Below, one piece after another: positions 1 through 64,000 of a stretch of 64,000 nt of DNA. Both the position numbers and the translations under genes were made by a program. This DNA is from a virus, in IMG/VR virus record IMGVR_UViG_3300032562_000004, positions 1 through 64,000 of that record, one strand, 5' to 3'. Under the pieces are notes generated by a model. That model searched no databases. It was not told where the DNA came from and saw nothing but the letters and a program-made list of their open reading frames with translations. Position 1 is the first letter of the stretch. Each line of letters begins with the position of its first letter.

Positions 1-221
1 GCCTCCTTAGCCCACCTAATATGGTCATCGCACTGCCACTTAATCTTGTCATGGCTAAGCTCAACGTGCTCGTTGGCAATAGACTGTAGTACCTGTTTCA
101 ATGCTTCTATTTTAGCTTGTTGCTGGCGTAGCATTTCAATAGCTTGTTTAACTGCTGGTAAATACCCAACAGAAAGCATCTTTTCAAACTCCTTTAAATC
201 AGCTAGTTCATTTGCGTTCAT
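1..221 (-). CDS. Small coiled-coil protein, 3' end cut by window edge
   Basis: The frame opens at ATG 221 and stays open to the window edge, so only the first 73 codons are visible. The N-terminus MNANELAD is the same as that of the gene at 1391-1705, and both continue into a Q/E/L-rich stretch with 'LRQQQA', so the two are paralogues. Function is not recognised. The predicted structure is a helical coiled coil. It starts 14 bp inside the end of the gene upstream, which fits operon translation. Confidence 0.6.
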   Translation of the reverse strand, partial: MNANELADLKEFEKMLSVGYLPAVKQAIEMLRQQQAKIEALKQVLQSIANEHVELSHDKIKWQCDDHIRWAKE

Positions 222-414
222 TTATGTCCCCACGTTCTAAAAAAATATTTATAGCGTTATTTGTTATTATTGATTCCTTTTCGTTACCGTCTAAGTCTAC
301 ATAAATAATATTTTTACCGTCAAACTTTATATGCCCTTCGTGGAGGATTAAATCGTATTGGTCTTGGGCTAAAAAGCTAAGCATAATTGGTTTCACTACG
401 TCATAAGTTGTCAT
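208..414 (-). CDS. Hypothetical protein, 68 aa
   Basis: ATG 414 overlaps the stop of the SWIM-domain gene upstream (ATGA), and its 3' end overlaps the next gene's start. The protein mixes beta-type segments (near 'GKNIIYVDLDG') with a helical C-terminus. No family is recognised. Confidence 0.55.
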   Translation of the reverse strand: MTTYDVVKPIMLSFLAQDQYDLILHEGHIKFDGKNIIYVDLDGNEKESIITNNAINIFLERGDINERK

Positions 415-806
415 TTCTCTTGTGCCTCTTTAATTTGCTCACTATGTTTACATTTGTTCCTATATGCAAATCCAATACAATTGCAAGTATATCTACCGCT
501 CTCCAAAGTAACCGTATAGGTCTTGCCTGAATCGCTTTTGACTGACCAATGAGGCGTATTCTCAAGGTTAGGCACATCAAGCACCACCGTTGCACCATAC
601 GAGTCCAATGCTTCATGTTTGACCTTGATAAACTTACGCCTACGGGTATCTATGGCCAATGGTTTTTTAAAGATAAAAATCTCACCGTTACTCTCTTTTG
701 CATAAGCTAAGGCATTCGATTTTCCATCAAAAAGATATACATTTTGAGGTACGGTGAATTCCACATCCGACCACTCGGTTACTTCTTTATATGCACTAAT
801 ACCCAT
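411..806 (-). CDS. SWIM-type zinc finger protein, 131 aa
   Basis: The C-terminus carries C108-x-C110-x8-C119-x-H121, the CxCxnCxH signature of SWIM domains, which bind zinc and usually contact DNA or protein. The preceding segment is beta-rich ('KTYTVTLESGRYTCNC'), as is usual just before a SWIM finger. Residues 1-90 match nothing I recognise. The gene is second in the operon that starts from the promoter near 906-933, and the 28-residue membrane peptide ORF overlaps its start. The role is unknown; binding phage or host nucleic acid is the simplest guess. Confidence 0.7.
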   Translation of the reverse strand: MGISAYKEVTEWSDVEFTVPQNVYLFDGKSNALAYAKESNGEIFIFKKPLAIDTRRRKFIKVKHEALDSYGATVVLDVPNLENTPHWSVKSDSGKTYTVTLESGRYTCNCIGFAYRNKCKHSEQIKEAQEK

Positions 807-882
807 TGATAATATCCGCCACTATTAAAATAATTAAACCAATAACAAAAGTTACACCAAAAGCAATCCAAAATTCACTCAT
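796..882 (-). CDS. 28-aa single-pass membrane peptide
   Basis: ATG 882 follows a GGAGA ribosome binding site with 6 bp spacing and is the first gene after the promoter at 906-933. The peptide reads MSEFWIAFGVTFVIGLIILI followed by a short polar tail, a clear transmembrane helix. It overlaps the SWIM gene start by 11 bp. A similar 31-aa peptide occurs at 1303-1398. Confidence 0.5.
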   Translation of the reverse strand: MSEFWIAFGVTFVIGLIILIVADIINGY

Positions 883-905
883 TCATATTCTCCATTAATT
901 CTACC

Positions 906-956
906 ATTATACAGGTGTTGGTACCAATGTCAATGGTGCTGTTGTTTTGGTACAAC
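906..956 (-). promoter_or_regulatory. Sigma70-like promoter with upstream GTTGT-N6-ACAAC palindrome
   Basis: On the minus strand, TTGACA (928-933), 16 bp and TATAAT (906-911) followed by GG form a near-consensus promoter for the genes from 882 downward. The inverted repeat GTTGTaccaaaACAAC (941-956) starts 7 bp upstream of the -35 box. The same 16-bp palindrome recurs upstream of five more promoters in this window. Confidence 0.75.
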
Positions 957-966
957 ATTTCTATTC

Positions 967-1053
967 ACACTTCCGTTGACAAAACCAGTCAAAATATACA
1001 CTTTTGTTGACATTCCGAGCAATTATAGGTGGTTATTAACACTTTTGTTGACA
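967..1053. repeat. Three helically spaced 15-bp direct repeats
   Basis: ACAC-TT(TT/CC)-GTTGACA occurs at 967-981, 998-1012 and 1039-1053 (plus-strand reading). The second and third copies are identical; the first differs at two bases. The spacings are 31 and 41 bp, about three and four helical turns. They occupy the intergenic stretch just upstream of the palindrome and promoter at 906-956 and look like binding sites. Confidence 0.6.
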
Positions 1054-1058
1054 CACAC

Positions 1059-1301
1059 TCATTTTGTCCAATCTCTGGTTGTAACCAATCCAATATCCCT
1101 GGCCTTTGGTGATTGCATTTGGTCAATCATTCCCATCATGAGGCGGATTGTATTTCTCTCTGCCATTGGAATATCCACACAATAAATGGCCTCTTCAATC
1201 GCCAATTGTGCAAAGTCAATCAAATCTTCTTTGGTATACATCATGTAATCATCCATTTTGGATTTTTCAAGCAACTTCTCTAAATTTTCGTAATCATTCA
1301 T
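1059..1301 (-). CDS. Hypothetical protein, 80 aa
   Basis: ATG 1301 has a GAGGG ribosome binding site. The protein is acidic, helical and Met-rich, with no recognised domain. Its stop lies 6 bp from the direct repeats at 967-1053, so it ends the operon upstream. Confidence 0.55.
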   Translation of the reverse strand: MNDYENLEKLLEKSKMDDYMMYTKEDLIDFAQLAIEEAIYCVDIPMAERNTIRLMMGMIDQMQSPKARDIGLVTTRDWTK

Positions 1302-1302
1302 T

Positions 1303-1398
1303 TTAATCCCTCGTCATTATCCAATAAGTAAATATTGAACCAAATATGTAACCAATGGCATATGCCAAATAACACCAATATAATATAAAATCACTCAT
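1303..1398 (-). CDS. 31-aa membrane peptide
   Basis: ATG 1398 (a second ATG lies directly upstream) has an AAAGG ribosome binding site. The peptide starts MSDFILYWCYLAYAIGYIFG and is hydrophobic almost throughout, a single membrane helix rich in Tyr and Trp. It overlaps the end of the coiled-coil gene 1391-1705 and matches the 28-aa peptide at 796-882 in position and start (MS-acidic-F). Confidence 0.4.
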   Translation of the reverse strand: MSDFILYWCYLAYAIGYIFGSIFTYWIMTRD

Positions 1399-1705
1399 CA
1401 TTAACCTTTACATTAATATTCATCAACTGCTTAATAGTGGGTGACCATGTATCACGCCAGTCCTCTAAAAATGCCACCTGTTGTTTCAATTCTTTTATTT
1501 CGGCTTGTTGCTGGCTAATGGTTAGGTTTAGAAAATCAATATCTACATCTCTCGATACAGCTTTTTGAATATCTACCAATTCCATTAAGTTAGTTATTTC
1601 AGCTTGTTGCTGGCGTAGCGTGGTGGCGGCTTGTTGCATGGTGTCATAATGCTTTTGTTCCATCCCAACGTTTTCTAATTCATCAGCTAGTTCATTTGCG
1701 TTCAT
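1391..1705 (-). CDS. Coiled-coil protein, MNANELAD family, 104 aa
   Basis: It starts MNANELADELENV and continues with heptad-like Q/L/E runs ('LRQQQAEITNLMELV', 'QQQAEIKELKQQVAFLEDW'), indicating a long coiled coil. It is a paralogue of the partial gene at 1-221. ATG 1705 overlaps the upstream stop (ATGA). No enzymatic motif is present. Confidence 0.6.
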   Translation of the reverse strand: MNANELADELENVGMEQKHYDTMQQAATTLRQQQAEITNLMELVDIQKAVSRDVDIDFLNLTISQQQAEIKELKQQVAFLEDWRDTWSPTIKQLMNINVKVNDE

Positions 1706-1989
1706 GTTAATCTCCCCGATTCAAATCGTTCTTGCCATTGTTTACTACGATATTGCTCTTGCTCATATGCCACTTTTAATTGTGTAATTTGTAATTCATA
1801 TTGCTTCATATAACTCAATGCAATATCTAAATCAGTTTGCACTTTATCATGCTCATCCTGTAAACCACGCAACATTACTACTGCCTTCTTAACATGGTGA
1901 TACCGAAACCCATGAGTGTCCATGGCATCTGCCAATAACCGTGGAGTCCATTCTATTGCTTTTCCTTCACATTCACCAATAATTACCAT
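1702..1989 (-). CDS. Coiled-coil protein, 95 aa
   Basis: The N-terminus (about residues 1-45) is a mixed fold. Residues 45-95 form a coiled coil containing a 'QDEHDKVQTDLDIALSYM' stretch. ATG 1989 overlaps the upstream stop by 7 bp. No family is recognised; it may interact with the coiled-coil neighbour downstream. Confidence 0.55.
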   Translation of the reverse strand: MVIIGECEGKAIEWTPRLLADAMDTHGFRYHHVKKAVVMLRGLQDEHDKVQTDLDIALSYMKQYELQITQLKVAYEQEQYRSKQWQERFESGRLT

Positions 1990-2171
1990 TGTTCTACCTT
2001 TTCTAATGCTCTAATCAATTCAGATACCACTCGTTTATCAATATTAATAAACATTGTTTTATTCACTTGGTTGGGATACAATTGAATTCTCACCTTATCT
2101 CCCATATCAATTATGGAAGCGTATTGAAGGCCTTGTGATTCAATCGTGGTTGTTGGATAAATTGTGTTCAT
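1983..2171 (-). CDS. Hypothetical protein, 62 aa
   Basis: A small beta-rich N-terminal part is followed by a C-terminal helix ending in 'ELIRALEKVEQW'. ATG 2171 overlaps the upstream stop (ATGA). No recognised domain. Confidence 0.5.
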   Translation of the reverse strand: MNTIYPTTTIESQGLQYASIIDMGDKVRIQLYPNQVNKTMFINIDKRVVSELIRALEKVEQW

Positions 2172-2362
2172 TTTCTATATTCCGTAACTGATTCAGCATC
2201 TATCCAAGTTTGATTTTCTTCGTACCAATACTGTAATATAGGACCAACCTTGTCCTCTAACTTTTCTTTAACCGCTCTCCAGCCTATTTGGTGCTCACGG
2301 CCATAAAAATCTATATCCTCTTGGGTCACATGATTCTGTCGTGTTACATATCTTACTTTCAT
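2168..2362 (-). CDS. Hypothetical protein, 64 aa
   Basis: ATG 2362 overlaps the upstream stop. The start MKVRYVTRQNHVTQEDIDFY is basic, then acidic, with several Trp and Tyr. No family recognised. Confidence 0.5.
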   Translation of the reverse strand: MKVRYVTRQNHVTQEDIDFYGREHQIGWRAVKEKLEDKVGPILQYWYEENQTWIDAESVTEYRK

Positions 2363-2568
2363 TCTTCAACTCCAAAATGTTTAAGCAATTCATCTTCAAT
2401 ATCACCGCATCCAATATTCAACGCTACCGCACCACATTCTCGCACAATCAACTCAGCGAACTTGGTTACACCGACATCACCTAAAACCCAACTTGGCCAA
2501 TCGTTTTGATTACCAGAACTGTACTGACCACCTGCATCTAACAGTAATTGTTTAATCTTCTCATTCAT
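2359..2568 (-). CDS. Hypothetical protein, 69 aa, MNEKIKQLLLDAG type
   Basis: The start MNEKIKQLLLDAGGQ and the internal 'FAELIVRECGAVALN' match a small helical protein type often seen in phage accessory regions: 'MNERIKELAEQAG...FAELIVRECA', known from memory and of unknown function. ATG 2568 overlaps the upstream gene's end. Confidence 0.6.
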   Translation of the reverse strand: MNEKIKQLLLDAGGQYSSGNQNDWPSWVLGDVGVTKFAELIVRECGAVALNIGCGDIEDELLKHFGVEE

Positions 2569-2761
2569 AATATACTTTCAATTCATTACCTTGATAATCT
2601 TTAACTTTAATATGGCCTTTACCCATATACTTTATAAACTGTGTAATAAACCATCGTGGTACATAATCATTAAACTCCACACTAGGTGTTTTGGTTACAA
2701 TTACAGTATCACTAGAATTAAAGAACAGGTTGTTCATATCTTTGCACTCGCATATCTTCAT
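2561..2761 (-). CDS. Hypothetical protein, 66 aa
   Basis: ATG 2761 lies inside the 3' end of the upstream gene (44-bp overlap). The C-terminus is beta-rich and Lys-rich ('GHIKVKDYQGNELKVYYE'). No recognised domain. Confidence 0.5.
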   Translation of the reverse strand: MKICECKDMNNLFFNSSDTVIVTKTPSVEFNDYVPRWFITQFIKYMGKGHIKVKDYQGNELKVYYE

Positions 2762-2972
2762 TCAAAATCAAATCAATTTCTTCTAATGTTTGTGTTACCA
2801 AAATATCATCAAACGATAAAGTTACTATGCGAGTAACCGGAATATCCGGCTCACAAGGTATTTGTAATATATCTTCATGGTAATACTGAATGTGATTGGA
2901 GTTAATGCGAATTGATTGTTGGTGATAACCCCCCGACATCAATTCACGAATCTGTTTTAATTTAATAATCAT
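2718..2972 (-). CDS. Hypothetical protein, 84 aa
   Basis: Two ATGs are adjacent (2975 and 2972). The second gives better spacing from AAGGA. The product starts MIIKLKQIRELMSGGYHQQS and continues as alternating strands. No family is recognised. Confidence 0.5.
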   Translation of the reverse strand: MIIKLKQIRELMSGGYHQQSIRINSNHIQYYHEDILQIPCEPDIPVTRIVTLSFDDILVTQTLEEIDLILNEDMRVQRYEQPVL

Positions 2973-3339
2973 CATATCCTTCCGCCCAAGTTATTTTTGG
3001 ATTTTCTCTTTCATACAATTCAACAATATCTTTGAATTTCCACATTGCATCAGTTTCAAAAGTATTCAACCAATTACTAAATCTACCCCAATCTTGGTCA
3101 GTCATTGGTGGTATACCAATCTCTGCACCATATGGTCCTAAATCATTACCATTGCAATCAATACGACCACACGAATACGATTGAGTAATCTCATTATACT
3201 CAAATGATTCACCAGCTTTTCTGCCAGTTAATTTAGAATCTTCTGTTAGTGTTCGTGTTACTCTTTTAGTTAATCCACGGTCAATATACCATTGCATATT
3301 GATAACACCCATCCAATTGGTAGAATATCTTACTGGCAT
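2962..3339 (-). CDS. Hypothetical protein, 125 aa
   Basis: ATG 3339 directly adjoins the upstream stop at 3340. The protein is Trp/Tyr/Asp-rich with an acidic C-terminus ('WAEGYDDY'), probably a soluble globular protein. No recognised motif. Confidence 0.5.
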   Translation of the reverse strand: MPVRYSTNWMGVINMQWYIDRGLTKRVTRTLTEDSKLTGRKAGESFEYNEITQSYSCGRIDCNGNDLGPYGAEIGIPPMTDQDWGRFSNWLNTFETDAMWKFKDIVELYERENPKITWAEGYDDY

Positions 3340-3561
3340 TTATTTACTTTCATCAATAGGTGGATAATCAAGGTAATTACCAAACTCACTACGATACAAA
3401 ACCGCATCGTCTAAAATTTGTATTTCCAAATCATGGTGCAATATATCATAATCAAGAAAAGTATAATCTTCACGATATACACGAAACACATGGCGGTCGC
3501 CAACACGAATAAGAATGCCCTTCATACCTTTGGCTGATTCGGTGCCTCGTAATCTATTCAT
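3340..3561 (-). CDS. Hypothetical protein, 73 aa
   Basis: ATG 3561 overlaps the upstream stop (ATGA). It alternates strands and acidic loops ('VYREDYTFLDYDILHHDLEI'). No recognised domain. Confidence 0.5.
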   Translation of the reverse strand: MNRLRGTESAKGMKGILIRVGDRHVFRVYREDYTFLDYDILHHDLEIQILDDAVLYRSEFGNYLDYPPIDESK

Positions 3562-3752
3562 TTTCTTGCTCTCATCATTGCATCTGCCATTTTATAACAA
3601 TGTTCTGCTGTGAAATCCGTATCATCAACTGGCTTTATATGAAAATTCATTGTTGTTAATGCTTTAGCGGCAAAGTAATCACGCAAGTCCATGCCTTCAC
3701 CACTTTGTTTACCATCAGAACTTATCCATTCTAAACTAGGAAATGCTTTCAT
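3558..3752 (-). CDS. Hypothetical protein, 64 aa
   Basis: The chosen ATG 3752 lies 1 bp after the upstream stop and behind GGGGG. A longer TTG/ATG frame opens 21 bp earlier. The middle of the protein ('GEGMDLRDYFAAKALTTM') and the end ('YKMADAMMRARK') match a widespread small protein of phages and prophages (form 'GMSLRDYFAAKAL...Y.IADAMLAAR'), known from memory and of unknown function. Confidence 0.65.
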   Translation of the reverse strand: MKAFPSLEWISSDGKQSGEGMDLRDYFAAKALTTMNFHIKPVDDTDFTAEHCYKMADAMMRARK

Positions 3753-3753
3753 T

Positions 3754-3951
3754 TTAACCCCCATAATAATCAATCAATATATCCAATGCAGCAATATACT
3801 TACCATATAATACCACATCTTCAGGATGAATCCAATACTTTGGATCTTTCTTTTTCTTCTTCAATTCTTCTTTATGATACTCTCTGGCATTTTGCATAGT
3901 GGCTAATGTAATACCATCAGCAACTTCATAACTAATTTCAAGCTTCTTCAT
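3754..3951 (-). CDS. Hypothetical protein, 65 aa
   Basis: A helical protein with a central Lys run (EELKKKKKDP) and 'EDVVLYGKYIAALDILIDYY' at the C-terminus. ATG 3951 overlaps the upstream stop (TAATG). No recognised domain. Confidence 0.55.
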   Translation of the reverse strand: MKKLEISYEVADGITLATMQNAREYHKEELKKKKKDPKYWIHPEDVVLYGKYIAALDILIDYYGG

Positions 3952-4130
3952 TATTCAGCCTCTGCAAAATTACAATAAACTTCTTTATAAATTGTTTTGA
4001 TAGTATCATTAGGATAATTATCTCCACAATATTCTTTAACTTCTTCAACATCAAAGAATTGCACATGAATGGTTCTGCCGGATTCAAACTCGACCATATA
4101 AACACTTTCATAATCTGAATCGTAACTCAT
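3951..4130 (-). CDS. Hypothetical protein, 59 aa
   Basis: ATG 4130 overlaps the upstream stop (ATGA) and the stop overlaps the next start (TAATG), so it is a coupled member of the operon. Acidic, Tyr/Glu-rich: MSYDSDYESVYMVEFESGRT. No domain recognised. Confidence 0.5.
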   Translation of the reverse strand: MSYDSDYESVYMVEFESGRTIHVQFFDVEEVKEYCGDNYPNDTIKTIYKEVYCNFAEAE

Positions 4131-4588
4131 GCTACTTCCTTTTCTTTACAGAATTCAGTAAACTCTTTTAAATTACCTTTGAAGATAATATCATGCGTAT
4201 CACCACTCATGCCAAACATATTGCAACCACAATTATACACTTCAATACGGAATACTTCACCACTCAATAAACCATTCTCACTAAAGATATGATATTCATA
4301 ATCTTGGCCGCAATCGGTAATATCAACAGGATGAATATAGAAACCACCAGGCGTTTGCTTAAAATGAGCAACCATCGATGCCGCTAAACAACCCATACCA
4401 TTATAAACTGCTTCATCAACTGTTTTGGTTGCAATCAAGCCATTCACTAAACGACCACCATTCAAAAACTCTGCCAACTCTGCACCATGGCCTTCAGGAT
4501 AGCCATCGAATTGCCGATACATATTCACAACTGGTTTTTGTATTTGACCGTATTTTTCATATACAAATGTAAGGGATCTTGTTCCCAT
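4127..4588 (-). CDS. Conserved phage protein of MGTRSLTFVY type, 153 aa
   Basis: ATG 4588 sits 8 bp behind GAGG; an in-frame TTG lies 6 bp upstream. The start MGTRSLTFVYEKYGQIQKP and 'MYRQFDGYPEGHG' match a family found across aquatic phages, known from memory and without an assigned function. It contains several Cys (near 'YNCGCNMFGMSGD') and looks like an alpha/beta globular domain. Confidence 0.65.
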   Translation of the reverse strand: MGTRSLTFVYEKYGQIQKPVVNMYRQFDGYPEGHGAELAEFLNGGRLVNGLIATKTVDEAVYNGMGCLAASMVAHFKQTPGGFYIHPVDITDCGQDYEYHIFSENGLLSGEVFRIEVYNCGCNMFGMSGDTHDIIFKGNLKEFTEFCKEKEVA

Positions 4589-4590
4589 AA

Positions 4591-4782
4591 TCAATACCTC
4601 GCTAAATGTGTTTCAAATTTTTCTTCATACATCTCTACAATAGATTCATCATGCAGCTCACGCATATTATCTACCATCAATACTTTGGTTAATTCTACCA
4701 ATTCGGATTTTTTCATCTTCTTTACTACAAGCATATCTTCTGCAACTAATTCACTAATCAATCTGTCGATTTGTTTACTCAT
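4591..4782 (-). CDS. Hypothetical protein, 63 aa
   Basis: Fully helical and charged, starting MSKQIDRLISELVAEDMLVV. ATG 4782 overlaps the upstream stop by ATGA. No recognised domain; could be a small regulator or assembly helper. Confidence 0.5.
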   Translation of the reverse strand: MSKQIDRLISELVAEDMLVVKKMKKSELVELTKVLMVDNMRELHDESIVEMYEEKFETHLARY

Positions 4783-4904
4783 TTAATAATTTTATAACCT
4801 TTTAATAAAATTTGTTCAACATATAATTCCACAATCGGTTGTGAATCTTCAAAACCTTGTTGTAACGATTTCAATTCTTTAATCACAAAATCCCATGTGT
4901 TCAT
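4779..4904 (-). CDS. Hypothetical protein, 41 aa
   Basis: Short helical frame starting MNTWDFVIKELKSLQQGFED. Start and stop each overlap a neighbour by ATGA, which supports translation despite the length. Confidence 0.45.
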   Translation of the reverse strand: MNTWDFVIKELKSLQQGFEDSQPIVELYVEQILLKGYKIIK

Positions 4905-5206
4905 GCGCCACACCACCTTATATTTTTATAATCACCAGTTAATACATTACCACGCTTAAAGTTACGAGCAGGAGCATTCCAACTTGCCGACTTTAGAATA
5001 TCACCACGCTTAAACTTTTTATCATCTTTCAACATAATCCAAGAATGTGAACTTTTTTGGTTATCACTCATAATCACATGGACATACTTACGACCAACTT
5101 CATATGAAAACTCTTTATTAACATAACCATTAGAACCATAATCTTTTCGTAGATGGCCAACATACAACGCCAAACCAAATTCTAAATCTGCATTACCTAA
5201 TTTCAT
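4901..5206 (-). CDS. Hypothetical protein, 101 aa
   Basis: The protein contains 'GYVNKEFSYEVGRKYVHVI' and a repeated 'FKRG' (in 'KFKRGDILK' and 'NFKRGNVLTG'), suggesting a small beta barrel-like fold. ATG 5206. No family recognised. Confidence 0.5.
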   Translation of the reverse strand: MKLGNADLEFGLALYVGHLRKDYGSNGYVNKEFSYEVGRKYVHVIMSDNQKSSHSWIMLKDDKKFKRGDILKSASWNAPARNFKRGNVLTGDYKNIRWCGA

Positions 5207-5214
5207 AAAAGCTC

Positions 5215-5526
5215 CTAAACATCGTAGCGGTGATGAACCACTAAAATATATTCAAATGGTAGTTCCTCGAAAGGAGCATCCTTATCATACAATGTGTTAA
5301 TATACACAGATACAGATTTACAAAAATAACTACCTGCCTCGGCTGTCGTATCTTGCCAGAAATACTCTCTTGCTAGATTATGTAAATCATTATGATTTAA
5401 ACCATCTGTATGATTATGGACATTGTAATAACTATCCCAGCCATCAATACCAAAGTTTAATGAACCAACCTCAGTTAATATAAAATCATCAAGGTTAATT
5501 GTTCCATTTTCCTTCATTGCACACAT
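5215..5526 (-). CDS. Hypothetical protein, 103 aa
   Basis: ATG 5526 is placed 9 bp behind AGGAG. An in-frame TTG lies 6 bp upstream and another ATG 9 bp downstream. His/Asn/Asp-rich middle ('YNVHNHTDGLNHNDLHN'). Not recognised. Confidence 0.5.
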   Translation of the reverse strand: MCAMKENGTINLDDFILTEVGSLNFGIDGWDSYYNVHNHTDGLNHNDLHNLAREYFWQDTTAEAGSYFCKSVSVYINTLYDKDAPFEELPFEYILVVHHRYDV

Positions 5527-5528
5527 AA

Positions 5529-5843
5529 TCAATGACTCCTATTATTTGCCCATTGAACGCCACGCTGAAATGCTTCACGCTCAATTCTCAACTCATTGGT
5601 GGTACGAGCATCACGCATATACACATCAAATGCTTTAGCATTACGCTTACGGGTAGAACCTTTGAAACCTGGTTGAGGACGAGGACCTCTAAACATTACA
5701 AAATACTTGGTGAAATCAATAAACGGCAATACTTCAGCATAACGACCAAACGGCACACCTTTATAACTTGAACGAAAACCAATCGGTGTAACATAATCAG
5801 TCAAGGCATTTTGCATTGCTATTTCTTTTAAACGATATTCCAT
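5529..5843 (-). CDS. Hypothetical protein, 104 aa
   Basis: ATG 5843 has GGAG at 5 bp; the open frame extends 54 bp further upstream without a site. The central part is basic and Pro/Arg-rich ('MFRGPRPQPGFKGSTRKRN'), which may contact nucleic acid. The C-terminal helix is charged. No family recognised. Confidence 0.5.
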   Translation of the reverse strand: MEYRLKEIAMQNALTDYVTPIGFRSSYKGVPFGRYAEVLPFIDFTKYFVMFRGPRPQPGFKGSTRKRNAKAFDVYMRDARTTNELRIEREAFQRGVQWANNRSH

Positions 5844-5896
5844 ATTAACTCCAAAAAGATGTGGTCTTATATCCGACAGAATGCCACATTCAAACA

Positions 5897-6181
5897 TTAT
5901 ACTTTACTTAAATTTACCACTCTAAAATCAAATTCCATAAAACCTGTTTCATGTGGTACATACATTAAAGCACCAACACGATTAGTTTTCTTTGCTTTTG
6001 TTTCGTATTTTTTAAACTTATCTGATGTAACTTCAATTTTAAATGCTTTGTAACCACCTTCCATATTGTTGGCATCAATTACAATACCTTCAATAAATGC
6101 ATCATCACGACCTGCCATTGGTTTAAAATCATAGGCACGGATAATATCACCAACTTTTGCAACTCCAGTAAATTTCAACAT
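5897..6181 (-). CDS. Hypothetical protein, 94 aa
   Basis: ATG 6181 follows GAGG and is the first gene after the promoter at 6236-6264. Beta-rich with Lys-rich loops ('KVGDIIRAYDFKPMAGRDD', 'KKYETKAKKTNR'). It resembles small OB- or SH3-like barrels in pattern only. Confidence 0.55.
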   Translation of the reverse strand: MLKFTGVAKVGDIIRAYDFKPMAGRDDAFIEGIVIDANNMEGGYKAFKIEVTSDKFKKYETKAKKTNRVGALMYVPHETGFMEFDFRVVNLSKV

Positions 6182-6235
6182 AAATCCTCTTTTTTGTGTT
6201 TTACTTTGAAAACTCTTTATAATCAATAATGTACC

Positions 6236-6299
6236 ATTATAAAGGATGCCTGAAAAAACCACAAGCATTCTTTATAAAAGTGTTGTACCGAAACAACAC
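6236..6299 (-). promoter_or_regulatory. Promoter TTGTGG-N17-TATAATGG with 7-bp-arm palindrome
   Basis: On the minus strand the -35 box is TTGTGG (6259-6264) and the -10 box TATAAT (6236-6241), 17 bp apart. The palindrome GTGTTGT-6-ACAACAC (6280-6299) is the longest version in the window. Its 16-bp core (6282-6297) begins 17 bp upstream of the -35 box. Confidence 0.75.
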
Positions 6300-6311
6300 C
6301 ATTATATTTTA

Positions 6312-6503
6312 CTACCAACTGCGTACCGTAAAACATTCAATTTCCACAGATTCAGTTTCATCCAAATCTTCTGGTTTTATTTGACTTTCAGCATTACGAG
6401 CAAAAGCTACTGCCGCATCATTATTATCAAATACTGCCAGATTTGTCCAATCCCAACCAATCAATTCTTCAAAATGACCAGATTTTACCAAATATACTTC
6501 CAT
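6312..6503 (-). CDS. Hypothetical protein, 63 aa
   Basis: ATG 6503 overlaps the upstream stop (TAATG) and follows GGAGAG. The fold looks like beta-alpha-beta ('MEVYLVKSGHFEELIGWDW', then 'DNNDAAVAFARNAESQI'). No family recognised. Confidence 0.5.
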   Translation of the reverse strand: MEVYLVKSGHFEELIGWDWTNLAVFDNNDAAVAFARNAESQIKPEDLDETESVEIECFTVRSW

Positions 6504-6700
6504 TATGCTCTCCATGAAGCGTCATCAATTAATTGCTCTTCGATTTGGTCAAAGGCATCCAATGCATCAATAATACAAGAGTCGGCGCAGCTCATCTGAC
6601 TCTCAACATCTTCCAAACCATTTTCACAAGCATAATGATAAACATCAGATAATAATGCCTGTGCTGTTTTCAGCTTTTCAACCATTTCTTGATTAATCAT
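6503..6700 (-). CDS. Hypothetical acidic helical protein, 65 aa
   Basis: ATG 6700 has GGAG at 6 bp. All-helical and acidic (near 'AQALLSDVYHYACENGLEDV') with three Cys. Acidic small phage proteins sometimes act as DNA mimics, but nothing here proves that. Confidence 0.5.
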   Translation of the reverse strand: MINQEMVEKLKTAQALLSDVYHYACENGLEDVESQMSCADSCIIDALDAFDQIEEQLIDDASWRA

Positions 6701-6920
6701 CGTTTTCTCCAAATACTGTTGAAATATCACGCTCTACCAATTCTGTTTCCAATTCTTCATCGGTATAAGCATTATAACCTTTAAAACCACCAGTTAGTAT
6801 TTCTGATAAAAAGAATTCATCATTATATTCACCTTTGGCGGTTAAAATAGTATTAATATCATCATTTACCAATGTTTCAATGGCATTATCCCGCCATTTA
6901 GGTCTAAAACTTGTTACCAT
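6693..6920 (-). CDS. Hypothetical protein, 75 aa
   Basis: ATG 6920 is behind GAGGTATAAT, the same leader as the next gene upstream (GAGGTATAGT). Acidic C-terminal half ('YTDEELETELVERDIS'). No recognised domain. Confidence 0.5.
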   Translation of the reverse strand: MVTSFRPKWRDNAIETLVNDDINTILTAKGEYNDEFFLSEILTGGFKGYNAYTDEELETELVERDISTVFGENDD

Positions 6921-6921
6921 A

Positions 6922-7221
6922 TTATACCTCATCTATCATATTTAAATATTGTTCTAAATGGTCACGGACTCTATTATCTTCTGCTGAATAGAATACATAA
7001 TCACCCATTTCGTGCCGATATTCAGAATCAACATATTCAAAACCACCATAATACTGTAATGTGCGGTCATTACCTTTATAAACACCAATACAATCTGGCG
7101 TTACAAACAGTTTACCGCAACGATTATCGAGACCTAACTGCTTAGCATTAGCTTTACTCATATTAACCACATAATTCTCAGTTAATTCTGTTACCTCATC
7201 AATCAATTCAAATAAATCCAT
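6922..7221 (-). CDS. Hypothetical protein, 99 aa
   Basis: ATG 7221 is 6 bp behind GAGG. Helical N-terminus MDLFELIDEVTELTENYVV, then a beta-rich middle ('GKLFVTPDCIGVYKGND'). Not recognised. Confidence 0.5.
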   Translation of the reverse strand: MDLFELIDEVTELTENYVVNMSKANAKQLGLDNRCGKLFVTPDCIGVYKGNDRTLQYYGGFEYVDSEYRHEMGDYVFYSAEDNRVRDHLEQYLNMIDEV

Positions 7222-7222
7222 A

Positions 7223-7390
7223 CTATACCTCAATTCTATCTACTTTAGACTGCAAATCAGAAAACTCAGAAGCGTCCTGCTCATCATAATAAGGAGAATC
7301 CTCATCATAGATATTGTCCTGATAATCACATAATGCCAAATGGATTAACTCCAATTGGTTCTCATTTACTTCCAATATAATCTTACTCAT
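7223..7390 (-). CDS. Hypothetical acidic protein, 55 aa
   Basis: ATG 7390 overlaps the upstream stop region. It starts MSKIILEVNENQLELIHLAL and its second half is Asp/Glu/Tyr-rich. The start resembles that of the 54-aa protein at 7720-7884 (strand, then 'LE-L---AL'). Confidence 0.45.
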   Translation of the reverse strand: MSKIILEVNENQLELIHLALCDYQDNIYDEDSPYYDEQDASEFSDLQSKVDRIEV

Positions 7391-7565
7391 AATCTAATTC
7401 CTCAATTTCAATAGTTTCAGGTGAATTATCTGCCTTTGCCTGCTCTTTTAATACTTTGGCAAACTCCCAAGCATTTTCAAAGTTATTAAATGCTTTAATT
7501 GCTTCGGTAGACCAATTATTAGTTTCTACCTCTAAATGAGATAATACTACAAATACTTTACTCAT
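7383..7565 (-). CDS. Hypothetical protein, 60 aa
   Basis: Starts MSKVFVVLSHLEVETNNWST, with an alpha-helical centre and acidic end. ATG 7565 overlaps the upstream stop (ATGA). Confidence 0.5.
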   Translation of the reverse strand: MSKVFVVLSHLEVETNNWSTEAIKAFNNFENAWEFAKVLKEQAKADNSPETIEIEELDYE

Positions 7566-7723
7566 ACTAAATCCTCAATGTAAGGTTGTTCGATAATCTG
7601 ATAATCATAATCGGTAATATCTTCACCATTTTCAAGATTATCAGTAATTGCATTAAATACCCATTTATCTGCTCGAGTATCATCTTCTACCAGTAAATCC
7701 ATTGTTATTCTAACTAATTTCAT
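7562..7723 (-). CDS. Hypothetical protein, 53 aa
   Basis: MKLVRITMDLLVEDDTRADK, followed by an acidic tail. Start and stop overlap neighbours by ATGA. Not recognised. Confidence 0.45.
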   Translation of the reverse strand: MKLVRITMDLLVEDDTRADKWVFNAITDNLENGEDITDYDYQIIEQPYIEDLV

Positions 7724-7884
7724 TTATCATTATCTTTCATTGCTTGTTGGATTGTCATAATCTGAATGGTATCTCTTAAAGCATCCGCAATACGCATCAA
7801 TTCATCATCATTATTACCAAACTCATGTAAAGCATTAACTAATACTTCCAATTGTTTATCATTTAAATCTAATACTAATTTCAT
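7720..7884 (-). CDS. Hypothetical protein, 54 aa
   Basis: MKLVLDLNDKQLEVLVNALH and then a helical acidic region. It couples to the next gene by ATGA. Not recognised. Confidence 0.45.
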   Translation of the reverse strand: MKLVLDLNDKQLEVLVNALHEFGNNDDELMRIADALRDTIQIMTIQQAMKDNDK

Positions 7885-7902
7885 ATTATCTTTCTTTTTT
7901 AA

Positions 7903-8268
7903 TCATAATTGCTTCGTATTAAAAATATTCATTAACTTTTCATAATCATTAACATTCAATTGAAATGGTTTATCTTTACGACCACTACCACCACCAATTT
8001 GTTTAAAATGATTGTAACCGTTCACTATCGAATTATATTCTTTAATAAAATAAGGTTCCATTTCATTTAAACAATGATTTTTATCTTTGGATTGATAGAT
8101 AATATCAAAATCAAAATTCTCTATGCCACAATCTTTCATTGCTTGATTAACCAAACTCCATTTAATTGTATGTTCAAACATTCTACGCTCAAATGACCGA
8201 CCTGTATAACCGATGTAAACTTTATTATTGATTTTGTTTGTGATTTTGTATATTGAATATATACTCAT
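7903..8268 (-). CDS. GIY-YIG homing endonuclease, 121 aa
   Basis: The start MSIYSIYKITNKINNKVYIG contains the catalytic GIY-YIG module (here IYSIY...VYIG), followed by 'GYTGRSFERRMFEH' with the conserved Arg. The order matches Seg/I-TevI-type nucleases, which cut DNA to spread their own gene. It ends with only a short C-terminal extension and lacks the NUMOD and zinc finger seen in its relative at 48100-48747, so its DNA-recognition part is reduced. Both genes share the same hairpin leader and late promoter. Confidence 0.85.
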   Translation of the reverse strand: MSIYSIYKITNKINNKVYIGYTGRSFERRMFEHTIKWSLVNQAMKDCGIENFDFDIIYQSKDKNHCLNEMEPYFIKEYNSIVNGYNHFKQIGGGSGRKDKPFQLNVNDYEKLMNIFNTKQL

Positions 8269-8292
8269 GCTGGCATCCTTCCTGATGTTAGA

Positions 8293-8333
8293 GTAGGTGG
8301 GATCCCCCGATCCGTGACCTACACCTATTTATA
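8293..8333 (-). promoter_or_regulatory. Late promoter TATAAATA and 5' hairpin leader of GIY-YIG gene
   Basis: Minus strand: TATAAATA (8326-8333) is followed after 3 bp by GTAGGT (8317-8322), which pairs with ACCTAC (8293-8298). An inner helix GGATC/GATCC closes a GGGG loop. The element recurs at 48021-48063 with a different inner helix (GGTA/TACC), so pairing is conserved while bases change. Confidence 0.65.
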
Positions 8334-8366
8334 CCAAACGCTCACTAACAAACACAATCTTACTAA

Positions 8367-8387
8367 TAACCACTCATAGAATGGTTA
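8367..8387. terminator. Small hairpin after the GP88-like gene
   Basis: TAACCA (8367-8372) pairs with TGGTTA (8382-8387) just past the stop of the gene ending at 8396. No clear T run follows on either strand, so terminator function is uncertain. A related longer hairpin (AATAACCA/TGGTTATT) is at 10926-10964. Confidence 0.3.
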
Positions 8388-8395
8388 CTATAAAA

Positions 8396-9148
8396 TCACG
8401 CTGCCAATTTTAATTCAATTGTTGGATACTTAACGAAACCACTTGTATCCTTCTTTGCTTTACCTTTAGCATATAATCCAACAATAACACCTTTTGGATC
8501 TAAAAAGCGTAAATCACTTTCATCGCCATTATATACTGGCAAACCAAGGTAAGTATCGGGCATTGGTAATGTTTTCTTAATACCAAATACTACAGCAATA
8601 TTATAACCTTGCTTAATCGCTTCACGCACATCATTATCATTACCATCAGCGGCCGAGAAGGTTAAACTATAATTACTAATATGATTAACTTTACGACCTA
8701 ATACTTTTGAATAATCATAGAAGGTAACAAAACCAAACGCCGCAAAGATATTAGAGTAAGTAACATTACCCATAGTAACTGGATATTTCTCCCATGAAAT
8801 ATCGCTAGTACCATTTAAACGAATAACTGGAACTAAACCTGCTTTGGCAGATTGCTTAATCGCCAAGTTAATATCTTTCACCAATAACTCCATAAACAGG
8901 TCACGATTATCAAAGAATAGATTAGTTTTACGAATCCGTGCTTTTTGAATAGTATTAGTATTCTCGCCTTTTTTAAACATACCGCCACGACCAGCAGTAT
9001 TCAAACACGCAGAAATGCAACCTGGTGTTGCTTTAGGACAGGTATTATGACCTGATAATGATGCTGGTGCTAAATGAAGAATATAGGTATTATAACCTTG
9101 CTTCATTCCCTTTAAAGTCTTGGGATTACCGACTGATAATAAATTCAT
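8396..9148 (-). CDS. GP88-like conserved phage protein, 250 aa
   Basis: ATG 9148 is chosen over an upstream in-frame start at 9193 because the family begins near 'MNLLSVGNPKTLKGMKQGY'. The 'CPKATPGCISACLNTAGRG' motif and 'VPVIRLNGTSDISWEK' match the phage Gp88 family known from many unrelated phages, of unknown biochemical function. The Cys cluster suggests a metal or Fe-S site, which is inference. It is the first gene after the promoter at 9204-9231. Confidence 0.75.
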   Translation of the reverse strand: MNLLSVGNPKTLKGMKQGYNTYILHLAPASLSGHNTCPKATPGCISACLNTAGRGGMFKKGENTNTIQKARIRKTNLFFDNRDLFMELLVKDINLAIKQSAKAGLVPVIRLNGTSDISWEKYPVTMGNVTYSNIFAAFGFVTFYDYSKVLGRKVNHISNYSLTFSAADGNDNDVREAIKQGYNIAVVFGIKKTLPMPDTYLGLPVYNGDESDLRFLDPKGVIVGLYAKGKAKKDTSGFVKYPTIELKLAA

Positions 9149-9203
9149 AATATAAACTTTCTCAAAAATTACAATCGAGCGCAACTCTCTCACTTAAAAA
9201 ACC

Positions 9204-9296
9204 ATTATACAGGCATTAGAATGAACCACAATCAAATTGGCACATTCCAATACGGTTTCTCTGTCGAAAAACCAGTATGTGTTGTATCGGAACAAC
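9204..9296 (-). promoter_or_regulatory. Promoter TTGTGG-N16-TATAATGG with distant palindrome
   Basis: Minus strand: TTGTGG (9226-9231), 16 bp, TATAAT (9204-9209) followed by GG. The 16-bp palindrome (plus strand GTTGTATCGGAACAAC, 9281-9296) begins 49 bp upstream of the -35 box and adjoins the stop of the upstream gene at 9300. Confidence 0.7.
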
Positions 9297-9299
9297 GAC

Positions 9300-9443
9300 T
9301 TAATCTTTAATACATTCAACCAAGTAACCATTACCTTCCATTTTGGATAATAATGCTTTAATCGTTTTATCCATCATATTAGATAATGGATAATACTCCG
9401 TTCTAAATCCAACCTTACTGCAAACAAATGTATAACCTTTCAT
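9300..9443 (-). CDS. Hypothetical protein, 47 aa
   Basis: MKGYTFVCSKVGFRTEYYPL, then a helix. Start overlaps the upstream stop (ATGA). Not recognised. Confidence 0.45.
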   Translation of the reverse strand: MKGYTFVCSKVGFRTEYYPLSNMMDKTIKALLSKMEGNGYLVECIKD

Positions 9444-9553
9444 AATACCCTTTCTACTTTAATATTACCAGACATTACCTTAAACTGATTATCAATATCA
9501 CTAAAATGATAAGATAATAGTATAATCAAACAAACGATAATAACTTTATCCAT
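9440..9553 (-). CDS. 37-aa peptide with N-terminal membrane helix
   Basis: MDKVIIVCLIILLSYHFSDI starts with a hydrophobic helix that could be a signal anchor; the rest is polar. It overlaps both neighbours by a few bases. Confidence 0.4.
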   Translation of the reverse strand: MDKVIIVCLIILLSYHFSDIDNQFKVMSGNIKVERVL

Positions 9554-9728
9554 TATCTAATGCCATTTCAATATCTAACCAGTTATTAAACTCCTCATTA
9601 TAGGCAATGGGATCCATTTCCTTCAATATATCAGAAGGAGAAAATGATATACCAGCAATAACTACATCACCATGCTGATTATCAAAATAATAGTTAAAAT
9701 CTTCAACCAAACGCTTCATACTGCTCAT
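9546..9728 (-). CDS. Hypothetical protein, 60 aa
   Basis: ATG 9728 has AAGGAG. Acidic, aromatic-rich helical protein ('EDFNYYFDNQHGDVVIAG'). Not recognised. Confidence 0.5.
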   Translation of the reverse strand: MSSMKRLVEDFNYYFDNQHGDVVIAGISFSPSDILKEMDPIAYNEEFNNWLDIEMALDNG

Positions 9729-9817
9729 AATACTCCTTTAATCAATTTAGATAATGACCTCTTAACCTTATAAGAGAATCCAATAATGAAATACTTAACT
9801 AACTGAAAATTGCTCAT
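9725..9817 (-). CDS. 30-aa basic peptide
   Basis: ATG 9817 follows AAAAAGG and the stop overlaps the next start (ATGA). MSNFQLVKYFIIGFSYKVKR is amphipathic and basic, possibly membrane-associated. Confidence 0.4.
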   Translation of the reverse strand: MSNFQLVKYFIIGFSYKVKRSLSKLIKGVL

Positions 9818-9828
9818 ATAATACCTTT

Positions 9829-10269
9829 TTATAATAAACCACTAATAATACTGCCTGCTGAATTATTCATAATGCTACGATATAATTCACCTTTAATTCT
9901 TTTTACCAATTCCGAACGATTATTCCATGACCTCATAAAGGATAATGGTGATGCATCATGATTATTACCATAATAAATCCATTCTCTACCATGATTATAG
10001 TTTACTTTATATTCTTTACCTTTTAAGTTAATTATAGTGGGATTAAATAAACTCTTAATATCTGCCTCCACTTTAGTAACCATTGGAATATATTCAGAAT
10101 GGATTATAGTATAATCTAATGGTGTAGATTGACTTAATCCCGCCATTCTATTATTCGGTGTCTTTTTAGTAATACCGATTTTAATCCAACCTGGCATACT
10201 CTTATTAAAAGCAATATAAAAATAACCATTATTCCTTTTAGATAATAGATTATGCTTTGAATTTCTCAT
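9829..10269 (-). CDS. T5orf172/MUG113-type GIY-YIG superfamily protein, 146 aa
   Basis: ATG 10269 is preferred; a TTG-initiated extension of 5 residues is possible. 'GYFYIAFNKSMPGWIKIGIT' followed by 'PNNRMAGLSQSTPLDY' matches the T5orf172 domain, a GIY-YIG nuclease relative (known family pattern: Y-Y...G-KIG-T---P--R---L). A later 'KVEADIKSLFN' with conserved Glu and 'REWIYY' complete the fold. Such proteins occur in phages as stand-alone nucleases of unclear role. Confidence 0.7.
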   Translation of the reverse strand: MRNSKHNLLSKRNNGYFYIAFNKSMPGWIKIGITKKTPNNRMAGLSQSTPLDYTIIHSEYIPMVTKVEADIKSLFNPTIINLKGKEYKVNYNHGREWIYYGNNHDASPLSFMRSWNNRSELVKRIKGELYRSIMNNSAGSIISGLL

Positions 10270-10271
10270 AA

Positions 10272-10418
10272 TCAATGACCACAAGCAGATAGAAAACGGT
10301 TAATATCAAATAACCGATTATCATTTTTAAACTGAACCGCCATATCAGAACATAATTGAAATGGTGCTTTATTCTCAAATAATACTCTTGCCAACATAAT
10401 ATAATGCTTTTTACTCAT
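10272..10418 (-). CDS. Hypothetical protein, 48 aa
   Basis: ATG 10418 behind GGAGAG, overlapping the upstream stop. MSKKHYIMLARVLFENKAPF then a polar tail ending in 'LSACGH'. Similar short proteins ('...YEFIA...K...F...NPRFDRERFLAACGV') are common beside phage replication genes, from memory; role unknown. Confidence 0.55.
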   Translation of the reverse strand: MSKKHYIMLARVLFENKAPFQLCSDMAVQFKNDNRLFDINRFLSACGH

Positions 10419-10717
10419 AATCTCTCCGTATCAAATAATTTACTTTTAATAACTCTATAATACTGACCATTCATCCATACCATTTTCTCATATGATAATG
10501 CACGGATAATAGTCCTTATTGACCTATTGTATATCTGAATAATACGAGAACCAGATATACCATAATCTTTACCTAAATCTTTATTAGTACCATTATCAAG
10601 AATATAGTGCAATACAATACTATAATCTCTCTCAGATAATACTTCCTGAGCTATATCTAATACCTCATGGCATAATACGATATTATCCAAATCGTTATCT
10701 TCCACTATATTGCTCAT
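10415..10717 (-). CDS. Sigma70 region 4-like HTH protein, 100 aa
   Basis: Residues about 27-75 follow the sigma region 4 pattern: 'LSERDYSIVLHYILDNGTNK' then 'LGKDYGISGSRIIQIYNRSI', i.e. a helix, a turn, and a recognition helix with S-x-x-R-x-x-Q-I-x-x-x. In sigma factors this helix-turn-helix reads the -35 box. The protein lacks region 2, so it would act as an accessory DNA-binding factor or an anti/co-sigma rather than a full sigma factor. It has a good GGAG site (ATG 10717). It is a plausible partner for the TTGACA/TTGTGG promoters of this region. Confidence 0.6.
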   Translation of the reverse strand: MSNIVEDNDLDNIVLCHEVLDIAQEVLSERDYSIVLHYILDNGTNKDLGKDYGISGSRIIQIYNRSIRTIIRALSYEKMVWMNGQYYRVIKSKLFDTERL

Positions 10718-10991
10718 AATGATGCTCCGTATATTACTTTAAAATCTATTCTATATTACTTTTGGTTATATGTCGCTATAATGGTCGGGATATAGGTGCT
10801 CTTGAATGGTCTTAATTTCTATTTCTGATTATCCTAGAGAATCCTAGTTAATCCACAAAGATTTTCCGAGCATATTCACAATATCATAATACCATAATAA
10901 CTAATATAATCAATAACTTAATACTAATAACCACTATGCGTATCAGAATACCACAATGGTTATTATATTACTACTGATTATCTCTATACTA
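10718..10991. other. 274-bp intergenic stretch
   Basis: No frame with a good start. It holds an inverted repeat AATAACCA/TGGTTATT (10926-10933 and 10957-10964), a plus-strand TATAATGG near 10778 with no gene behind it, and on the minus strand TTGTGG followed 16 bp later by TAGGATAAT, a weak promoter candidate for the HTH gene. Confidence 0.4.
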
Positions 10992-11219
10992 TTATGAAGC
11001 TAATCTAGCATTCAATTTAGCCAGTTTATCTTGAGCAGCTTTAATCTGCGCTTCGATTTTTGCCTTCTTTTCTGCTTCTTTATTAGCCTTAATGATTAAC
11101 TTGGTGGATTTACTCATTACTACATCCTGCTTAATGGATTCTCTTAACTCTTTTAATAGAGCACGCTTATCCTTAATAGAAACCATGGAGAGGTCGGTAG
11201 CACAAAATGATTTAAACAT
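10992..11219 (-). CDS. Lys/Ala-rich helical protein, 75 aa
   Basis: The C-terminal half is a charged coiled coil ('KANKEAEKKAKIEAQIKAAQ'). The N-terminus contains 'RALLKELRESIKQDVVMSKS'. Highly basic, so it may bind nucleic acid. ATG 11219. Confidence 0.5.
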   Translation of the reverse strand: MFKSFCATDLSMVSIKDKRALLKELRESIKQDVVMSKSTKLIIKANKEAEKKAKIEAQIKAAQDKLAKLNARLAS

Positions 11220-11268
11220 ATAATATTCCTTTTAATAATTGGTAAATGTAAATGGTACAGCTTGATAA

Positions 11269-11613
11269 TTAAGCAAATCTGCGATATAATCTAATACCAG
11301 CTTTTGCGCCTCTTACTGCTTTACTGGTTAATCGGTCGCTTTTAGTGGTAATAATACGACCACCATTATTGAGATAATCCAGAATATCGTGCTGGATGGC
11401 AATATCTTGGATAATACGCTTATTGGTTACTGGTTTATCATATTGCTTACCAGTAAAGGCCTTAGCGATATTATTAGCCACGATATACTCATTATCCATA
11501 ATGGCAGCTTTTTTGGCAGCAGCTTTTTCCTTACGCTTAATAGAGGATATATCCTGATTAACTCGGGATAATAACTGCTTTAATTCAATAATCGATAAAT
11601 TTTTAATATCCAT
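11269..11613 (-). CDS. Basic protein with H-NS-like N-terminus, 114 aa
   Basis: MDIKNLSIIELKQLLSRVNQ followed by 'DISSIKRKEKAAAKK' resembles the oligomerisation segment of H-NS family nucleoid proteins (L-S--EL--L---I---I-KR--E). The typical H-NS DNA-binding C-terminus is absent; residues 60-114 are instead basic with 'NGGRIITTKSDRLTSKAVRG'. It could be a phage nucleoid-protein mimic or partner, but the similarity is by eye only. It is the first gene after the double-palindrome promoter. Confidence 0.45.
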   Translation of the reverse strand: MDIKNLSIIELKQLLSRVNQDISSIKRKEKAAAKKAAIMDNEYIVANNIAKAFTGKQYDKPVTNKRIIQDIAIQHDILDYLNNGGRIITTKSDRLTSKAVRGAKAGIRLYRRFA

Positions 11614-11675
11614 ATAATCCTAATAATAATATAATCGATAAAAACACCAAAGCGGTGCGCAGAACCGATTTTATA

Positions 11676-11842
11676 AGTATACAGGAACCATGGAAAAGGT
11701 CAAGCGGTATTTTTGCGGATGGCAGGTAGGATGATGGTTTTTTGGTGCGTTGCCGGATGAGTGTTGTTTTGGAGCAACGACTGTGGCAGATTGGAGAGCA
11801 GCTTTGAGGCGCTCAGAGGTAAAAGTGTTGTTTTGGAGCAAC
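11676..11842 (-). promoter_or_regulatory. Promoter with two upstream palindromes
   Basis: Minus strand: TTGACC (11698-11703), 16 bp, TATACT (11676-11681). Two identical palindromes (plus strand GTTGTTTTGGAGCAAC) lie at 11763-11778 and 11827-11842, 59 and 123 bp upstream of the -35 box and 64 bp apart. The 300-bp interval 11614-11918 holds no gene. Confidence 0.7.
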
Positions 11843-11918
11843 GCCGGAGAGCAGTATGGAAAAAAGCTCAGGATAGGTCAAATCAATGATTCAGTAACTC
11901 CTTTTCCAGGAAATTTTT

Positions 11919-12122
11919 TCAGGATCCGACTTTTTTGGATTCTAAATTTTTTTCCTGTTCCCGGTTCTTAATCCAGACTAATGCATCATCCAGATTCATC
12001 CACGGAGAATACTCTTTGGTCTTTTCGTCAGTCCATTGGTATTCGTGTGATTCTCCGATCCACCAGTTATTCGCTGAGTGGTCCCATCGAGCAGAAGGGT
12101 TACTTTGTTTCTTTAATATCAC
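11919..12122 (-). CDS. Hypothetical Trp-rich protein, 67 aa
   Basis: The only plausible start is GTG 12122, which overlaps the upstream gene by 23 bp; no strong ribosome binding site is visible. It contains 'ARWDHSANNWWIGESHEYQW' and a Lys-rich end. Not recognised. Confidence 0.4.
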   Translation of the reverse strand: MILKKQSNPSARWDHSANNWWIGESHEYQWTDEKTKEYSPWMNLDDALVWIKNREQEKNLESKKVGS

Positions 12123-12297
12123 AGTTACACTCTAAGCGGCCTTGATTACAGTCACCATTACATCCTTTAGATGGTTTAGGAAACTGGCAAGGAGCATCAT
12201 AGTTACCAGTAAGGCATCGTTGGTCACAGGTAACTCTAATAGAAAACCACTTATCGATTAATCGTACCCACCAGGAATTAGGTCTACAGTTCTTCAT
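12100..12297 (-). CDS. Cys-rich hypothetical protein, 65 aa
   Basis: ATG 12297 overlaps the upstream stop. Eight Cys in 65 residues, with C-x3-C-type spacings ('GCNGDCNQGRLECNC'), suggest metal binding. N-terminus basic and Trp-rich. No family recognised. Confidence 0.5.
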   Translation of the reverse strand: MKNCRPNSWWVRLIDKWFSIRVTCDQRCLTGNYDAPCQFPKPSKGCNGDCNQGRLECNCDIKETK

Positions 12298-12722
12298 TAT
12301 TTTTTCCAGTTAAATCCTAATAGTTTGTATAATAGCTTACTGTACCATTTCGGTTCGTTCTCTAGTACTACGGAGATTCCACCAATGTTGAGTTGGCCAA
12401 CTGAATTTTGAGGATGAACAGAAAGTGTAGGAGAAATGTTTGTGGACCAGGTACCTAGAACTACTTTAAATTCGTGTATAGAACCTTGAATCGGCATAGA
12501 ATGTACTCCAGCGATTCCTTGAGCTCTATAGTGAAGGTGTGTCGGACCATAATCTAAATCTAATTCGGTTTGCTCAGTTAGTGGCCAGAACCAAACGATA
12601 TCGGCCTGATTGTTCCAATCTTTTCGTATTGCGTCTACCCATTTTTTACCCCAGCGTTCTTCCCAAGTCGGCTCAGAGGGTTTTTCGAATTGTATTCTAT
12701 CTTCTGTGGTGAACGTGGTCAT
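12297..12722 (-). CDS. Hypothetical Trp-rich protein, 141 aa
   Basis: ATG 12722. It contains 'PTWEERWGKKWVDAIRKDW', then a beta-rich middle, and ends 'YKLLGFNWKK'. It is convergent with nothing and divergent from the plus-strand gene at 12812. No recognised domain. Confidence 0.5.
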   Translation of the reverse strand: MTTFTTEDRIQFEKPSEPTWEERWGKKWVDAIRKDWNNQADIVWFWPLTEQTELDLDYGPTHLHYRAQGIAGVHSMPIQGSIHEFKVVLGTWSTNISPTLSVHPQNSVGQLNIGGISVVLENEPKWYSKLLYKLLGFNWKK

Positions 12723-12765
12723 TGTAATATTCCTGAAATATATTTCTTAACTATATAAGTATAAA

Positions 12766-12782
12766 CACTAATACCATTAGTG
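12766..12782. promoter_or_regulatory. Perfect 17-bp palindrome in divergent intergenic region
   Basis: CACTAAT-ACC-ATTAGTG lies just downstream of a plus-strand TATAAG -10-like box (near 12755) and 30 bp before the DUF3563-like gene. Its place around the expected transcription start suits an operator or a 5' hairpin. Confidence 0.5.
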
Positions 12783-12811
12783 CAACTCTAAAACTTCTCA
12801 AAAGGAAAATC

Positions 12812-12967
12812 ATGAACTTCTTAAAACAAATTTCGGACGCTTTGAAGTCCTTCTTTAATACTTATGGTCCTATGACTTTAGACGAGTATATCTCTCTAAA
12901 GCGTCCTCAGAATAATGCCGACTTGGATCGCATTGTTCGTGAGTTTAACGAACTTCGTTACTGGTAA
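12812..12967 (+). CDS. DUF3563-like small protein, 51 aa
   Basis: ATG 12812 has AAAGGA and is the only plus-strand gene in the first 48 kb. 'MNFLKQISDALKSFF' and then 'LDEYISLKRPQNNADLDRIV' with a C-terminal 'REFNELRYW' match the DUF3563 pattern (L--Y------N-ADLE-R-RE-D), a short family common in Betaproteobacteria and their phages, of unknown function. Third-position G/C is higher than in neighbours, which hints at separate origin. It sits between a palindrome upstream and a GC-rich repeat plus hairpin downstream. Confidence 0.65.
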   Translation: MNFLKQISDALKSFFNTYGPMTLDEYISLKRPQNNADLDRIVREFNELRYW

Positions 12968-13023
12968 GCCCCGGAAGCGAAGCCCCGGAAGCGCTTGAAA
13001 AACTTCTTGTTCTTTGAGCGCTT
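12966..13023. terminator. GC-rich tandem repeat and convergent hairpin
   Basis: Two copies of AGCCCCGGAAGCG (12967-12979 and 12981-12993) are followed by an inverted repeat AAGCGCT (12989-12995) / AGCGCTT (13017-13023) that overlaps the stop of the minus-strand gene. It probably separates the two convergent transcripts. Confidence 0.45.
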
Positions 13024-13243
13024 ATAATGATTGTTGTTCGGTTAGGCCACGCCACTCGATAATTTTAAGTTTCGTTCCGCCAATATCATCCTCTGGCCCA
13101 AAATATTCCCGCCATTCGGTGCCGTTCCAATATGCTTTATGTGGAAACGGCCACGACCTTACTTTGACCTCGTAGATACCTTCGTAAACTGGTTTGATTT
13201 CTTTACTGAACCAGTCGGTCGTTTCGTATTGAACTTCTGACAT
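13022..13243 (-). CDS. Hypothetical protein, 73 aa
   Basis: ATG 13243 uses GGCGAG at the end of the upstream co-chaperonin gene; the longer open frame overlaps that gene and is rejected. Contains 'GIYEVKVRSWPFPHKAYWNG' and 'WREYFGPEDD', a beta-rich pattern seen in small phage proteins. Function unknown. Confidence 0.6.
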   Translation of the reverse strand: MSEVQYETTDWFSKEIKPVYEGIYEVKVRSWPFPHKAYWNGTEWREYFGPEDDIGGTKLKIIEWRGLTEQQSL

Positions 13244-13244
13244 A

Positions 13245-13547
13245 TTACTCGCCTTCGAACACCAGAACCAAATCTTCTTCGTCAACAATCCAATATTCAA
13301 TATTCTCATATTTTACTTTCTTTGCTTTTTGCCAGTTAGGTAGAATCACCTGACCAACTTCAACAATCGTAACATCAGGACCAATTGCAACGATTTTACC
13401 ACGGGAAGCTTCTTCTCTATCAGCAGAAGCTAAAACAATACCACCTTTAGATACTGTATCTTTTTTAACTGCTTCAAGGATAATATTTGCTCTGATTGGT
13501 TTGATACCGATACCAGCTGGTGTTGCTTTAGATTTTTTGGTTGCCAT
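13245..13547 (-). CDS. groES: GroES/gp31-like co-chaperonin, 100 aa
   Basis: ATG 13547 (MATKKSKATP). 'IKPIRANIILEAVKKDTVSK' gives the first strands, 'GGIVLASADREEASRGKIVA' the mobile-loop region and following strand, and 'GPDVTIVEVGQVILPNW' plus 'IVDEEDLVLVFE' complete the GroES beta barrel. In T4, gp31 replaces host GroES as the lid of GroEL so that the major capsid protein folds. This protein likely does the same with host GroEL. Length equals cellular GroES (about 95-100 aa). Confidence 0.85.
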   Translation of the reverse strand: MATKKSKATPAGIGIKPIRANIILEAVKKDTVSKGGIVLASADREEASRGKIVAIGPDVTIVEVGQVILPNWQKAKKVKYENIEYWIVDEEDLVLVFEGE

Positions 13548-13758
13548 AAATTTTCTTTCTACATTCTTCAATTACTTTGGTGGGAACATCGGGGTGCCAA
13601 CCACCGATTAACATATCACAATTATACTTGATAGGCGTTATCTTGGCAACGATTTTATGGTAATCATCATCAGAAACGAAACCATAGACCACAAAGAATG
13701 CCAGTATTGTGGCAAACATTTTGATTGTGGTTATAGTATCATACCTATCTTTAAACAT
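13528..13758 (-). CDS. Small membrane protein, 76 aa
   Basis: One transmembrane helix near the N-terminus ('MFATILAFFVVYGFVSDDD'), followed by a soluble domain with two Cys. ATG 13758 overlaps the epimerase stop. The type is seen in other T4-like phages but has no assigned role. Confidence 0.55.
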   Translation of the reverse strand: MFKDRYDTITTIKMFATILAFFVVYGFVSDDDYHKIVAKITPIKYNCDMLIGGWHPDVPTKVIEECRKKIYGNQKI

Positions 13759-14557
13759 TTATTTTAAGCATTTCTTCATAAGAATAATTTTGTATCATAT
13801 ACTTGGACGGTTTCTCTAGATAACAAGCTTCTAGGTCACCAGGTCGTCTTGGTAGAACATTCACTTTAAATTTCTTATTGTTTACTTTCTTGTAAATCTC
13901 AATAATTTCTTTGACTGTTCTGGTATCACCATAAGCAAGGTTTTCAATATCTCTGGAAGGTTCATCGATTGCTTTAATAATGGCAGAACAAATATCATTC
14001 ACATGGACATATTCACGAACACATGTTCCATCTTTGGTGTTGTAATCATCTCCATACAGATTAAATCCATCTTTACTGGCCTTCACTAGATTCAATAAAA
14101 TGCCTTCTGGATTGGTTGGAGGAAATCCGTCTGTACCAATTACATTATAGAATCGGAAGATAGTATAATCGTAAGCCTTCTCTTTTACAATATCTTCGGC
14201 AACACGTTTAGAGAATCCATAAGGAGAATCTGGATTAGATGCGGCGCCCGTAGAGGCAAAGATGAAATTGTGGTGTCTTACTTTTTCTAAAAGATTGATT
14301 GTACCACCAACATTCGTTTCATAATAATCGGTAGGATTTTTAACAGATTCACCAACACGAACCAAAGCAGCCAAATGAATTACGGTATGAAATTCCATAT
14401 CACAAGTAAACATATTACGGATATCTAAATTTTCCATACCTGTGCCGGCAATATCAAAACCGTACAAATCAATATCAGGTCTAGTTTCAAAAATCATTTG
14501 CCATAGATGGCGACCAATGTAACCTTTATGACCTGTAATCAATACTCTTTTTTTCAT
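13751..14557 (-). CDS. NAD-dependent sugar-nucleotide epimerase/dehydratase, 268 aa
   Basis: N-terminal Rossmann motif 'LITGHKGYIGRHLWQMI' (GxxGxxG), then 'VIHLAALVRVGESV', a Ser in 'FASTGAASNPDSPYG', and the catalytic Y-x3-K in 'PYGFSKRVAE'. These are hallmarks of extended short-chain dehydrogenases such as UDP-glucose 4-epimerase. It would act on a nucleotide sugar, possibly feeding the glycosyltransferases at 38-44 kb. It is slightly shorter than cellular GalE (about 330 aa). Exact substrate cannot be told. Confidence 0.8.
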   Translation of the reverse strand: MKKRVLITGHKGYIGRHLWQMIFETRPDIDLYGFDIAGTGMENLDIRNMFTCDMEFHTVIHLAALVRVGESVKNPTDYYETNVGGTINLLEKVRHHNFIFASTGAASNPDSPYGFSKRVAEDIVKEKAYDYTIFRFYNVIGTDGFPPTNPEGILLNLVKASKDGFNLYGDDYNTKDGTCVREYVHVNDICSAIIKAIDEPSRDIENLAYGDTRTVKEIIEIYKKVNNKKFKVNVLPRRPGDLEACYLEKPSKYMIQNYSYEEMLKINV

Positions 14558-14724
14558 TTTGTTTTCTTTTTCTTACATTCACACCAAGATTCTTTTTTAC
14601 CACAAACATTGCAGTAACCTTTTAGAATTGGTCTATCACCAAAAATTGTATTCCACTTCTCTGCAAATTCTTCCTTTGGAATCACAAAAGGTCTTGGAGA
14701 ACTTCCTTTTCCACCGTCACTCAT
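14554..14724 (-). CDS. Conserved T4-like phage protein, 56 aa
   Basis: MSDGGKGSSPRPFVIPKEEF is a start I associate with small proteins of aquatic T4-like phages. The C-terminus has C-x2-C and C-x-C ('YCNVCGKKESWCECKKK'), a probable zinc knuckle. ATG 14724 overlaps the upstream stop. Confidence 0.6.
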   Translation of the reverse strand: MSDGGKGSSPRPFVIPKEEFAEKWNTIFGDRPILKGYCNVCGKKESWCECKKKKTK

Positions 14725-14846
14725 TATCTTCCTAACTGTTGTTTTAATTGGTCCATGATTTGTTTCACTTCATTTCTCATATAATTATTTTTTGGCAACC
14801 AAACATATATTCGATTTAATAATTGTAGTAATTGCTCAGGGTTCAT
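14724..14846 (-). CDS. Hypothetical protein, 40 aa
   Basis: MNPEQLLQLLNRIYVWLPKN then a helical, Gln-rich end. Coupled to the next gene by TAATG. Confidence 0.5.
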   Translation of the reverse strand: MNPEQLLQLLNRIYVWLPKNNYMRNEVKQIMDQLKQQLGR

Positions 14847-15102
14847 TATTATCTTTTAAGAATTTAATTACTGGTAATTTGTTTGCTACCAACACATAAG
14901 CTTCTTTTAATGTTGGTGTAATAACTTTGCAATGAAATATACCATCTTTAATCATGATATCGAAAGGTGCTAATCCGACAAAGCTTTCATCAACAATACA
15001 ACGAATATGCCAAGATTTGGCAGTCTTGCATCTTTTAATTAAATCATCATAGATTTTTTTAGGATCAAAGGGATCAAATAAAGCAACTTCAGACATTTTC
15101 AT
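14836..15102 (-). CDS. Conserved T4-like phage protein, 88 aa
   Basis: 'VALFDPFDPKKIYDDLIKRC' and 'CIVDESFVGLAPFDIMIKDG' match a small conserved protein of marine T4-like phages (from memory), function unknown. A second ATG (15096) gives MSEVALF and is equally possible. Confidence 0.6.
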   Translation of the reverse strand: MKMSEVALFDPFDPKKIYDDLIKRCKTAKSWHIRCIVDESFVGLAPFDIMIKDGIFHCKVITPTLKEAYVLVANKLPVIKFLKDNNEP

Positions 15103-15292
15103 TCAATAAACTAGGACCATTATTACTTTCACTCAAGGTAAAACTTTCAGCAAGTTGTTCCGCTTTACTAAAGTCAGATACAACTTCTTTATTAATGATT
15201 CTACCTTTTAGGTAATAATTAACGGTATATGAAAAATCTTTTCTTTCGACAATAGCTTTTTTATCACCATTGGTAAACTTAGACAGTTCCAT
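15089..15292 (-). CDS. Hypothetical protein, 67 aa
   Basis: ATG 15292 has GGGGAG. Fold order (strand pair, 'DFSKAEQLAESF' helix) parallels the neighbouring 71-aa protein ('EESEAQSYAEQF'), so the two are probably paralogues. Confidence 0.55.
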   Translation of the reverse strand: MELSKFTNGDKKAIVERKDFSYTVNYYLKGRIINKEVVSDFSKAEQLAESFTLSESNNGPSLLNENV

Positions 15293-15494
15293 GAATTTCT
15301 CCCCATACAAATTGTTCAGCATAAGATTGTGCTTCGGATTCTTCTTTAAAGAATTTGGTTTCCATTAATACTAGACCATCATCGTCAGCACAATCAACTT
15401 CAAACATATCAAATATATTTCTCCAAATAATAGTGGCAGTTTTTCTACCACTATTACCTACAAAAGTAACGATTCGTTTTTCGCCATCCATCAT
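15279..15494 (-). CDS. Hypothetical protein, 71 aa
   Basis: Starts MMDGEKRIVTFVGNSGRKTA, ATG 15494 or 15491, coupled to the CobT-like gene upstream by ATGA. Likely paralogue of the 67-aa protein downstream. Role unknown. Confidence 0.55.
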   Translation of the reverse strand: MMDGEKRIVTFVGNSGRKTATIIWRNIFDMFEVDCADDDGLVLMETKFFKEESEAQSYAEQFVWGEIHGTV

Positions 15495-17620
15495 GATATC
15501 ATTCCTACAAAACGATTTAATACAACACGGTTATTCAAACGATTACCTGCATATTTACTGAAAGCAGAAACCAAACCACGAGTAGTTGCATTTTCTTTAA
15601 CAGTAAATTCTACATCATCATCAGTATCTAGGCCTTCTGCACGGAGAAGATAATACTCATCGTAACCAGCAGATGTAACAACCATAGATTTGTTTTTACG
15701 AAATTCATATTTAATTTTATCGTGTAGGTTGTAAGAAAGATTAGGATAGAACCAATGTAATTCACGACCAAGTTCACGACCACTTAAAACATAAAAACCA
15801 ACAATGTTACATTCTGTACGAGCCTTCAACATTTTAATATATTGAGCAGTTAATTCACGACCATGTGGATTATCTACTTTAACTTCAGATTTAGTTTTAG
15901 GATCACGAATCACCATTTTCTTATGTTTACCATAAACATATTCACTACTTGTACCTGAAGTTTTATAACCATCAGCATTAGTATAATATACATCACGCAA
16001 AGTATGGCCATCACCATCGGTTAAGAATACAGTATTTACAATCTGTAATTTATATTGTTTCTGAAATTCAGGAACAATTTTCATGGCAGAAATAACTGTT
16101 TCATTTAATGGTGTACCACCCATTTGGAACCAATATGGTTTGAATGAACGATGGTGTGATAAGCTTACCAAAGCAGCACCAGCATAAGAAAATTCAGAAG
16201 CAGACATTTTGCTCGATAATAAATTCAACAATTTAAAATTGCGCAAAACAATATCGCCTTCTTTAAATTCACCAGAATAACAATCGTTATGTTCAGATGT
16301 AAAAGCATAAACATCATAAGGAATGTTTACCTTCTTACAGAACATTACTAAGTTAATTAACTGCTTGATTGTATTCTCTAAATGGTTGTGCATACTACCT
16401 GACCAGTCTAAGAACATTACAAGACCGTGAGATTTACCATTAGGCAATACGGTAATTTTCTTAAACAAATCTTCAGCAAACTGGTATGAATAGATTTTGC
16501 TCATATTCAATTCACCAGTTTTAGCAATAGATGCACGTTTCAATTGGTCGGCATTTTTACGCAACTCAAATTCTTTGGCCAAATAACCAACAACTTTCTT
16601 GGCATCATTACGGAGTTTTTGAAATCCTTCTTTATCCTGACCTGTAGGACGATAATATCTATCGTTTTCAAATTTAATTAATTCTGCACGATAATCATTC
16701 CACAATTTTTTATGTGTAACAATGGCTTTATTTAAATCAATATCAGGAATATTTCCATAATATAGAATATCACTAGAGGTATCAAATAATTTACTTTCAT
16801 TCTTACGATAGTTTTCATCGGTGAAAGATTTTATTTGATCTTTCGAATCGAATTCAGGATTATTACCACCAGCACGGGTTGCCTCGGCATTTATATCTTC
16901 CGTTTCTTCACCGTCATCAGAATCTTCTGTATCGGAATTAGATTCACGGGTTTCGGTCTCATCGTCCCATTCATCAGAATCATCATATCCTTCGGAATCA
17001 AAGCTTTCATAATCACCATCTTCATCTTCTTCAAACATTTCGGGATTATTCTTCTTGCGTTCTTCGGCTTCATGCTTCATGAAGTCCATTACTAAACGAG
17101 CAACTTCAATTACATCTTCATAAGTTTCGGTATTTTCGATACGATTGACCAAGTATTGCTCAGCATCATTAAATTTAATTCCTTGTGTTGCACCACCTTT
17201 AGTGTAAAGGTTAACACGGTCAATAAAATTCAATTCATTCAAATCAACGTCTTTAGTACCAAAGAAATCTTTTTCAATCAATTCTTTGTACGCACGAATA
17301 AACGAGGAACGAATTCCTGGATATTTGTTTTTGATTTTACGCTCAATACGAGAATCTTCCAATACGTTCATAATGGACATTGGAAGTTTTTCTTCATGTG
17401 CTTGAATCAAACCATCTAGAGGAGTATAAAGTGCATGGCCGACCTCATGACCCATAAACAAGTCATAGAGATAGCCAGAGATATTTTTATCTAAAATGGG
17501 TACAGTTAATACACGTTGTTTAACATCAAAAGATGCAGTTTGCACATTTCTTTGCTCAATAGTGAGATTTTCTGTTGCCATTAACTTGGCAAGTAACGAT
17601 TTTGACTGAATGAGTTCCAT
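15491..17620 (-). CDS. CobT-like VWA protein with HExxH site, 709 aa
   Basis: Near residue 58 the protein has 'GHEVGHALYTPLDG', a zinc-protease-type H58-E59-x2-H62. A long acidic linker spans about residues 190-245. Near residue 405 the MIDAS start 'MFLDWSGSMHNHL' (DxSxS) opens a von Willebrand A domain with 'FLTDGDGH' later on. Similar proteins in T4-like cyanophages are called CobT because of likeness to cobaltochelatase CobT; a role in cobalamin chemistry is unproven. No CobS-type AAA partner is in this window. It is the first gene after the promoter at 17643-17671. Confidence 0.75.
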   Translation of the reverse strand: MELIQSKSLLAKLMATENLTIEQRNVQTASFDVKQRVLTVPILDKNISGYLYDLFMGHEVGHALYTPLDGLIQAHEEKLPMSIMNVLEDSRIERKIKNKYPGIRSSFIRAYKELIEKDFFGTKDVDLNELNFIDRVNLYTKGGATQGIKFNDAEQYLVNRIENTETYEDVIEVARLVMDFMKHEAEERKKNNPEMFEEDEDGDYESFDSEGYDDSDEWDDETETRESNSDTEDSDDGEETEDINAEATRAGGNNPEFDSKDQIKSFTDENYRKNESKLFDTSSDILYYGNIPDIDLNKAIVTHKKLWNDYRAELIKFENDRYYRPTGQDKEGFQKLRNDAKKVVGYLAKEFELRKNADQLKRASIAKTGELNMSKIYSYQFAEDLFKKITVLPNGKSHGLVMFLDWSGSMHNHLENTIKQLINLVMFCKKVNIPYDVYAFTSEHNDCYSGEFKEGDIVLRNFKLLNLLSSKMSASEFSYAGAALVSLSHHRSFKPYWFQMGGTPLNETVISAMKIVPEFQKQYKLQIVNTVFLTDGDGHTLRDVYYTNADGYKTSGTSSEYVYGKHKKMVIRDPKTKSEVKVDNPHGRELTAQYIKMLKARTECNIVGFYVLSGRELGRELHWFYPNLSYNLHDKIKYEFRKNKSMVVTSAGYDEYYLLRAEGLDTDDDVEFTVKENATTRGLVSAFSKYAGNRLNNRVVLNRFVGMIS

Positions 17621-17642
17621 GAATTCTCCGATTTAAAAGACC

Positions 17643-17704
17643 ATTATACTCTAATTATCGCTTACCGTCAAATGTTTTCTGAAAATGCGTTGTTTTTTAG
17701 CAAC
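17643..17704 (-). promoter_or_regulatory. Promoter TTGACG-N17-TATAATGG with palindrome
   Basis: Minus strand: TTGACG (17666-17671), 17 bp, TATAAT (17643-17648) then GG. Palindrome core (plus strand GTTGTTTTTTAGCAAC) at 17689-17704, 17 bp upstream of the -35 box. It drives the CobT-like gene. Confidence 0.75.
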
Positions 17705-17708
17705 ACCA

Positions 17709-17873
17709 TCAATCTTGATAAATTACCTTGCGTTTTTGGTAGTCGGAAAGGTCTTTTTCCATGCCGGATAACGTTGCCCATTTTCGGATTACGATATCCA
17801 ACTTTTTCCAATAAGGAATTTCTTCATCATCCGCTTTTGCATCGAGCCAAATGTAGTGTCCGTTGTTACTCAT
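17709..17873 (-). CDS. Hypothetical protein, 54 aa
   Basis: ATG 17873 has AAGGA; the longer frame overlaps the upstream gene. MSNNGHYIWLDAKADDEEIP then a helical half with several Lys/Trp. Not recognised. Confidence 0.5.
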   Translation of the reverse strand: MSNNGHYIWLDAKADDEEIPYWKKLDIVIRKWATLSGMEKDLSDYQKRKVIYQD

Positions 17874-18054
17874 GTTTATTTCCTTCGTTTTTTTCAAAAA
17901 AATTCTGCTCAATTGCAGATGCCAAGCGATCCGCAAGCTTTGGATCGAACTTTACTAAAAAATACGCAACATCTTCTGTTGGTACATGACGCAAATTGAA
18001 CATAATTTCATCAATTCCACGCAAAATTTGCGATTCTTCTTGCTGTCTTAGCAT
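17866..18054 (-). CDS. Hypothetical protein, 62 aa
   Basis: ATG 18054 with GAGGA. All-helical ('VAYFLVKFDPKLADRLASAI'). Not recognised. Confidence 0.5.
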   Translation of the reverse strand: MLRQQEESQILRGIDEIMFNLRHVPTEDVAYFLVKFDPKLADRLASAIEQNFFEKNEGNKHE

Positions 18055-18061
18055 AATTTCC

Positions 18062-18220
18062 TCATTGTAAAGTGTCGGTTTGCACAGAAGTCACTACACT
18101 GCCTCTTTCCTTCGCAATTCCGACTGATTTTAACCATTCAATCTCAATTTGTAACTCTTCCTCTGTCAAGGTTTCCAAATATTCTTCATATTCGGCCCAA
18201 TCTTCTGCTGAAATGCTCAT
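18062..18220 (-). CDS. Hypothetical acidic protein, 52 aa
   Basis: MSISAEDWAEYEEYLETLTE, strongly acidic helix, then a polar tail. Start overlaps the upstream stop (ATGA). Confidence 0.5.
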   Translation of the reverse strand: MSISAEDWAEYEEYLETLTEEELQIEIEWLKSVGIAKERGSVVTSVQTDTLQ

Positions 18221-18558
18221 CTTCTCATACTCGATATGTCTTTGGCTTCATTATCTGTGAATACCGGCACAGCATTTGATTTATGCATGGTACCGATGCC
18301 TTTAATTTTGTCTCCTGTGTAGGAATTTTGCAATCTTTTTGTGCAAGGAATAAATCCTGTGTCTAAAGATTTAAAGTCAGGGGTTTCCCTGTGGAAAGGT
18401 ACCATCTTTTTCAGAGGTAGTTTAGTTTTAATGACGGGAGAATGTGAATATCTTTTTGAAGATATTTTATTGATAGCCTCTAACCATTGATGCTTTTGCT
18501 CTTGTTGAGCTTTAGTTAGTTTTTTTGGCTTTGATTTGGGAATATAACCGTATATCAT
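18217..18558 (-). CDS. Conserved T4-like phage protein, 113 aa
   Basis: ATG 18558 (MIYGYIPKSKPKKLTKAQQE) follows GGAGA; the open frame extends 57 bp upstream over the promoter and is rejected. The C-terminal part 'GIGTMHKSNAVPVFTDNEAK' ending in MRR is a motif I recall from many marine T4-like phage proteins of unknown function. Confidence 0.65.
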   Translation of the reverse strand: MIYGYIPKSKPKKLTKAQQEQKHQWLEAINKISSKRYSHSPVIKTKLPLKKMVPFHRETPDFKSLDTGFIPCTKRLQNSYTGDKIKGIGTMHKSNAVPVFTDNEAKDISSMRR

Positions 18559-18586
18559 ATAATCAATTTCTCCATGTGAAGAAACA

Positions 18587-18639
18587 ATTATATAACAGGA
18601 GGTGCTGGATGTCAAGCGCTGGTGTTGTATGGAAGCAAC
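18587..18639 (-). promoter_or_regulatory. Promoter TTGACA-N17-TATAAT with palindrome
   Basis: Minus strand: TTGACA (18610-18615), 17 bp, TATAAT (18587-18592). Palindrome core (plus strand GTTGTATGGAAGCAAC) at 18624-18639, 8 bp upstream of the -35 box. Confidence 0.75.
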
Positions 18640-18684
18640 AATACCTTTATTTCAAAAGCGGACATACCTACTTATAAGAAAAAA

Positions 18685-18864
18685 TTAGAAATTTCTATTT
18701 TCTTCTGGTAAACTTGTATCTTCTAATTCACTTAATAATTCTTCAACAGTTCTATTTTTGAGTTTTTTGATTTCTGCATGCTCATTTTTGCTTCTTTTTG
18801 GTACATAAGCATAATCATCATTATACTCTTTATTCTTGCGGAATTTTGCCACAAATTTTGTCAC
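18685..18864 (-). CDS. Hypothetical basic protein, 59 aa, GTG start
   Basis: The only start with a ribosome binding site (AGGAG) is GTG 18864. 'MTKFVAKFRKNKEYNDDYAY' is basic; the C-terminus is an acidic helix ('NRTVEELLSELED'). Not recognised. Confidence 0.5.
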   Translation of the reverse strand: MTKFVAKFRKNKEYNDDYAYVPKRSKNEHAEIKKLKNRTVEELLSELEDTSLPEENRNF

Positions 18865-18873
18865 TTATTTCTC

Positions 18874-19245
18874 CTATTTCATCGTTTCAAAAGTTATGCC
18901 TCTAATTTTAGTTTCGGGCATGTTGTGCATATCCATATTCGACACATAAGTGATGTCGGCATTTGGATAACAAATTTGTACAAGTTTGAGTAATTGGCAG
19001 ACTGTGCCATCTGAATCATTAAACGAAAATATTTCATCAACACAATTGATATTTTTTAATATTTCACGGCGAGTGTCATAATTTTGAACAAATCCACCTT
19101 GTGACCACATCATATACCAATCAGAATGAACACCGACAACTAACCAATCACCTTTTGACTTACATTTCATTAAGTATCTTAATTCTTCAATCGTAAGTGG
19201 ATCAAAAGTGCCGGATGTTATTATTATTCTATCTTTTTGTGGCAT
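18874..19245 (-). CDS. Cytidylyltransferase-like protein, 123 aa
   Basis: 'IIITSGTFDPLTIEELRYLM' is the first strand and loop of the glycerol-3-phosphate cytidylyltransferase fold (G-T-F-D), and 'VVGVHSDWYM' plus 'YDTRREILKNINCVDEIF' follow the family order. The HxGH catalytic motif is replaced by T-I-E-E, so the usual nucleotidyl transfer chemistry may be lost or altered. Coupled to the gene upstream by TAATG. T4-like aquatic phages carry similar proteins. Confidence 0.65.
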   Translation of the reverse strand: MPQKDRIIITSGTFDPLTIEELRYLMKCKSKGDWLVVGVHSDWYMMWSQGGFVQNYDTRREILKNINCVDEIFSFNDSDGTVCQLLKLVQICYPNADITYVSNMDMHNMPETKIRGITFETMK

Positions 19246-19670
19246 TACGGTAATAGATTTGGAAAAGCCTCTTTTACGAATTTATAGTTTAAACCTTTTA
19301 CACCTTGGTCTTTTTGGAAAATACCAATCAATACTTCTGCATCACGGGGTTCCAAAGATTCCAAAATTTGTAACAATAATTGATTTCTTTTCTCTGGTGT
19401 CAAACTTTCTGCTGTAGCATCACCTTTTTTGAAAAGATATAATTTACGCAATTGTGCAGCTAAAGAATTTGAAGTAATACCAGGTAAAATATCATCAGGT
19501 ATTTTGTAATTATCTGGCATTCCAGTAACTAACCATTGGCAATTTGGATGAAATGTTAATTGCAACACATCGACCAAAGTTTGAGAAAGATTCTTCTCTA
19601 TTACTGCCATTTTTTCTTTTTTATCTTTAGCTTCTTCAAATTCATCAAATACTTCAAATATATTCTTCAT
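19245..19670 (-). CDS. Conserved T4-like phage protein (DUF6433-like), 141 aa
   Basis: MKNIFEVFDEFEEAKDKKEK and the end 'VKGLNYKFVKEAFPNLLP' match a helical protein conserved in marine T4-like phages next to the RNase H gene (family name from memory). Function unknown. Its location directly after the 5'-3' nuclease suggests a part in DNA metabolism. Confidence 0.6.
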   Translation of the reverse strand: MKNIFEVFDEFEEAKDKKEKMAVIEKNLSQTLVDVLQLTFHPNCQWLVTGMPDNYKIPDDILPGITSNSLAAQLRKLYLFKKGDATAESLTPEKRNQLLLQILESLEPRDAEVLIGIFQKDQGVKGLNYKFVKEAFPNLLP

Positions 19671-20512
19671 TAAAATTCCTCGATTATTTCCATTAAGTTT
19701 TTCAGTTTATGTTCAATAAAATAATTCAACAACTTATTCCGTTTTGCTGGAACTGTTTCATCATAAGTATTTATAATCTTTTCTTTTATTTCTTGTGGAA
19801 TGAAAGACAAGTCAATTAACGTTTGATTTCTACCAAAATTTACAGTTTCATCGTATGAGAAATTTTTAACATCTTCATTCAGATATTTTTCTAATGTTTT
19901 TTGTGTAATTGGTTTTTGTCTTAAATCACGGACAAAACAATCTGATGGTGAAAACATATTTGGTATGCCATCACCTTTATCACCACGAATAATTTTTTCT
20001 TTAAGTTCTAATACCGGATTTTCTGATTTTACAAACTTCTTTTGTGAAGGATTATATTGCTTCACATTTGGATAGTTTTGCAACTGTAGGAAGTCACCAT
20101 CACTCGATAGGATCAAAATCTTTTCGTGTGCTGAGTGCCGTGGTACTAGTGTGCCAATGATGTCATCCGCTTCGGCGCCCTCAACGTCAATTACTTTATA
20201 TGGGAAGTTTTCTTTGAGTTCGGCTTTGAATTTTGCAAGCATGTCAAAAATTAAATGCCAATCTAAGTTAGATTTGTCACGGTTCTTTTTACGATTTGCT
20301 TTGTAAAATGGGAAATACTCTTTACGCCAGTATTTACGATTATCACAACACAATACCACTTCACCATATTCATTTTTAAAATTCTTAATATGGTTACGAA
20401 TGATATTCAAAATCATGTGACGAATTAGACTTTCATCTAATGCACCTTTATGGTTTGAAATTTGTGCCATAAGTCCGGCAAGTAATACTTGATTTAAATC
20501 AACGAGAATCAT
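19670..20512 (-). CDS. rnh: T4 RNase H-type 5'-3' exonuclease, 280 aa
   Basis: 'MILVDLNQVLLAGL' gives the first metal-binding Asp (D4), 'VVLCCDNRKYWRKEYFPFYK' the helical-arch region with the conserved R/K cluster, 'VEGAEADDIIGTLV' the E-A-D-D acidic cluster, and 'ILSSDGDFLQL' the S-x-D-x-D pair; 'GDKGDGIPNMF' is the H3TH start. This is the FEN1 family. In T4 the enzyme removes RNA primers during lagging-strand synthesis. Size (T4 Rnh 305 aa) is normal. It has its own promoter at 20544-20572. Confidence 0.85.
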   Translation of the reverse strand: MILVDLNQVLLAGLMAQISNHKGALDESLIRHMILNIIRNHIKNFKNEYGEVVLCCDNRKYWRKEYFPFYKANRKKNRDKSNLDWHLIFDMLAKFKAELKENFPYKVIDVEGAEADDIIGTLVPRHSAHEKILILSSDGDFLQLQNYPNVKQYNPSQKKFVKSENPVLELKEKIIRGDKGDGIPNMFSPSDCFVRDLRQKPITQKTLEKYLNEDVKNFSYDETVNFGRNQTLIDLSFIPQEIKEKIINTYDETVPAKRNKLLNYFIEHKLKNLMEIIEEF

Positions 20513-20543
20513 AATAAACTTTCAATAGTTTCCAATAGGTACT

Positions 20544-20572
20544 ATTGTATCACAGTTCTTTCAGTTTGTCAA
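20544..20572 (-). promoter_or_regulatory. Promoter TTGACA-N17-TACAAT inside the end of the upstream gene
   Basis: Minus strand: TTGACA (20567-20572) lies in the last codons of the gene ending at 20550; TACAAT is at 20544-20549, 17 bp away. It would start transcription about 25 bp before the RNase H gene. No GTTGT palindrome accompanies it. Confidence 0.55.
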
Positions 20573-20894
20573 ATGTTTTTTGGATAAAAGTGGTAGAAGT
20601 GGTAGTTTTGCGAGCCATGACACCATACCAATTTTGTGGTATTAATCCAGAAATATATTCTAAAGGTTCTACAAAAACGGCATCAAAGCGGTCAACATCA
20701 TATATGCCATCATGTGTATTATCTTCTTTGAATAATATAACATGATATGTATTACCCATTGTAGAATTGTTTAGGCTTTCACCTGGATTTTTGTATAAAG
20801 CTGATTCAATATGTATTTCGTCTTTTTTATCGCCAGGTAGAAAAAAGATTGCGTCATGTGTCTCATTCTTGAGGTGTTTGAGAAATTCTAACAT
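20550..20894 (-). CDS. Hypothetical protein, 114 aa
   Basis: Contains 'TMGNTYHVILFKEDNTHDGI' and 'QNWYGVMARKTTTSTTFIQK'; alpha/beta by pattern. Overlaps the upstream gene by 32 bp. No family recognised. Confidence 0.5.
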   Translation of the reverse strand: MLEFLKHLKNETHDAIFFLPGDKKDEIHIESALYKNPGESLNNSTMGNTYHVILFKEDNTHDGIYDVDRFDAVFVEPLEYISGLIPQNWYGVMARKTTTSTTFIQKTFDKLKEL

Positions 20895-21303
20895 TATAGT
20901 CCTTGATATGTGATTTGCGTACTCTTACCATTATCCATGTGTTATAGTAATCTTCTGATTCCATAACTCCACGGACAAATTGCTCTTTTGCTTCGAGATA
21001 ACCACATTCGCCTTTACTTCGGCATAGATGTAATATTTCACGGGAAAAGTTTTCATGGCCTAATTGTAACACATCTCGCTTCAACATGTCACTGCTTCCA
21101 TAGTAAGTTTGCCAATCACTTGGAACTTTAATCTTTTTCTTTTTACCTTTGACTTGTTTGGTTTTGGCAGAATAAAAGAATTTCTTGCCTATGTATTTTT
21201 TACCATTCGTCAGATTAGTTATCTGATACACGAACCCGTAATTATCACCAATCAAATCTTCAGTAAAATCTTTACCATTATACTGCCAATCTATTCGTCC
21301 CAT
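20863..21303 (-). CDS. Seg-like GIY-YIG family protein, 146 aa
   Basis: 'YGFVYQITNLTNGKKYIGKK' is a GIY-YIG module (G-F-V-Y...K-Y-I-G). 'DWQTYYGSSDMLKRDVLQLG' and 'ILHLCRSKGECGYLEAKEQF' with the conserved Glu follow the order of a putative nuclease conserved in T4-like phages. Because it lies within a core operon on the operon strand, it is more likely a resident phage nuclease than a recent homing gene. Confidence 0.75.
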   Translation of the reverse strand: MGRIDWQYNGKDFTEDLIGDNYGFVYQITNLTNGKKYIGKKFFYSAKTKQVKGKKKKIKVPSDWQTYYGSSDMLKRDVLQLGHENFSREILHLCRSKGECGYLEAKEQFVRGVMESEDYYNTWIMVRVRKSHIKDYNVRISQTPQE

Positions 21304-21479
21304 TCCTCATTGTCCAAATCGTCATCATCCTCTATATAGTCCTCGGATAATTCTTCGATTTGTTCACCACAGAATGGGCAATGTTCAGGTAATTCTTGAG
21401 AAACCATTTCTTCCATAAATGCTATGCTATAAGTCGATTCACAACTTAAGCATTCTCCAGATAATTGTTTTTGAGTCAT
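21291..21479 (-). CDS. Zinc ribbon protein, 62 aa
   Basis: C-x2-C pairs in 'GECLSCESTYSIAF' and 'LPEHCPFCGEQIEEL' form a zinc ribbon, followed by a strongly acidic tail. Likely a small nucleic acid or protein binding module. ATG 21479. Confidence 0.65.
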   Translation of the reverse strand: MTQKQLSGECLSCESTYSIAFMEEMVSQELPEHCPFCGEQIEELSEDYIEDDDDLDNEEWDE

Positions 21480-21488
21480 TAAAAATCC

Positions 21489-22475
21489 TTAATGTGCCCA
21501 AACATCACTCCAATCTCCAGACAAAGCACCTTTTGCATAGTCGGTTGCTCTATTCTCAAAGAAGTTTGTGTGAGTTGGTGCGTTAATCATTTCCTCTACC
21601 CAAGGTAAAGGATTTCTTTTCACTTTAAACAGACCTTTGAGTCCTAAAGAAATCAAACGGCGGTCGGCAATATAACGAATATACTTCTTAACATCTTCAG
21701 CAGATAAATCTTCCATGGCGCCCATCTTAAATGCCAAATCAATAAATTTATCTTCAAGTTCTACCATGCGTTCAGCAATAGTATATAACTTACCTTTCAA
21801 TTCATCGTTCCAAATTTCACGATTTTCTTCTATATATGTTCTAAACAGTTTAACCATGTTTTCTGTATGTTGAGTTTCATCAACAATAGACCAAGTTACA
21901 ATCTGTCCCATGCCTTTCATTTTGCCATGTCGTGGAAAATTAAGTAACATAATAAAAGAGCTAAACAACTGCATACCTTCGGTAAATGCCGAGAATACAG
22001 CAATGTGAGTTGCAGTGTTCTCTTTAGTAGTATTCTTTGCAGAGATGTCCATAACATAGTCGTGTTTCTCTTTCATTTCAGCATAAGCCATAAATTCGTT
22101 ATAAGTTGTATCTGGAAGACCGAGAGTTTCAATCAAATGTGAATAAGCAGCAATGTGTAAGGCTTCACGAGCAGCAAATCCTAATAACATCATGCGTATT
22201 TCGGGTTGTGGGAAATAAGGTAGATAATTATTAACATAACCACCAGCAACGTCAATATCTCCTTGGGTGAAGAATCTAAAAATGTGGGTGAGAAATTGCT
22301 TTTCTTCTTTGGTGAGTTTTTTCTTCCAATCTTTAACATCTTCCAACATTGGAACTTCGGTATGTAACCAATGAGATTGCTCATGCTTAAGCCATGCATC
22401 ATAAGCCCAAGCATAATTAAAAGGTTTAAAATATGTACGCTCATCGGTGAGCCTCGTTTCTGTTTTTTTAATCAT
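21489..22475 (-). CDS. nrdB: Class I ribonucleotide reductase beta subunit, 328 aa
   Basis: The dimetal site is visible as 'AAREALHIAAYSHLIETLG' (E104, H107; radical Tyr position Y111), 'FSAFTEGMQLFSSF' and 'WSIVDETQHTENMV' (D-E-x2-H). The C-terminal tail after 'FFENRATDYAKG' would dock on NrdA. With NrdA it reduces ribonucleotides to deoxyribonucleotides for phage DNA synthesis. Unusually, iscA and iscU lie between nrdB and nrdA. Confidence 0.92.
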   Translation of the reverse strand: MIKKTETRLTDERTYFKPFNYAWAYDAWLKHEQSHWLHTEVPMLEDVKDWKKKLTKEEKQFLTHIFRFFTQGDIDVAGGYVNNYLPYFPQPEIRMMLLGFAAREALHIAAYSHLIETLGLPDTTYNEFMAYAEMKEKHDYVMDISAKNTTKENTATHIAVFSAFTEGMQLFSSFIMLLNFPRHGKMKGMGQIVTWSIVDETQHTENMVKLFRTYIEENREIWNDELKGKLYTIAERMVELEDKFIDLAFKMGAMEDLSAEDVKKYIRYIADRRLISLGLKGLFKVKRNPLPWVEEMINAPTHTNFFENRATDYAKGALSGDWSDVWAH

Positions 22476-22483
22476 TATTCTCT

Positions 22484-22807
22484 CTATACATTAAATGAGG
22501 AACCACAACCGCAGGTACCTTTGACTTCAGGATTTGTTATAACAAATTGTGAATTAAATTTTTCTTCTTTATAATCTAAAGTAGCTTCCATTAAGTATTG
22601 TGCCGACATTGAATCGACAAACACTTTAACATCATCCTTCATAATCACAAAATCATCTTCTTCTTGATTTTCATCGAAACTAAATTCATATTGGAATCCC
22701 GAACATCCGCCACCCTTTACGGACATCCTCAATGCCATATTAGGATTCTTTTCTTCCACAATCAAATCTTTTATTTTATTAAATGCATTATCGGTTACTT
22801 TAACCAT
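22484..22807 (-). CDS. iscA: A-type iron-sulfur carrier (IscA/ErpA-like), 107 aa
   Basis: The three conserved Cys are present: C35 in 'GGGCSGFQYEF' and C99/C101 in 'GTCGCGSSF' at the C-terminus, the standard A-type carrier arrangement. Length matches cellular IscA (107 aa). These proteins receive Fe-S clusters from IscU or iron and pass them to targets. In the operon it sits between iscU and nrdB. Confidence 0.9.
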   Translation of the reverse strand: MVKVTDNAFNKIKDLIVEEKNPNMALRMSVKGGGCSGFQYEFSFDENQEEDDFVIMKDDVKVFVDSMSAQYLMEATLDYKEEKFNSQFVITNPEVKGTCGCGSSFNV

Positions 22808-22808
22808 T

Positions 22809-23195
22809 TTATACCTTACATGAACATTTAAGTTCGTAATCTTTTATTGCAGCTTTAATAGCATCTTCCGCAAGGATCGAACAATGAATCTTAACCGGCG
22901 GGAGTGCGAGTTCCTCTGCAATTTCAGCATTCTTAATTGATCCAGCTTGTTCCAGCGTTTTACCCTTGACCCACTCCGTGACGAGTGAACTTGAAGCAAT
23001 CGCCGACCCACAACCATATGTTTTAAATTTAGCATCTACAATTATTCCGTCTTCCACTTTAATTTGTAGTTTCATTACATCACCACACGCTGGTGCACCA
23101 ACCATTCCCGTTCCAACAGAATCGTCATTTGAATCCATTTTGCCTACGTTTCTAGGATTCTCATAGTGGTCAATTACTTTATCTGAATATGCCAT
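22809..23195 (-). CDS. iscU: Fe-S cluster scaffold IscU, 128 aa
   Basis: All scaffold residues are intact: C37 and D39 in 'GAPACGDVMKL', C62 in 'TYGCGSAIASSS', and H104/C105 in 'KIHCSILAEDAI'. The HscA-binding 'LPPVK' (98-102) is also present, so the protein could be served by host IscS and HscAB. IscU builds [2Fe-2S] clusters. A phage carrying a complete IscU next to IscA and RNR is unusual. It is separated from nrdA by no bases. Confidence 0.92.
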   Translation of the reverse strand: MAYSDKVIDHYENPRNVGKMDSNDDSVGTGMVGAPACGDVMKLQIKVEDGIIVDAKFKTYGCGSAIASSSLVTEWVKGKTLEQAGSIKNAEIAEELALPPVKIHCSILAEDAIKAAIKDYELKCSCKV

Positions 23196-24980
23196 TTAAC
23201 CCTCACAAGCAATACAATCGTTACCTTGAGCAATCTGAGTCATATCTAGCTCTTTGATAACTTCTCTTTCTATCTTTTTGGCAACCTTATCAGCTTTACC
23301 AATTTTTTCTGAACGGCAATAATATAAAGTTTTCAATCCTTTTTTCCATGCCATAAAATGAATAGCGTGAATATATTTAATATGCGCATCGGGTCTAAAG
23401 AATAGATTTAATGATTGCGCTTGGTCAATATACGCTTGACGATCTGCAGCAAGGTCGATAACCCACCTTTGGTCAATTTCCATTGAGGTTTTGAAAATAT
23501 CACGTTCTGCTTCAGAGAGTATATCAAGATGCTGGCAGGAACCATCATTAGCAATAATAGAACTCCAAGCATCAGCGTAAGCTTGTTCATCTGTTATTTT
23601 CTCCTTTAAAATTTTATCTAACCATTTATTTTTATTTAAGTGAGAACCCGAAAGAGTATCCTGCCGATAAGCGTTGGCACGATAAGGTTCAATAGAAGGA
23701 GAAGTATTCCCCATGATAATGGAAGAAGAAGCATTGGGAGCAATAGCCATAAGGTGACTAAACCTACGACCAGTACCAGTTGCATCAGGAGCTTCACCTC
23801 TTTCGGAACCAAGTTGAATATTTGCTTCATCTAGTCCTCGTCTGATTGATTTAAAAATTCTGTTATTTGCAACTTTCGCCATAACACCCTCAAAAGCAAT
23901 TCCGTTGCGTTGTAAGTAAGCATGAAAACCAAGAGCACCAATACCAATGCTTCGTTCACGCTGAGCGGAGTACTTTGCTCTTGCAATAGCGTCAGGAGCA
24001 TTTTCAATAAAGTATTGGAGTACATTATCAAGCATTTCTGCTACATCTTTAAGAAACTGTTTATTATTTTTCCACTCATCATAAGTTTCTAGATTTAAAC
24101 TTGATAAACAACATACTGCTGTTCTTTCTTCGTTTGTAGGTAAAATAATTTCAGAACACAAATTTGATTGATGTACTTTTAGACCTTTATCTTTTAACCA
24201 TTTTGGTAATTGGCGATTGCTCGTATCAATATAATGAATGTATGGTTCACCTGTATGCATACGCAATTCTAAAATTTGTTGCCATAGGTGTCTTGCTGAT
24301 ACCATTTCACGAATTTCGCCTGAATGTGGGTCTTTTAGTTCCCAATCATCTTTAGCTTCAGGATCCAACATGCAATTTTCAATGAGTTGCATGAAGTCAT
24401 CCGTAATATTGATACCATGGTGTAGATTCAGGCAACGCACATTTGGATCGCCTGTTGGTTTTCTCATCTCAAGGAAGGGAATAATATCAGGATGAGATAT
24501 ATCAAGATAAGCAGCGTAACTGCCCCTACGGGTACGACCTTGACGATAAGCCAAGCTAGAGGCATCATAGATTTTGAGATGCGGCATAACGCCAGTCGAT
24601 TTATCGTCTGCCGAACGAATACCAAAGCCAATGCCAACACCGCCACCAAGCATACTAAGCCAATTAGTTTCTGAAAGATTATCAACTAGACCCTCCGCAG
24701 TATCTTCAATATAATTAAGGAAACATGATATAGGCATGCCACGCTTAGAACGGCCAAAACTGAGAATGGGAGTAGAATAAGATAACCAATGTTTACTGCT
24801 GTACTCATATAGTCTTTGTGCATGTTCTAAATTACTTCCAAATGATTTTGATACAAAGGCAAATCTGTGTTGTGGCGATGTTTCATCTTCTTTCATGTAC
24901 GATTCTTGTAATCGTTTTATTCCTAGTTCGTCAAAAAGTTTATCTCGTTGTAAATCAATAGTTAATCCTAGATATTGCAT
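23196..24980 (-). CDS. nrdA: Class I ribonucleotide reductase alpha subunit, 594 aa
   Basis: Start ATG 24980 (behind AAGGTG; a GTG 6 bp upstream is possible). Redox and active-site residues are visible: Cys in 'GMPISCFLNYIED', 'SNLCSEIILPT' (N-x-C-x-E), the second redox Cys in 'AVCCLSSLNLE', the radical-path Tyr pair in 'KTLYYCRSEK', and the C-terminal C-x2-C 'CIACEG'. The N-terminal ATP cone of cellular NrdA (about 760 aa) is missing, so allosteric activity control by dATP is probably lost. Confidence 0.92.
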   Translation of the reverse strand: MQYLGLTIDLQRDKLFDELGIKRLQESYMKEDETSPQHRFAFVSKSFGSNLEHAQRLYEYSSKHWLSYSTPILSFGRSKRGMPISCFLNYIEDTAEGLVDNLSETNWLSMLGGGVGIGFGIRSADDKSTGVMPHLKIYDASSLAYRQGRTRRGSYAAYLDISHPDIIPFLEMRKPTGDPNVRCLNLHHGINITDDFMQLIENCMLDPEAKDDWELKDPHSGEIREMVSARHLWQQILELRMHTGEPYIHYIDTSNRQLPKWLKDKGLKVHQSNLCSEIILPTNEERTAVCCLSSLNLETYDEWKNNKQFLKDVAEMLDNVLQYFIENAPDAIARAKYSAQRERSIGIGALGFHAYLQRNGIAFEGVMAKVANNRIFKSIRRGLDEANIQLGSERGEAPDATGTGRRFSHLMAIAPNASSSIIMGNTSPSIEPYRANAYRQDTLSGSHLNKNKWLDKILKEKITDEQAYADAWSSIIANDGSCQHLDILSEAERDIFKTSMEIDQRWVIDLAADRQAYIDQAQSLNLFFRPDAHIKYIHAIHFMAWKKGLKTLYYCRSEKIGKADKVAKKIEREVIKELDMTQIAQGNDCIACEG

Positions 24981-25028
24981 ATTCACCTTGTTATTGTTAT
25001 TGTTATTTAAAAAATATAATATTAAATG

Positions 25029-26039
25029 CTAAACTTTTTTCCAGTTCACAAACTCCATTTTTGCTCTTAAATTTACAGCTGTATGTTTATCTATAATGTC
25101 TTGAATTTCGTCAGGTGAGAACCCATTCAATATCATATCATTAACATCTTTTTCTTCAATAAATTCTGGCCAAATAACCACATTAAAATGATTGTCTATC
25201 GCATGTTCCATCTTCTTAACAATTTCTTTGTTACGAGGCTCATTGTCGAACACCAACACCACCTTGGACTTGTCCAATACATCGGTGATTGATTCCAAAT
25301 TAGAGTCTGCTGTTGCTACTGCATTCTCAATGAACATGGAATCAATTGGACCTTCAAACACATATACTAATTTATCCTCGTCTATCCGGTCAAGCCCAAA
25401 AACTTTTTTATTATCTTCGTGTGTTTTTATCGTAATGTAACGGAGCGAGGATTCACCCAAAGCCCGTGCTTGAACGGCAACAAGGTTCTTTTGTTTATCA
25501 TAGAATGGTATAACGAGCCGTTTATCGTCCTTATGAAGTCCTTCTTTTTCAATCCCCAAATCTTCAACGAACTTCCTGAAATCTTCCGCATAGTATAATT
25601 GCGATGAAAAGGCCTCAGGAATCCGTCTCTGCTGAACATAGACCTTAGCAAAATGCGCTTCTGGTAAAGAGTCGATTGTTGGAAGTTCAAGGGATTTCTT
25701 GAAGGTCGGCTTCTCCGTTTTAAATTCTTCAAACTCCGGTTTCGGGTAGTTGCCATTGTCAGTTCCATTCTTATATCGTTCAAGTTGGTATTCCTGTACG
25801 AGATTGGGATCAACTTGTTTTAGGAAATTATAGAAAGTTGTGGATATGCCACAATTATGGCACATATAAAAGTAGTCATTCTTTTTACGAAAGATATAAC
25901 CACGAGATTTTACTTTATTCTTTTGGGAATCACCACAGATTGGACACCTGAAGTTATAGAGATCATCCTTCTTCTTGGCAAATCTCTGTAACTTTGGTGC
26001 CACTTGTAACAGGAAAGACCTGTCGATAAAAACGCTCAT
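25029..26039 (-). CDS. T4 gp61-like DNA primase, 336 aa
   Basis: N-terminal zinc finger 'FRCPICGDSQKNK' (C32, C35) and 'YMCHNCGISTTF' (C60, C63); TOPRIM domain with Glu in 'LVYVFEGPIDSMFI' and the acidic 'VVLVFDNEPRNKE'. It makes RNA primers for lagging-strand synthesis with the helicase encoded at 46631-48010. T4 gp61 is 342 aa, so the size fits. Confidence 0.9.
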   Translation of the reverse strand: MSVFIDRSFLLQVAPKLQRFAKKKDDLYNFRCPICGDSQKNKVKSRGYIFRKKNDYFYMCHNCGISTTFYNFLKQVDPNLVQEYQLERYKNGTDNGNYPKPEFEEFKTEKPTFKKSLELPTIDSLPEAHFAKVYVQQRRIPEAFSSQLYYAEDFRKFVEDLGIEKEGLHKDDKRLVIPFYDKQKNLVAVQARALGESSLRYITIKTHEDNKKVFGLDRIDEDKLVYVFEGPIDSMFIENAVATADSNLESITDVLDKSKVVLVFDNEPRNKEIVKKMEHAIDNHFNVVIWPEFIEEKDVNDMILNGFSPDEIQDIIDKHTAVNLRAKMEFVNWKKV

Positions 26040-26066
26040 AATATATTATTTCAAAAATGGTACTAA

Positions 26067-26483
26067 TTAATGTAATGTGTGTAGTATTGTATCAACATTT
26101 GCGTGTGAAATCAACCACGAAAGAACAAGAATACCACCGGCAATCATCCACTTCCATTGAAGTAATTTGTCTAGTTGGTCTTTTTCTTCTTTATTGTGTT
26201 TCAACATACATTCACGGAGACCTCTAATCTCATTCATAATACGTAATTCGGTATCTGAAACTTTTTCTAAAACAGTATCGATTCGTTCATGTATTTCGGA
26301 GATATCCTTATCCGTATCTTTTCTTCTTTGTTCCATATCGGTATACACTTTGGCTATGTGACGGTCGTGTTGGTCGACCAACTTTTCAATCACAATATCC
26401 ATTTTATTACATAACGCAGATAAAGTCAATACTTGTGTCTTTAAAACACCAATGTCGACCTTGATTTCTGTTTCGTCTGACAT
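26067..26483 (-). CDS. Coiled-coil protein with C-terminal membrane helix, 138 aa
   Basis: Residues 1-110 form a long coiled coil, and 'WKWMIAGGILVLSWLISHAN' is a tail anchor. The layout resembles XhlA-type phage proteins that accompany holins. Its place beside the holin and endolysin genes suggests a lysis-timing or membrane-anchor role. Confidence 0.6.
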   Translation of the reverse strand: MSDETEIKVDIGVLKTQVLTLSALCNKMDIVIEKLVDQHDRHIAKVYTDMEQRRKDTDKDISEIHERIDTVLEKVSDTELRIMNEIRGLRECMLKHNKEEKDQLDKLLQWKWMIAGGILVLSWLISHANVDTILHTLH

Positions 26484-26484
26484 T

Positions 26485-26658
26485 TTACTTCTTCTTTACT
26501 GGAATGGCAACAGCATCAGCGATTGCTTGATGAATCTTAACATTCTTACATACAGAAACAGTTTTACCTTTTACCACTTTATCGTGGCAAATCTTTTTAG
26601 TTTCAGCATGAGCAACTAATGATAAAGTGGCTAATATAATGAATAGTGATTTTTTCAT
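26485..26658 (-). CDS. Secreted small protein with signal peptide, 57 aa
   Basis: MKKSLFIILATLSLVAHAET has a classical signal peptide with an A-x-A cleavage site. The mature part is about 38 residues, basic, with two Cys that could form a disulfide. Located in the lysis region; possibly a periplasmic regulator. Confidence 0.55.
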   Translation of the reverse strand: MKKSLFIILATLSLVAHAETKKICHDKVVKGKTVSVCKNVKIHQAIADAVAIPVKKK

Positions 26659-26660
26659 TT

Positions 26661-27149
26661 TTATCTTTCTGGCATTGACATAGAAGGACCTAGTGGTTTT
26701 AACGTAGGTGATGGGGTTGTGGTAACAGTTTCAGATACAGTTGTTGTAGTTGATTGTGGCATTGGTGCTCTAGACATTGTATTTCCACCCAATGGCATAT
26801 TATTCATTGGCATTGGAGAACCACCCATCATAGGTGTATGTAATCCACCGGCCTCAGCACCATTTAATTTCTCTTGTGTTCTACCATAAGCAGCAATACC
26901 AAGAACAGCACCCATGGCAAGGTGAAATAATCCGGCACCTTGAAGTGTTAAAGGTTGCCATTGACTAGTTACTTGGCCATGGTTAAGTGCCTGAAGTAAA
27001 CTCCAAAGGACAGGTGCTAATAAGAAGTCGAACATACAAATACTCATGTACATCCAACCCATCATTGGACGCCACTTGGAGTTCATCCAATCTTCTTTTT
27101 TCTTCTCGCTGTCTGAGAGTTGTTTGTATTCTTTTTGTGTATCTGGCAT
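26661..27149 (-). CDS. Holin candidate of the 3-TM type, 162 aa
   Basis: ATG 27149 overlaps the endolysin stop (TAATG). 'KWRPMMGWMYMSICMFDFLL' opens the first hydrophobic segment, followed by 'GAGLFHLAMGAVLGIAAYG'; the pattern matches holins of the 3-TM GTA/phage type. The C-terminal 50 residues are Met/Pro/Gly/Thr-rich and lie outside the membrane. It would form the inner-membrane lesion that frees the endolysin. Confidence 0.65.
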   Translation of the reverse strand: MPDTQKEYKQLSDSEKKKEDWMNSKWRPMMGWMYMSICMFDFLLAPVLWSLLQALNHGQVTSQWQPLTLQGAGLFHLAMGAVLGIAAYGRTQEKLNGAEAGGLHTPMMGGSPMPMNNMPLGGNTMSRAPMPQSTTTTVSETVTTTPSPTLKPLGPSMSMPER

Positions 27150-27757
27150 TAGGCACCTAAAACTTGGCAAGCATGTTGATAATGTGCTCTGCGTTCTGGC
27201 TCACCTAAAGAACCTCCATTGATAATGTGTGAAATTTGGTCAATATCACCATTGTCAGCGTGGGCATTTAAATTGGCATTTTCCCAAAAATAACAAGCAG
27301 ATTGTACGGCACCATCAAAAGTTGCCATATAAGCAGGAACATCTTCAACGTTCATCTGTAAAGAATCAGCAAACGCTTGATAATTATCTTTACCGGTCAA
27401 TTGAATTAATCCACGACCACAATATCTCCAACCATCACCACTTTCCTCATCACCGTTACCCATACGTCCAGCATAAGCACGATTGGCGATTGCTTCTGGA
27501 TTATGTTGATATTGTTCGGCAATTTCCATTGTTTGGAAGTGTGATGGCCAAGTTCTATGTAGAGATTCTGCTTTGTAATTTAGATTCTCTTGAATTGCAG
27601 TGAAATTAGCAGACTCAACGCAACATTCACCCATGAAGGCAGCAACACGTAAAGGTGTGGTGATGTCATATTGTGGCAATATTTTATTTAATGCCTCAAC
27701 CCATTGTTCAGCATATGGGTTATTAGGTACAATTGCGTGAAATTCTTCTAAAGTCAT
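27149..27757 (-). CDS. GH19 chitinase-like endolysin, 202 aa
   Basis: 'AAFMGECCVESANFTAIQEN' contains the first catalytic Glu region of glycoside hydrolase 19; 'YAGRMGNGDEESGDGWRYCG' leads to 'GRGLIQLTGKDNYQAF', and 'SACYFWENANLNAHAD' is the helix near the C-terminus. GH19 domains in phages cut peptidoglycan. No signal peptide, so release depends on the holin. Size is typical of a single-domain endolysin. Confidence 0.88.
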   Translation of the reverse strand: MTLEEFHAIVPNNPYAEQWVEALNKILPQYDITTPLRVAAFMGECCVESANFTAIQENLNYKAESLHRTWPSHFQTMEIAEQYQHNPEAIANRAYAGRMGNGDEESGDGWRYCGRGLIQLTGKDNYQAFADSLQMNVEDVPAYMATFDGAVQSACYFWENANLNAHADNGDIDQISHIINGGSLGEPERRAHYQHACQVLGA

Positions 27758-27766
27758 TTTAAATCC

Positions 27767-28111
27767 TTACGATGGTTTGGCCAAAGATACTGGCGTTGCT
27801 TCTGGTGTTACTACAATCTGACTAGACTGTGTAACTGCTAAATCTGCATGTTTCTTTGCTTCGTCTGTTAAATCGGCAACATCTTTTGCTGCTTTTGCGG
27901 CCGCAGCGATTGCTGCATCACTTGCTTTTTGTGATAATTCTGCTGCTTGATGAATTGCTAAGGCTAATTCTGCTTTTAGTGTATCAACTTTTGCATTTGC
28001 TTTGGCTGCTTCGGCTTTTGCTGCAGTAAACACTTGATGTAAATCACCTTCAATAATACCTTCAATTTTTTCAACGGTTTCTTCTACCGTAAACAATTTC
28101 AAAATACTCAT
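27767..28111 (-). CDS. Ala-rich coiled-coil protein, 114 aa
   Basis: ATG 28111 has AAGGAG; the longer frame overlaps the upstream gene. The core is an Ala/Lys-rich helix ('KAEAAKANAKVDTLKAELAL', then 'AAAAKAAKDVADLTDEAKKH'), a rod-like coiled coil. Located between lysis genes; may be a virion or periplasm-spanning rod. Confidence 0.55.
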   Translation of the reverse strand: MSILKLFTVEETVEKIEGIIEGDLHQVFTAAKAEAAKANAKVDTLKAELALAIHQAAELSQKASDAAIAAAAKAAKDVADLTDEAKKHADLAVTQSSQIVVTPEATPVSLAKPS

Positions 28112-28121
28112 TTCAATCTCC

Positions 28122-28331
28122 TTAATATATTGCACTCACAATTTGAATAACACCCATTAATACTTCTCTTGCTTCTTGATCCATCTGGTATTCATCGGCA
28201 TTAGCATCGATTTGACCAGCAATATTTAAATCTTCGACCAATTCTTTAAAGTCAGCAGCCGAAAGGTTACCAGCATTATATTGGTTTTGATACTCTTGTG
28301 CCTGCATGGCAAGGTCTCTAATTATACTCAT
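28122..28331 (-). CDS. Small conserved-type phage protein, 69 aa
   Basis: MSIIRDLAMQAQEYQNQYNA then 'LSAADFKELVEDLNIAGQID', fully helical. A similar helical protein type occurs next to baseplate or lysis genes of T4-like phages; function unknown. ATG 28331 overlaps the upstream stop. Confidence 0.55.
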   Translation of the reverse strand: MSIIRDLAMQAQEYQNQYNAGNLSAADFKELVEDLNIAGQIDANADEYQMDQEAREVLMGVIQIVSAIY

Positions 28332-28699
28332 CTTGGTTTACTCCCAGTCACTTGTTGAATTCGTTCTGCCGACTTCGCTATTATATTTAGTTTTGCGGTA
28401 CAATAGAAAGCCGCAGGATTCTCTTTTTTGTGCAATTCATCTACCAATGTAAACAGTTCACCAGTTAATTTAATCTCAGCATCATTATTTGGTAAATATT
28501 GACTGTAATTCTTCAACTGATAAGCACTCCAATACATTCTTTCAATATTTTCAGCACTATTTAAAGGATTACTACAATTTGTAGTTAAAGCAATGGTTCT
28601 AACCTGAGTTACCAAATAGTATTCGTTGGCATCGTAAGGTCCAATCATTAAAGAACAACCAGATAATAAAATCATACAACTTAATATTAATTTTTTCAT
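28328..28699 (-). CDS. Lipoprotein, 123 aa
   Basis: MKKLILSCMILLSGCSLMIG has a lipobox (L-L-S-G-C15). The mature protein is helical with two Cys. It directly follows the Rz1-like gene, so a spanin-related or outer-membrane role in lysis or superinfection exclusion is possible. Confidence 0.65.
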   Translation of the reverse strand: MKKLILSCMILLSGCSLMIGPYDANEYYLVTQVRTIALTTNCSNPLNSAENIERMYWSAYQLKNYSQYLPNNDAEIKLTGELFTLVDELHKKENPAAFYCTAKLNIIAKSAERIQQVTGSKPR

Positions 28700-28980
28700 G
28701 GATTCAAGTCTTTCTGTTGTTTAACCCAATTCTGTAATGCTTTCAATTGGTCTGCTGTCAAATGATATGTGCCGTAATTCTCTGCAATTACTTTTTCCGC
28801 ATCAGATAATTGTACGTTATCTTCCGGTAGTACTTGTAACTCCGGTGGTGGTTCCATTAACTGGTCCGGTGGAGTTGGGAACGGTATTCGTAGCGGCGTA
28901 GTTGTGCAAGCGGATAAAAGAAAGAGGAAGCTTACACAAGCTATCGTCTTTAGTTGTAATATATTTAATAATCGTTTCAT
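28696..28980 (-). CDS. Rz1-like outer-membrane spanin lipoprotein, 94 aa
   Basis: From ATG 28980, a signal peptide leads to lipobox 'FLLSACTTTP' (C25), then a Pro-rich stretch 'IPFPTPPDQLMEPPPELQVL', the usual o-spanin composition. An ATG 21 bp upstream is also in frame. Its 5' part lies out of frame inside the i-spanin gene 28817-29296, the classical embedded Rz/Rz1 arrangement. The pair fuses inner and outer membranes at lysis. Confidence 0.75.
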   Translation of the reverse strand: MKRLLNILQLKTIACVSFLFLLSACTTTPLRIPFPTPPDQLMEPPPELQVLPEDNVQLSDAEKVIAENYGTYHLTADQLKALQNWVKQQKDLNP

Positions 28981-29296
28981 TCTTGGCTTTCGTTGCCTCA
29001 TGGCTTTTTATATAATCATCGAGCACTTGCTTTGTAATATTCTTTTGATCGGTTACTACTTGGTTGATCTTCGTTTCTTCATTAACCAAAACATCTCGTC
29101 TTCCATCTATATAGAATCCCGAAGCAAACAAGAAAACACCAATTAGTTCAACAACAATCACCACAAAATATCGGTATACTATGGGTATTAATCCTTGAAC
29201 AAATTGAACCAGAATAAAAAGGGCAACACCGAAACCGATAATTGCCCAAGGTACCCAACTAGGAATCAAACCTAATAACCAATTTATTGAGAACAT
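28817..29296 (-). CDS. Rz-like inner-membrane spanin, 159 aa
   Basis: The N-terminus has two hydrophobic helices ('WAIIGFGVALFILVQFVQGL' and 'FVVIVVELIGVFLFASGFYI'), followed by a coiled coil ('NQVVTDQKNITKQVLDDYIK') and a Thr/Gly-rich end. Most i-spanins have one helix, so the second is unusual. Its last 164 bp overlap the o-spanin gene in another frame. Confidence 0.65.
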   Translation of the reverse strand: MFSINWLLGLIPSWVPWAIIGFGVALFILVQFVQGLIPIVYRYFVVIVVELIGVFLFASGFYIDGRRDVLVNEETKINQVVTDQKNITKQVLDDYIKSHEATKAKNETIIKYITTKDDSLCKLPLSFIRLHNYAATNTVPNSTGPVNGTTTGVTSTTGR

Positions 29297-29297
29297 T

Positions 29298-29597
29298 TTA
29301 AATATTTGGAGGCTTTCTATGACTCATACCCATCATCACAGGATTGTGTGCCTTCTTCCTCTTTCTTAAATCAACACCAGGTTCACCACCTTTGCCACCA
29401 GAACCAGCGATTGCACCACCGCCAACCACATTAGTTGGACCCGCAGACATTGCGCCACCACCCATACCATCTTCTTTTACACAAGAATCTTTTGAATATT
29501 CTTTTGTGCCAACGGCAGTATATCCAGTCCTGCAGGCTTTCTTTAAATCGCCTGTGGGTTTCTTAACTGCTTCTGAAAATTGTTTAAATGTTTTCAT
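29298..29597 (-). CDS. Gly-rich protein with capsid-targeting-like N-terminus, 99 aa
   Basis: The start MKTFKQFSEAVKKPTGDLKK closely resembles the capsid targeting sequence of T4 internal proteins (MKTYQEFIAEA), with F-S-E/A as possible prohead protease site. The middle is Gly-rich. It may be a packaged internal protein. Confidence 0.5.
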   Translation of the reverse strand: MKTFKQFSEAVKKPTGDLKKACRTGYTAVGTKEYSKDSCVKEDGMGGGAMSAGPTNVVGGGAIAGSGGKGGEPGVDLRKRKKAHNPVMMGMSHRKPPNI

Positions 29598-29980
29598 ATT
29601 TGTCTCAATATCTCTGCGATATTCATATCTACGGGAATATCATCCGTAATTAGTGTTTTACCTCTGATACCTTTAACTATTTTTGGTAGTATATTTAAAT
29701 ACAACAAAAATGTTTTTAATATATCATAATCTCTCTCGTCAATTCTATAGAATAAAATTCTTGCCGTTACTTCGGGACCAAAAACATTATTCAATAGAAT
29801 GATATGATTTAATATCAATCGTTCTTTTACTACTTTAGTAACCTTGTATCTGCGAAATAGACGCTTCAGATATTTGGTTCTTTTAATATCGCCTTCAAAT
29901 TCCGACATTACGCAATGTGGTGAAGTGTATGACTTCATTGCATATATCATAAAATTATCTTCATTCAACTCATCAAACAT
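29594..29980 (-). CDS. Conserved T4-like phage protein, 128 aa
   Basis: 'MFDELNEDNFMIYAMKSYTS' with 'KRTKYLKRLFRRYKVTKVVK' and 'ERLILNHIILLNNVFGPEVT' is a pattern I know from many marine T4-like phages, where it sits beside structural genes. Function unknown. ATG 29980. Confidence 0.7.
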   Translation of the reverse strand: MFDELNEDNFMIYAMKSYTSPHCVMSEFEGDIKRTKYLKRLFRRYKVTKVVKERLILNHIILLNNVFGPEVTARILFYRIDERDYDILKTFLLYLNILPKIVKGIRGKTLITDDIPVDMNIAEILRQI

Positions 29981-30004
29981 TATTATTATTCTTTTTACAT
30001 GATG

Positions 30005-30036
30005 AAAAAACGGAGACAGCCTAGGCCATCTCCGTT
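30005..30036 (-). terminator. Rho-independent terminator after the structural gene at 30046
   Basis: Minus strand: AACGGAGA / TCTCCGTT 8-bp stem with a 12-nt loop, followed by a run of six T. It closes the late transcript that includes the genes from 37.8 kb down to 30 kb. Confidence 0.85.
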
Positions 30037-30045
30037 AATTAAGCA

Positions 30046-30675
30046 TTAAATACCAGCGAAATATGTGCCAGAGTTACTTGTGTTACCGGACAATGTGTTA
30101 GCTGCAGTTGGATTAGCAAGAGCAACCAAAACTTCATTTTGAACACGACCAGCACGACCGCCAGTAAATGTTCTTGTACGAACCCAACCGGCATGTGGAA
30201 CAGAACCTATATTAAACTGGTTTGTACCATTGGCTACACCAGCATATACTGCATTGGCCAAACGAGTTGGAGTCACCAATACTGTATCATTGTTATATGT
30301 GGTATCATAAGTTTTGTTTGTATTGTAGGTGATAGCGGTATCGAATGTAGCAACTGCACCAGCGGGTGTAGTATTAAAGGAACCATTTGTCAATACAACG
30401 TTGTTACCACTAACAGAAGCAACTTGTGTGTTAGAAGCAAAGAATCCTGGATATCCGTTACCTGCTGTTCCAGTAACAAAATACACATATTGTCCTGCTG
30501 TAATACCTACGTTGGCAGCACTATTTGGTCCACCATCATAAACTGTTAAAGTAATAACGGTATTACCAATAGCAGTGGTATTGGCAGTAGTTGCGGTTAC
30601 GGTTTGTCTTACTTCACGCTCACGATCCCATTTAGGTTTCTGATTGTGATTATCTGTATTTCCCCATGTTGGCAT
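30046..30675 (-). CDS. Probable virion protein, 209 aa
   Basis: MPTWGNTDNHNQKPKWDRER followed by Thr/Gly/Asn/Ala-rich beta sequence is the pattern of a structural protein in aquatic T4-like phages. It sits between a late promoter (30710-30718) and a strong terminator, as expected for an abundant late product. No enzymatic motif. Confidence 0.65.
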   Translation of the reverse strand: MPTWGNTDNHNQKPKWDREREVRQTVTATTANTTAIGNTVITLTVYDGGPNSAANVGITAGQYVYFVTGTAGNGYPGFFASNTQVASVSGNNVVLTNGSFNTTPAGAVATFDTAITYNTNKTYDTTYNNDTVLVTPTRLANAVYAGVANGTNQFNIGSVPHAGWVRTRTFTGGRAGRVQNEVLVALANPTAANTLSGNTSNSGTYFAGI

Positions 30676-30709
30676 TATTTTCTCCTTGATGAGCCTTTGG
30701 TTATAGTAC

Positions 30710-30718
30710 TATTTATCT
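30710..30718 (-). promoter_or_regulatory. Late promoter-like AGATAAATA
   Basis: AGATAAATA (minus strand) about 35 bp before ATG 30675 matches the T4 late -10 type (TATAAATA) and is identical to the element before the gene at 44795-45499. Confidence 0.5.
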
Positions 30719-32145
30719 TATTTGTTTTCTACTTTTTTGTTGACCGTACCATCATCTTTTTTGTTGCCATTCAAATCTGGTCTTGATTTCATTTGTGGAT
30801 CAATCTCCACGGTATCACGCTTCTCACCAGTCATAGTAGTTCCACCAGACATTACTGCTCTGGCTTTTGGTTCACCATCAGGTAAAGCATTTGGATCTTC
30901 TTTACTTAGTTTTGGATTTTTTCCATTAGGTTTACCAGGAGATGTTTGATTCTTATCATCCTTTTCGTGGTCATACATTTCTTCTTTGACTGGTTTACAT
31001 ACAGATTTTATTGTCTTTAATGTTTTTGACATACCACGTTTTCTTGGTAGAATATCATGGGTATCATCTGTATTATTGGCACCATCAAAACAAGACTGTG
31101 TGGCTGCCTGTGGGTCACCAAAGTTATCTTCGGATACCGGTTTCATACCGACTTTACGTTGCAAGTAACCTTTGAGTCCTTTAACACGCTTCTTAGCAAT
31201 TTCATCAGATTTCTTATGTAGGTCGGCAAAACCCTTGGACATATGTTTACCATGTTCAGCAGCATCACGGTTTGCCTGAGCATTTTTAAGACTGGCTGTA
31301 GATTTATCTTTATAAGAAGCTAGTGTAGATTTTGAGATTTCATCAATCTGTTCAACTTCTTCTTTGGCTAATTGTTTCTTTTTTAACTCAATTTGACCCA
31401 TATGTTGAATTGGTTTTTTCTGTTTTGGCATACGTTTAGACCAATCGTATTTTGCAGCTTTCTTGGCCAATTCATTTTCTTCTTTGTTCAAATGTTTCTG
31501 TAAACGGTCAATAGCGGAAGTCATGCCTTCACCAGTCTTAGATTGTTTCTTTTGAATCTCATCATGTTTCTTGGCACGTTCTGCTGCATCTTGACGGAAC
31601 TTATCTAAAGCAATAGGTTTCTTAACCTCTTCAGGAAAGATTTCTCGGTTTTTGGCTTTGTCGTGAGCAATTTTACTCTGTCTAACATGAGTTGGTGTAG
31701 TACCAGGCATTGGAGTTTTACTCAATGTTTTACTAACAGTTTGTTCTGGTTTTGCATCTTCTTGTATATGATGCTGTTTCCAAATCAAAAATTGCTTAGA
31801 TTTGGAATGAGAAATCTTAACATCTTTAGTAGCAAACTTAGGATTGATGCCATGTGCTGACAGATAACGATCCAAAAGAGCATCTTCACTTACATATTCA
31901 ACTTCCTCAAACTTGTGATCCATGCGCCATTTCTTGAATGTGTTGGATTTAGCATGAGAAATTTTTGTAGCTTTAGATACAAAGTTAGGATTGATACCTT
32001 TGGCTTTTAAATATTGAGATAAAGAACCATCTTCAGCAACTTGATTTGTGGCTGAATACTGACCTAACTGGCCAGGGTTTACATAATTTGTGCCTCTGGC
32101 CGGTTCAGGATTCTGTTTAACTACATCCTTTAATTTCTTTGCCAT
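30718..32145 (-). CDS. Lys-rich prohead/virion-associated protein with internal repeat, 475 aa
   Basis: Two copies of a roughly 35-residue unit are visible: 'YLKAKGINPNFVSKATKISH' and 'YLSAHGINPKFATKDVKISH', each followed by 'xKSxxFxxWxxxH'. The rest is highly charged and helical, with 'LKGYLQRKVGMKPVSEDNFG'. Charged, repetitive proteins in this position in T4-like phages are prohead core or internal proteins. No enzymatic motif. Confidence 0.55.
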   Translation of the reverse strand: MAKKLKDVVKQNPEPARGTNYVNPGQLGQYSATNQVAEDGSLSQYLKAKGINPNFVSKATKISHAKSNTFKKWRMDHKFEEVEYVSEDALLDRYLSAHGINPKFATKDVKISHSKSKQFLIWKQHHIQEDAKPEQTVSKTLSKTPMPGTTPTHVRQSKIAHDKAKNREIFPEEVKKPIALDKFRQDAAERAKKHDEIQKKQSKTGEGMTSAIDRLQKHLNKEENELAKKAAKYDWSKRMPKQKKPIQHMGQIELKKKQLAKEEVEQIDEISKSTLASYKDKSTASLKNAQANRDAAEHGKHMSKGFADLHKKSDEIAKKRVKGLKGYLQRKVGMKPVSEDNFGDPQAATQSCFDGANNTDDTHDILPRKRGMSKTLKTIKSVCKPVKEEMYDHEKDDKNQTSPGKPNGKNPKLSKEDPNALPDGEPKARAVMSGGTTMTGEKRDTVEIDPQMKSRPDLNGNKKDDGTVNKKVENK

Positions 32146-32154
32146 ATTATTCTC

Positions 32155-33537
32155 TTAGTTAGAAATTTTGCCCATCATGGTTTCATTCTTCAACTTTTTG
32201 AAAGCGGAACGAGCCAAATCTTTAGCACGGGACATTGGTGTATGTTTAGCACCAGATTTGTCTGTTACAGTAGCAGGAGATTTCTTCCATGGTGTTTCTT
32301 TATGCCATGAACGCTCGTCAGCTTCTTCATTCTTTTTACCATAATAAGCACCTAAAGCCATTTTCTTACGTTCAGCTTTAGATTTACCAGCAAACTTAGG
32401 ATTTTTAGAATGTATGAAATCATGAATCCAATCACCAGCATCAGCATCTTTAGAAAGAACTTCGTTAATCATTGCATCAAGTTCAACATCAGTTGCTGAT
32501 TCCATTTTAAGATTTGGAAGATTAACATGGGGTTCTTTTGCTTTGATAGACTTACGAGCAGTAGTTTCTTCAGCATCTTTTACGGCAGGAGCTTTCATCT
32601 CACCATCAGTTTTCAACTGTAATTTATAAGATTTAAATTCATTTGCATTTCCACCTTTTACACGACCACGAATCATATCTGTGGTAACTTCATTTGGTTG
32701 TGCTGCTGGTGTAGTAACTTCTGATTCAGATAATTCAACTCCTTCTTTTAATGTGGACAAATGTTTATCCAAACTAGAAAAATTACTTGTGCTATCACCA
32801 TGAGCCTTAGATGATTTTGAACCTGCAGGATAGTGGTGCCATTCACCATAACGGTTAATAGAAACTTCACCTTTGGTTGGATGTTTCATTCCTGCACCAT
32901 AAGTGGTTCTTTTAAATTCCATACCATGATTTTTAGCAATAGTATCAAGGTTATCTTCATTCAATTCGACTTCTTCATTGCGTGCTTTAGCAAGATTCTC
33001 TGGATGTGAAATTGTATCTTTCTTAGGACCTTTAACATCAGTCATGGTCAAAGGTTTTTCACCTTTTGCTTTACGGAGAAAAGCAGGAACATCGGACTTA
33101 CGAACTTCTTCACCCATGTTATTGTCGGTGAAAGTCTCTTGTGGACCACTACCCTTGTTTTCTTTAATCTTTGCTTTTGCTTTTTCTTTCCACTTATGTG
33201 CCAAAGTCATTTCTTCTGCATGGTGCATACTTTTCTCATGACCTTTTACTTCTTTTTTAGCAATATTCTTTGCTTCAGGTTCAGTAACACATGAACCATC
33301 TTCTTCCTTCATTTCTTTAGCTTTAGGACCTTTGAGTTTATCCACATCATGTGATGTTTGGTCTTTATGTGCCTTAGCAGAATTACCATAACGGTGACCA
33401 AGTACCTTTGTACCTGTAGGAGTAGCAATCTTGGTAGATTTCTTTTCAGGTTCTAACAATAATTTTTTATCTTCTTCAGCAATAACACTATTAACAGCAT
33501 CAATCATGGATTGGGTAATTTTACTTTTTGTGAACAT
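32155..33537 (-). CDS. Prohead core-type charged protein, 460 aa
   Basis: Lys/Glu/Ala-rich throughout. N-terminus MFTKSKITQSMIDAVNSVIA then E-E, with I-A-E as a possible prohead protease site. A compact module, 'MEFKRTTYGAGMKHPTKGEV' to 'INRYGEWHHYPAG', lies about residues 205-245. The 'AGDWIHDFIHSKNPKFAGKS' segment near residue 370 is common in marine T4-like prohead proteins. Confidence 0.55.
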   Translation of the reverse strand: MFTKSKITQSMIDAVNSVIAEEDKKLLLEPEKKSTKIATPTGTKVLGHRYGNSAKAHKDQTSHDVDKLKGPKAKEMKEEDGSCVTEPEAKNIAKKEVKGHEKSMHHAEEMTLAHKWKEKAKAKIKENKGSGPQETFTDNNMGEEVRKSDVPAFLRKAKGEKPLTMTDVKGPKKDTISHPENLAKARNEEVELNEDNLDTIAKNHGMEFKRTTYGAGMKHPTKGEVSINRYGEWHHYPAGSKSSKAHGDSTSNFSSLDKHLSTLKEGVELSESEVTTPAAQPNEVTTDMIRGRVKGGNANEFKSYKLQLKTDGEMKAPAVKDAEETTARKSIKAKEPHVNLPNLKMESATDVELDAMINEVLSKDADAGDWIHDFIHSKNPKFAGKSKAERKKMALGAYYGKKNEEADERSWHKETPWKKSPATVTDKSGAKHTPMSRAKDLARSAFKKLKNETMMGKISN

Positions 33538-33549
33538 TTTTAGTCTCCG

Positions 33550-35442
33550 TTATTTGTTCTTTTTCTTCTTTTTAACTATTTCAATACCAATATTTCTGTT
33601 GGGGTCTTTATAGGTATCCATGCCCTCTTTGTTGTCGGCACCACCTAGTGTACCACCTAGACCGGATTCAACATCATTTTGAAAGCCGTTATATTCTTTA
33701 ATGGTCTTTCTAAATTTCTTAAATTCTTTCTTTGGAGCAGTATAAGCACTATCTCCTAATGGATTTGGTGTGATACCTGCCGGCATTGCTGTGCTAGCAG
33801 GATTTGCGTTACTATATTCTTCACCTTCACTATATGTCTGATTGCCTAATCCAGCACCGCCAGTTAAACCACTACCGTTTGTTCTTGTATTCCAAGTATT
33901 GCCTAGGCCGTCAGGACGACCAAGAGCTGATTCTTTACCAGACTTGTCGATACCACGTTTCTTTAGTTTGATTTTGTCTTTGTCTTGCTGGAAGTTGCTT
34001 TCTTTGGCTTTGTTGTAGACTTTCGTGATTGGCTGGCTTTCTTCGTAGGCTGCGTGCCACGCACCGCCGGAGTGGCCTTTGTTGAAGTTGTCTTTTCTGG
34101 CGCCCGTGTTGCCTTTAACTTGGTCTTGTCCAGGGGGAACAATGGATCCTTGGTTGTCGGGTTTGATGTCGGCTGGACCTTTTGCTCTTGGACTGGAGTA
34201 ATTGGTTTTAACTTTAAGAAATCGATTATTCGTTTTAACATTATTTTCTTCCTCAATTTTAAATTTACGATTCAGCCAATCTTCAGCCGTTTCGTTTACG
34301 GTATTTGAATCAAGAAAAACTTTAGTGTTTTCATATACTTCATGAATATCATATTCTTTAGTACGGATATCACCCGTATTATCGAAAACAATAAAATTTT
34401 TAAATGATTCGGTGAAATATTTAGTATTTCTCTGTGATTTAGACCATTTGTCCTGTCTGACGGATTCTACCATCATTCTGGACAACAGAGAATTACGCTC
34501 TTTACTTACTTCATCGGTGGTATTCACAAAAATCATCATAGTATCATATCCAAGACTTTCCAATTCTTCTTTGATATGTGAAATTCTATCTTTATCATCA
34601 GCTGGACCATTAATAATCAATGGACCACGGTTACGAATAGCTTCTCTACGGAAATCATTGGTTTTTTCAGATAGTTTTTGTTTATCACCCAAATACTCTT
34701 GTGCTTGAATAAAGTTTAATTCTACAATCTTGGATTCAGCAATAGCTTCACGAATAATAATATCTTTACCTGAACCTGGACCACCAGTTACAAAGATTGC
34801 TTTGAATTGCCCGTGGTTATATGATTCGTGTAATCCCATACCTTTGCGAGTATCATTCATCAACTCTTTAGCGTGTGTATCGGATACATGAGCAGGAACA
34901 CCTTTACGAAACTCATCAAAGTTTTTATTCTTTGCGTGTTCTCTCATCTTGGTGCCAGATACACCTTCGGATCCCTCAGCATCAGGATCACGGTGGCCAG
35001 CGGAATGTACTGTTATCTTTTTAAAATGATAAGGTACTTTACCTTCTTTATTGGGTTTACCGTTATATTTGTTTAATGAATCTTTAAATTCTTTGACACG
35101 GTCCAAACCAACAACAACATGAAGGTGAGTTACACCTTGTTTATGTAACTTTTCAGCGTGACTAAAAATGGAAGGATGTTCTTTTGAAGATTTCTCGATA
35201 TTAGTATCCGGAGAATACCGCTTCAGAGCTTTAACCTTCTGTGCGCCGGATAAAGGATTCTTCTTAGCATCTTGTGTATGAGATACAATAACATGATGTG
35301 AACCACCAACATCCTTAGCAATTTCTTTAACCTTATCGATTACTTTTAAATGTCCTGTGGTTGGAGGATTCATCCGACCATAAGTCATCACGGCATGTTT
35401 ACCTGTATCTTTTTCTTCAGATAATTCTAAGAATGATTTCAT
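33550..35442 (-). CDS. Nucleotidyltransferase-kinase fusion with capsid-targeting-like N-terminus, 630 aa
   Basis: MKSFLELSEEKDTGKH may be a capsid targeting sequence. Residues about 18-190 form an HxGH-type nucleotidyltransferase: 'MTYGRMNPPTTGHLKVIDKV' (T-T-G-H) and 'GVSGTKMREHAK' (S-G-T-K-M-R, the ISSTxxR-like motif). From about residue 210, 'IFVTGGPGSGKDIIIREA' is a Walker A motif of an adenylate-kinase-like P-loop kinase. The last 250 residues are disordered and basic. NadR-like fusions (nucleotidyltransferase plus kinase) act in NAD metabolism, but the substrate here is unknown. Confidence 0.7.
   Translation of the reverse strand: MKSFLELSEEKDTGKHAVMTYGRMNPPTTGHLKVIDKVKEIAKDVGGSHHVIVSHTQDAKKNPLSGAQKVKALKRYSPDTNIEKSSKEHPSIFSHAEKLHKQGVTHLHVVVGLDRVKEFKDSLNKYNGKPNKEGKVPYHFKKITVHSAGHRDPDAEGSEGVSGTKMREHAKNKNFDEFRKGVPAHVSDTHAKELMNDTRKGMGLHESYNHGQFKAIFVTGGPGSGKDIIIREAIAESKIVELNFIQAQEYLGDKQKLSEKTNDFRREAIRNRGPLIINGPADDKDRISHIKEELESLGYDTMMIFVNTTDEVSKERNSLLSRMMVESVRQDKWSKSQRNTKYFTESFKNFIVFDNTGDIRTKEYDIHEVYENTKVFLDSNTVNETAEDWLNRKFKIEEENNVKTNNRFLKVKTNYSSPRAKGPADIKPDNQGSIVPPGQDQVKGNTGARKDNFNKGHSGGAWHAAYEESQPITKVYNKAKESNFQQDKDKIKLKKRGIDKSGKESALGRPDGLGNTWNTRTNGSGLTGGAGLGNQTYSEGEEYSNANPASTAMPAGITPNPLGDSAYTAPKKEFKKFRKTIKEYNGFQNDVESGLGGTLGGADNKEGMDTYKDPNRNIGIEIVKKKKKNK
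33963..34241 (-). CDS. Possible overprinted basic protein, 92 aa, inside the 630-aa gene
   Basis: A second frame opens at ATG 34241 behind GAGGAAG (8 bp spacing) within the disordered linker of the nucleotidyltransferase-kinase gene. It encodes MLKRIIDFLKLKPITPVQEQ and then a Lys/Thr/Pro/Ser-rich basic tail ('TKKASQSRKSTTKPKKATSS'), like an H1-type DNA-binding tail. This stretch is richer in G+C than its surroundings. Chance is not excluded. Confidence 0.35.
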   Translation of the reverse strand: MLKRIIDFLKLKPITPVQEQKVQPTSNPTTKDPLFPLDKTKLKATRAPEKTTSTKATPAVRGTQPTKKASQSRKSTTKPKKATSSKTKTKSN

Positions 35443-36563
35443 GCAGGTTTATGTTCCATATGTTCTGATTTATCGGTATAATGTATATCTTTATGATCTT
35501 CACTTGGAAGTGTTACCGTTCCTTTGGGAGATTTATTTGCCGGACGGCCACCAGCAGAAATTGATATTCTAGCAACCGCCATTTTCTTTTTTGTTACTTT
35601 ATGGTGTCCATGTATAGTAACAGAATTTCCTTTAGCTGTAGGATCCACATGTAAATTTTCAAAATGATGTAAATATTCAGCAACATGGCCATGAGCATCA
35701 TATGTGTGATGGCCACGTTCCTGGCCTGCTTTAGAATGACTTTTTGGATAAGTTATTTGTCTAGAAACGATATGTTTCAAATGTGTTTCTGGAGATACAG
35801 CATCCGATACGGTTTTGTGTAATTCATTATGTGATTTTTGTGAAAGACCATGTCTTATATCATGAGCAATACTAGTATTCATTTCAAAAGAAGATTTTTT
35901 AATATTGGATGCTTTTTCTTGATCTTCTTTATTTGAAGAATCTCTTAATGCTTTATATTTGTCATGTGAATCTTCATGCAAATTTGTCTTTATTGTTTCT
36001 CCGTGTTTTTCTGTGTGGTGACTCAAACTTTTACCACTCATTTTACTTAACGAATCTAAACCCAAGTTTGAATAATTTACACTACCACTACCCGTTTTAA
36101 CAGAAATTGCTACTTTATTTTCATTTCTATTTTTTCTTTTATGTGATTTGCTTGTTGTAACAATTAAATCAGCTTTTGAATTTTTATCAGCTACACCGGT
36201 CTCACTTTGATGGTCTGATGGTTGTGAGGTCCATACAGTTTTTTTAACTTTACCGTGGCCATGTTTCTCTAAATGAGATTCTATATTTTTAGCGGCTCTG
36301 GCAGCATTTTTTTGAGAAGTTTTGTGTCCTTCAGCCTTCTCATAATTTTCTCCATGAGCTTTCTTTGAAAGCTTATCATGTGTTTGTTCTGGAGTTTTAC
36401 CTTCAGCACGATAACTCTCCATATGTTTTCCACCATTAAGATGTTGGCCAACTTGTAATTCTCTTAATTTTCCTACTGTGTCGGCACCTTCACCCGTGGA
36501 AGCTTCTAATAATAATTCTTCTTCTAGATATTCTTCATTTAGCCAAGTTTTAAATCTTTTCAT
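35439..36563 (-). CDS. His/Lys-rich protein with possible nuclease core, 374 aa
   Basis: N-terminus MKRFKTWLNEEYLEEELLLE fits a capsid targeting sequence with L-x-E sites. In the middle, 'SKADLIVTTSKSHK' followed by 'NKVAISVKTGSGSVNYSNLG' looks like the D...(E/S)-x-K strands of a PD-(D/E)xK-type nuclease fold, although the acidic residue is S here. The C-terminal 'VAEYLHHFENLHVD' and a basic tail follow. His is very frequent. Couples to its neighbours by 4-bp overlaps. Confidence 0.45.
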   Translation of the reverse strand: MKRFKTWLNEEYLEEELLLEASTGEGADTVGKLRELQVGQHLNGGKHMESYRAEGKTPEQTHDKLSKKAHGENYEKAEGHKTSQKNAARAAKNIESHLEKHGHGKVKKTVWTSQPSDHQSETGVADKNSKADLIVTTSKSHKRKNRNENKVAISVKTGSGSVNYSNLGLDSLSKMSGKSLSHHTEKHGETIKTNLHEDSHDKYKALRDSSNKEDQEKASNIKKSSFEMNTSIAHDIRHGLSQKSHNELHKTVSDAVSPETHLKHIVSRQITYPKSHSKAGQERGHHTYDAHGHVAEYLHHFENLHVDPTAKGNSVTIHGHHKVTKKKMAVARISISAGGRPANKSPKGTVTLPSEDHKDIHYTDKSEHMEHKPA

Positions 36564-37765
36564 TTTCTTACCTTTAACAAATTTTGTTTAGCAAATTCAG
36601 CACGATTAACCAATTTAGTAGGTTCTTCTTTACCACCTTCTGGTTTATGGTTTACCACAAAACCTTCAGGTTTGGATTTCTTACCATCAATGTGATGTTG
36701 ATAGTGTCCTTCGTGTGTTTCTAAAGACTTCACCAAAGTATTTTTGGCTTGGTGTAAATGATGGTGCATTGAGAATAGGTTACCATAGTGTTCTTTGTGT
36801 TTTTCAACATGAGCAATTTGGTGTTTACCTTCGTTACGTTTTTCTTCTTTACTTTTATCTGTTTTGACCTTGGCAGCCATCTTTTCATGTTCACCGTGTA
36901 AATGTTCTTTAAAACCTTTAACACTTGGAACTTCATCGTGTCTTACTGTCTTGTTTATGTATGTGGCAAGGTGGCCATGTTCTCCACTATGTTTTGGATG
37001 AACGGCATTATACATCTTATGACCATGAGTATCATGAATATCTTTAGCGGCATTCATGTGTTTATGGAACTCTTTTTCACGTTCAGCAGTATGTTTTACC
37101 TTGCTGGTATCGTGTTCAGCGCCATGAATATGGACATCTGGATGTTCTTTGAATTTACTTACATCAACATGGGGTGAAGCGTGTTTCATTTCATGGTCGT
37201 ATTCGTGGTGTACTACCACACCAACTTTAGACTTTTTAATCTTTTCTGCTTCTTTACCTTTGGCAGTATAGGTAATAGTGTTTGGAGTAAAAGAAACATC
37301 ACCTTTAGCCTCAACGATATAACTTTCGTGTAGGTGTTTGGTATCAGCATGGTGCATTAAGTCACCTTGAAATACGCCATGTTTAGGTGTTACTTTAGGT
37401 AGATGTTTGAGTGCGTGTTTAAGTGTGTGTGCTAGACCTGGAGCGTGGCCATGATTTCTATCGATGTCCGCTTCAGTATGATTGATTTTTGGATTCTTAT
37501 TGAAGGCAGATTTGGTTGCCACAAAGAATTTACCATTCTTAGGATGATGACCAAAAACAATCGATGGTGAACCGTCATATTTCATGGTCAGATTTGTATT
37601 TTTATGACCACCAGTCATATGTGCATGAGCTTTCATCAAAGCTGCATGAGCATGTTCAAAACCTTCGTGACCATGCATCAACGGTCTATCTTCAGCATGA
37701 TGAATATGTTTCAACTCCGAACTCTGTTCGGCCTCTTCTTTTAAGAATGATTTAAATGATAACAT
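36560..37765 (-). CDS. Histidine-rich ligase-like nucleotidyltransferase, 401 aa
   Basis: ATG 37765 (MLSFKSFLKEEAEQ) follows AGAAAG and a TATAAATA late promoter; the longer TTG-type frame is rejected. 'LTMKYDGSPSIVFGHH' at K62-Y-D-G65 is motif I (KxDG) of ATP-dependent DNA/RNA ligases and capping enzymes; 'GVFQGDLMHHAD' could be mot. III, 'KPEGFVVNHKPEG' near residue 365 motif IV (E-G-x-V), and 'TKLVNRAEF' motif V. More than one residue in ten is His, which is unusual. The N-terminus resembles a T4 capsid targeting sequence. Substrate (RNA, DNA or protein) unknown. Confidence 0.55.
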   Translation of the reverse strand: MLSFKSFLKEEAEQSSELKHIHHAEDRPLMHGHEGFEHAHAALMKAHAHMTGGHKNTNLTMKYDGSPSIVFGHHPKNGKFFVATKSAFNKNPKINHTEADIDRNHGHAPGLAHTLKHALKHLPKVTPKHGVFQGDLMHHADTKHLHESYIVEAKGDVSFTPNTITYTAKGKEAEKIKKSKVGVVVHHEYDHEMKHASPHVDVSKFKEHPDVHIHGAEHDTSKVKHTAEREKEFHKHMNAAKDIHDTHGHKMYNAVHPKHSGEHGHLATYINKTVRHDEVPSVKGFKEHLHGEHEKMAAKVKTDKSKEEKRNEGKHQIAHVEKHKEHYGNLFSMHHHLHQAKNTLVKSLETHEGHYQHHIDGKKSKPEGFVVNHKPEGGKEEPTKLVNRAEFAKQNLLKVRK

Positions 37766-37810
37766 GAATTTCTTTCTAGACTTGCAACACACTTTGGTTG
37801 CCGGACACCT

Positions 37811-37818
37811 TATTTATA
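37811..37818 (-). promoter_or_regulatory. Late promoter TATAAATA
   Basis: Minus-strand TATAAATA, a perfect match to the T4 late -10 consensus, 45 bp before ATG 37765. It would start the late operon running down to the terminator at 30005-30036. Confidence 0.7.
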
Positions 37819-37888
37819 CAACTTTTAAGTTAATATGGTGAAACTGTGGAAAGATTGGCTTAGATACATAGTGCCAAAATTGTTGGAT

Positions 37889-38608
37889 TTAAAACTTGGT
37901 TCCTTCAAAATCCATCCAATAAGTGGCCATTTTACCTTTACCTTCAAGTAAGTAAAAAGGTAGAGTATGGATTAAACCCCGACTGGAGTTATAGTATATC
38001 AGGTCTTTAGGTCCACGGTCAAGCGAAAATGCAAAATGTGTTGTTCCTGTATCACCCCCGATAAAGATTTCGGCAGTCTGGATATGGTTGATATTTTCCA
38101 TGAAGCCAAAACTATATTTGAAATGTATTGGAATCAATTCTTCATGGCCAAATGGATATTTACCAACACAGATAAGTTTTTCGTAATCATCATATTCTGG
38201 CGCACTATACTTATTACAAATGGTTTCAAGTAATTTTGGTGGCCAATTTCTGTAGGTATTATAAGGCGCATCAAACAATGGAAAAATAACAATCTTCTTT
38301 TCCATTTCTAATTTGTTTGGAACTGTTACTAAATCTCCAGAGATATCTCTAAAGTCCCAAACATTCACTCTACGCCATGGCAGAGTTTCTTGTCCTTCGA
38401 AATCAGAAAAGTAATTAGTTACCAATAAAAGAAATGTATAAAATTCCTGTACATATTTCTCAGAACTTATTGCTTCCGGCTTTAAATGAAATCGAATCTG
38501 TGGATTATTATTAGTTTTTCTAATATGTTCCAATACATTACAGACACCAAGTAAATCACCATTGCGTAATGGTCCACCAAAAGTACCAGGTTCAATATTA
38601 ATAATCAA
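37889..38608 (-). CDS. GT9/heptosyltransferase-like protein, 239 aa
   Basis: Start is TTG 38608, 7 bp behind GGAGG and overlapping the upstream stop (TTGA). 'EIFIGGDTGTTHFAFSLD' matches the donor-binding D-x-G-x-x-H motif of heptosyltransferase-type (GT-B) enzymes, and 'IVIFPLFDAPYNTYRNWP' the usual strand with W-P. With the next gene it may form a two-part sugar transferase. Confidence 0.6.
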   Translation of the reverse strand: MIINIEPGTFGGPLRNGDLLGVCNVLEHIRKTNNNPQIRFHLKPEAISSEKYVQEFYTFLLLVTNYFSDFEGQETLPWRRVNVWDFRDISGDLVTVPNKLEMEKKIVIFPLFDAPYNTYRNWPPKLLETICNKYSAPEYDDYEKLICVGKYPFGHEELIPIHFKYSFGFMENINHIQTAEIFIGGDTGTTHFAFSLDRGPKDLIYYNSSRGLIHTLPFYLLEGKGKMATYWMDFEGTKF

Positions 38609-39348
38609 AGTAGTGCCTCCAAATCTTTAGCGTGAACTAGTTTTGCTTTACGGTTCAAATAGAAATGTTTTTCAAATACTTTATTGATATCCTTACCATC
38701 GTCCCAAGATACATTATCACCTACACGGAACTCAGGTTTCCAATCTTCTGCTTTCCATACACAATAAAGTGGAACATTACAGAGGTCTGCCAACATACCG
38801 ACACCAGTAAAATTGGTGATAAATGGTTTCTTTAGATTCTTAATGATGTAAGCATTGGTCAACATATCATTATCAAAATTAATAAACTCACAATCTTTTA
38901 AATAAGATAATACATGAGTTTCTCTACGATTATCAATCTCACCAACCGCCCATCTATCACCAACATAATAGGCATCTTTAATTTCAATATCCATCTCTGG
39001 TGTTAATACAACAAATTTATCATTTACTTCAAACATCAAATCATATTTGTCCCTTAACCAATTCTCATATCGACAGGTTTCAATCGGTCTATCAGGATCA
39101 CCTTTAGTTTCACGGCTTGGCCACGAACTTAATTGAATCATATCGCCATAAGGAATGATATCATCATCAAATTCAACATCAGAAAACAAATCTTGGTACA
39201 TTAAGAATTCTTTAATGCCTTTAAATTTCTTCGTTGAACCTTTGAGTATCAAAGAATATTTACCATATGATTTAGTAAGACCTGACAACACAGGCATTGT
39301 GTTTAAAAAATCACCAAGGTTAGCAGTTCCAGTTACATAAATTTTCAT
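38605..39348 (-). CDS. GT9-like glycosyltransferase, 247 aa
   Basis: 'MKIYVTGTANLGDFLNTMPV' resembles the N-terminal G-x-x-G-D-x-L-x-x-x-P motif of ADP-heptose:LPS heptosyltransferases, and 'FITNFTGVGMLADLCNVPLY' the C-terminal donor region. Likely acts on surface or virion glycan. Overlaps the neighbour downstream by 4 bp. Confidence 0.6.
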   Translation of the reverse strand: MKIYVTGTANLGDFLNTMPVLSGLTKSYGKYSLILKGSTKKFKGIKEFLMYQDLFSDVEFDDDIIPYGDMIQLSSWPSRETKGDPDRPIETCRYENWLRDKYDLMFEVNDKFVVLTPEMDIEIKDAYYVGDRWAVGEIDNRRETHVLSYLKDCEFINFDNDMLTNAYIIKNLKKPFITNFTGVGMLADLCNVPLYCVWKAEDWKPEFRVGDNVSWDDGKDINKVFEKHFYLNRKAKLVHAKDLEALL

Positions 39349-40139
39349 TTACTAAATTCCTTAAAAGCAACAAACCAGTCCTGTTCGGAAACTGGATGTA
39401 ATTCAAACAATTCGGGTTTCAACAAATAGGACATTAACAATAAAGTTTGGTCATCATCAACCAATCCATTCTTGACCAATTCATCCATACTATGAGCAAC
39501 CAACTTCTGTAATGTTGGCCAATTCTCTTTGCTAGCAACAATCATTGGTCCTGTAATATGTACATCGTTGTTGGCAATAACATCTTGAATGATAGTGCCT
39601 TCTTGCCAATCTTTAATATTGAATAAATGAATTTTATCTTTATCAAATGGATAACTCCAAACTTGAACATCATTTAAGGTTACTTCATCACGACAATAAC
39701 CAAAATCGAGCCACGCAATTAAATCATTATTAATTGTGTTTCGTCTAATAGCCTCAACAACAAAACTAGATTTTAGTGCGTTTACGATAACATAATCAGC
39801 ATTCCAATATTCTGGATTGCGTACTTGCATGGGATTTATTTTTGCTTGATATTCTGGATCCTGTTGAACTTTGGAAACCATTTCACGGAAAACACTAAAA
39901 GATTCTTTAAAGTCCATCGTGATAATATCTGTTGGTCTATCTTCTCTTAACTCTTTAATTTTATCGACCATATCGGCTGATGTAAATATGGTCATTTCAT
40001 TTTCGAGTTTGGCCATGTGACCAAATCTTTGCAAATAAGTTTCTGTTGTTCGTTGTAGATAGTGTGGAAGATTTTTATCTGGTGTCCATTCACCACGACC
40101 AATATCAAAGAAGGCCGTTACGATGCTAATTTCACTCAT
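39345..40139 (-). CDS. HtrL/YibB-type glycosyltransferase-like protein, 264 aa
   Basis: ATG 40139 (MSEISIVTAFFDIGRGEWTP) overlaps the upstream stop. 'VTAFFDIGRGEW' is the signature start of the HtrL/YibB/WlaTC family, associated with LPS or surface sugar assembly. 'WLDFGYCRDE' likely carries the metal-binding acidic residues. Confidence 0.7.
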   Translation of the reverse strand: MSEISIVTAFFDIGRGEWTPDKNLPHYLQRTTETYLQRFGHMAKLENEMTIFTSADMVDKIKELREDRPTDIITMDFKESFSVFREMVSKVQQDPEYQAKINPMQVRNPEYWNADYVIVNALKSSFVVEAIRRNTINNDLIAWLDFGYCRDEVTLNDVQVWSYPFDKDKIHLFNIKDWQEGTIIQDVIANNDVHITGPMIVASKENWPTLQKLVAHSMDELVKNGLVDDDQTLLLMSYLLKPELFELHPVSEQDWFVAFKEFSK

Positions 40140-40864
40140 ACCCAATAATACCTTTTATAATTATTAACAATTTCAATGTGGATTGGCTGACTCATAACAA
40201 AATCATCATAATCATATCCATCATTCTTATGGTGGTGTGTATCCGTCAAATAAGGATTAACACTATAATCTTTTCCACACAACATATAATAAACTACCAT
40301 ATAACAATCCATGAATCCTAATGGCTGATAGTGAATCTGAAACCAATCATGATTCTTTTTAAACCATTCGGTTACTTTATCATAGTTCTCTAAGAATGTT
40401 GATACTTTAAATATTGAACCTCCACCACAACCATATTGATTTGTGATTGGTTTCTTTCCAGAGAAATCTGTTATACTACCTATGATATCATCAGGAATTA
40501 TATTACCAATTTTGATATCATGTCCTGCCATTTCCCAAGTAGAATCAACTGTGATTGGTTTTTTAATCCAAACATCGTCTTCCATCATCATTATATGTGA
40601 TGTTGGTGCTTGTTGGCAAGCAGCTCTAAATCTATCCAACCATTGTAATGTTTTGTCGGCATCATAACTTGGATAACCTAATTTAGAAACTGAACGAATG
40701 TAATCACAGTTATATTTTTCAGCAATATCAGATAAATCATCTGCTGCATCCGACAATAACATATAATAGGAATCAGGATGGTGTTTACGGACTTGTTCTA
40801 CAACTTTTTCAGTAGAAACTTTTTTGCCTGCTGAGGCAAGATGGCAAAAAGAAATATCAGGCAT
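40136..40864 (-). CDS. GT-A fold glycosyltransferase, 242 aa
   Basis: 'HIMMMEDDVWIKKPI' supplies the D-x-D-type metal site (E-D-D) of a GT-A enzyme, preceded by a nucleotide-binding first half ('SYYMLLSDAADDLSDIAEKY'). 'NQYGCGGGSIFKVSTFLENY' would be the acceptor loop. Sugar and acceptor unknown. Confidence 0.65.
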   Translation of the reverse strand: MPDISFCHLASAGKKVSTEKVVEQVRKHHPDSYYMLLSDAADDLSDIAEKYNCDYIRSVSKLGYPSYDADKTLQWLDRFRAACQQAPTSHIMMMEDDVWIKKPITVDSTWEMAGHDIKIGNIIPDDIIGSITDFSGKKPITNQYGCGGGSIFKVSTFLENYDKVTEWFKKNHDWFQIHYQPLGFMDCYMVVYYMLCGKDYSVNPYLTDTHHHKNDGYDYDDFVMSQPIHIEIVNNYKRYYWV

Positions 40865-41423
40865 ATTTTACCCAAAAGATAATACTATCGGTCATATTTG
40901 AAGGTTCTCTGAGGTCAACAACACCACAAACCATATTAGGTGGAACTAAAGTTCTATAATCTTCTGTCCATTCCATTTGACCAATATCTTCAATAATAAA
41001 CATACCACCACGGTTTAACTTTGGTAAATATAAACTAAGTGATTGTAAATGACTTTTTTTGGTGTGAGGACCATCATCAATGATAATATCAAAATTAGGC
41101 AAAGAATCGGCAAACTCTTTTTTATATCCGTCAGCGTAAATTATTTTAACTCGTGGATAAGGTTCACAATTTGTTTTTGCACCAAAATCATATGGGTCTA
41201 CACCATAGAGGTCAGCATTAGGAAAGTAATGATGCCAAAGTGCCATACTTCCGCCACGATGAATTCCTAATTCTAATAAACGAATATTTTTATCTTGATA
41301 TGGCAAAAGAGCTTCATCATAGAAACCACTACAATATTTGTGGTTAAATTCTTTATCTGTACCAAATTCATAATGTGTATCATTACGAATATTATACTTA
41401 ATCATAATATCAACTAAACTCAT
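40857..41423 (-). CDS. Class I SAM-dependent methyltransferase, 188 aa
   Basis: 'IRLLELGIHRGGSMALWHHY' is motif I (E/D-x-G-x-x-x-G), 'ADLYGVDPYDFG' motif II, and 'FDIIIDDGPHTKKSHLQSL' the post-II acidic strand typical of the cephalosporin-hydroxylase/macrocin O-methyltransferase-like group. It probably methylates a sugar made by the surrounding genes. Confidence 0.7.
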   Translation of the reverse strand: MSLVDIMIKYNIRNDTHYEFGTDKEFNHKYCSGFYDEALLPYQDKNIRLLELGIHRGGSMALWHHYFPNADLYGVDPYDFGAKTNCEPYPRVKIIYADGYKKEFADSLPNFDIIIDDGPHTKKSHLQSLSLYLPKLNRGGMFIIEDIGQMEWTEDYRTLVPPNMVCGVVDLREPSNMTDSIIFWVKYA

Positions 41424-42436
41424 TACATTAACCTATCTTTCCATGTTTTAGGTGTTTTATCTGATACAATTTCCAATGGATATGTATAGTCGAAAGGTTT
41501 AGGTCCTTTCTTCTTAACATACGCCACGGTTTCTTGAATGGCTTTTCTTAAATCTGTTTTAGTTTCATAATTTAATAATTTACGAGCTTTATCTGCTGAA
41601 CAAGAAGCGTGTTTAACTTCTCTTGGTCGGTCTGGCATATGAATTGGTGGCCATGTGTTATCTTTTCTCATATCACACTCTTTATTCACCAAAGCAGCCA
41701 ACTCAGCAATAGTAATTGTACCTTCATCAGGTCCAATGTTAATAATCTCACTCTTAATTTTTGGATCTAATGCCATTTTTTCTAAACAATTAATACAGTC
41801 ACTAACATAAGAAAAACAACGAGTTTGTTTACCATCGCCATAAATGATTGCAGGTTTACTTTGCAAATTACGATTAATCATAATACTCATAACATTACGG
41901 AACGGATCATCATAACGCTGACGAGGACCAACAATATTATGTGGCACAGCAATATTCCATTCCATACCATGAGTTTCACAAAGAGCTTTTAATACTTCTT
42001 CACCAGCAACTTTAGCTATGCCATACGGATCTACAGGTCTAGGAGTCATTTTTTCATGGAATGGTGCCTTTTGGTCACCATATCGTGCCATAGATGTGCA
42101 ATAAACAAATCTTTTTACTTTATTTTGGATTGCTGCAGAAATAGTAGATACACTTGCTTCAAAAATATTTCGTGTAATGAAACTAGGAGAGAATACAGAC
42201 AGTCCTTCATGTGCCGTTGCGGCAGTATGAATAACGATATCACAACCTTCCATAGCATAGGTCATCTTTTCATTATCACAACAATCAATGATAAAAAGTT
42301 TTGCTTTTTTTGGAACATTATCACGATAACCACCAATCAAGTTATCATTACCAATAACTTCATGTCCAAGTTCAATCATTCTATCAGCAAGATGGCTACC
42401 TAGAAATCCTGCTAGTCCAGTAATAAAAATTTTCAT
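41423..42436 (-). CDS. NAD-dependent epimerase/dehydratase, 337 aa
   Basis: Rossmann motif 'FITGLAGFLGSHLADRMIEL' (G-x2-G-x2-G), 'VIHTAATAHEGLSVFS', 'YCTSMARYGDQ' with Ser, catalytic Y-x3-K in 'DPYGIAKVAGEE'. Full-length GalE/Gne/WbpP-like enzyme (about 340 aa). It converts a nucleotide sugar for the adjacent glycosyltransferases. Confidence 0.85.
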   Translation of the reverse strand: MKIFITGLAGFLGSHLADRMIELGHEVIGNDNLIGGYRDNVPKKAKLFIIDCCDNEKMTYAMEGCDIVIHTAATAHEGLSVFSPSFITRNIFEASVSTISAAIQNKVKRFVYCTSMARYGDQKAPFHEKMTPRPVDPYGIAKVAGEEVLKALCETHGMEWNIAVPHNIVGPRQRYDDPFRNVMSIMINRNLQSKPAIIYGDGKQTRCFSYVSDCINCLEKMALDPKIKSEIINIGPDEGTITIAELAALVNKECDMRKDNTWPPIHMPDRPREVKHASCSADKARKLLNYETKTDLRKAIQETVAYVKKKGPKPFDYTYPLEIVSDKTPKTWKDRLM

Positions 42437-42963
42437 TATACTCTCTTAATCAAAGTCATTCCATTGCAATTTGTTCTTCGTTCAACTAATTGCCATTGTG
42501 GATTAGTATCCAAGAATTCTTGAATCGCTTTCCATACACCTCCTTCACCACCTTGGCCACGTGCACCAAATAATTCTGTATCATGGAATAATATATATTT
42601 GCTCACCTTATCAGCATGTAAATCTAATTCACCTTTTACTTGTTCATATGAATGATAACTATCCACAAGCATAATATCTGTTGGTGCAATTTCAGTTTCT
42701 AATGTAGAACAAACATGAAGTGTAACATTTCTACCAGCGGCTCTCGCTTCGTTAAAGAATTGAGTAGTAACCTCATAAGGTGAAATTTCGTAACTATGAA
42801 GTTCTACATCTTGCCTTAAAAATCCTCTGGTACTTTGTGCATATCCAACACCAAGTTCAGTCGCATGTTTACACTCAGAAGTTAGTTCTGAAATCCATGG
42901 TAAATGCTCGTGCATATCGGTTGGTCTGGCACAAGCATCTAAGTATTCTTGTTCAAAGTTCAT
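42436..42963 (-). CDS. SAM-dependent methyltransferase, 175 aa
   Basis: ATG 42963 sits 1 bp after the upstream stop; a longer frame with 20 more residues starts inside that gene. 'CKHATELGVGYAQSTRGFL' is motif I (E-L-G-V-G), 'VELHSYEISP' motif II, and 'TDIMLVDSYHSYEQVKGEL' the D-x-x-H strand of a Methyltransf_24-like enzyme. Likely a sugar O-methyltransferase. Confidence 0.65.
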   Translation of the reverse strand: MNFEQEYLDACARPTDMHEHLPWISELTSECKHATELGVGYAQSTRGFLRQDVELHSYEISPYEVTTQFFNEARAAGRNVTLHVCSTLETEIAPTDIMLVDSYHSYEQVKGELDLHADKVSKYILFHDTELFGARGQGGEGGVWKAIQEFLDTNPQWQLVERRTNCNGMTLIKRV

Positions 42964-42964
42964 T

Positions 42965-43801
42965 TTATGTACTGTATATAAATAATTGTGATTCATCTTC
43001 TTGTCCATATTTTTCTTGGACAAACTTCTTTAAAACTGGTACCCTATCGTATTGGTGTACAATTGGAAAAACTTTATCGGTATAATCTTTTAAAATACCA
43101 TCTTCAAAAAATGGTTCAACGATAAGTAGATTTGGCCTAAACTGTTCAATCTTGGATGGATCCATGATTGTTCCTAACTCAGCAGCCCATTGTGTTGTTT
43201 TAGTTACAACATCTTTAAACGGTTGTGTGTTGATTAGAACATTGAATACTGCTTGGTCTACGATAGGAATTGGTCGGTTGATTCCGTTTGTGAAAATATG
43301 AAACACCATATCTTTTACATATTCTGATTTACCACCAAAGGTTCCTACATTAAAGATTTCATTGTTTTTAAATTTATCATACACATATGGACCATAAGCT
43401 TGATATAAATTCTCATTACCCCAAGGTTCGTCTTTATATTTCAAACCTTCAGATGCAATAACCAATTTACGGTCAACTAAGAATTTAAATGGATCTGTTT
43501 GAAAATAAACATCTTTAACATCAGTAGTAACAACATATTGATAATCAAACCAATGATTTTCTAGATATTCATAGATTGATAAAAATCGTAACACATGGAT
43601 CGGTATGTTTTGTACTTGTAACATGGGAACAACAACTACTCCTTGTTCTACCAACCAATCTAGTGTTTCATCTGAAGCGTTACCATAAACCAAAACAACA
43701 TCATTATCACCAGCAACTTCTTTTGCTGAGATAACCCAAGGTTTTAATTGGTTAATGTTATAGTTTGTGAACCCGCCGATGATGAGATTTTTTTGCGCCA
43801 T
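42965..43801 (-). CDS. GT-A type glycosyltransferase, 278 aa
   Basis: 'YVVTTDVKDVYFQTDPF' has the D-x-x-D metal site, 'IFNVGTFGGKSEYVKDM' the acceptor-side loop, and 'PIVDQAVFNVLI' the conserved D-Q pair. The pattern fits eukaryote-like sugar transferases found in aquatic phages. ATG 43801 with GGAG; overlaps the upstream gene by 58 bp. Confidence 0.65.
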   Translation of the reverse strand: MAQKNLIIGGFTNYNINQLKPWVISAKEVAGDNDVVLVYGNASDETLDWLVEQGVVVVPMLQVQNIPIHVLRFLSIYEYLENHWFDYQYVVTTDVKDVYFQTDPFKFLVDRKLVIASEGLKYKDEPWGNENLYQAYGPYVYDKFKNNEIFNVGTFGGKSEYVKDMVFHIFTNGINRPIPIVDQAVFNVLINTQPFKDVVTKTTQWAAELGTIMDPSKIEQFRPNLLIVEPFFEDGILKDYTDKVFPIVHQYDRVPVLKKFVQEKYGQEDESQLFIYST

Positions 43802-44505
43802 GGGAATTCTCCATTATATTTTTGATTCATTACATTATTTCCATTGATAAAGAAATCGGCAGTAACCGAACCTTTACCGCCATCAACACGATAGTTTACG
43901 GTATACTCACCTGTACAATCGAATTTCTTAAAGTGCTGAGCAACGACACTCAGGAACACTCTATCTTGTCCCCAACCACCATGCCAACAACTTGCTATTT
44001 TAACAGCAATCTCTGTCTTGAGGCAATATGAATTGGTATCCACATGGTTCACTCCATGGTAAGTTTGCCATTTACCTAAAGATTCACAATCATCATGGCA
44101 AACAAATGTACCATCCTTATTGTATACGTCACGCAAAGAATAACACCAATCAAGATTCTTTTCTTTGATTGTGTTGATACAAGTTTCAACGTGATTTGGT
44201 TTTAACCAATTATCTTGGTCGAGATATAATACATATTCTGTATTAATTAAATGAGTGAAAGCGGCATAGACACGGTGTCCGTAGAATCCATTGGCGCCCA
44301 CATTGGTTGGTAAACTACATAGAGTAATGTTCTTGTATTTCGGATGCTTTTCAAATTGTTTAATATGGTTCTTGATAGCGTAAACAAATTCAGGACCATC
44401 ACAAACAATATAACATTTAGTTTCGTATGTTTGGTCTAATACCGATTTAATAGCTTCATGTACTGGTGCAGCGACAGTAGTTGGTATAATCACAGTTGCG
44501 GACAT
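43744..44505 (-). CDS. Family 2 glycosyltransferase, 253 aa
   Basis: 'MSATVIIPTTVAAPVHEAIK' then 'VLDQTYETKCYIVCDG' is the GT2 N-terminus, and 'YVLYLDQDNWLKPNHVE' the D-x-D metal site. 'GGWGQDRVFLSVVAQHF' contains the catalytic-region D. It transfers a sugar to an unknown acceptor. Confidence 0.8.
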   Translation of the reverse strand: MSATVIIPTTVAAPVHEAIKSVLDQTYETKCYIVCDGPEFVYAIKNHIKQFEKHPKYKNITLCSLPTNVGANGFYGHRVYAAFTHLINTEYVLYLDQDNWLKPNHVETCINTIKEKNLDWCYSLRDVYNKDGTFVCHDDCESLGKWQTYHGVNHVDTNSYCLKTEIAVKIASCWHGGWGQDRVFLSVVAQHFKKFDCTGEYTVNYRVDGGKGSVTADFFINGNNVMNQKYNGEFPWRKKISSSAGSQTITLTN

Positions 44506-44507
44506 AA

Positions 44508-44786
44508 TTAATCTCTAGTCAGTTTTAAAATCTTTTCTATTTGTGCTTCGATGGCAGGTTTACGGTTAGGCCAATATATGTATTCTTTATCTCCAGTTGA
44601 ATGGAGTTTAGTTAAGAATGGAACAATCATCTTTTCTAATTCTTGTAATCGTGTCTTATAATCATCCGCTGTTGCAGCAGTTTTATTAATTACTGAATTA
44701 TATTCTTCTTCAGAAACAGCAGAGAAACCAAAATCATTATCAGTTTCATATTGCTTAGCTAGTTTATCAAAATCAATTAATGCCAT
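44508..44786 (-). CDS. Conserved T4-like phage protein, 92 aa
   Basis: The C-terminal 'DKEYIYWPNRKPAIEAQIEK' is a motif known from small proteins of marine T4-like phages. Helical, acidic N-terminus. Function unknown. Confidence 0.65.
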   Translation of the reverse strand: MALIDFDKLAKQYETDNDFGFSAVSEEEYNSVINKTAATADDYKTRLQELEKMIVPFLTKLHSTGDKEYIYWPNRKPAIEAQIEKILKLTRD

Positions 44787-44794
44787 ATTCTATC

Positions 44795-45499
44795 CTATTT
44801 TGAATTTGCTCTTGATGAAAGAGCTTTTAAATAATCCTTATCATCCAAATCACTATCAGACTTTTTTAACGAATTTGGAATTGCTTGTATAGCGGTTGTA
44901 AATCTATAATTATAAATTGGAATACTTCCACCTCGTTTGATTCGAATTCTCAATTTCAATTTTAAATTGAATTCTGGTAATCCTAATTTTGCAGGATCTT
45001 TACCCATGTAATAAAATCCACTTTTACCAATTTGAATATAATAAGTATCTTTACTATTGTAATACTTAGATACCGCATTACTTGGTATATCTATAAACTC
45101 ATCTTTAAAAGTTTCATAATCATATTCAACATCTTGTTTTTTGTATAGTTTATATGGTACTGTATATTTTCTTGGTGCACCTTTTGGGCCCCATTTCTTA
45201 TTTACTATTTTCACAACACCAATAGATTCTAAAAATTGCCTCATCTGTTCCGCAGCAACTGTTTTTGCTCCACCTAAACTCCATAAACCACTATCAACAT
45301 TATAATCTAAACTGCCTTGGCCAAAATCAACTTTAGTATCTAATTTAATTTCTATCTTATAATCTCGGCCTTGATATCGAATTTTGGCATCAGGTGCATT
45401 AGAATCTGCACCAGCAGCAACAAATCCTGGAGTTAAAAGTTTTGCCTTTTTTAGATTGGCGTTTACTTTAGATTCGTAAACAAAGCCTTTGTTAGACAT
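44795..45499 (-). CDS. Possible PD-(D/E)xK nuclease, 234 aa
   Basis: The N-terminal third has E9 ('FVYESKVNANL'), D-A in 'SNAPDAKIRYQ' and 'RDYKIEIKLDTK' (E-I-K), the E...D...ExK order of restriction-type nucleases. Later beta-rich segments and a basic 'FNLKLKLRIRIKRGG' may bind DNA. Similar proteins occur in T4-like phages; activity is untested. Confidence 0.5.
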   Translation of the reverse strand: MSNKGFVYESKVNANLKKAKLLTPGFVAAGADSNAPDAKIRYQGRDYKIEIKLDTKVDFGQGSLDYNVDSGLWSLGGAKTVAAEQMRQFLESIGVVKIVNKKWGPKGAPRKYTVPYKLYKKQDVEYDYETFKDEFIDIPSNAVSKYYNSKDTYYIQIGKSGFYYMGKDPAKLGLPEFNLKLKLRIRIKRGGSIPIYNYRFTTAIQAIPNSLKKSDSDLDDKDYLKALSSRANSK

Positions 45500-45521
45500 A
45501 ATATATCCATTTAAAAGGAAC

Positions 45522-45530
45522 TATTTATCT
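45522..45530 (-). promoter_or_regulatory. Late promoter-like AGATAAATA
   Basis: Minus-strand AGATAAATA about 25 bp before ATG 45499, identical to the element at 30710-30718. Confidence 0.45.
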
Positions 45531-46634
45531 GATGATTTGAATGTCTTTGCCTGAAGTCCAGATTTCTAATTCATTTCTCAATCGACCATCCAACTTGAGT
45601 GATTCATAACGATTGGTTGCTTTTTGCTTCCACCATGAAATGATGTTACTCAATTCATGTTTCTCATAGTTTTCACCAGGTAAAAGTTCATCAGTCTTAC
45701 AGTTCATGTAATCCACAGCATTCTTAAATCCATAATCTGAAGTATAATATCTTTTCTTTTCGGTCAACTTTTTAGCGTTCTCAATCGTTAAAGAGAATGC
45801 CTCTCCTTCCGCAGTACCTTTTAAAGCAGCTTTAGTAAGAGCAATAATCTTTGTAAAAGTTCTTAGTTTTCTACTGGTGGTCGATGTATCACCTGCCAAT
45901 AAATCTCCAGTAATATTTTCCACATAGTTTTTCAAATCGTGATATCGTTGACCGTGCATCATTGGTACAATATCAGATTCGGTCAGACCACGAAAACGAA
46001 TGTAAGGTTTCATACCATCATATTGTGATACTGTCTTGGTACTACCATACAAACTGGTAGTTTCAAATAGGCATAAATTCATACCATATTTTTTATTACA
46101 GATTTCTCTTACTTCATGACTGGTACAGATGGCAGATAGAAGTTTACCACCTAGATAATTATAACCAAAAGGTTGAGCTGGTACAATTACGAATCCCATT
46201 ACAGTAGAAGCATTGAATCTTTTTGCAGTATCTTCCTGTTGAATCCAGACCTGTCCTAAGAGTTCATTACGAGGTTTCATATAGATGACTGGTGAACCTA
46301 ACCGAATGAAACCTAGAACCTTTCCTGACTTCTTTTCCATAACCGCCAACTGAATATTTTTACCAACTGGTGATTTATTAATATGAGAACTGGTAATGGC
46401 AAGTAATGTTTCCCAAGTGGTACCATCAATCTCACAAACATCAATTTCCATATCATTTGGGTGCATAGAGAAATCAGAGAACAAATCGTCCTCTGGTGGA
46501 AACAATGAAGAAGGTAAATTTTCAAGGTTCTTTAATTTCTCATCACGCATGTATTCTTCGGTACTTCCAATATTACTGAAATAATCATCGAATACTTTAG
46601 AGCAATGTAAGGCTTGTTCTCTAGTTAGAATCAT
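45525..46634 (-). CDS. DUF4338 (DruA)-like protein, 369 aa
   Basis: The central part follows the DUF4338 order: 'GKVLGFIRLGSPVIYMKPRN', then 'VMGFVIVPAQPFGYNYLGGK', 'LLSAICTSHEV', and 'LCLFETTSLYGSTKTVSQYD' with 'PYIRFRGLTE'. DUF4338 is the domain of DruA in the Druantia anti-phage system and of related mobile-element proteins; T4-like phages also carry versions. The likeness is by eye. Here it is coupled to the helicase gene, which suggests a DNA-linked role. Confidence 0.5.
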   Translation of the reverse strand: MILTREQALHCSKVFDDYFSNIGSTEEYMRDEKLKNLENLPSSLFPPEDDLFSDFSMHPNDMEIDVCEIDGTTWETLLAITSSHINKSPVGKNIQLAVMEKKSGKVLGFIRLGSPVIYMKPRNELLGQVWIQQEDTAKRFNASTVMGFVIVPAQPFGYNYLGGKLLSAICTSHEVREICNKKYGMNLCLFETTSLYGSTKTVSQYDGMKPYIRFRGLTESDIVPMMHGQRYHDLKNYVENITGDLLAGDTSTTSRKLRTFTKIIALTKAALKGTAEGEAFSLTIENAKKLTEKKRYYTSDYGFKNAVDYMNCKTDELLPGENYEKHELSNIISWWKQKATNRYESLKLDGRLRNELEIWTSGKDIQIIR

Positions 46635-48010
46635 ACTTTAAAGCCTTCAAATTTCTTATGTTGAATTTTGTTTTGTGAACCAATCGCTGGTTGTCCTGAA
46701 TCAGCCAAGCCGACTTGTGCTGATTGTTCAATATCATATAATCTCATTTTGGATCGGTCAACACCAATTGTAAATCGTTTGTAATATGTTGGGTCATTAT
46801 ATCGATTCTTTAATTGTTTTACCATAATTTGACCAAGTTCTTCTAAATCTTCACTTGTGATTAAAGCAAACATCAAGTCTGCTGTGGCGGGAAGTCCGAA
46901 CGATTCACTCGTATCTTCAAGTCCTGGATCACTCGATGTAAATCCGGATCTTGTAGTCTGTGTCGCAGATACAATAGGAACATTATACTCAACAGCCAGA
47001 CCCCTAAGCTCCTCTGCAATAGACTTAACGTATGTGTAGGAATTAATATTCGCACCAGCCTTAATACGAGAGCTACAACAGATGTTAAGATAATCAACAA
47101 AGATAATATCAGGTACAAAAGACCTTTTGAGATTAAGTTCATTTAATAATGTCCTAAAGTGAGTAGTAGACGCTGAAGCAGTTGGATATTCTTTGATGAT
47201 GAGTTTACCAGTTACTTTTTCTTTAACTTTGGCAACCTTCTTATCATACATATCTTTTGGTAAGTCCATCAAATCATCAAGTGTAACATTCAATAAGTTT
47301 GCATCTATTCTTTCTGCAATTTTTTCTTCAGCCATTTCCATAGTGATGTACAAAGCATTTTTGCCTTGGACCATAGCTGCCGCTGCAACATGGCACATGA
47401 ACAAAGATTTGCCAACACCTGTACCAGCAAGAGCAATATTGAGAGTTTTAGTTGGAAGACCACCTTTTGTAATCTTGTTGAAGTATTCGAGGTCAAAAGG
47501 AATTCGCTCCTCTTTTCTATGATAGAAATCATAGCGAGCATCAGAGTTTTCAAGATAATCATGTCCTACGGTTGTATCGAATGAAACGGCCAAGGCGGCC
47601 GATAATATAGAGGGAATCGCACCTTTGTCGTGACCTTTGTCCTTACCATCGAGAATTGAAATAGCCCGTAATACGCCATTGTAAATCGCTTTCTCCTGGC
47701 AAAACTTTTCGGTCTTATCAACAAGCCATTGAATCTCGGTTTCTGATGTACGATTAGATTTAATTTCTTCGAGATATGATTCGCATCCCTTAACTTCATC
47801 ATCTGTAATAGTGGTCTTTTCTTTGACGGCAATACTAAGTGCTTCAACCGTTGGTGGAGTATTGTAAGTCTCCGTGAATGATGTAATTTCATCGAATAAT
47901 GTCCTCTCCGTTCTGTCGGAGAAATAGTCAGATTTTAAAAATGGTAATACTTTTCTTAAATAGTCCTCGTTATAGACTAGGTTTTTTAATATGGCTTGCT
48001 CTAATTTCAT
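46631..48010 (-). CDS. gp41/DnaB-type replicative helicase, 459 aa
   Basis: Walker A 'IALAGTGVGKSLFMCHVAA' at G196-S202, Walker B 'DIIFVDYLNIC', and the C-terminal RecA-like motifs 'VSATQTTRSGF' and 'NRYNDPTYYKRFTIGVD'. The N-terminal 150 residues are the helical hexamer domain. It unwinds the fork 5'-3' and works with the primase at 25029-26039. T4 gp41 is 475 aa. Confidence 0.92.
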   Translation of the reverse strand: MKLEQAILKNLVYNEDYLRKVLPFLKSDYFSDRTERTLFDEITSFTETYNTPPTVEALSIAVKEKTTITDDEVKGCESYLEEIKSNRTSETEIQWLVDKTEKFCQEKAIYNGVLRAISILDGKDKGHDKGAIPSILSAALAVSFDTTVGHDYLENSDARYDFYHRKEERIPFDLEYFNKITKGGLPTKTLNIALAGTGVGKSLFMCHVAAAAMVQGKNALYITMEMAEEKIAERIDANLLNVTLDDLMDLPKDMYDKKVAKVKEKVTGKLIIKEYPTASASTTHFRTLLNELNLKRSFVPDIIFVDYLNICCSSRIKAGANINSYTYVKSIAEELRGLAVEYNVPIVSATQTTRSGFTSSDPGLEDTSESFGLPATADLMFALITSEDLEELGQIMVKQLKNRYNDPTYYKRFTIGVDRSKMRLYDIEQSAQVGLADSGQPAIGSQNKIQHKKFEGFKV

Positions 48011-48020
48011 ATCTTTCCAT

Positions 48021-48063
48021 TATAAATAAAGGTGTAGGTCACGGTACTGGAATACCCACCTAC
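48021..48063 (+). promoter_or_regulatory. Late promoter TATAAATA and 5' hairpin leader of GIY-YIG gene
   Basis: TATAAATA (48021-48028) is followed by GTAGGT (48034-48039) pairing with ACCTAC (48058-48063), and an inner helix GGTA/TACC (48043-48046 / 48053-48056). The outer helix and 'CACGG' linker equal those at 8293-8333, while the inner helix differs in sequence but still pairs. Confidence 0.65.
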
Positions 48064-48099
48064 TCTATGTCATAACAGTTTAACATAAGGACACAGCTC

Positions 48100-48747
48100 A
48101 TGTCAAGTATATATTCAATCTATAAAGCCACAAATACCATTAATGGTAAAGTTTATATTGGCTTTGATTCCAAATGGCCAAAAAGGCAAATAGTCCATAA
48201 ATCCAACCATAAAAAGGTTAATTATAAATTCTATAATGCCATTCGCAAATATGGTTGGGATAATTTTGAATGGACACTAATATATCAGTCAAAAGACCGA
48301 GAACATACCTTAAAAATAATGGAACCACATTTTATTCAAGAATATGATACTTTTGTTAATGGATACAATTCAACTCTTGGAGGTGAAGGTGTTTTTGGTT
48401 TGACCAGAAAACAGTCTGATGAAGAAAAGAAACAACGAAGCATTATAATGAAAGGTAATCAATTAGGTAAAGCACTTAAAGGTAAATTGCTTAGTGAAGA
48501 AAGAAAACAATTGTTAAGAAAACCTAGAATTAATCCTGTTTCACCTTTAACTGAAGAACACAAACAAAATATATCAAAATCTAAAATTGGAAAACCAAAA
48601 CAAAAAATTAAATGTCCTCATTGTAGTAAAATGGGTGGCTTACCACAAATGAAACAATGGCACTTTGATAATTGTAAACTTATCCTTCAATCTTGTAGGA
48701 CACATCATGACATTCCGGACAAACTACTGTTCGTTTTGGGGGAATAG
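48100..48747 (+). CDS. GIY-YIG homing endonuclease with NUMOD and zinc finger, 215 aa
   Basis: 'IYSIYKATNTINGKVYIGFD' is the GIY-YIG module, with the catalytic Glu in 'KIMEPHFIQEYDTF'. 'LTRKQSDEEKKQRSIIMKG' and 'LTEEHKQNISKSKIGKPK' are NUMOD3-like DNA-binding repeats. 'KCPHCSKMGGLPQMKQWHFD' plus NC is a C2-H-C zinc finger that normally ends such proteins; here about 22 more residues run antisense through the end of the neighbouring minus-strand gene. It lies on the strand opposite to the operon, with its own late promoter, as expected for a mobile gene. Confidence 0.9.
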   Translation: MSSIYSIYKATNTINGKVYIGFDSKWPKRQIVHKSNHKKVNYKFYNAIRKYGWDNFEWTLIYQSKDREHTLKIMEPHFIQEYDTFVNGYNSTLGGEGVFGLTRKQSDEEKKQRSIIMKGNQLGKALKGKLLSEERKQLLRKPRINPVSPLTEEHKQNISKSKIGKPKQKIKCPHCSKMGGLPQMKQWHFDNCKLILQSCRTHHDIPDKLLFVLGE

Positions 48748-48889
48748 AAGCGAGAACCATGTTAGGATTTTGATAATAAAGTTCTACTTTACATTTATTA
48801 CATAAAACTCCAGCCATTACTTTGCCTGTTCCGAAACCATAAGTGTCAGGCCGAAAAATGGATTCATTATATTCAGTTAATGTTTTCAT
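48680..48889 (-). CDS. Zinc ribbon protein, 69 aa
   Basis: ATG 48889 (a TTG just upstream is possible). 'MAGVLCNKCKVELYY' and 'TVVCPECHDVSYKIEG' supply two C-x2-C pairs. Its last 68 bp overlap the 3' end of the plus-strand endonuclease. The role could be a small DNA or RNA binding factor. Confidence 0.65.
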   Translation of the reverse strand: MKTLTEYNESIFRPDTYGFGTGKVMAGVLCNKCKVELYYQNPNMVLASIPPKRTVVCPECHDVSYKIEG

Positions 48890-49169
48890 CAATTATTTCC
48901 TGCTCAATGTTAGATGACATAAGCTCAACGAGCAAGTCACCAATGTAATTTTTAAATTTATCATCTTTTTCCATCTTCTTTGGCTTCATGACTGGTGATT
49001 CTATCACATCATAAGCAAAAAGTAAATACATCAAACCATCTTTTTCTTCAAACTTAACTTTACCATATTTGAAGATAGTGTCCTTATAAGGACCATCTAA
49101 TAGTTTGATATGTACCGCAGTGCCATCATCTTTTGGATAAATGAAACAGTAATCAATACCTTCAATCAT
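48873..49169 (-). CDS. Conserved T4-like phage protein, 98 aa
   Basis: 'GIDYCFIYPKDDGTAVHIKL' and 'GPYKDTIFKYGKVKFEEKDG' match a protein found directly after uvsX in marine T4-like phages (from memory). Unknown function; genomic coupling suggests a recombination or replication role. Confidence 0.65.
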   Translation of the reverse strand: MIEGIDYCFIYPKDDGTAVHIKLLDGPYKDTIFKYGKVKFEEKDGLMYLLFAYDVIESPVMKPKKMEKDDKFKNYIGDLLVELMSSNIEQEIIDENIN

Positions 49170-50238
49170 CTTCTACTCCGTTAGTAGTCTCCACTTCAAA
49201 CACTTCTTCAAAATCTTCTTGCATAATACTACCTGAAGCAATTTGATAAGTATTTTGTACATATTCTTGAAAAGACTTTTGTTTTAGAATTGGTAACCAG
49301 AAATCGGAAGTATCGGTTTCTTTAATGCGATATTTCTTATCTTCTATAACGCCGTCTGAATCCACCTTAGAGTACCAACCGTTGGATGGTTTAACAACAT
49401 GGCCTGAATCAATCGCAATATCAAGTAAGCCAGACCACTTGCTAATGCCACCATCGTGACGAACTGTAACAGGAATTTTAGACTTTTCTCTAACATATCT
49501 ACTCTTTTCTACATTGATAATGAAGTTGTAACCGACAACCTCAGTACCTTCTTTTTCTTGTTGGCGGCCAATAACAAAAATGTTATCAGCTGAATAATAT
49601 GAACCTGTACCACCACCAACGATTGCTTTAGGGAACATTCCAATTTCCATGTAAGTGTGATTAACTACAATCATTGGAATATCTTTGATTGAAAGATGAG
49701 GTGTAACCATTCTGAATAATGATTTAACAGATTTAGCTCTGGTCATATCAGCAACAGTTTTACCATCTAAGGCATCATTGACTTCTTTGATAGAGGCCAA
49801 GTTACCAATTGAATCAACAACAATAATTAACCTATCACCACGTTCAACAACACTTAATTGTTGCATAATATCGGATTTTAATTGCTCAATATCAGTAAGA
49901 GGGGTGTGAAGAACACGATTAGTATCAATACCAAAGGAATCAAAATAGGATTGCGGCGTTCCAAACTCCGAATCATAGAATAGTAAGGCTGCATCAGGAT
50001 ATTTGTCCAAGTAAGATTTTGCCATCAACAAAGAGAAGGCAGTTTTAAAATGTTTAGAAGGACCTGCCCACATAGTAAGACCGGGAGTTAAACCACCATC
50101 CAAACGACCAGAAAGTGCCACATTGATAATTGGCACCGATGTTGGAATCATATCTTTATCTGTAAAGAATTTTGATTTGGATAGAATAGCTGAATCTTTA
50201 ATACTACTGTTCTTTTTAATTTTATCAAGAATACTCAT
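49162..50238 (-). CDS. uvsX: UvsX/RecA-like recombinase, 358 aa
   Basis: Walker A 'MWAGPSKHFKTAFSLL' (G59-T66; the G-P-S-K-x-F-K form is specific to UvsX), Walker B 'RLIIVVDSIGNLA', and 'IPMIVVNHTYMEIGMFPKAI' with loop L2 'GGGTGSYYSADNIF'. It forms filaments on single-stranded DNA for strand exchange and recombination-dependent replication. T4 UvsX is 391 aa. Confidence 0.92.
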   Translation of the reverse strand: MSILDKIKKNSSIKDSAILSKSKFFTDKDMIPTSVPIINVALSGRLDGGLTPGLTMWAGPSKHFKTAFSLLMAKSYLDKYPDAALLFYDSEFGTPQSYFDSFGIDTNRVLHTPLTDIEQLKSDIMQQLSVVERGDRLIIVVDSIGNLASIKEVNDALDGKTVADMTRAKSVKSLFRMVTPHLSIKDIPMIVVNHTYMEIGMFPKAIVGGGTGSYYSADNIFVIGRQQEKEGTEVVGYNFIINVEKSRYVREKSKIPVTVRHDGGISKWSGLLDIAIDSGHVVKPSNGWYSKVDSDGVIEDKKYRIKETDTSDFWLPILKQKSFQEYVQNTYQIASGSIMQEDFEEVFEVETTNGVEDD

Positions 50239-51156
50239 TTATTTTCCTTTTTCACGAAACGAATATGGTGCCTCATAATCATACTTAGGCTCTAATGTTT
50301 TAGTTTTAATTCCTGCTGAAATAGGTGGCATAGTTTCACCCGAAACAGGGTCAATAATAATAGAATCTGCTGTTTTAAACTCGGTGATGTTTTCTTTTTC
50401 AACTTCAACCTTATCAGTAAATACTGGAATATCACTAGATTTTACTCCAACAATTTCATCTTTTTTAATAATCAAATCACCTGGCTGTCCAGTTTCAGGT
50501 TTTAAATTCATGGATATATTTGCTGATATCAATAATAACACAGCTAAAGGGTCAAATACAACCATAATTATCATTATTACCAATCTAACCGCTTTATCAA
50601 TACCATCTTCTGTATTACCATAAATCAATTGTGCCACATATTTTATCGGTCCAACATCGGCAGATAATTTAATATCTTCTTTCATTAATGGTAATTTTTT
50701 CTTGCTAATTTCGGTAAGGTCTTTTTGCGTATCTTGAATTTGCTTATCTAACTTACCACTTGCTGTAGATGGATCTTTGGCACGAGCCAACAAATAATCT
50801 AATCGTTCTTTGGTAATCTTTTCTTGCTGATTTATTGTTTTTAATTCAACAGTATTGGCACCAGAGTTAAGTGTGGAATCGATATGTGCTTTAGATAGAA
50901 AACCAAAAATGCCCATCGAGGTGATGAGCATGAGTAATACCACAGCAGCGGTCAAATATGATTTTATTAAAATTGGTGCTATCTTCCAATTACGATATAA
51001 CCAAGATGCTGTTACCAGTTTACTAACTTCTAATACTGAACCCATAAACACAACTGGCCAAAAAGCACCAACGAAAATGGCAGCTAATCCAATAATTGAA
51101 TAATAGGCTGCAATACCGGACAATGATATTGCGGTTAGAAATGTAATGTAAATCAT
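50239..51156 (-). CDS. Membrane protein with coiled-coil loop, 305 aa
   Basis: Hydrophobic segments at about residues 1-20, 22-45, 65-90 and near 190-215 ('LVIMIIMVVFDPLAVLLLIS'), with a long coiled-coil loop ('DKQIQDTQKDLTEISKKKLP') between. The C-terminal 90 residues are soluble. The same layout is conserved in T4-like aquatic phages next to uvsX; function unknown. Confidence 0.65.
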   Translation of the reverse strand: MIYITFLTAISLSGIAAYYSIIGLAAIFVGAFWPVVFMGSVLEVSKLVTASWLYRNWKIAPILIKSYLTAAVVLLMLITSMGIFGFLSKAHIDSTLNSGANTVELKTINQQEKITKERLDYLLARAKDPSTASGKLDKQIQDTQKDLTEISKKKLPLMKEDIKLSADVGPIKYVAQLIYGNTEDGIDKAVRLVIMIIMVVFDPLAVLLLISANISMNLKPETGQPGDLIIKKDEIVGVKSSDIPVFTDKVEVEKENITEFKTADSIIIDPVSGETMPPISAGIKTKTLEPKYDYEAPYSFREKGK

Positions 51157-51175
51157 GAGAAGAAGTCCTAAATTT

Positions 51176-51183
51176 TATAAATA
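51176..51183 (+). promoter_or_regulatory. Plus-strand TATAAATA
   Basis: Late promoter consensus on the plus strand, 33 bp before the endonuclease remnant at 51216-51299. It is probably what is left of the promoter of that gene. Confidence 0.4.
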
Positions 51184-51215
51184 GTATATATAATGTTCAT
51201 AAAAAGGTAAAAGTA

Positions 51216-51299
51216 ATGTATTGTGGAATATTAGCTATGAAAACCAACATTACACGATGGCACAATACCAATTGTAAATTAGCTAAAGAAGTCCTCTAG
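51216..51299 (+). pseudogene. Relic of a homing endonuclease C-terminus
   Basis: The 27-codon frame reads MYCGILAMKTNITRWHNTNC and then KLAKEVL. It matches the terminal zinc finger of GIY-YIG/HNH homing endonucleases, 'C-x2-C...MK--WH--NCKL', as seen intact at 48100-48747 ('MKQWHFDNCKL'). The catalytic part is gone. It overlaps the last 21 bp of the DNA polymerase gene on the other strand. Confidence 0.5.
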
Positions 51300-53816
51300 T
51301 GTGCTAGTTTTTTCGGTTGTCCATTTCATACATTCCAGAATTACTTTGATTGGTTCCAAGAATGCCTTTTCAAATTGTACATCATAATCAATAAATTTTT
51401 CAAGTCCAAACTCTTTTGGCAATCTACCTGGGAAAGAGATAACAGTATCTTTAAATGGATTTGGCATTTTTAGATAACTATATTTCAACTTTTCACCTTC
51501 TTGAATCAATGGATACTTCTTAGTAAGGTTCATCTGTTTTAAATAATGATTATATAGAATGGCACCTTTAACGTGCATTGGTGTTCCTAATTTATATAAT
51601 TGTAATGAATCTGCATACTTACTTAGTCCATTACATCCACGAGGTGAGGAGATTTCTTCCACAGGCAAATTCATAAAATCTTCTTTAGCTTTCTTGATAA
51701 AATTATGAATATCATTTTCAGTACCATTCATCATGATAGTGATTGCTTCTTTCATCTTCTCACGAATTGCAGCAGGTGTGGAAGATTTAATCATCTCTAG
51801 ACCCATCACTTTCATCTGTGGTTCATTATACTGAACGCCTTCATTATTATATACATTTAGAATATAACGCTTCTTGGCAGTCCAGATACCTTTATCAGAA
51901 AGACCTTCACGTTTCATTTGCATCTTTTGGTCGTATGCGTGAACATAATCGGCCAACTCTTTATAAGAAGCATCAATGTAAGGTTCAATCTTATCTTTAC
52001 AGATTTTATCCATCAAAGAGATTACTTTTTGTTTGTCTGAAGTATCTTTAATAAATTTATTAACCAATTCTCCCATTCGCAGGTAAATTGAATCAGTATC
52101 AGAAGCAATAACATAATCAACATCTTTGGTCTCCAGTATTTTGTTCATCCATTGGTTAATCTTGCCTTCAATCCAACGAATACTTAATTGCCCAGCAGTA
52201 GTGACCCCAAGTGCCATCCTAAGGTCATAGAACCTAAAATACTGAGAACCCAAAGCACCATAAGCACTATTGAGAGATACTTTTTTGGCGAGTTGTATGT
52301 TGTTGTATTTGGCAATTCGTTTTTCGATTTCATATTTTTTTGATTCTTCTTGTTCATGTTCATATTCCTGTTTTGCTTTCAACATCAACTTCTTAAACTT
52401 ACTTCTATCAGTATACATTTCTTCCATCACCTTAGGTAAGAAACCTTGATGGTCGGTACGAAAGAATTGACCGTTGGGAGTTATTGTTGCACCTTTGAGT
52501 TTAGATGTGTCTACCGATTTGCTCAATAGTTTATCAACAGAAACACCATTAGAAAGAATCTCACGCATTTCATCTGTATAGTTTTCTGGTTCAATCAATG
52601 TTTCAGGACTTATATTGAATTGCATCATAAGGTGAGGGTAAAGTGAATTTAGGTCAAAGCTGGCGACATAATGGTGCATACCCACTTGAACCTCTTTAAC
52701 ATATGCACCTTCAAACATACCATCTTTTTCTTTGATGATACGAGGCGGAACAATGATACCTTTTTCAAATAAATAAGAATTGGTCAAAGAATCCCACATA
52801 CGAGTTTGAGCAAAAATATCTTCAAAGTTTGTTTTGGTATCATATGCCAAGGTTACTCCTAATTCAAGTAACTTTAACTTATCTTCCAGTTTAATAATCA
52901 ACTCAACGTCTTTGATGTTATACTCAATAAACTTCTGATAGTTCAAACGATACAATGAGTGTAGATTATCATATTCATCATACGAAATCTTGCCTTCACC
53001 GAGTTCAACTTGAGCAATGGCATCCAAACGATAGGACTCTTGTGACTTACCGCCAGGAGCATACCATTTGTATAGTTCGATATAATCAAGTGATTCGACA
53101 CCCATAATATTATAGGCAATCATAGGTCGACCATTGATAACAGTCTTACGTTCACCAATATAATTCCATGGTGATAACTTCTTGGTCAAATCTTCACCAA
53201 GAATTTTACGGAAACGATTGATAATATAAGGTTCATCAAAGAACTTGGTGTTCCAACCAGTTAGAATGTCTGGTGTCTTTTCTGTCCACAAAGACAAAAA
53301 CTGTTTACATAAAGAATATTCATCTTTACATTTTACATATATTTCAGAACCTTGCTTTTCATAATCACCACAACCAAACACATAGATTGGTCCATTTAGA
53401 TATTTGATAGCAATGGCAGTAATTGGTTCATTTGCTTGATATGGATCAGGGAATCCATTCTCGGAACCAACCTCGATATCGACTACACCGATTAGGACTT
53501 TATCAAAATCATAATCAACCATACCTTTGTGTTGGTCGGCAATAAAAGCATATTCAAAACGAGTTTGACCATAGATTTTAGGTCCACCAGATACATCTTC
53601 AAACTGTTTGATGTATTCTTTGGCGGACCTCATATCTGTAAAGATTTTCTGGTCTAGATAATTACCTTCGAGTGAGGTAAAGTTGGTGACTCTCTTTGAT
53701 GGTATAAAAAGTGAAGGAGAGTATTCCACTCTCTGTTTCACTCTCTTACCATTTAGAATACCTCGGTAAAGTATGTTATTACCAAAAGACTGAACATTTG
53801 TATAAAAATTACTCAA
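51279..53816 (-). CDS. Family B DNA polymerase (T4 gp43-like), 845 aa
   Basis: Exonuclease motifs: 'IGVVDIEVGSENGFPD' (Exo I), 'ILTGWNTKFFDEPYI' (Exo II), 'EYNIKDVELIIKLED' (Exo III). Polymerase motifs: 'SFDLNSLYPHLMMQFNISPE' (A), 'KKVSLNSAYGALGSQYFRFY' (B), 'IASDTDSIYLRMGE' (C). The best start is TTG 53816, giving (M)SNFYTNVQSFGNNILYRG as in other T4-type polymerases; a TTG 36 bp upstream overlaps the previous gene. The C-terminal sliding-clamp peptide is 'TLEDFFS'. Confidence 0.95.
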   Translation of the reverse strand: MSNFYTNVQSFGNNILYRGILNGKRVKQRVEYSPSLFIPSKRVTNFTSLEGNYLDQKIFTDMRSAKEYIKQFEDVSGGPKIYGQTRFEYAFIADQHKGMVDYDFDKVLIGVVDIEVGSENGFPDPYQANEPITAIAIKYLNGPIYVFGCGDYEKQGSEIYVKCKDEYSLCKQFLSLWTEKTPDILTGWNTKFFDEPYIINRFRKILGEDLTKKLSPWNYIGERKTVINGRPMIAYNIMGVESLDYIELYKWYAPGGKSQESYRLDAIAQVELGEGKISYDEYDNLHSLYRLNYQKFIEYNIKDVELIIKLEDKLKLLELGVTLAYDTKTNFEDIFAQTRMWDSLTNSYLFEKGIIVPPRIIKEKDGMFEGAYVKEVQVGMHHYVASFDLNSLYPHLMMQFNISPETLIEPENYTDEMREILSNGVSVDKLLSKSVDTSKLKGATITPNGQFFRTDHQGFLPKVMEEMYTDRSKFKKLMLKAKQEYEHEQEESKKYEIEKRIAKYNNIQLAKKVSLNSAYGALGSQYFRFYDLRMALGVTTAGQLSIRWIEGKINQWMNKILETKDVDYVIASDTDSIYLRMGELVNKFIKDTSDKQKVISLMDKICKDKIEPYIDASYKELADYVHAYDQKMQMKREGLSDKGIWTAKKRYILNVYNNEGVQYNEPQMKVMGLEMIKSSTPAAIREKMKEAITIMMNGTENDIHNFIKKAKEDFMNLPVEEISSPRGCNGLSKYADSLQLYKLGTPMHVKGAILYNHYLKQMNLTKKYPLIQEGEKLKYSYLKMPNPFKDTVISFPGRLPKEFGLEKFIDYDVQFEKAFLEPIKVILECMKWTTEKTSTLEDFFS

Positions 53817-53817
53817 T

Positions 53818-54129
53818 TTAACCTGTAATGATTTTTGGGGTTGGAGGAACAATCAAACCAGCACCAAAGAGTTGCTCATAGTGTTTGGTGAACTCTTCCG
53901 CTGGTGTATAGGAGTATACTACATTCCGCTTAGAAATTACAAGCGTGGCACCAGAAACTTGTTCGGCATGAATAGGAAATGGTGAAAAACCAACGTTTGG
54001 TTGACCATCTTTACCACGAATTACTGTGATACCTACTGTATTTAGGAGTACAAATTCAGTTTCCGATTCAGATTCGATTTCGGCAACTACATCTTCTCCA
54101 GTAATTAATTTAAGACCTTTGATATTCAT
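53818..54129 (-). CDS. Conserved T4-like phage protein, 103 aa
   Basis: ATG 54129 has GGAGAG (the open frame extends 66 bp further). 'MNIKGLKLITGEDVVAEIES' and 'SPFPIHAEQVSGATLVISKR' recall a small beta-barrel (Sm/LSm-like in pattern) protein conserved beside the polymerase gene of marine T4-like phages. Function unknown. Confidence 0.6.
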   Translation of the reverse strand: MNIKGLKLITGEDVVAEIESESETEFVLLNTVGITVIRGKDGQPNVGFSPFPIHAEQVSGATLVISKRNVVYSYTPAEEFTKHYEQLFGAGLIVPPTPKIITG

Positions 54130-54141
54130 ATTCTCTCCTTG

Positions 54142-54149
54142 GATAAATA
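54142..54149 (+). promoter_or_regulatory. Possible late promoter GATAAATA for the curli-like operon
   Basis: GATAAATA lies 70 bp before the first plus-strand gene at 54220 and matches the core of the AGATAAATA elements at 30710 and 45522. The interval 54130-54219 holds no better sigma70-type pair, so late expression of the cassette is the likeliest reading. Confidence 0.35.
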
Positions 54150-54219
54150 ACTTAGTATTGATACTTATACTAATGATTAATTGATTATATAACAATAACC
54201 AATTAAAGTCAATAGTAAA

Positions 54220-54498
54220 ATGGATTTTTTTAAGATAGTTGCCGAATTAGGATTCCCTATGGCTGCCGCTTTTGCAGCTGGGTATTTCGTATTCCTAACT
54301 CTTAAATTCATTCTGGCTGGTGTTACTGGCCAAGTCAAAAGTCTGAGCGGTATTATTACCGCCTTGGACAATCGTGTTAAAACAATGAACCATGATGTTA
54401 TCAGAATTGATACCCTAATGTCGAGCGCTATGGGTGTTAAACCTGATGTTGACCGTATTGCTCGTGCTGATGGTAAAAACGATGCTCGGAGAGATTAA
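54220..54498 (+). CDS. Small membrane protein A of the curli-like cassette, 92 aa
   Basis: MDFFKIVAELGFPMAAAFAA then 'GYFVFLTLKFILAG' is one long membrane helix; the rest is an amphipathic helix ending in a charged tail. It is a clear paralogue of the next protein (M-D-hydrophobic..., G-F-P, G-Y-F, then 'DRV/DNR' helices). No good ribosome binding site is visible before ATG 54220. It could be a holin-like, anchor or chaperone subunit for CsgG/CsgF; family not recognised. Confidence 0.65.
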   Translation: MDFFKIVAELGFPMAAAFAAGYFVFLTLKFILAGVTGQVKSLSGIITALDNRVKTMNHDVIRIDTLMSSAMGVKPDVDRIARADGKNDARRD

Positions 54499-54782
54499 TG
54501 GATTTAGTTGAATTAGTAAACAAATATGGTTTTCCAATTGTTGCAGCTGGCGGCATGGGTTATTTTATATATTATGTTTGGACTTGGGTAACCAAAGAAA
54601 TTAAGCCAGTTTTGAGTGAAGCAAGTACAGTATTAATTGCTTTGATTGACCGTGTTAGAATGTTAGATAATGATTTGATTAGATTGAATCAGAAAATTAA
54701 CATTGTATTAATGATGCGAGAAATTAAAGAAGATGAAAAGACTAAAAAGACTAATACTGATACTGCTAACACTTACCGTTAA
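54498..54782 (+). CDS. Small membrane protein B of the curli-like cassette, 94 aa
   Basis: MDLVELVNKYGFPIVAAGGM followed by 'GYFIYYVWTWVTKEI' repeats the layout of protein A: one membrane helix, then a helical cytosolic or periplasmic part and a Lys/Thr-rich end. ATG 54498 overlaps the upstream stop (TAATG) and has GGAGAG. Tandem duplication with divergence is evident. Confidence 0.65.
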   Translation: MDLVELVNKYGFPIVAAGGMGYFIYYVWTWVTKEIKPVLSEASTVLIALIDRVRMLDNDLIRLNQKINIVLMMREIKEDEKTKKTNTDTANTYR

Positions 54783-55197
54783 TTCAGCATATTCTGCACC
54801 ACTTAACGATTTTACATTCAAATCTCCATCATTCAATGGTAATGGTTATGGCACTTATGTTCTAACCATTCAAAATGAGGAGTATACACGAGCTCAAGCA
54901 ATTCAGCAAGCCCTATTGGCGGCACAACAACAGGCAAAGACTGATGCAGCCAACACACCACTTAATCAATTTCTGGTTAATTTAGAATCTCGTATTTACG
55001 CACAAATTTCACAAAATCTTGCTACAGCAATGTTTGGTTCAGGTTCTTCCACACAAGGTACAATGAACTTCCAAGGCAACACAATCAGTTATGTTAATCA
55101 AGGAAGTAACATTCAATTAACTGTTACCGATAATCTTGGTAACCAAACAGTCATTAATGTACCAATTGGGCAATTTAATATTACAGGACAACCATGA
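54733..55197 (+). CDS. csgF: CsgF-like curli assembly factor, 154 aa
   Basis: A signal peptide (cleavage near 'SAYSA') precedes 'LNDFTFKSPSFNGNGYGTYV', which matches the CsgF N-terminus (F-x-F-x-N-P-x-F-G-G-N) that plugs into the CsgG pore. 'SRIYAQISQNLATAMFG' corresponds to the CsgF middle helix and 'GSNIQLTVTDNLGNQTVINV' to its C-terminal strands ('LQLNVTDRKTGQTSTIQV' in E. coli, from memory). CsgF sits at the outside mouth of CsgG and nucleates curli fibres. The start lies 50 bp inside the upstream gene. Confidence 0.85.
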   Translation: MKRLKRLILILLTLTVNSAYSAPLNDFTFKSPSFNGNGYGTYVLTIQNEEYTRAQAIQQALLAAQQQAKTDAANTPLNQFLVNLESRIYAQISQNLATAMFGSGSSTQGTMNFQGNTISYVNQGSNIQLTVTDNLGNQTVINVPIGQFNITGQP

Positions 55198-56063
55198 AAA
55201 AAGTATTGTTAATTGTTTTGGTTGCAATGTTGTCTGGTTGTGCTATGTTACAAAAAAGTGGACAATTAACGGGAATTGAACATGAACCAAAAGTAGCGGA
55301 AAACAAACTTCAAAAAGAGTTTGATAGAGTTCCACCACCTAAAGGTGCTCATATTACTGTTGCCGTGTATTCATTTCAAGATAAAACCGGCCAACGTAAA
55401 GCAGTATCAACATATGCTAGTTTTAGTACCGCAGTTACGCAAGGCGCTGAACCATTTTTAATTAAAGCATTACAAGATGTTGGTAGTGGTACATGGTTTG
55501 ATGTTGTTGAACGTGTTAATGTGGAAAATTTAATTAAAGAAAGAACCATCATTAAGCAAATGCGTGATGCTTATGAAGGTCCTAAAGCACAACAATTAGC
55601 ACCATTACAGTTCGCTGGTATCATCATGGAAGGTGGTATCATTGGTTATGATTCTAGTACTGAATCTGGTGGACTTGCATATCGTTGGTTAGGCATTGGA
55701 CCACAGACACAATATAGTAAAGATATAGTTACAATCAGTTTACGAGCAGTTAGTGTGAGCTCAGGTAAGGTATTGGCAACGGTAACTGTTACAAAAACAG
55801 TTTACTCAACTGCCGATAGTTTTGCTATGTTAAAGTTCTTTAATGACGGAACTCAGGCCTTTGAGGCTGAATCAGGTTTAACAATCAATGAACCTGGAAC
55901 ATTAGCGGTGAAAGCAACCGTGGAAGCCGCAGTAGTTGAATTAATTAAAGAGGGACAAAGACGAGGTATTTGGGAATTTAGATATCCAATGCCTGAGGAC
56001 AAACCTTGGTGGAAATTTGGAAATGTTCAAACAACACAAAAGGAAGAAAAAAATGAAAAGTAA
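55194..56063 (+). CDS. csgG: CsgG-like outer-membrane curli secretion channel, 289 aa
   Basis: Lipobox 'VAMLSGCAMLQ' (C16) and then 'PPPKGAHITVAVYSFQDKTG' with 'KALQDVGSGTWFDVVERVNV', the hallmark CsgG region, 'FAGIIMEGGIIGYDSSTESG' and 'KDIVTISLRAVSVSSGKVLA' (barrel hairpins). Length (E. coli 277) and order fit the family. CsgG is a nonameric lipoprotein pore that exports curli subunits. Coupled to csgF by ATGA. Confidence 0.92.
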   Translation: MKKVLLIVLVAMLSGCAMLQKSGQLTGIEHEPKVAENKLQKEFDRVPPPKGAHITVAVYSFQDKTGQRKAVSTYASFSTAVTQGAEPFLIKALQDVGSGTWFDVVERVNVENLIKERTIIKQMRDAYEGPKAQQLAPLQFAGIIMEGGIIGYDSSTESGGLAYRWLGIGPQTQYSKDIVTISLRAVSVSSGKVLATVTVTKTVYSTADSFAMLKFFNDGTQAFEAESGLTINEPGTLAVKATVEAAVVELIKEGQRRGIWEFRYPMPEDKPWWKFGNVQTTQKEEKNEK

Positions 56064-56883
56064 ATTAACAAGCTTTGTTATGGGTTTGTTGGTTGCGTTC
56101 AACGTAGCAGCTGCAGACAATAGTATCTATATTGACCAATCCGGAAATAGTTCTACGGTTAGCATTACACAAGATGGTGCAGGTAATATAGTTCAAGGTA
56201 TTCAAGGCACCGGAACAAGTAGCACAACACCAGCAACAATCTATGGTGATAGTAATCAAGTTACTATCAACCAAGTGGGCACAGGAGATACTGTTAGTTT
56301 TGGTATCAAAACATCTGTGGCTAATGGTGTGAGTGGTGGAAACAATTTTAGTTATTCGATTAATGGTAACAACTCTAACGCTGTTATCGATTCAAATAAC
56401 GATGGTCAAGGAGTATCAGCAAGTAATACTGTTACAGTCAATCAAACCGGCAACAATTCCAATGCTAATATTAATGTGTTGGGTTCACAAAATACTGTTA
56501 CCGCTACAACAACAGGTGGTGCTAGCAATAGTGTGGTTTCAACCATAGATGGAAATAGCAACTCACAAACTATTAATGTGTCTGGTGGTGGTTCTAACTC
56601 TATTACTGTTGAACAAGGTATTGGGGGTTCAGCTCTAACCGGTAATGCAACAACGCAAAATAATAGTAATGGTTCTGTAAATTTAACTGTTGTTGGTGCA
56701 AGTAATACTGTGGCAATTGGTCAAACCAGTTCAGGTTCTTATCAAAATACCACAGTTGTTTCTTTAACTGGTTCTAGTGATAATGTAAACATATTACAAA
56801 ATGCATCTGCAGGTAACACTACTGTAAACTTGCAATCTGTTGGTAGTAGTAATACATTTACCATACACAGCAACGCACACTAA
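56053..56883 (+). CDS. Curlin-like repeat protein A, 276 aa
   Basis: ATG 56053 has AAGGAAG; a signal peptide ends near 'NVAAADN'. The mature protein repeats N-x-V/I-x-I-x-Q-x-G-x2-N units ('SIYIDQSGNSSTVSITQDG', 'SNQVTINQVGTGDTVSF', 'SNTVTVNQTGNNSNANINVL'), the curlin amyloid repeat pattern of CsgA/CsgB, but over about 250 residues, roughly twice CsgA. Probable export substrate of the phage-encoded CsgG. Asn, Ser, Thr, Gly and Gln dominate; Cys and charged residues are nearly absent. Confidence 0.8.
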   Translation: MKSKLTSFVMGLLVAFNVAAADNSIYIDQSGNSSTVSITQDGAGNIVQGIQGTGTSSTTPATIYGDSNQVTINQVGTGDTVSFGIKTSVANGVSGGNNFSYSINGNNSNAVIDSNNDGQGVSASNTVTVNQTGNNSNANINVLGSQNTVTATTTGGASNSVVSTIDGNSNSQTINVSGGGSNSITVEQGIGGSALTGNATTQNNSNGSVNLTVVGASNTVAIGQTSSGSYQNTTVVSLTGSSDNVNILQNASAGNTTVNLQSVGSSNTFTIHSNAH

Positions 56884-58001
56884 TGAAACATGTTTTATTA
56901 TGTGTTCTATTGATATCGTTTAATTGTTATGCTGGAATTGGGACAGTCACCGAACAGGTGAATGCTCCCGGTTCTATTGTTCGTTCTAACAAATCAATGC
57001 CAGCTGCCAAAGGTACTGGTGTTGAAATGAACGATACCGTCAATACAACCAAAGGTAAAGTTGAAATAACTTTTGCCGATGATACTAAAGTTGAGGTTAA
57101 CGAAAACTCAAAATTGGTTATTGACGATTTCGTTTATGATGCTAAATCTTCTAAGAATAGTAAATTGGCCATGAAGTTTGCTTCAGGTACAGTTCGTTAT
57201 GCCTCTGGTGCAATCGCACATAACAATCCCAATGCAGTAGCACTCAATACACCATCAACAACTATTGCTGTTCGTGGTACCGATTTCACAGCAACCGTGG
57301 ATGAAGGAGGTGCTTCTACTGTTATTCTTTTACCTTCTTGTCCAAAAGTATGGGTTGATATTGAAAGAGATTGTAAAACAGGAGTAATTGATGTTATTAA
57401 TGATGCTGGTATGGTAACACTCAACAAACCATTTCAAGGCACTAAAGTTGAAAGTCGTAATGTGGCACCAATGAAACCTGTTGTTCTTTCTTTGACTGCT
57501 GATACAATTAACAATCTTCTTATTGTTGCTCCACCAAAAGAATTAAATAAAGATAAACTTGAAAATAAAAGTACTATAGTTATTAATTCTGCCAACATGT
57601 TAGCAGTTAATTTTTTAAAACAAGATTTTTTAAAGAATGAATTGGCAGACCAAACTCCTTATGGTGATAATCCATTAACCAAACCATTACTTGAACAATA
57701 CTTCTTGGCCAACATTTTTGATATTTTAGCGCAGCAGTTACAAGAGGAACAAATGGGTTTATTGGCCAATTTATTAACCCCACAAAATACGTTGTTACCG
57801 GATTATAAAAAAGAAACTGGTGTAGTAACTTCTATTGGCGTATCTACTGTTGGTTTATGTCGTAATGACGGAAGTAATATGCAATGTGTTACTGTACCAA
57901 AGTCAGAAAATGCCACTATATATCAACAACAAGGTTCGGTTGATATTCGTAACAGAGTAAATAGTGGCGGTAACACAATCATAACATTAAAGCAAAATTA
58001 A
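56883..58001 (+). CDS. FecR-domain secreted protein, 372 aa
   Basis: A signal peptide (MKHVLLCVLLISFNCYAGIG) precedes a FecR domain: 'GTGVEMNDTVNTTKGKVEIT', 'FADDTKVEVNENSKLVIDDF', 'MKFASGTVRYASG', then 'NTPSTTIAVRGTDFTATVDE'. In bacteria, such secreted FecR proteins often sit beside CHASE2-cyclase genes or large surface proteins. The remaining 190 residues are helical with a Cys pair. Start overlaps the upstream stop (TAATG). Confidence 0.85.
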   Translation: MKHVLLCVLLISFNCYAGIGTVTEQVNAPGSIVRSNKSMPAAKGTGVEMNDTVNTTKGKVEITFADDTKVEVNENSKLVIDDFVYDAKSSKNSKLAMKFASGTVRYASGAIAHNNPNAVALNTPSTTIAVRGTDFTATVDEGGASTVILLPSCPKVWVDIERDCKTGVIDVINDAGMVTLNKPFQGTKVESRNVAPMKPVVLSLTADTINNLLIVAPPKELNKDKLENKSTIVINSANMLAVNFLKQDFLKNELADQTPYGDNPLTKPLLEQYFLANIFDILAQQLQEEQMGLLANLLTPQNTLLPDYKKETGVVTSIGVSTVGLCRNDGSNMQCVTVPKSENATIYQQQGSVDIRNRVNSGGNTIITLKQN

Positions 58002-58588
58002 TGAAATTTTTAATTATCCTTTTTTTAATATCAGGCCTTGGACAATGTTCATACATCAAAGCCGCAGATAATACCATTGCAATAGACCAAGTTGGTAGTA
58101 ATAATCAATACACAATTTCACAAGATTATACAGGAAATTCTGTTGATATTTCGATTGGAAAATCATCAGCAAGCGATAATAATGTTATCGGAATTACACA
58201 AGGTGGATTTGGTCAACAAACATCAAGTATTAAAATACCTGGTGGCATTAATAATACCGTTTCAATTACTCAAAACGGAGTAGGTAATATGGTTGCAACA
58301 GTAGATAATATGAATGGTTCTGCAAACAATATTACTATTAATCAGGGTGGGGCAAGTAACAATACAATGAACATTATTGGTGGTACAGGAACAACAAACA
58401 ATGCAAATACGATTAATACAACTCAATTCGGAAATGCAGGTGCAGATAAATCCTTCACACTAAATATGAATGGTACAAATGGTGCCAATGTTACAGTACA
58501 ACAAACGAATCCAACTCAATCAAATACCGGTTCAATGAGTATTCAATGTTACACCAATTGTGGTAGTTATAGTTACATAAGAAACTAA
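58001..58588 (+). CDS. Curlin-like repeat protein B, 195 aa
   Basis: Signal peptide (cleavage near 'IKAADN'), then curlin-type units 'NTIAIDQVGSNNQYTISQ', 'NNVIGITQGGFGQQ', 'NNTVSITQNGVGN', 'NNITINQGGASNN'. The C-terminus has two Cys ('QCYTNCGSY'). The mature start (ADN-T/S-I-x-I-D-Q) is the same as in protein A, so both are related; by analogy one may be a nucleator (CsgB-like) and the other the fibre subunit. TAATG coupling to fecR. Confidence 0.75.
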   Translation: MKFLIILFLISGLGQCSYIKAADNTIAIDQVGSNNQYTISQDYTGNSVDISIGKSSASDNNVIGITQGGFGQQTSSIKIPGGINNTVSITQNGVGNMVATVDNMNGSANNITINQGGASNNTMNIIGGTGTTNNANTINTTQFGNAGADKSFTLNMNGTNGANVTVQQTNPTQSNTGSMSIQCYTNCGSYSYIRN

Positions 58589-58589
58589 T

Positions 58590-60602
58590 ATGAAAATACT
58601 GAAGAAATTATTACTCTCTCCATGGACAGCAATATTAACACTCATATTATTGGTATGTATTCGTGTATCAGATCCTTCATTTGTTGAGTCGGTAAGACTT
58701 CGTTATTTTGATACTGTTATATCTTCAAAATCTATTACCACATCACAAATAAGTGTTGTGAATATTGATGATTTTACAATAGAAAAAAAAGGTCAATTTC
58801 CTTTTCCTAGAGGACAATATGCAAAAATTATTCAAGATTTGTATCAACGTAATGCTGGTCTTGTTGTGTTTAATGTTTTCATGCCTGATAGCGATAGGTT
58901 TTTTCAGGATAGTATATTGGCTAACACACTCAGGAAATATCCAGTAGTTTTACCACAAATTGGTTCTACCGATAAACCCAATAAAATAATTCCTTTTAGA
59001 CCAGGTGTTTCAGTAATCGGAGAAGGCAGTGCAGGCGTTATATATAATTCTATCCAACCTAATGTGAAAGAATTAAATGAGACGGCTGCTGGCATTGGCA
59101 TTGTTAATACTCTCCCCGAAATTGATGGCGTCACCAGACGAGTGCCTATGGTGGTACAATCCGGTAACGGCTTGCTTTACCCTGCAATCTCTCTTGAATC
59201 CCTTCGAGTTGCCTCTGGAGACCCAAGTTTTCAAATCAAACTCGGAGAAACAGGAATACAAGCCCTCAGAATTCCTAAATTTGGAAAAATCACAACCGAC
59301 CCAATTGGAAGGATATGGGTCGATTGGTCCAGTAAACCCACAGAATATTCCTTCTCCAACTTACCAAAGGATTTTGGAGGTTCCATCGTCATCGTTGGAC
59401 TCACAGCAAAAGGCCTCAACAATCCGGTTGCAACTTCAGTCGGTGCCGTCTATCCTCATTACCTACAAGCAGCAGTTCTAGACACCTTAATCTCAGGTAC
59501 AAACATCTCCAGACCAGACTGGTCAGACGGAGCAGAGTTATTATACACAATTGCACTTTGTATAATAGCAATTTTCTTTACAAGGTATACACATGGTTAC
59601 ATCGCAATCATCATTATGGGAATTGCATCCTATGTACTTGGCCATGAATCATTCAATCGATATAATTACTTACTTGATGTTACTTTCCCACTTCTCACCA
59701 TTACTCTTGTTTTCGCACATGGCTACGTTATCAAATTCCTGTCGGAATTAAAACAAAAACTCCAAATTAAAAAACAATTTGGAACATATTTAAGTCCCGC
59801 TTTAGTAGAAAAACTCCAAAAAAATCCAGAATTGTTGGTTCTTGGTGGAGAATCCAGAGAACTTTCTATTATGTTTACTGATGTTCGTGGTTTCACAACA
59901 ATTTCAGAACATTATGGTAAAGATGTGCAAGGTTTAACTAAGATTATGAATCGTTATATGACTGCAATGACCGCAAAGATTATTGAAAATAACGGCACTC
60001 TGGATAAGTACATTGGAGATGCTCAGATGGCATTTTGGAACGCACCTCTAGATGAACCTAATCATGCTAAGATGGCTGTGAAAACTGCAATACAAATGAT
60101 GGAGAATTTAGATGAATTCAATAATGAAATTACTAAAGAGGGCATCCCAGCTTTTGGCATGGGTCTTGGCATTAATACTGGTACCGTTGTTGTTGGCAAT
60201 ATGGGTAGTAGCCAGCGTTTCGATTATACTTGTCTTGGAGATTCTGTTAATCTTGCATCCCGGCTTGAAGGTCAAAGTAAACCGTATGGTGTCAGAATGG
60301 TCCTCGGACCTGATACAGCTCTTCAAGTAAAAGATGAATATCCTGTTATTGAGTTAGATTGTATTGCTGTTAAAGGTAAAAAAGAAGGTGTGAAAATATT
60401 TACACTAGGCAAATCTAACTGGAAACATGAAGATTACCTTGATGCTTATTACACAGGTGATTGGGATAAAGCGATAGGTCATTGTAAGACCTTGATTGAA
60501 GAAGGTGGAGAGTTAAAACAATACTACGAAAATATGTTGGAAAGACTACAAGAAGGAGTTCCATCCGATTGGGATGGAACCTATAGAGCAACTTCTAAGT
60601 AA
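58590..60602 (+). CDS. CHASE2 sensor-class III adenylate cyclase, 670 aa
   Basis: A first membrane helix (about residues 7-27) leads to a periplasmic CHASE2 domain ('ISVVNIDDFTIEKKGQFPFP', 'VVLPQI', 'SGTNISRPDWSDGAELL'), then three helices (about 310-385) and a cyclase domain from about 420. Catalytic residues are all visible: metal Asp D431 ('MFTDVRGFTT') and D477 ('KYIGDAQMAFW'), adenine-selecting K473 and T547 ('DYTCLGDSVN'), transition-state N554 and R558 ('NLASRLEG'). K plus T indicates ATP, hence cAMP. A full-length sensor cyclase in a phage is very unusual. Confidence 0.93.
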   Translation: MKILKKLLLSPWTAILTLILLVCIRVSDPSFVESVRLRYFDTVISSKSITTSQISVVNIDDFTIEKKGQFPFPRGQYAKIIQDLYQRNAGLVVFNVFMPDSDRFFQDSILANTLRKYPVVLPQIGSTDKPNKIIPFRPGVSVIGEGSAGVIYNSIQPNVKELNETAAGIGIVNTLPEIDGVTRRVPMVVQSGNGLLYPAISLESLRVASGDPSFQIKLGETGIQALRIPKFGKITTDPIGRIWVDWSSKPTEYSFSNLPKDFGGSIVIVGLTAKGLNNPVATSVGAVYPHYLQAAVLDTLISGTNISRPDWSDGAELLYTIALCIIAIFFTRYTHGYIAIIIMGIASYVLGHESFNRYNYLLDVTFPLLTITLVFAHGYVIKFLSELKQKLQIKKQFGTYLSPALVEKLQKNPELLVLGGESRELSIMFTDVRGFTTISEHYGKDVQGLTKIMNRYMTAMTAKIIENNGTLDKYIGDAQMAFWNAPLDEPNHAKMAVKTAIQMMENLDEFNNEITKEGIPAFGMGLGINTGTVVVGNMGSSQRFDYTCLGDSVNLASRLEGQSKPYGVRMVLGPDTALQVKDEYPVIELDCIAVKGKKEGVKIFTLGKSNWKHEDYLDAYYTGDWDKAIGHCKTLIEEGGELKQYYENMLERLQEGVPSDWDGTYRATSK

Positions 60603-60803
60603 TTAAGCGTAAGTATCAGCTTCTACGGCACCAGCAGAATGAATTATTTCACCATCAAGGTCATAAACCTTAACAGTATGTGAATTTAAACTGTTGGCAA
60701 AACCAATAGCATCTAATGAAGATGTAAAGATATTTTCTAGTGTTAATAGTTCGCCATTATACCAATGTTGGCTAACTACTTTGTGGTGGTGATGCTTGCT
60801 CAT
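60603..60803 (-). CDS. Conserved small phage protein, 66 aa
   Basis: MSKHHHHKVVSQHWYNGELL with 'SHTVKVYDLDGEIIHSAG' is a pattern of small proteins in aquatic phages (His cluster, then 'KVYD-DG'). Its stop touches the stop of the cyclase gene on the other strand, so the two transcripts converge with no spacer. Confidence 0.55.
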   Translation of the reverse strand: MSKHHHHKVVSQHWYNGELLTLENIFTSSLDAIGFANSLNSHTVKVYDLDGEIIHSAGAVEADTYA

Positions 60804-60811
60804 TTTTTCTC

Positions 60812-61831
60812 CTAAAGAAAGTATTTTGTCCAGATTTTTCTGGTATTATTTGTATATTTTTTCAAATTTCGTTGATTCAAAAAAACACTTAATCTAGGGT
60901 ATTTATAAGCCCTCAAAAGTGCCTCACAAATATCTTCACTATCTGTACAATCCGCATTGATAAATGAGGTTGACCATGGAATTTCAGTACTTCCAATCAA
61001 AGGAACACCTTGAGAAGTTAGGTCAGCACCCACAATGTTAAAAGTTTCTGAGAAATTACATTGCATACCAATGTCCATTTGAGAACACAACTGTAAAAAT
61101 TCTTCTCTAGGAGTCCATTGATGATTGATTAATGTATGGCCTCTTCCATAGATTTGCTGAAATAATCCTTTGAGATTATTGATATTGGCATTACCATTCA
61201 TTTCAATACGACCAGCATTTACATGGAATCGTAATTTCTTTCCAACTCTTTCAGCAAATTCAATAGCAGCAAATGCTTGCACTAAATGATTTTTTAATGG
61301 ACGAATTGCACCAAAACAAGATACATCAACCCATTCTTTATCTTTGTTGAATTGTTTTGTTTTGTATTCTTGTGGATAAAAATTAGGTAAATAAATTACT
61401 TTATCTGTACCCAAATAGAGTTGAATTTCTCTCAACATTCTAGGTGCATTACAAGCAATCTTAACATTCTTAAATGTTCTATAATCGCCTAGCCAATCCA
61501 TGGCCATTCCTTCTCCTGCCATAAAAGGCATTTCAGAATGTAAACGAACAATCCATTGAACACTTGGATGTAACTTTTGAAGAATGGAGAATTTAGTAGG
61601 AACAACCCATAGTGCCTCAATGATTACATGAGTGGGTTTGTGTTTAGATACAAGTCTATCGATACAATTGTTATCAACAGCAACTTCAAGAACAGAATTA
61701 AATCCTGCTTCAACCAACATATCATTCATAAATTTGGCAGAGTTATATAAACCTGTACTCAAACCAATGTGTGAATGTACTTTAGCGTTGTAATCTTCTC
61801 TGCGTTTTAGTATGAATAATATTTTGGACAT
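60812..61831 (-). CDS. GT-B (GT4-like) glycosyltransferase, 339 aa
   Basis: 'PLKNHLVQAFAAIEFAERVG' begins the C-terminal donor domain, and 'MQCNFSETFNIVGADLTSQG' carries the E-x7-E-like donor site with 'VPLIGSTEIPW'. N-terminal Rossmann half begins 'KILFILKRREDYNAKV'. Probably modifies a surface or virion glycan. A CATAAATA late-like box lies 36 bp upstream. Confidence 0.7.
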   Translation of the reverse strand: MSKILFILKRREDYNAKVHSHIGLSTGLYNSAKFMNDMLVEAGFNSVLEVAVDNNCIDRLVSKHKPTHVIIEALWVVPTKFSILQKLHPSVQWIVRLHSEMPFMAGEGMAMDWLGDYRTFKNVKIACNAPRMLREIQLYLGTDKVIYLPNFYPQEYKTKQFNKDKEWVDVSCFGAIRPLKNHLVQAFAAIEFAERVGKKLRFHVNAGRIEMNGNANINNLKGLFQQIYGRGHTLINHQWTPREEFLQLCSQMDIGMQCNFSETFNIVGADLTSQGVPLIGSTEIPWSTSFINADCTDSEDICEALLRAYKYPRLSVFLNQRNLKKYTNNTRKIWTKYFL

Positions 61832-61866
61832 AACGAACCATTATAAGTTTTTTGGATTAAAATTTT

Positions 61867-61874
61867 ATTTATGC
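61867..61874 (-). promoter_or_regulatory. Late promoter-like CATAAATA
   Basis: Minus-strand CATAAATA upstream of ATG 61831. A TATAATGG lies closer (61840-61845) but has no -35 partner and would give a leader of about 2 nt. Confidence 0.4.
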
Positions 61875-61895
61875 CATCATATTATTTCGGTTTTG

Positions 61896-62018
61896 TTACC
61901 GACCACGACCTGCTTTACGCATTACAGTATTTTTGGGAACAAATTTTTGAGTTTGTTTTGGTGCTGGCTTTTGTGTTTGTGGCTTAATTGGTGTTGCAGG
62001 CTTTTTAGTTTCACTCAT
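61896..62018 (-). CDS. 40-aa Pro/Lys/Thr-rich basic peptide
   Basis: ATG 62018 has AAGGAG. MSETKKPATPIKPQTQKPAP continues basic and ends 'MRKAGRGR'. It directly follows tRNA-Met on the same strand. Not recognised; a small disordered basic peptide. Confidence 0.55.
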   Translation of the reverse strand: MSETKKPATPIKPQTQKPAPKQTQKFVPKNTVMRKAGRGR

Positions 62019-62031
62019 AATATCTCCTTGT

Positions 62032-62105
62032 TGGTTGCGGATCCTGGAGTTGCACCAAGAACTAAAGATTATGAGTCTTTTGTGATTCTATTTCACCAAT
62101 CCGCT
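62032..62105 (-). tRNA. tRNA-Met (CAT), degenerate
   Basis: Cloverleaf with encoded CCA: anticodon arm AAAGA-CTCATAA-TCTTT, D stem GTG/CAC, T stem CTTGG/CCAGG. The first acceptor pair is A-A (mismatch), the D loop lacks the usual GG, and the T loop reads TGCAACT. The 1:72 mismatch recalls initiator tRNA, but the three G-C pairs of an initiator anticodon stem are absent. A modified CAT (Ile) identity is possible. Confidence 0.75.
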
Positions 62106-62161
62106 GTTATATTTTACTAAATGGATTATGAAGTTAATCATAATACTATAAAGGACTTTAA

Positions 62162-62524
62162 ATGTTAAATTGTGTCATATGTTCAAATAAACTTAAAGGT
62201 AAACAAACAAAATTTTGTAGTTTGCCTTGTAAAAATACTTCTACAAACTTGAAAAATCAATCCTATACAAACCAAAGAGAAAGAGGATTAGATGTTAAAA
62301 CCAAATTAATTAAATTAAAAGGATCTTGTTGTTCAGTATGTGGTTACAATAAAAATTATGCTGGTCTTTGTTTCCATCACCTAAAAGATAAAAATTTTCA
62401 AATAGATATGAGAAGATGTTCCAATACAAAATGGGAAATTTTGGTCGAAGAAGTTGAAAAGTGTATGCTACTTTGTCACAACTGCCACATGGAAATTCAC
62501 TATCCTGTATATTCCATTATATAG
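62162..62524 (+). CDS. HNH endonuclease, 120 aa
   Basis: N-terminal zinc knuckles C4-x2-C7 and C19-x3-C23, then 'GSCCSVCGYNKNYAGLCFHH' (C-x2-C and H-H of the HNH core), 'KNFQIDM', and 'CMLLCHNCHMEIHYP' with the C-x2-C-H and final H. These are the features of a free-standing HNH homing-type nuclease. It is on the plus strand inside a minus-strand tRNA region, suggesting mobile entry. ATG 62162 has AAGGA. Confidence 0.88.
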   Translation: MLNCVICSNKLKGKQTKFCSLPCKNTSTNLKNQSYTNQRERGLDVKTKLIKLKGSCCSVCGYNKNYAGLCFHHLKDKNFQIDMRRCSNTKWEILVEEVEKCMLLCHNCHMEIHYPVYSII

Positions 62525-62525
62525 A

Positions 62526-62724
62526 CATTATTGAGAATACTGTTTCGTGTTTAAGATAATTCAACCGACCCTTTACAGGATTATTTCGGTATTATAGGTC
62601 TCTCCTGTGTTCGTCTTGCTGCGTCAGCATACAGCGTTCTCAGATACCTGAGGATTACTACCAGGATGATGTCCTTCCCTAACAGTTGGGATTGCTTACT
62701 CTTTTGCCCACATTCTCAATAATG
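62526..62724 (-). ncRNA. Candidate structured RNA of about 200 nt beside tRNA-Gly
   Basis: The segment has no open frame and is closed by a perfect 13-bp inverted repeat, CATTATTGAGAAT (62526-62538) with ATTCTCAATAATG (62712-62724). Inside, hairpins CTCAG/CTGAG, GCTG/CAGC and ACAGGA/TCCTGT are visible. Strand is inferred from the tRNAs. Its position recalls the stable RNAs of unknown function in the T4 tRNA cluster. No known riboswitch or intron core was identified. Confidence 0.45.
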
Positions 62725-62796
62725 GAGCGGGATATTGGAATTGAACCAATGACGAAAGGTTGGAAACCTTTAGTTTTACCACTAAACTAATCCCGC
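62723..62796 (-). tRNA. tRNA-Gly (TCC)
   Basis: Acceptor GCGGGAT/ATCCCGC, discriminator T, encoded CCA; anticodon arm AAAGG-TTTCCAA-CCTTT. It reads GGA/GGG, useful in an AT-rich genome. The CCA overlaps the inverted repeat of the RNA candidate by 2 nt. Confidence 0.93.
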
Positions 62797-62802
62797 AAAA
62801 AC

Positions 62803-62869
62803 TGGAGCGGTGGTCTGCTTTGCTCAGATAATCTAAGAGGGTATCTCAAATCGTGCTATCACACACCGC
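62803..62869 (-). ncRNA. tRNA-like element of 67 nt without T arm
   Basis: Ends pair GCGGTG/CACCGC and finish T-CCA, the same 3' end as tRNA-Gly (GCTCCA). A GTG/CAC three-pair hairpin stands where a D arm would, followed by a long hairpin (TTTG-AGATA / TATCT-GAG-CAAA). No GGTTCGA-type T arm and no clear anticodon loop. Either a decayed tRNA or a small tRNA-mimic RNA. Confidence 0.4.
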
Positions 62870-62926
62870 ATATTCAATACTATAACATTACTTATACACA
62901 AAGTCAATAACTTTATGTGGTAAATT

Positions 62927-63011
62927 TGGTGCATCAGGAAAGATTCGAACTTTCGTAGCCAGAGGCGATTGATTTACAGTCAATTGGTTTTAACCACTCA
63001 CCCACCGATGC
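62927..63011 (-). tRNA. tRNA-Tyr (GTA)
   Basis: Acceptor GCATCGG/CTGATGC with encoded CCA; anticodon arm ATTGA-CTGTAAA-TCAAT; long variable arm (CGCCTCTGGCTACG region) as expected for bacterial tRNA-Tyr; T arm GAAAG-TTCGAAT-CTTTC. Confidence 0.93.
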
Positions 63012-63016
63012 ATTTT

Positions 63017-63092
63017 TGGCTCCCCGAGCTGGGCTCGAACCAGCGACCTACGGATTAACAGTCCGGCGCTCTACCAACTGAGCTATCAGGGA
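63017..63092 (-). tRNA. tRNA-Asn (GTT)
   Basis: Acceptor TCCCTGA/TCGGGGA with one G-T pair, discriminator G and encoded CCA; anticodon arm CGGA-CTGTTAA-TCCG; canonical D loop GTTGGTAGA and T arm. Only 5 bp from tRNA-Tyr, so the two are co-transcribed. Confidence 0.95.
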
Positions 63093-63150
63093 ATAAAACA
63101 TTTATTATACTACACAAAAGAATTCCTGTCTAGTAACTTTTTGGTATACT

Positions 63151-63225
63151 TGGCATCCCGGTACGGATTCGAACCGCATCTTTTGGTTTTGGAGACCAAT
63201 GTGCTACCGTTAACACTACCGAGAA
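63151..63225 (-). tRNA. tRNA-Trp (CCA)
   Basis: Anticodon arm TTGGT-CTCCAAA-ACCAA, D stem GTG/CAC, T arm TGCGG-TTCGAAT-CCGTA, encoded 3' CCA. The first acceptor pair is a T-T mismatch. It is the first tRNA after the promoter at 63262-63290. Confidence 0.88.
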
Positions 63226-63229
63226 CTCG

Positions 63230-63260
63230 AAAAAAAACCCTAGAGATTAGTCTAGGGTTT
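63230..63260 (-). terminator. Terminator after homospermidine synthase
   Basis: AAACCCTAGA/TCTAGGGTTT, a perfect 10-bp stem with loop of 6, followed on the minus strand by a T run. It ends the synthase transcript and overlaps the start of tRNA transcription (see promoter). Confidence 0.88.
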
Positions 63261-63261
63261 T

Positions 63262-63290
63262 ATTATAACAGACTTAATTTATTTTATCAA
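63262..63290 (-). promoter_or_regulatory. Promoter for the tRNA array, overlapping the synthase stop
   Basis: Minus strand: TTGATA (63285-63290), 17 bp, TATAAT (63262-63267). The -35 box covers the TGA stop (63287-63289) of the upstream gene. Transcription would begin near 63255, inside the terminator stem, so the tRNA transcript could not form that hairpin. Confidence 0.6.
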
Positions 63291-64000
63291 GTCCAAACCC
63301 TAAAGTTTTCAAATTTACATGGATTATTTTTACTTAATTCACGGTAAAATAATGAATTGGTATCTTGTGATGGTGTCCAATTAGACATTACCGACACCAA
63401 AGGTTCCCAATACATATCACCAATTGCCAAAATTTCTTCAAATGGTAACATTTCAGGTTCAATATATCCTTCTCTTGGGTGATTAATCATCCAAACAATA
63501 GCACCTAACATGGAGCCTGCAACTTGTATTGATGTAGCATTTTCACCTTCAACAAGTTTACGAGCACCATGAATATCTAATTGTGATCCGTGCCAAAAGC
63601 AGAATCCATCACCAATCAATAGCACACCTAACTCATCCATACCCGAAACAATTTCATCTTTTAAAATACGATGGTCTCTTTGTAAGTCTAATTCGTTACC
63701 ACGCATCTCATGTAAAGAAGCAAGAGCTGCATCACATGGTTGATAAACATAATAAACGGATGGTCTAAATGATTTGTCTTTTGTTTCAAAATATTGGCTT
63801 AGTGTAACAGACTCAGAGTGCTGAATACAATAACCATTATATTGTCCACCATCAGGTACCCATGAACGCATTAGTGTTGTACAACCAGGTTGCATTAAGT
63901 ATGCTACATTACCCTGTGAACGACCACCTTCTGGATGTTTATCTTCGTGTGTACCCCAACCCATCTCTGTAGGTGCACGACCTTCTGCCCAAAAACCTTC
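63287..64000 (-). CDS. hss: Homospermidine synthase, C-terminal 237 aa (5' end outside window)
   Basis: The frame is open to the window edge. 'EMGWGTHEDKHPEGGRSQGN', 'GYCIQHSESVTLSQYFETKD', 'YYVYQPCDAALASLHEMRG', 'DEIVSGMDELGVLLIGDG' and 'SMLGAIVWMINHPREGYIEP' follow the bacterial homospermidine synthase family in order and spacing. The enzyme, an NAD-dependent saccharopine-dehydrogenase relative, makes homospermidine from putrescine. Phages use polyamines to neutralise packaged DNA; chloroviruses carry a homologue. The NAD-binding half (about 240 residues) must lie upstream. Confidence 0.85.
   Translation of the reverse strand, partial: EGFWAEGRAPTEMGWGTHEDKHPEGGRSQGNVAYLMQPGCTTLMRSWVPDGGQYNGYCIQHSESVTLSQYFETKDKSFRPSVYYVYQPCDAALASLHEMRGNELDLQRDHRILKDEIVSGMDELGVLLIGDGFCFWHGSQLDIHGARKLVEGENATSIQVAGSMLGAIVWMINHPREGYIEPEMLPFEEILAIGDMYWEPLVSVMSNWTPSQDTNSLFYRELSKNNPCKFENFRVWT

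Follow-up and report, generated by a model that had tools for sequence, protein, structure and literature searches.

Eight tightly packed plus-strand ORFs at 54220-60602 of the window (the whole 64,000-nucleotide stretch that was analyzed, positions 1 to 64,000 of IMG/VR record IMGVR_UViG_3300032562_000004) encode, on the somewhat favored reading of their sequences, a late amyloid-export cassette with which a T4-like phage (235.8-kb record) may coat or aggregate infected cells and tune cAMP. The earlier note on this DNA considered a single operon that also carries substrates, FecR, and a sensor cyclase to be undescribed, which was mistaken, as Wittmers et al. 2022 published the order HK-csgF-csgG-csgA/B-FecR-csgA/B-cyclase in podo- and myovirus pelagiphages (PMC9599517). 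Four things go beyond that work: the promoter, lake phages among the carriers, a bacterial counterpart to the entire set, and a reinterpretation of two of the genes. The ORFs are present as the note had described them, coupled on the plus strand and flanked by core genes on the minus strand, and Pfam or profile matches uphold the names that it gave to the CsgF, CsgG, curlin, FecR, and CHASE2-cyclase genes. The features are as follows:

54142..54149, plus strand: GATAAATA, a T4-type late-promoter-like -10 element (core ATAAATA at 54143-54149), 78 bp upstream of TMa
54184..54212, minus strand: sigma-70-type promoter-like site (TTGACT-17-TATAAT, 11/12 matches), facing the 125-aa/DNA polymerase side, away from the module
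54220..54498, plus strand: TMa, 92-aa membrane protein, paralogue of TMb (phrog_18771, 7e-35)
54498..54782, plus strand: TMb, 94-aa membrane protein (phrog_18771)
54733..55197, plus strand: CsgF-like protein with signal peptide (PF10614, 1.1e-15)
55194..56063, plus strand: CsgG-like outer-membrane lipoprotein pore (PF03783, 1.3e-45; lipobox LSGC, Cys16)
56053..56883, plus strand: curlin-like repeat protein A with signal peptide (PF07012, 0.0013; family profile matches 8c50 and 8enq)
56883..58001, plus strand: exported FecR-domain protein with signal peptide (PF04773, 4.8e-11; AF2 and Foldseek)
58001..58588, plus strand: curlin-like repeat protein B with signal peptide and a C-terminal Cys-pair cap (PF07012, 0.0016)
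58590..60602, plus strand: CHASE2-class III adenylate cyclase (PF05226, 5.1e-37; PF00211, 6.1e-21)

Neighboring genes overlap by 1 bp (TMa/TMb at 54498, curlin A/FecR at 56883, FecR/curlin B at 58001), 4 bp (CsgF/CsgG), 11 bp (CsgG/curlin A, with the curlin A ATG at 56053), or 50 bp (TMb/CsgF), and a 1-bp gap separates curlin B from the cyclase. The Pfam matches of CsgF, CsgG, FecR, CHASE2, and the cyclase all exceed the curated cut-offs, and signal peptides were recognized by eye on CsgF, CsgG, both curlins, and the FecR protein, from their N-termini and hydropathy. Membership in the CsgG pore family is indicated by the lipobox and by a family profile that matches the solved CsgG 3x2r (8e-63). 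The curlins are more divergent, scoring 19.1 (A) and 18.8 bits (B), just under the single-sequence Pfam cut-off of 20.7; the curlin A profile nevertheless matches the solved curlins 8c50 (5.6e-28) and 8enq (3e-6). Curlin B has a conserved C-terminus that ends in a cysteine pair (Cys183 and Cys187) shared by nearly all members (L013 and L031, which look truncated, and L032, in which the second cysteine is shifted, are the exceptions). Its AF2 model consists of repeated beta-strand pairs, and a fold search with this model returned no significant structural match. As in bacterial csg operons, CsgF, CsgG, and curlin repeats are adjacent; unlike those operons, the window module carries a FecR gene and a CHASE2 cyclase gene and lacks the CsgE gate, which was not found anywhere in the 235.8-kb record (itself possibly incomplete), so that export may be leaky.

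In the AF2 model of the FecR protein, a FecR fold (about residues 20-190) is joined through a disordered linker to a confidently modeled beta domain at the C-terminus (about 310-372). Foldseek matched the first part to FecR-like anti-sigma factor and PupR signaling domains. FecR sigma regulators have an N-terminal cytoplasmic anti-sigma domain and a transmembrane helix before the FecR domain; neither was found here, the signal peptide leading straight into the FecR domain, and beyond the signal peptide hydropathy revealed no further hydrophobic segment. A role as an iron regulator is unsupported because the anti-sigma domain is missing. Conservation among the phage sequences is strong toward the C-terminus, and the ending and beta domain of the protein suggested a further curlin repeat, a candidate discarded after profile-profile comparison gave a probability of only about 1%. 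In the cyclase, which is anchored in the membrane and has a CHASE2 sensor domain, the two metal-binding aspartates, the substrate lysine, and the transition-state asparagine and arginine that define class III are in place, all catalytic residues being present (D431, K473, D477, T547, N554, and R558), and activity is predicted. Two classes of phage cyclase can be distinguished, one that keeps the asparagine together with Thr/Ser at the adenine position, and one with serine replacing the asparagine and aspartate at the adenine position. Since roughly half the phage cyclases that were compared have this serine, cyclase activity may be dispensable in some phages.

The two small proteins at the head of the module, which the note had taken to be paralogous membrane proteins, both belong to phrog_18771. 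By inspection, each has a single N-terminal hydrophobic helix followed by a helical, partly charged tail, and a LIALIDRIRMLDNDLIRL core is near-invariant among TMb sequences. They match small genes at the same position in the cultured phages HTVC008M and Melnitz, genes of which each module has one or two and which have been labeled 'histidine kinase' (PMC9599517). No kinase domain was found in TMa or TMb with Pfam, and HATPase_c was not found anywhere in the record; for proteins of 92 and 94 aa without such a domain, the histidine kinase reading is rejected. From these sequences, the label is taken to be an annotation error in the published family and not a peculiarity of the window member. 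Among named families the closest is the holin family phrog_4898, and the resemblance is weak: 13 of 20 TMa/TMb members match it at E<=0.05 (best 3.9e-6), over a short stretch of 18 residues in the window protein. The Pfam YvrJ match is weak too, with two of the 20 members matching (best 0.0055). On account of their opposite orientation in some relatives, the pair was considered as possibly unrelated core genes, an idea rejected because csg genes lie just downstream, or nearby on the opposite strand, in 34 of the 38 long loci found through TMb (a biased sample, consisting of the closest relatives of TMb).

The -10 element of T4 late promoters is TATAAATA; TATAAAT has been used as the late-promoter motif in related work (PMC9004378). 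In the window, the GATAAATA motif is depleted (14 observed versus 38 expected). TAAATA occurs within 100 bp upstream of 99 of 107 distinct module heads, a set of related, non-independent sequences that reflect fewer separate events than the counts suggest, and it does so regardless of whether the TM pair comes first (51/54), csgF comes first (24/28), or csgF follows a small cyclase-tail gene (24/25). For comparison, the frequency is 0.04 in random windows and 0.26 ahead of other ORFs, and 5/74 bacterial csgF genes have the core. In Melnitz, the element precedes the module head, 6/16 late genes, and 0/16 early genes, whereas the contrast within the window phage itself is weak (3/14 late versus 2/14 early genes). 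A simple promoter scan found sigma-70-type sites across the region at chance level in total. Because TAAATA is present at 99/107 heads compared with 4% of random windows, the module is probably expressed late.

Gene content indicates that the record (235,812 bp, 36% GC, 31 predicted tRNA genes, and two predicted tmRNAs) is a large T4-like phage, and the phage-borne status claimed for the module is borne out by matches in the record to 32 of 42 Melnitz core proteins tested (e.g., gp23 at 65% identity, terminase at 53%, and DNA polymerase at 47%). The gene order is identical in the annotation of the cultured phages Melnitz (MZ577097) and HTVC008M (NC_020484). The module order also recurs in approximately 80 viral contigs. 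A CsgG query against IMG/VR yielded 165 relatives, of which the best 80 were examined; the order is conserved among these, with incomplete gene sets falling mostly at contig ends, and the contigs are up to 356,865 bp long. The eight genes thus do occur together in related phages, and the note was correct in placing csgG/csgF-like genes in some marine T4-like phages. Identical order in these isolates and in many independent contigs rules out an assembly chimera. Like the published phage T8SS (type VIII secretion, or curli) module, the window module has csgF and csgG side by side on a phage genome, with small genes ahead of them (one or two in the published module) and a curlin, FecR, a second curlin, and the adenylate cyclase after them. 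Compared with Melnitz and HTVC008M, the window CsgG is 41-44% and the cyclase 38-40% identical, and the module adjoins DNA polymerase in the window phage versus the ssDNA-binding protein in Melnitz. The window phage differs from the published pelagiphages in being a larger T4-like phage with close relatives that include lake contigs. Worldwide marine occurrence in two phage families and module transcripts in metatranscriptomes have been reported (PMC9599517), and freshwater SAR11 myophages lacked the module in an earlier survey (PMC7029224); here it is present in lake phages.

A chromosomal relative of nearly the whole set was found on a 705-kb contig of the metagenome-assembled genome Hyphomonas sp. 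TMED17 (L093), where csgF, csgG, a curlin, FecR, and a CHASE2 cyclase lie between ordinary bacterial flanks. FecR and cyclase have been stated to be absent within bacterial T8SS operons (PMC9599517), and this metagenome-assembled locus is a counterexample. In a profile scan of 80 bacterial-genome CsgG loci, it was the only one with FecR, cyclase, and curli genes together; L107, a 3-kb phage-like MAG contig, contains FecR only and is cut there. No further example of comparable strength was found with FecR in an even draw of 384 other Alphaproteobacteria, or with the cyclase in the other 104 genomes of the L093 family. The L093 operon has the gene order of the phage module and lacks the TM pair, the second curlin, and the late-promoter element of the window. 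In the CsgG tree, L093 is sister to all phage sequences (100/99), and the phages group with two phage-like MAG contigs (99/91). In the cyclase tree, L093 clusters with the phages (99/100) and away from 20 other bacterial cyclases, with its position among the phages less resolved; its cyclase is 42% identical to that of the window, above Melnitz or HTVC008M. The GC (50.5%) and GC3 of the operon are near those of the flanks, and in the CsgG tree it branches outside the phages; both observations disfavor a recent phage-to-bacterium transfer. Because of the two trees and the flank-like GC, L093 is interpreted on sequence grounds as an old bacterial relative of the module, and may be either a donor or an ancient recipient. 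The pairing of FecR with CHASE2 cyclases in bacteria, which the note had mentioned, is confirmed: among 48 alphaproteobacterial genomes in which both were matched, 13 have the genes <=3 kb apart, and alphaproteobacterial neighborhoods of this kind are exemplified by S. meliloti SMc02177/CyaD1, where cAMP-Clr acts on the transcription of the FecR gene (PMC5498481). There, as here, a receptor-like CHASE2 cyclase is located near a FecR-domain protein; unlike in the window, no curli genes are described in that neighborhood. Since the pair occurs within 3 kb in 13/48 genomes, the module may have arisen by fusion of a curli operon with a FecR/CHASE2-cyclase pair.

In the favored export-cassette reading, the Sec system of the host would export the module proteins late in infection, CsgG and CsgF in the outer membrane would pass the curlin-like proteins outward, and these would assemble into amyloid on the dying cell. 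FecR would serve as a scaffold in the periplasm or at the surface and not as an iron regulator, CHASE2 would read the state of the envelope, and the cyclase would raise cAMP, which would act on host receptors because no cNMP-binding (cAMP) receptor domain was found in the phage record. TMa and TMb would be a linked accessory pair, possibly holin-like. The likeliest benefit would be a sticky coat that keeps cells or debris together around the released virions, the 'sibling capture' idea put forward with the report of a csgF/csgG cluster by Zaragoza-Solas et al. 2020 (PMC7029224). The family matches, the conserved order that retains substrates, the lipobox and signal peptides, the catalytic residues, the late-promoter core, the failure to find a cNMP-binding receptor in the record, and the published module transcripts speak for this proposal; the lack of CsgE, the sub-cut-off curlins, the unmatched curlin B model, the serine-bearing cyclases, and the weak promoter contrast in the window phage speak against it, as does the observation that cultures infected with Melnitz showed no clumping (PMC9004378).

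Members of the CsgG family are lipoproteins of the outer membrane, not the inner one. This location weighs against a possible, if doubtful, alternative in which CsgG or TMa/TMb permeabilizes the envelope late to time lysis and the other genes regulate or support this step, as does the retention of CsgF and two curlin-like substrates in the operon. Buchholz et al. 2022 proposed such a lysis pore, with CsgG as a pinholin analogue (PMC9004378), and the late-promoter core at the module head, the tight linkage of the TM pair, and its holin-family matches are consistent with it; however, the holin match is short and the YvrJ match weak. An integrated device that both times lysis and casts a fiber net for the progeny, assembled in an L093-like alphaproteobacterial chromosome before it reached phages, is unlikely; in it, TMa/TMb would act as a holin-like pair beside an outer-membrane pore with no gate, two different curlins of which the second bears the Cys-pair cap, FecR as a scaffold on the surface, and a cyclase that senses the envelope. 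Superinfection defense and aggregation are among the roles floated in PMC9599517, and blocking of superinfection was also suggested in the earlier note; the barrier would be an amyloid coat or a change in cAMP that excludes other phages. Such a barrier would suit surface-located products, and curli-based aggregates have been argued to limit phage penetration (PMC9599517), but TAAATA at 99/107 heads implies synthesis at a stage when exclusion is least useful; an early barrier is disfavored by this late-promoter evidence, and the idea is distinctly unlikely. Very unlikely is a nutrient-uptake pore, in which CsgG without its CsgE gate would admit larger molecules to the periplasm (PMC7029224, PMC9599517): the missing CsgE agrees with it, yet such a pore would need neither CsgF nor two curlin substrates nor a late promoter, and TAAATA stands at the head.

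Host amyloid secretion driven by phages is a known theme in aquatic viruses that is functionally unexplained, and with the lake loci the module is no longer confined to marine phages. The small 'kinases' should be re-annotated because the published model gives them a signaling role for which no domain exists here. The L093 operon is a tractable point of comparison in bacteria and marks a lineage that may have been the source; the late-promoter evidence turns several competing ideas into testable predictions about timing.

In many relatives of the eight-gene curli, FecR and CHASE2-cyclase module, the place 5' of csgF held in the window by TMa and TMb (the paired small paralogous membrane proteins) is taken by a protein of 94-136 aa whose homologue is the C-terminal tail of the module cyclase. 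It occurs in loci L019 and L085 and in more than 30 further loci, usually with a late-promoter core (TAAATA) between its gene and csgF, and searches of PHROGs, Pfam and INPHARED returned no convincing match. In several relatives, TMa and TMb have between them a small protein of about 60-75 aa, which is conserved (..DYTWDL..DPLVKF). Downstream of the module, the window encodes two proteins, one of 66 aa and one of 339 aa, the latter possibly glycosyltransferase-like, and both are kept beside the membrane-protein pair in L060 and L063.

L019:5995-6315, cyclase-tail homologue upstream of csgF
L085:8174-8473, cyclase-tail homologue upstream of csgF
L041:4905-5093, small protein between TMa and TMb
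L064:16048-16233, small protein between TMa and TMb
L088:15462-15653, small protein between TMa and TMb
Window 60603-61831, minus strand, 66-aa and 339-aa proteins downstream of the module
G000:C1:199634-202294, second DNA polymerase B-like ORF
G000:C1:229891-230811, second gp44-like ORF

The 1.5-kb record OR851715.1, which contains a csgG and bears the name Salmonella phage, is probably host sequence, and short contigs with phage-type module genes in Pirellulales and Pelagibacter MAGs (L094, L107, L173) are probably phage contigs binned with bacteria. The second polymerase B-like and gp44-like ORFs of the full 235.8-kb record (G000:C1), together with its two predicted tmRNAs, could be real extra copies or reflect a joined assembly.

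Amongst the phage cyclases examined, approximately half (e.g., L002, L034, L074) have the transition-state Asn replaced by Ser, and their adenine position is Asp.

Follow-up and report, generated by a model that had tools for sequence, protein, structure and literature searches.

The phage DNA studied here encodes an inner-membrane receptor enzyme, a CHASE2-class III adenylate cyclase, which probably provides the signalling function of a curli (type VIII secretion) cassette carried by the phage; phages have exchanged its catalytic domain as one unit at the linker to the sensor. The gene is the last of eight in a curli/FecR cassette and not a stand-alone receptor (Table 1). The window, that is, the whole stretch of 64,000 nucleotides analyzed, covers positions 1 to 64,000 of the virus record IMGVR_UViG_3300032562_000004, which is 235,812 bases long. 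Few studies deal with phage signalling receptors that have an intact enzyme, and it is an open question what use curli genes are to the phages of streamlined aquatic bacteria. Three publications are cited here by their accession numbers, PMC9599517, PMC7029224 and PMC9004378, which we take to be Wittmers et al. (2022), Zaragoza-Solas et al. (2020) and Buchholz et al. (2022), respectively. The speculations in print on phage curli are sibling capture (PMC7029224), a role of the curli pore in lysis (PMC9004378) and its timing, superinfection defence and nutrient import.

Table 1. Positions of the cassette genes in the window, of the segments of the cyclase protein and of a related chromosomal operon.
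Feature	Position	Strand	Remarks
Small membrane protein 1	54220..54498	+	92 aa, phrog_18771
Small membrane protein 2	54498..54782	+	94 aa, phrog_18771, conserved motif LIDRxRMLDNDLIRL
CsgF, curli assembly factor	54733..55197	+	PF10614 1.1e-15, signal-peptide-like start
CsgG, outer-membrane curli pore lipoprotein	55194..56063	+	PF03783 1.3e-45, lipobox LSGC
Curlin-repeat protein 1	56053..56883	+	PF07012 0.002, signal peptide
FecR-domain protein, predicted periplasmic	56883..58001	+	PF04773 4.8e-11, signal peptide
Curlin-repeat protein 2	58001..58588	+	PF07012 0.0016, signal peptide
CHASE2-class III adenylate cyclase	58590..60602	+	670 aa, ATG start, Pfam + AlphaFold + Foldseek
Cyclase protein, predicted TM helix	aa ~6-27		
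Cyclase protein, periplasmic CHASE2	aa ~30-310		
Cyclase protein, three predicted TM helices	aa ~312-397		
Cyclase protein, cyclase domain	aa 423-606		
Cyclase protein, helical C-terminal tail	aa 607-670		
Chromosomal operon with PycTM-like gene 3', Caulobacteraceae MAG	L084:5998-13090		

The cyclase gene is part of a phage genome

The window encodes a T4-like DNA polymerase (phrog_262, E=0), which is about 50% identical to a Synechococcus myophage polymerase, as well as UvsX, a DnaB-like helicase and ribonucleotide reductase (RNR). That these T4-like replication genes share the window with the cyclase, on a virus record of this length, bears out the sequence-only reading in its claim that the cyclase is encoded by a phage. 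The gene is not a chance reading frame, since its nearest phage homologues are 80-86% identical over the full length and its cyclase domain has a dN/dS of 0.05-0.08. More than 500 relatives were found on viral contigs. CHASE2 cyclases occur in many Alphaproteobacteria (155 of 289 sampled genomes), as would suit an origin of the gene from mis-binned bacterial DNA, but the probability of such an error is negligible, given the replication genes that share the window and the many viral relatives; it is already refuted by the existence of the phage isolates HTVC008M and Melnitz, both of which carry the cyclase.

Inspection by eye of the remaining genome gave no clear hint as to the identity of the host. 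A run of glycosyltransferase-, methyltransferase- and sugar-nucleotide epimerase-like genes, also recognized by eye, forms a putative surface-sugar island at positions 37889-44505, and a cluster of five tRNA genes (Met, Gly, Tyr, Asn, Trp) adjoins the cassette at positions 62032-63224. Only tRNAs were recovered by Rfam at 50-64 kb, and the promoter scan gave no excess relative to shuffled sequences.

Domain structure and catalytic residues

The reading frame of the cyclase is uninterrupted by internal stop codons and has Pfam matches to CHASE2 (PF05226, aa 18-327, 5.1e-37, 128 bits) and to Guanylate_cyc (PF00211, aa 423-604, 6.1e-21, 75.3 bits as compared to a cut-off of 21.9). The CHASE2 domain reported by the sequence-only reading is thus present, and the catalytic residues that it listed were all found at the numbered positions: the metal aspartates D431 and D477, the adenine-selecting K473 and T547, and the transition-state N554 and R558. 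With a cyclase homology domain and all six metal, base and transition-state residues, the protein falls in class III (IIIb-like), and we take the K473/T547 pair to be the class IIIb adenylyl cyclase signature, as in CyaC and CyaB. The count of three membrane helices holds for the segment after CHASE2 (~312-330, 336-358 and 365-397), but hydropathy and the AlphaFold model predict four in total, with one more at the N-terminus (~6-27). The usual CHASE2 layout is one N-terminal transmembrane helix and three transmembrane helices after the domain, and here too CHASE2 lies between an N-terminal helix and those that precede the output domain.

The AlphaFold2 model of the protein, for which an alignment of 30 window and locus proteins served as input, had a mean pLDDT of 87.8. 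The best matches of the cyclase part among solved structures in Foldseek were CyaB (3r5g) and CyaC (1wc0/1wc1), at TM-scores near 0.85-0.90 when normalized by target length. The catalytic residues of the phage cyclase recur in the alignment to CyaB. The whole protein matched an uncultured phage protein in BFVD (TM 0.96, 60% identity). These results support an intact phage-encoded sensor cyclase of predicted adenylate type.

A cassette of curli genes that ends with the cyclase

The eight genes, whose arrangement as a cassette the sequence-only reading had overlooked, form a block on the plus strand in a stretch that is otherwise almost entirely on the minus strand, with the cyclase as the final gene. 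The conserved order of csgF, csgG, curlin repeats, fecR and cyclase is that of the curli/FecR/AC cassette of pelagiphages, which has been discussed together with its cyclase (PMC9599517). Both curlin matches have Pfam scores (18.5 and 18.8 bits) slightly under the curated cut-off of 20.7.

The surroundings of homologs were scanned from the cyclase, from csgG and from the small membrane proteins, and each scan rests on the best 80 loci, which are the closest to the query. Starting from the cyclase, 79 of these loci, including a few MAG contigs, had at least 5.5 kb of upstream sequence, and csgF was identified in 74, csgG in 75, fecR in 78 and the small pair in 73/74 of them. From csgG, 49 of the best 80 were viral loci whose downstream sequence extended for at least 8 kb; all had csgF and fecR and 47 had the cyclase, although a few of these cyclase counts could rest on a stand-alone homolog of the cyclase tail. 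Among the best 80 loci for small protein 2, those flanked on either side by at least 8 kb contained the cyclase and small protein 1 in 33 of 33 cases, fecR in 31 and csgG in 28. The small pair is located downstream of the cyclase on the opposite strand in several loci, and the link between the pair and the cyclase therefore outlasts rearrangement. In a set of 50,697 phage records, csgG, the cyclase and a small protein were found together only in the entries for Melnitz and HTVC008M; the remaining cyclase matches were partial and distant, and one 1.5-kb fragment of a Salmonella phage had csgG alone.

The stand-alone tail homolog is a protein of about 105 aa that is encoded just upstream of csgF and shows homology to profile positions ~570-670 of the cyclase, its C-terminal tail. 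It was observed at L230:8112-8411, L226:5968-6312, L254:8066-8476 and about ten more loci, and the copy in L230 had no match among the 50,697 phage records.

The position of the small pair matches that of a gene upstream of csgF that has been published as a "histidine kinase". Neither of the two proteins matched a kinase family in the Pfam and PHROG comparison, so the two upstream proteins do not correspond to the published description of the cassette in this respect. The homologs in HTVC008M and Melnitz are likewise small, and a length of about 92-94 aa leaves no room for a kinase core. The published "histidine kinase" may thus correspond to the small membrane pair; the identification is by gene order, and the published gene may differ.

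The catalytic domain is constrained

Excluding gaps, D431 was Asp in 239 of 239, K473 Lys in 240 of 240, D477 Asp in 240 of 240 and R558 Arg in 236 of 236 sequences in a set of 243 unique phage homologs. This invariance of the metal Asp, Lys and Arg residues across about 240 phage homologs is new in this analysis. The transition-state Asn is replaced by Ser in 50 homologs, to which the present cyclase does not belong, and activity may therefore differ in those proteins. In comparison with the nearest relatives (L004-L007), Nei-Gojobori estimates of dN/dS were lowest in the cyclase domain (0.05-0.08), higher in the sensor (0.14-0.19) and highest in the three-helix region (0.26-0.37), the last from few codons; the values are approximate because several dS estimates are near saturation. 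The cyclase is under strong purifying selection, and loss of function is judged from these patterns to be very unlikely. A protein that serves as a sensor or scaffold, with dispensable or degraded catalysis, would account for the 50 homologs with Ser, but it is hard to reconcile with the invariant catalytic residues and with a cyclase domain that is the most constrained part of the protein, and we regard it as highly improbable.

Three catalytic types and their exchange at the linker

Only three combinations of residues occupied positions 547 and 554 in the 243 homologs: TN (113), which includes the present cyclase, SN (74), which is a marine HTVC008M-like set, and DS (50), which includes Melnitz and is without the Asn that stabilizes the transition state. 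Each type is located on one side of a branch in the tree of the cyclase domain. For the 105 proteins of the TN and DS types, we counted a single change of type on the cyclase tree (aa 402-580) as compared to 19 on the sensor tree (aa 1-390), both of which were quick searches without bootstrap; at least 15 of the 19 changes are forced by branches with SH-aLRT values of at least 95.

The exchange can also be traced in pairs of closely related proteins. Identity in the pair L014/L038 drops from 86% in aa 1-390 to 58% in aa 402-580, and returns to 80-87% for the best two of the downstream genes. The corresponding values are 83% and 53% for L020/L051, and 97% and about 50% for L025/L080. An abrupt swap at aa ~398 is seen when L080:5768-7723 is compared to L025:8001-10070; an assembly chimera is possible for this pair only, since the L080 cyclase is at a contig end and the other pairs are internal. 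The 5' breakpoint coincides with the conserved KLQIKKQF, the last part of the helix linking membrane and catalytic domain, and in L020/L051 and L025/L080 the similarity recovers around ELDCIAVKGK, where the catalytic domain ends.

Sensor identity was weakly correlated with the identity of csgF (Spearman 0.08), csgG (0.21) and fecR (0.21), which indicates that recombination is general and extends beyond the cyclase. We also considered cyclase type as a marker of the partner genes, but at equal sensor identity it did not predict the similarity of csgF, csgG or fecR. What is distinctive is that discrete catalytic types are swapped at the sensor-cyclase linker and the rest of the receptor is kept. 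Judging from the trees and pairs, phages have repeatedly exchanged TN and DS catalytic halves under related sensors, of which we found no earlier report.

An old phage lineage and a bacterial operon

The sequence-only reading had called the receptor host-like and suggested a phylogeny against bacterial CHASE2 cyclases to date the acquisition. In that phylogeny, the phage cyclases and one protein from a Caulobacteraceae MAG (L084, CANGEH010000001) formed a single clade relative to 27 alphaproteobacterial CHASE2 cyclases (SH-aLRT 100). The phage clade is set off by long branches, which speaks against "host-like", and its long stems imply that the acquisition is not recent. The cyclase thus represents an old phage lineage rather than a recent pick-up from a host.

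The Caulobacteraceae MAG contains the order csgF-csgG-curlin-curlin-fecR-CHASE2 cyclase, with a cyclase that is 46% identical to the present one. In contrast to the phage loci, the contig is bacterial, with acyl-CoA dehydrogenase-like, TonB-receptor and S9-peptidase genes as neighbors; the small pair is absent, and a PycTM-like gene (PF18967 8.8e-25; PADLOC PycTM) is located 3' of the cyclase. This operon is a rare bacterial counter-example to a published statement. Neither fecR nor a cyclase was found near csgG in five other alphaproteobacterial csgG loci, and among the 399 genomes of the phylum sample a cyclase this close (E <= 1e-118) was present in none but this MAG (G001). The Caulobacteraceae protein is on a long branch and its exact placement is unsure; a transfer from phage to bacterium accounts for it as well as the reverse direction. 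The other five of the six matches on genome contigs (L085-L089) were not counted as bacterial examples. All of them have the phage-type arrangement where readable and some encode phage-like baseplate or tail proteins, as would be expected of phage contigs that have been binned into MAGs.

Signal and target

According to the explanation that we favor, in which the receptor enzyme serves the curli cassette, CHASE2 would read the envelope or curli-secretion state, probably via the co-encoded periplasmic FecR-domain protein, as gene order suggests. The state of the sensor would alter the signalling helix (KLQIKKQF) and set the activity of the cyclase dimer, and a homodimer-type cyclase would then make cAMP inside the infected cell. 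Counting against this explanation is that clumping was not seen in Melnitz cultures in the conditions employed (PMC9004378), and the proposed link between FecR and CHASE2 is based on gene order.

No cNMP-binding protein (PF00027) was found in the present record or in 15 further phage records with a cyclase, many of which are fragments, and the target is therefore either a host protein or an unrecognized phage partner. Because no phage receptor was found, we tentatively place the action of cAMP on a host cNMP-binding protein; the literature on SAR11 cAMP receptors offered nothing useful. The sequence-only reading had proposed that cAMP would reprogram CRP-type regulation in the host, which is possible, but the genes of the cassette direct attention first to curli secretion. 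That the product of a true cyclase reprograms CRP-family regulation generally, independent of curli, would agree with the intact adenylate-type site and the lack of a receptor in the phage records searched; it is nevertheless improbable in view of the near-invariant link of the cyclase to the curli cassette.

The best candidate for an unrecognized phage partner is the small membrane pair. The signal could stay in the cassette if the cyclic nucleotide acted in a Pycsar-like manner on this pair as a pore or as a lysis or exclusion effector, which is unlikely but has several observations in its favor. Among the best 80 loci, the pair accompanied the cyclase more consistently than csgG (33/33 as compared to 28/33), also where it is downstream on the opposite strand; the Caulobacteraceae operon has a PycTM-like gene 3' of the cyclase and no small pair; and no cNMP receptor was found in the phages. 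However, the pair, at about 92-94 aa per protein, showed no recognizable nucleotide-binding domain, PycTM is beside the cyclase in one locus only, and the K and T residues predict cAMP rather than a pyrimidine product. Distinctly unlikely is a self-contained second-messenger cassette, in which FecR and CHASE2 would read the state of curli or of the envelope, the cyclase would signal, the small pair would be the effector and catalytic alleles (TN, DS) would circulate. If this were true, the exchangeable alleles would perhaps differ in product or in escape from nucleotide-degrading enzymes of the host or of rival phages.

The cyclase is constrained and almost always takes its place in the cassette, which indicates that signalling by a cyclic nucleotide explains in part why phages carry curli genes. 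The swap of the catalytic domain, the reassessment of the "histidine kinase" and the bacterial operon each offer a direct test.

Comparison with known systems

The phage cyclase shares the class III cyclase fold with PycC of the Pycsar systems and has weak PADLOC matches to it, but differs in that K473 and T547 are of the adenylate type. Membership in Pycsar was considered and rejected, as only these weak shared-fold matches to PycC were found and a search with one sequence, the PycTM-like protein of the Caulobacteraceae operon, gave no homolog in the phage loci searched. The alphaproteobacterial CHASE2 adenylate cyclases have the same domain architecture and about 40% identity to the phage protein, but form a separate clade.

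The closest likeness is to two isolated phages. HTVC008M (KC465899) has the small pair, csgF, csgG, curlin, fecR, curlin and cyclase in identical order, with a cyclase annotated as "adenylate/guanylyl cyclase" that is about 39-41% identical to the present one. It differs in having a genome of 147,284 bases, as compared to the 235,812 bases of the present record, and a cyclase of the SN rather than the TN type that lacks the C-terminal tail. The gene order is also identical in the Methylophilales phage Melnitz (MZ577097), where the cyclase has the C-terminal tail, is 37-39% identical to the present one, and belongs to the DS type without the transition-state Asn. The novelty implied by the sequence-only reading does not stand, since the same gene in the same cassette was already annotated in both phages and discussed (PMC9599517). 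With the same cassette order and a cyclase in HTVC008M and Melnitz, the present gene joins a kind that has already been published.
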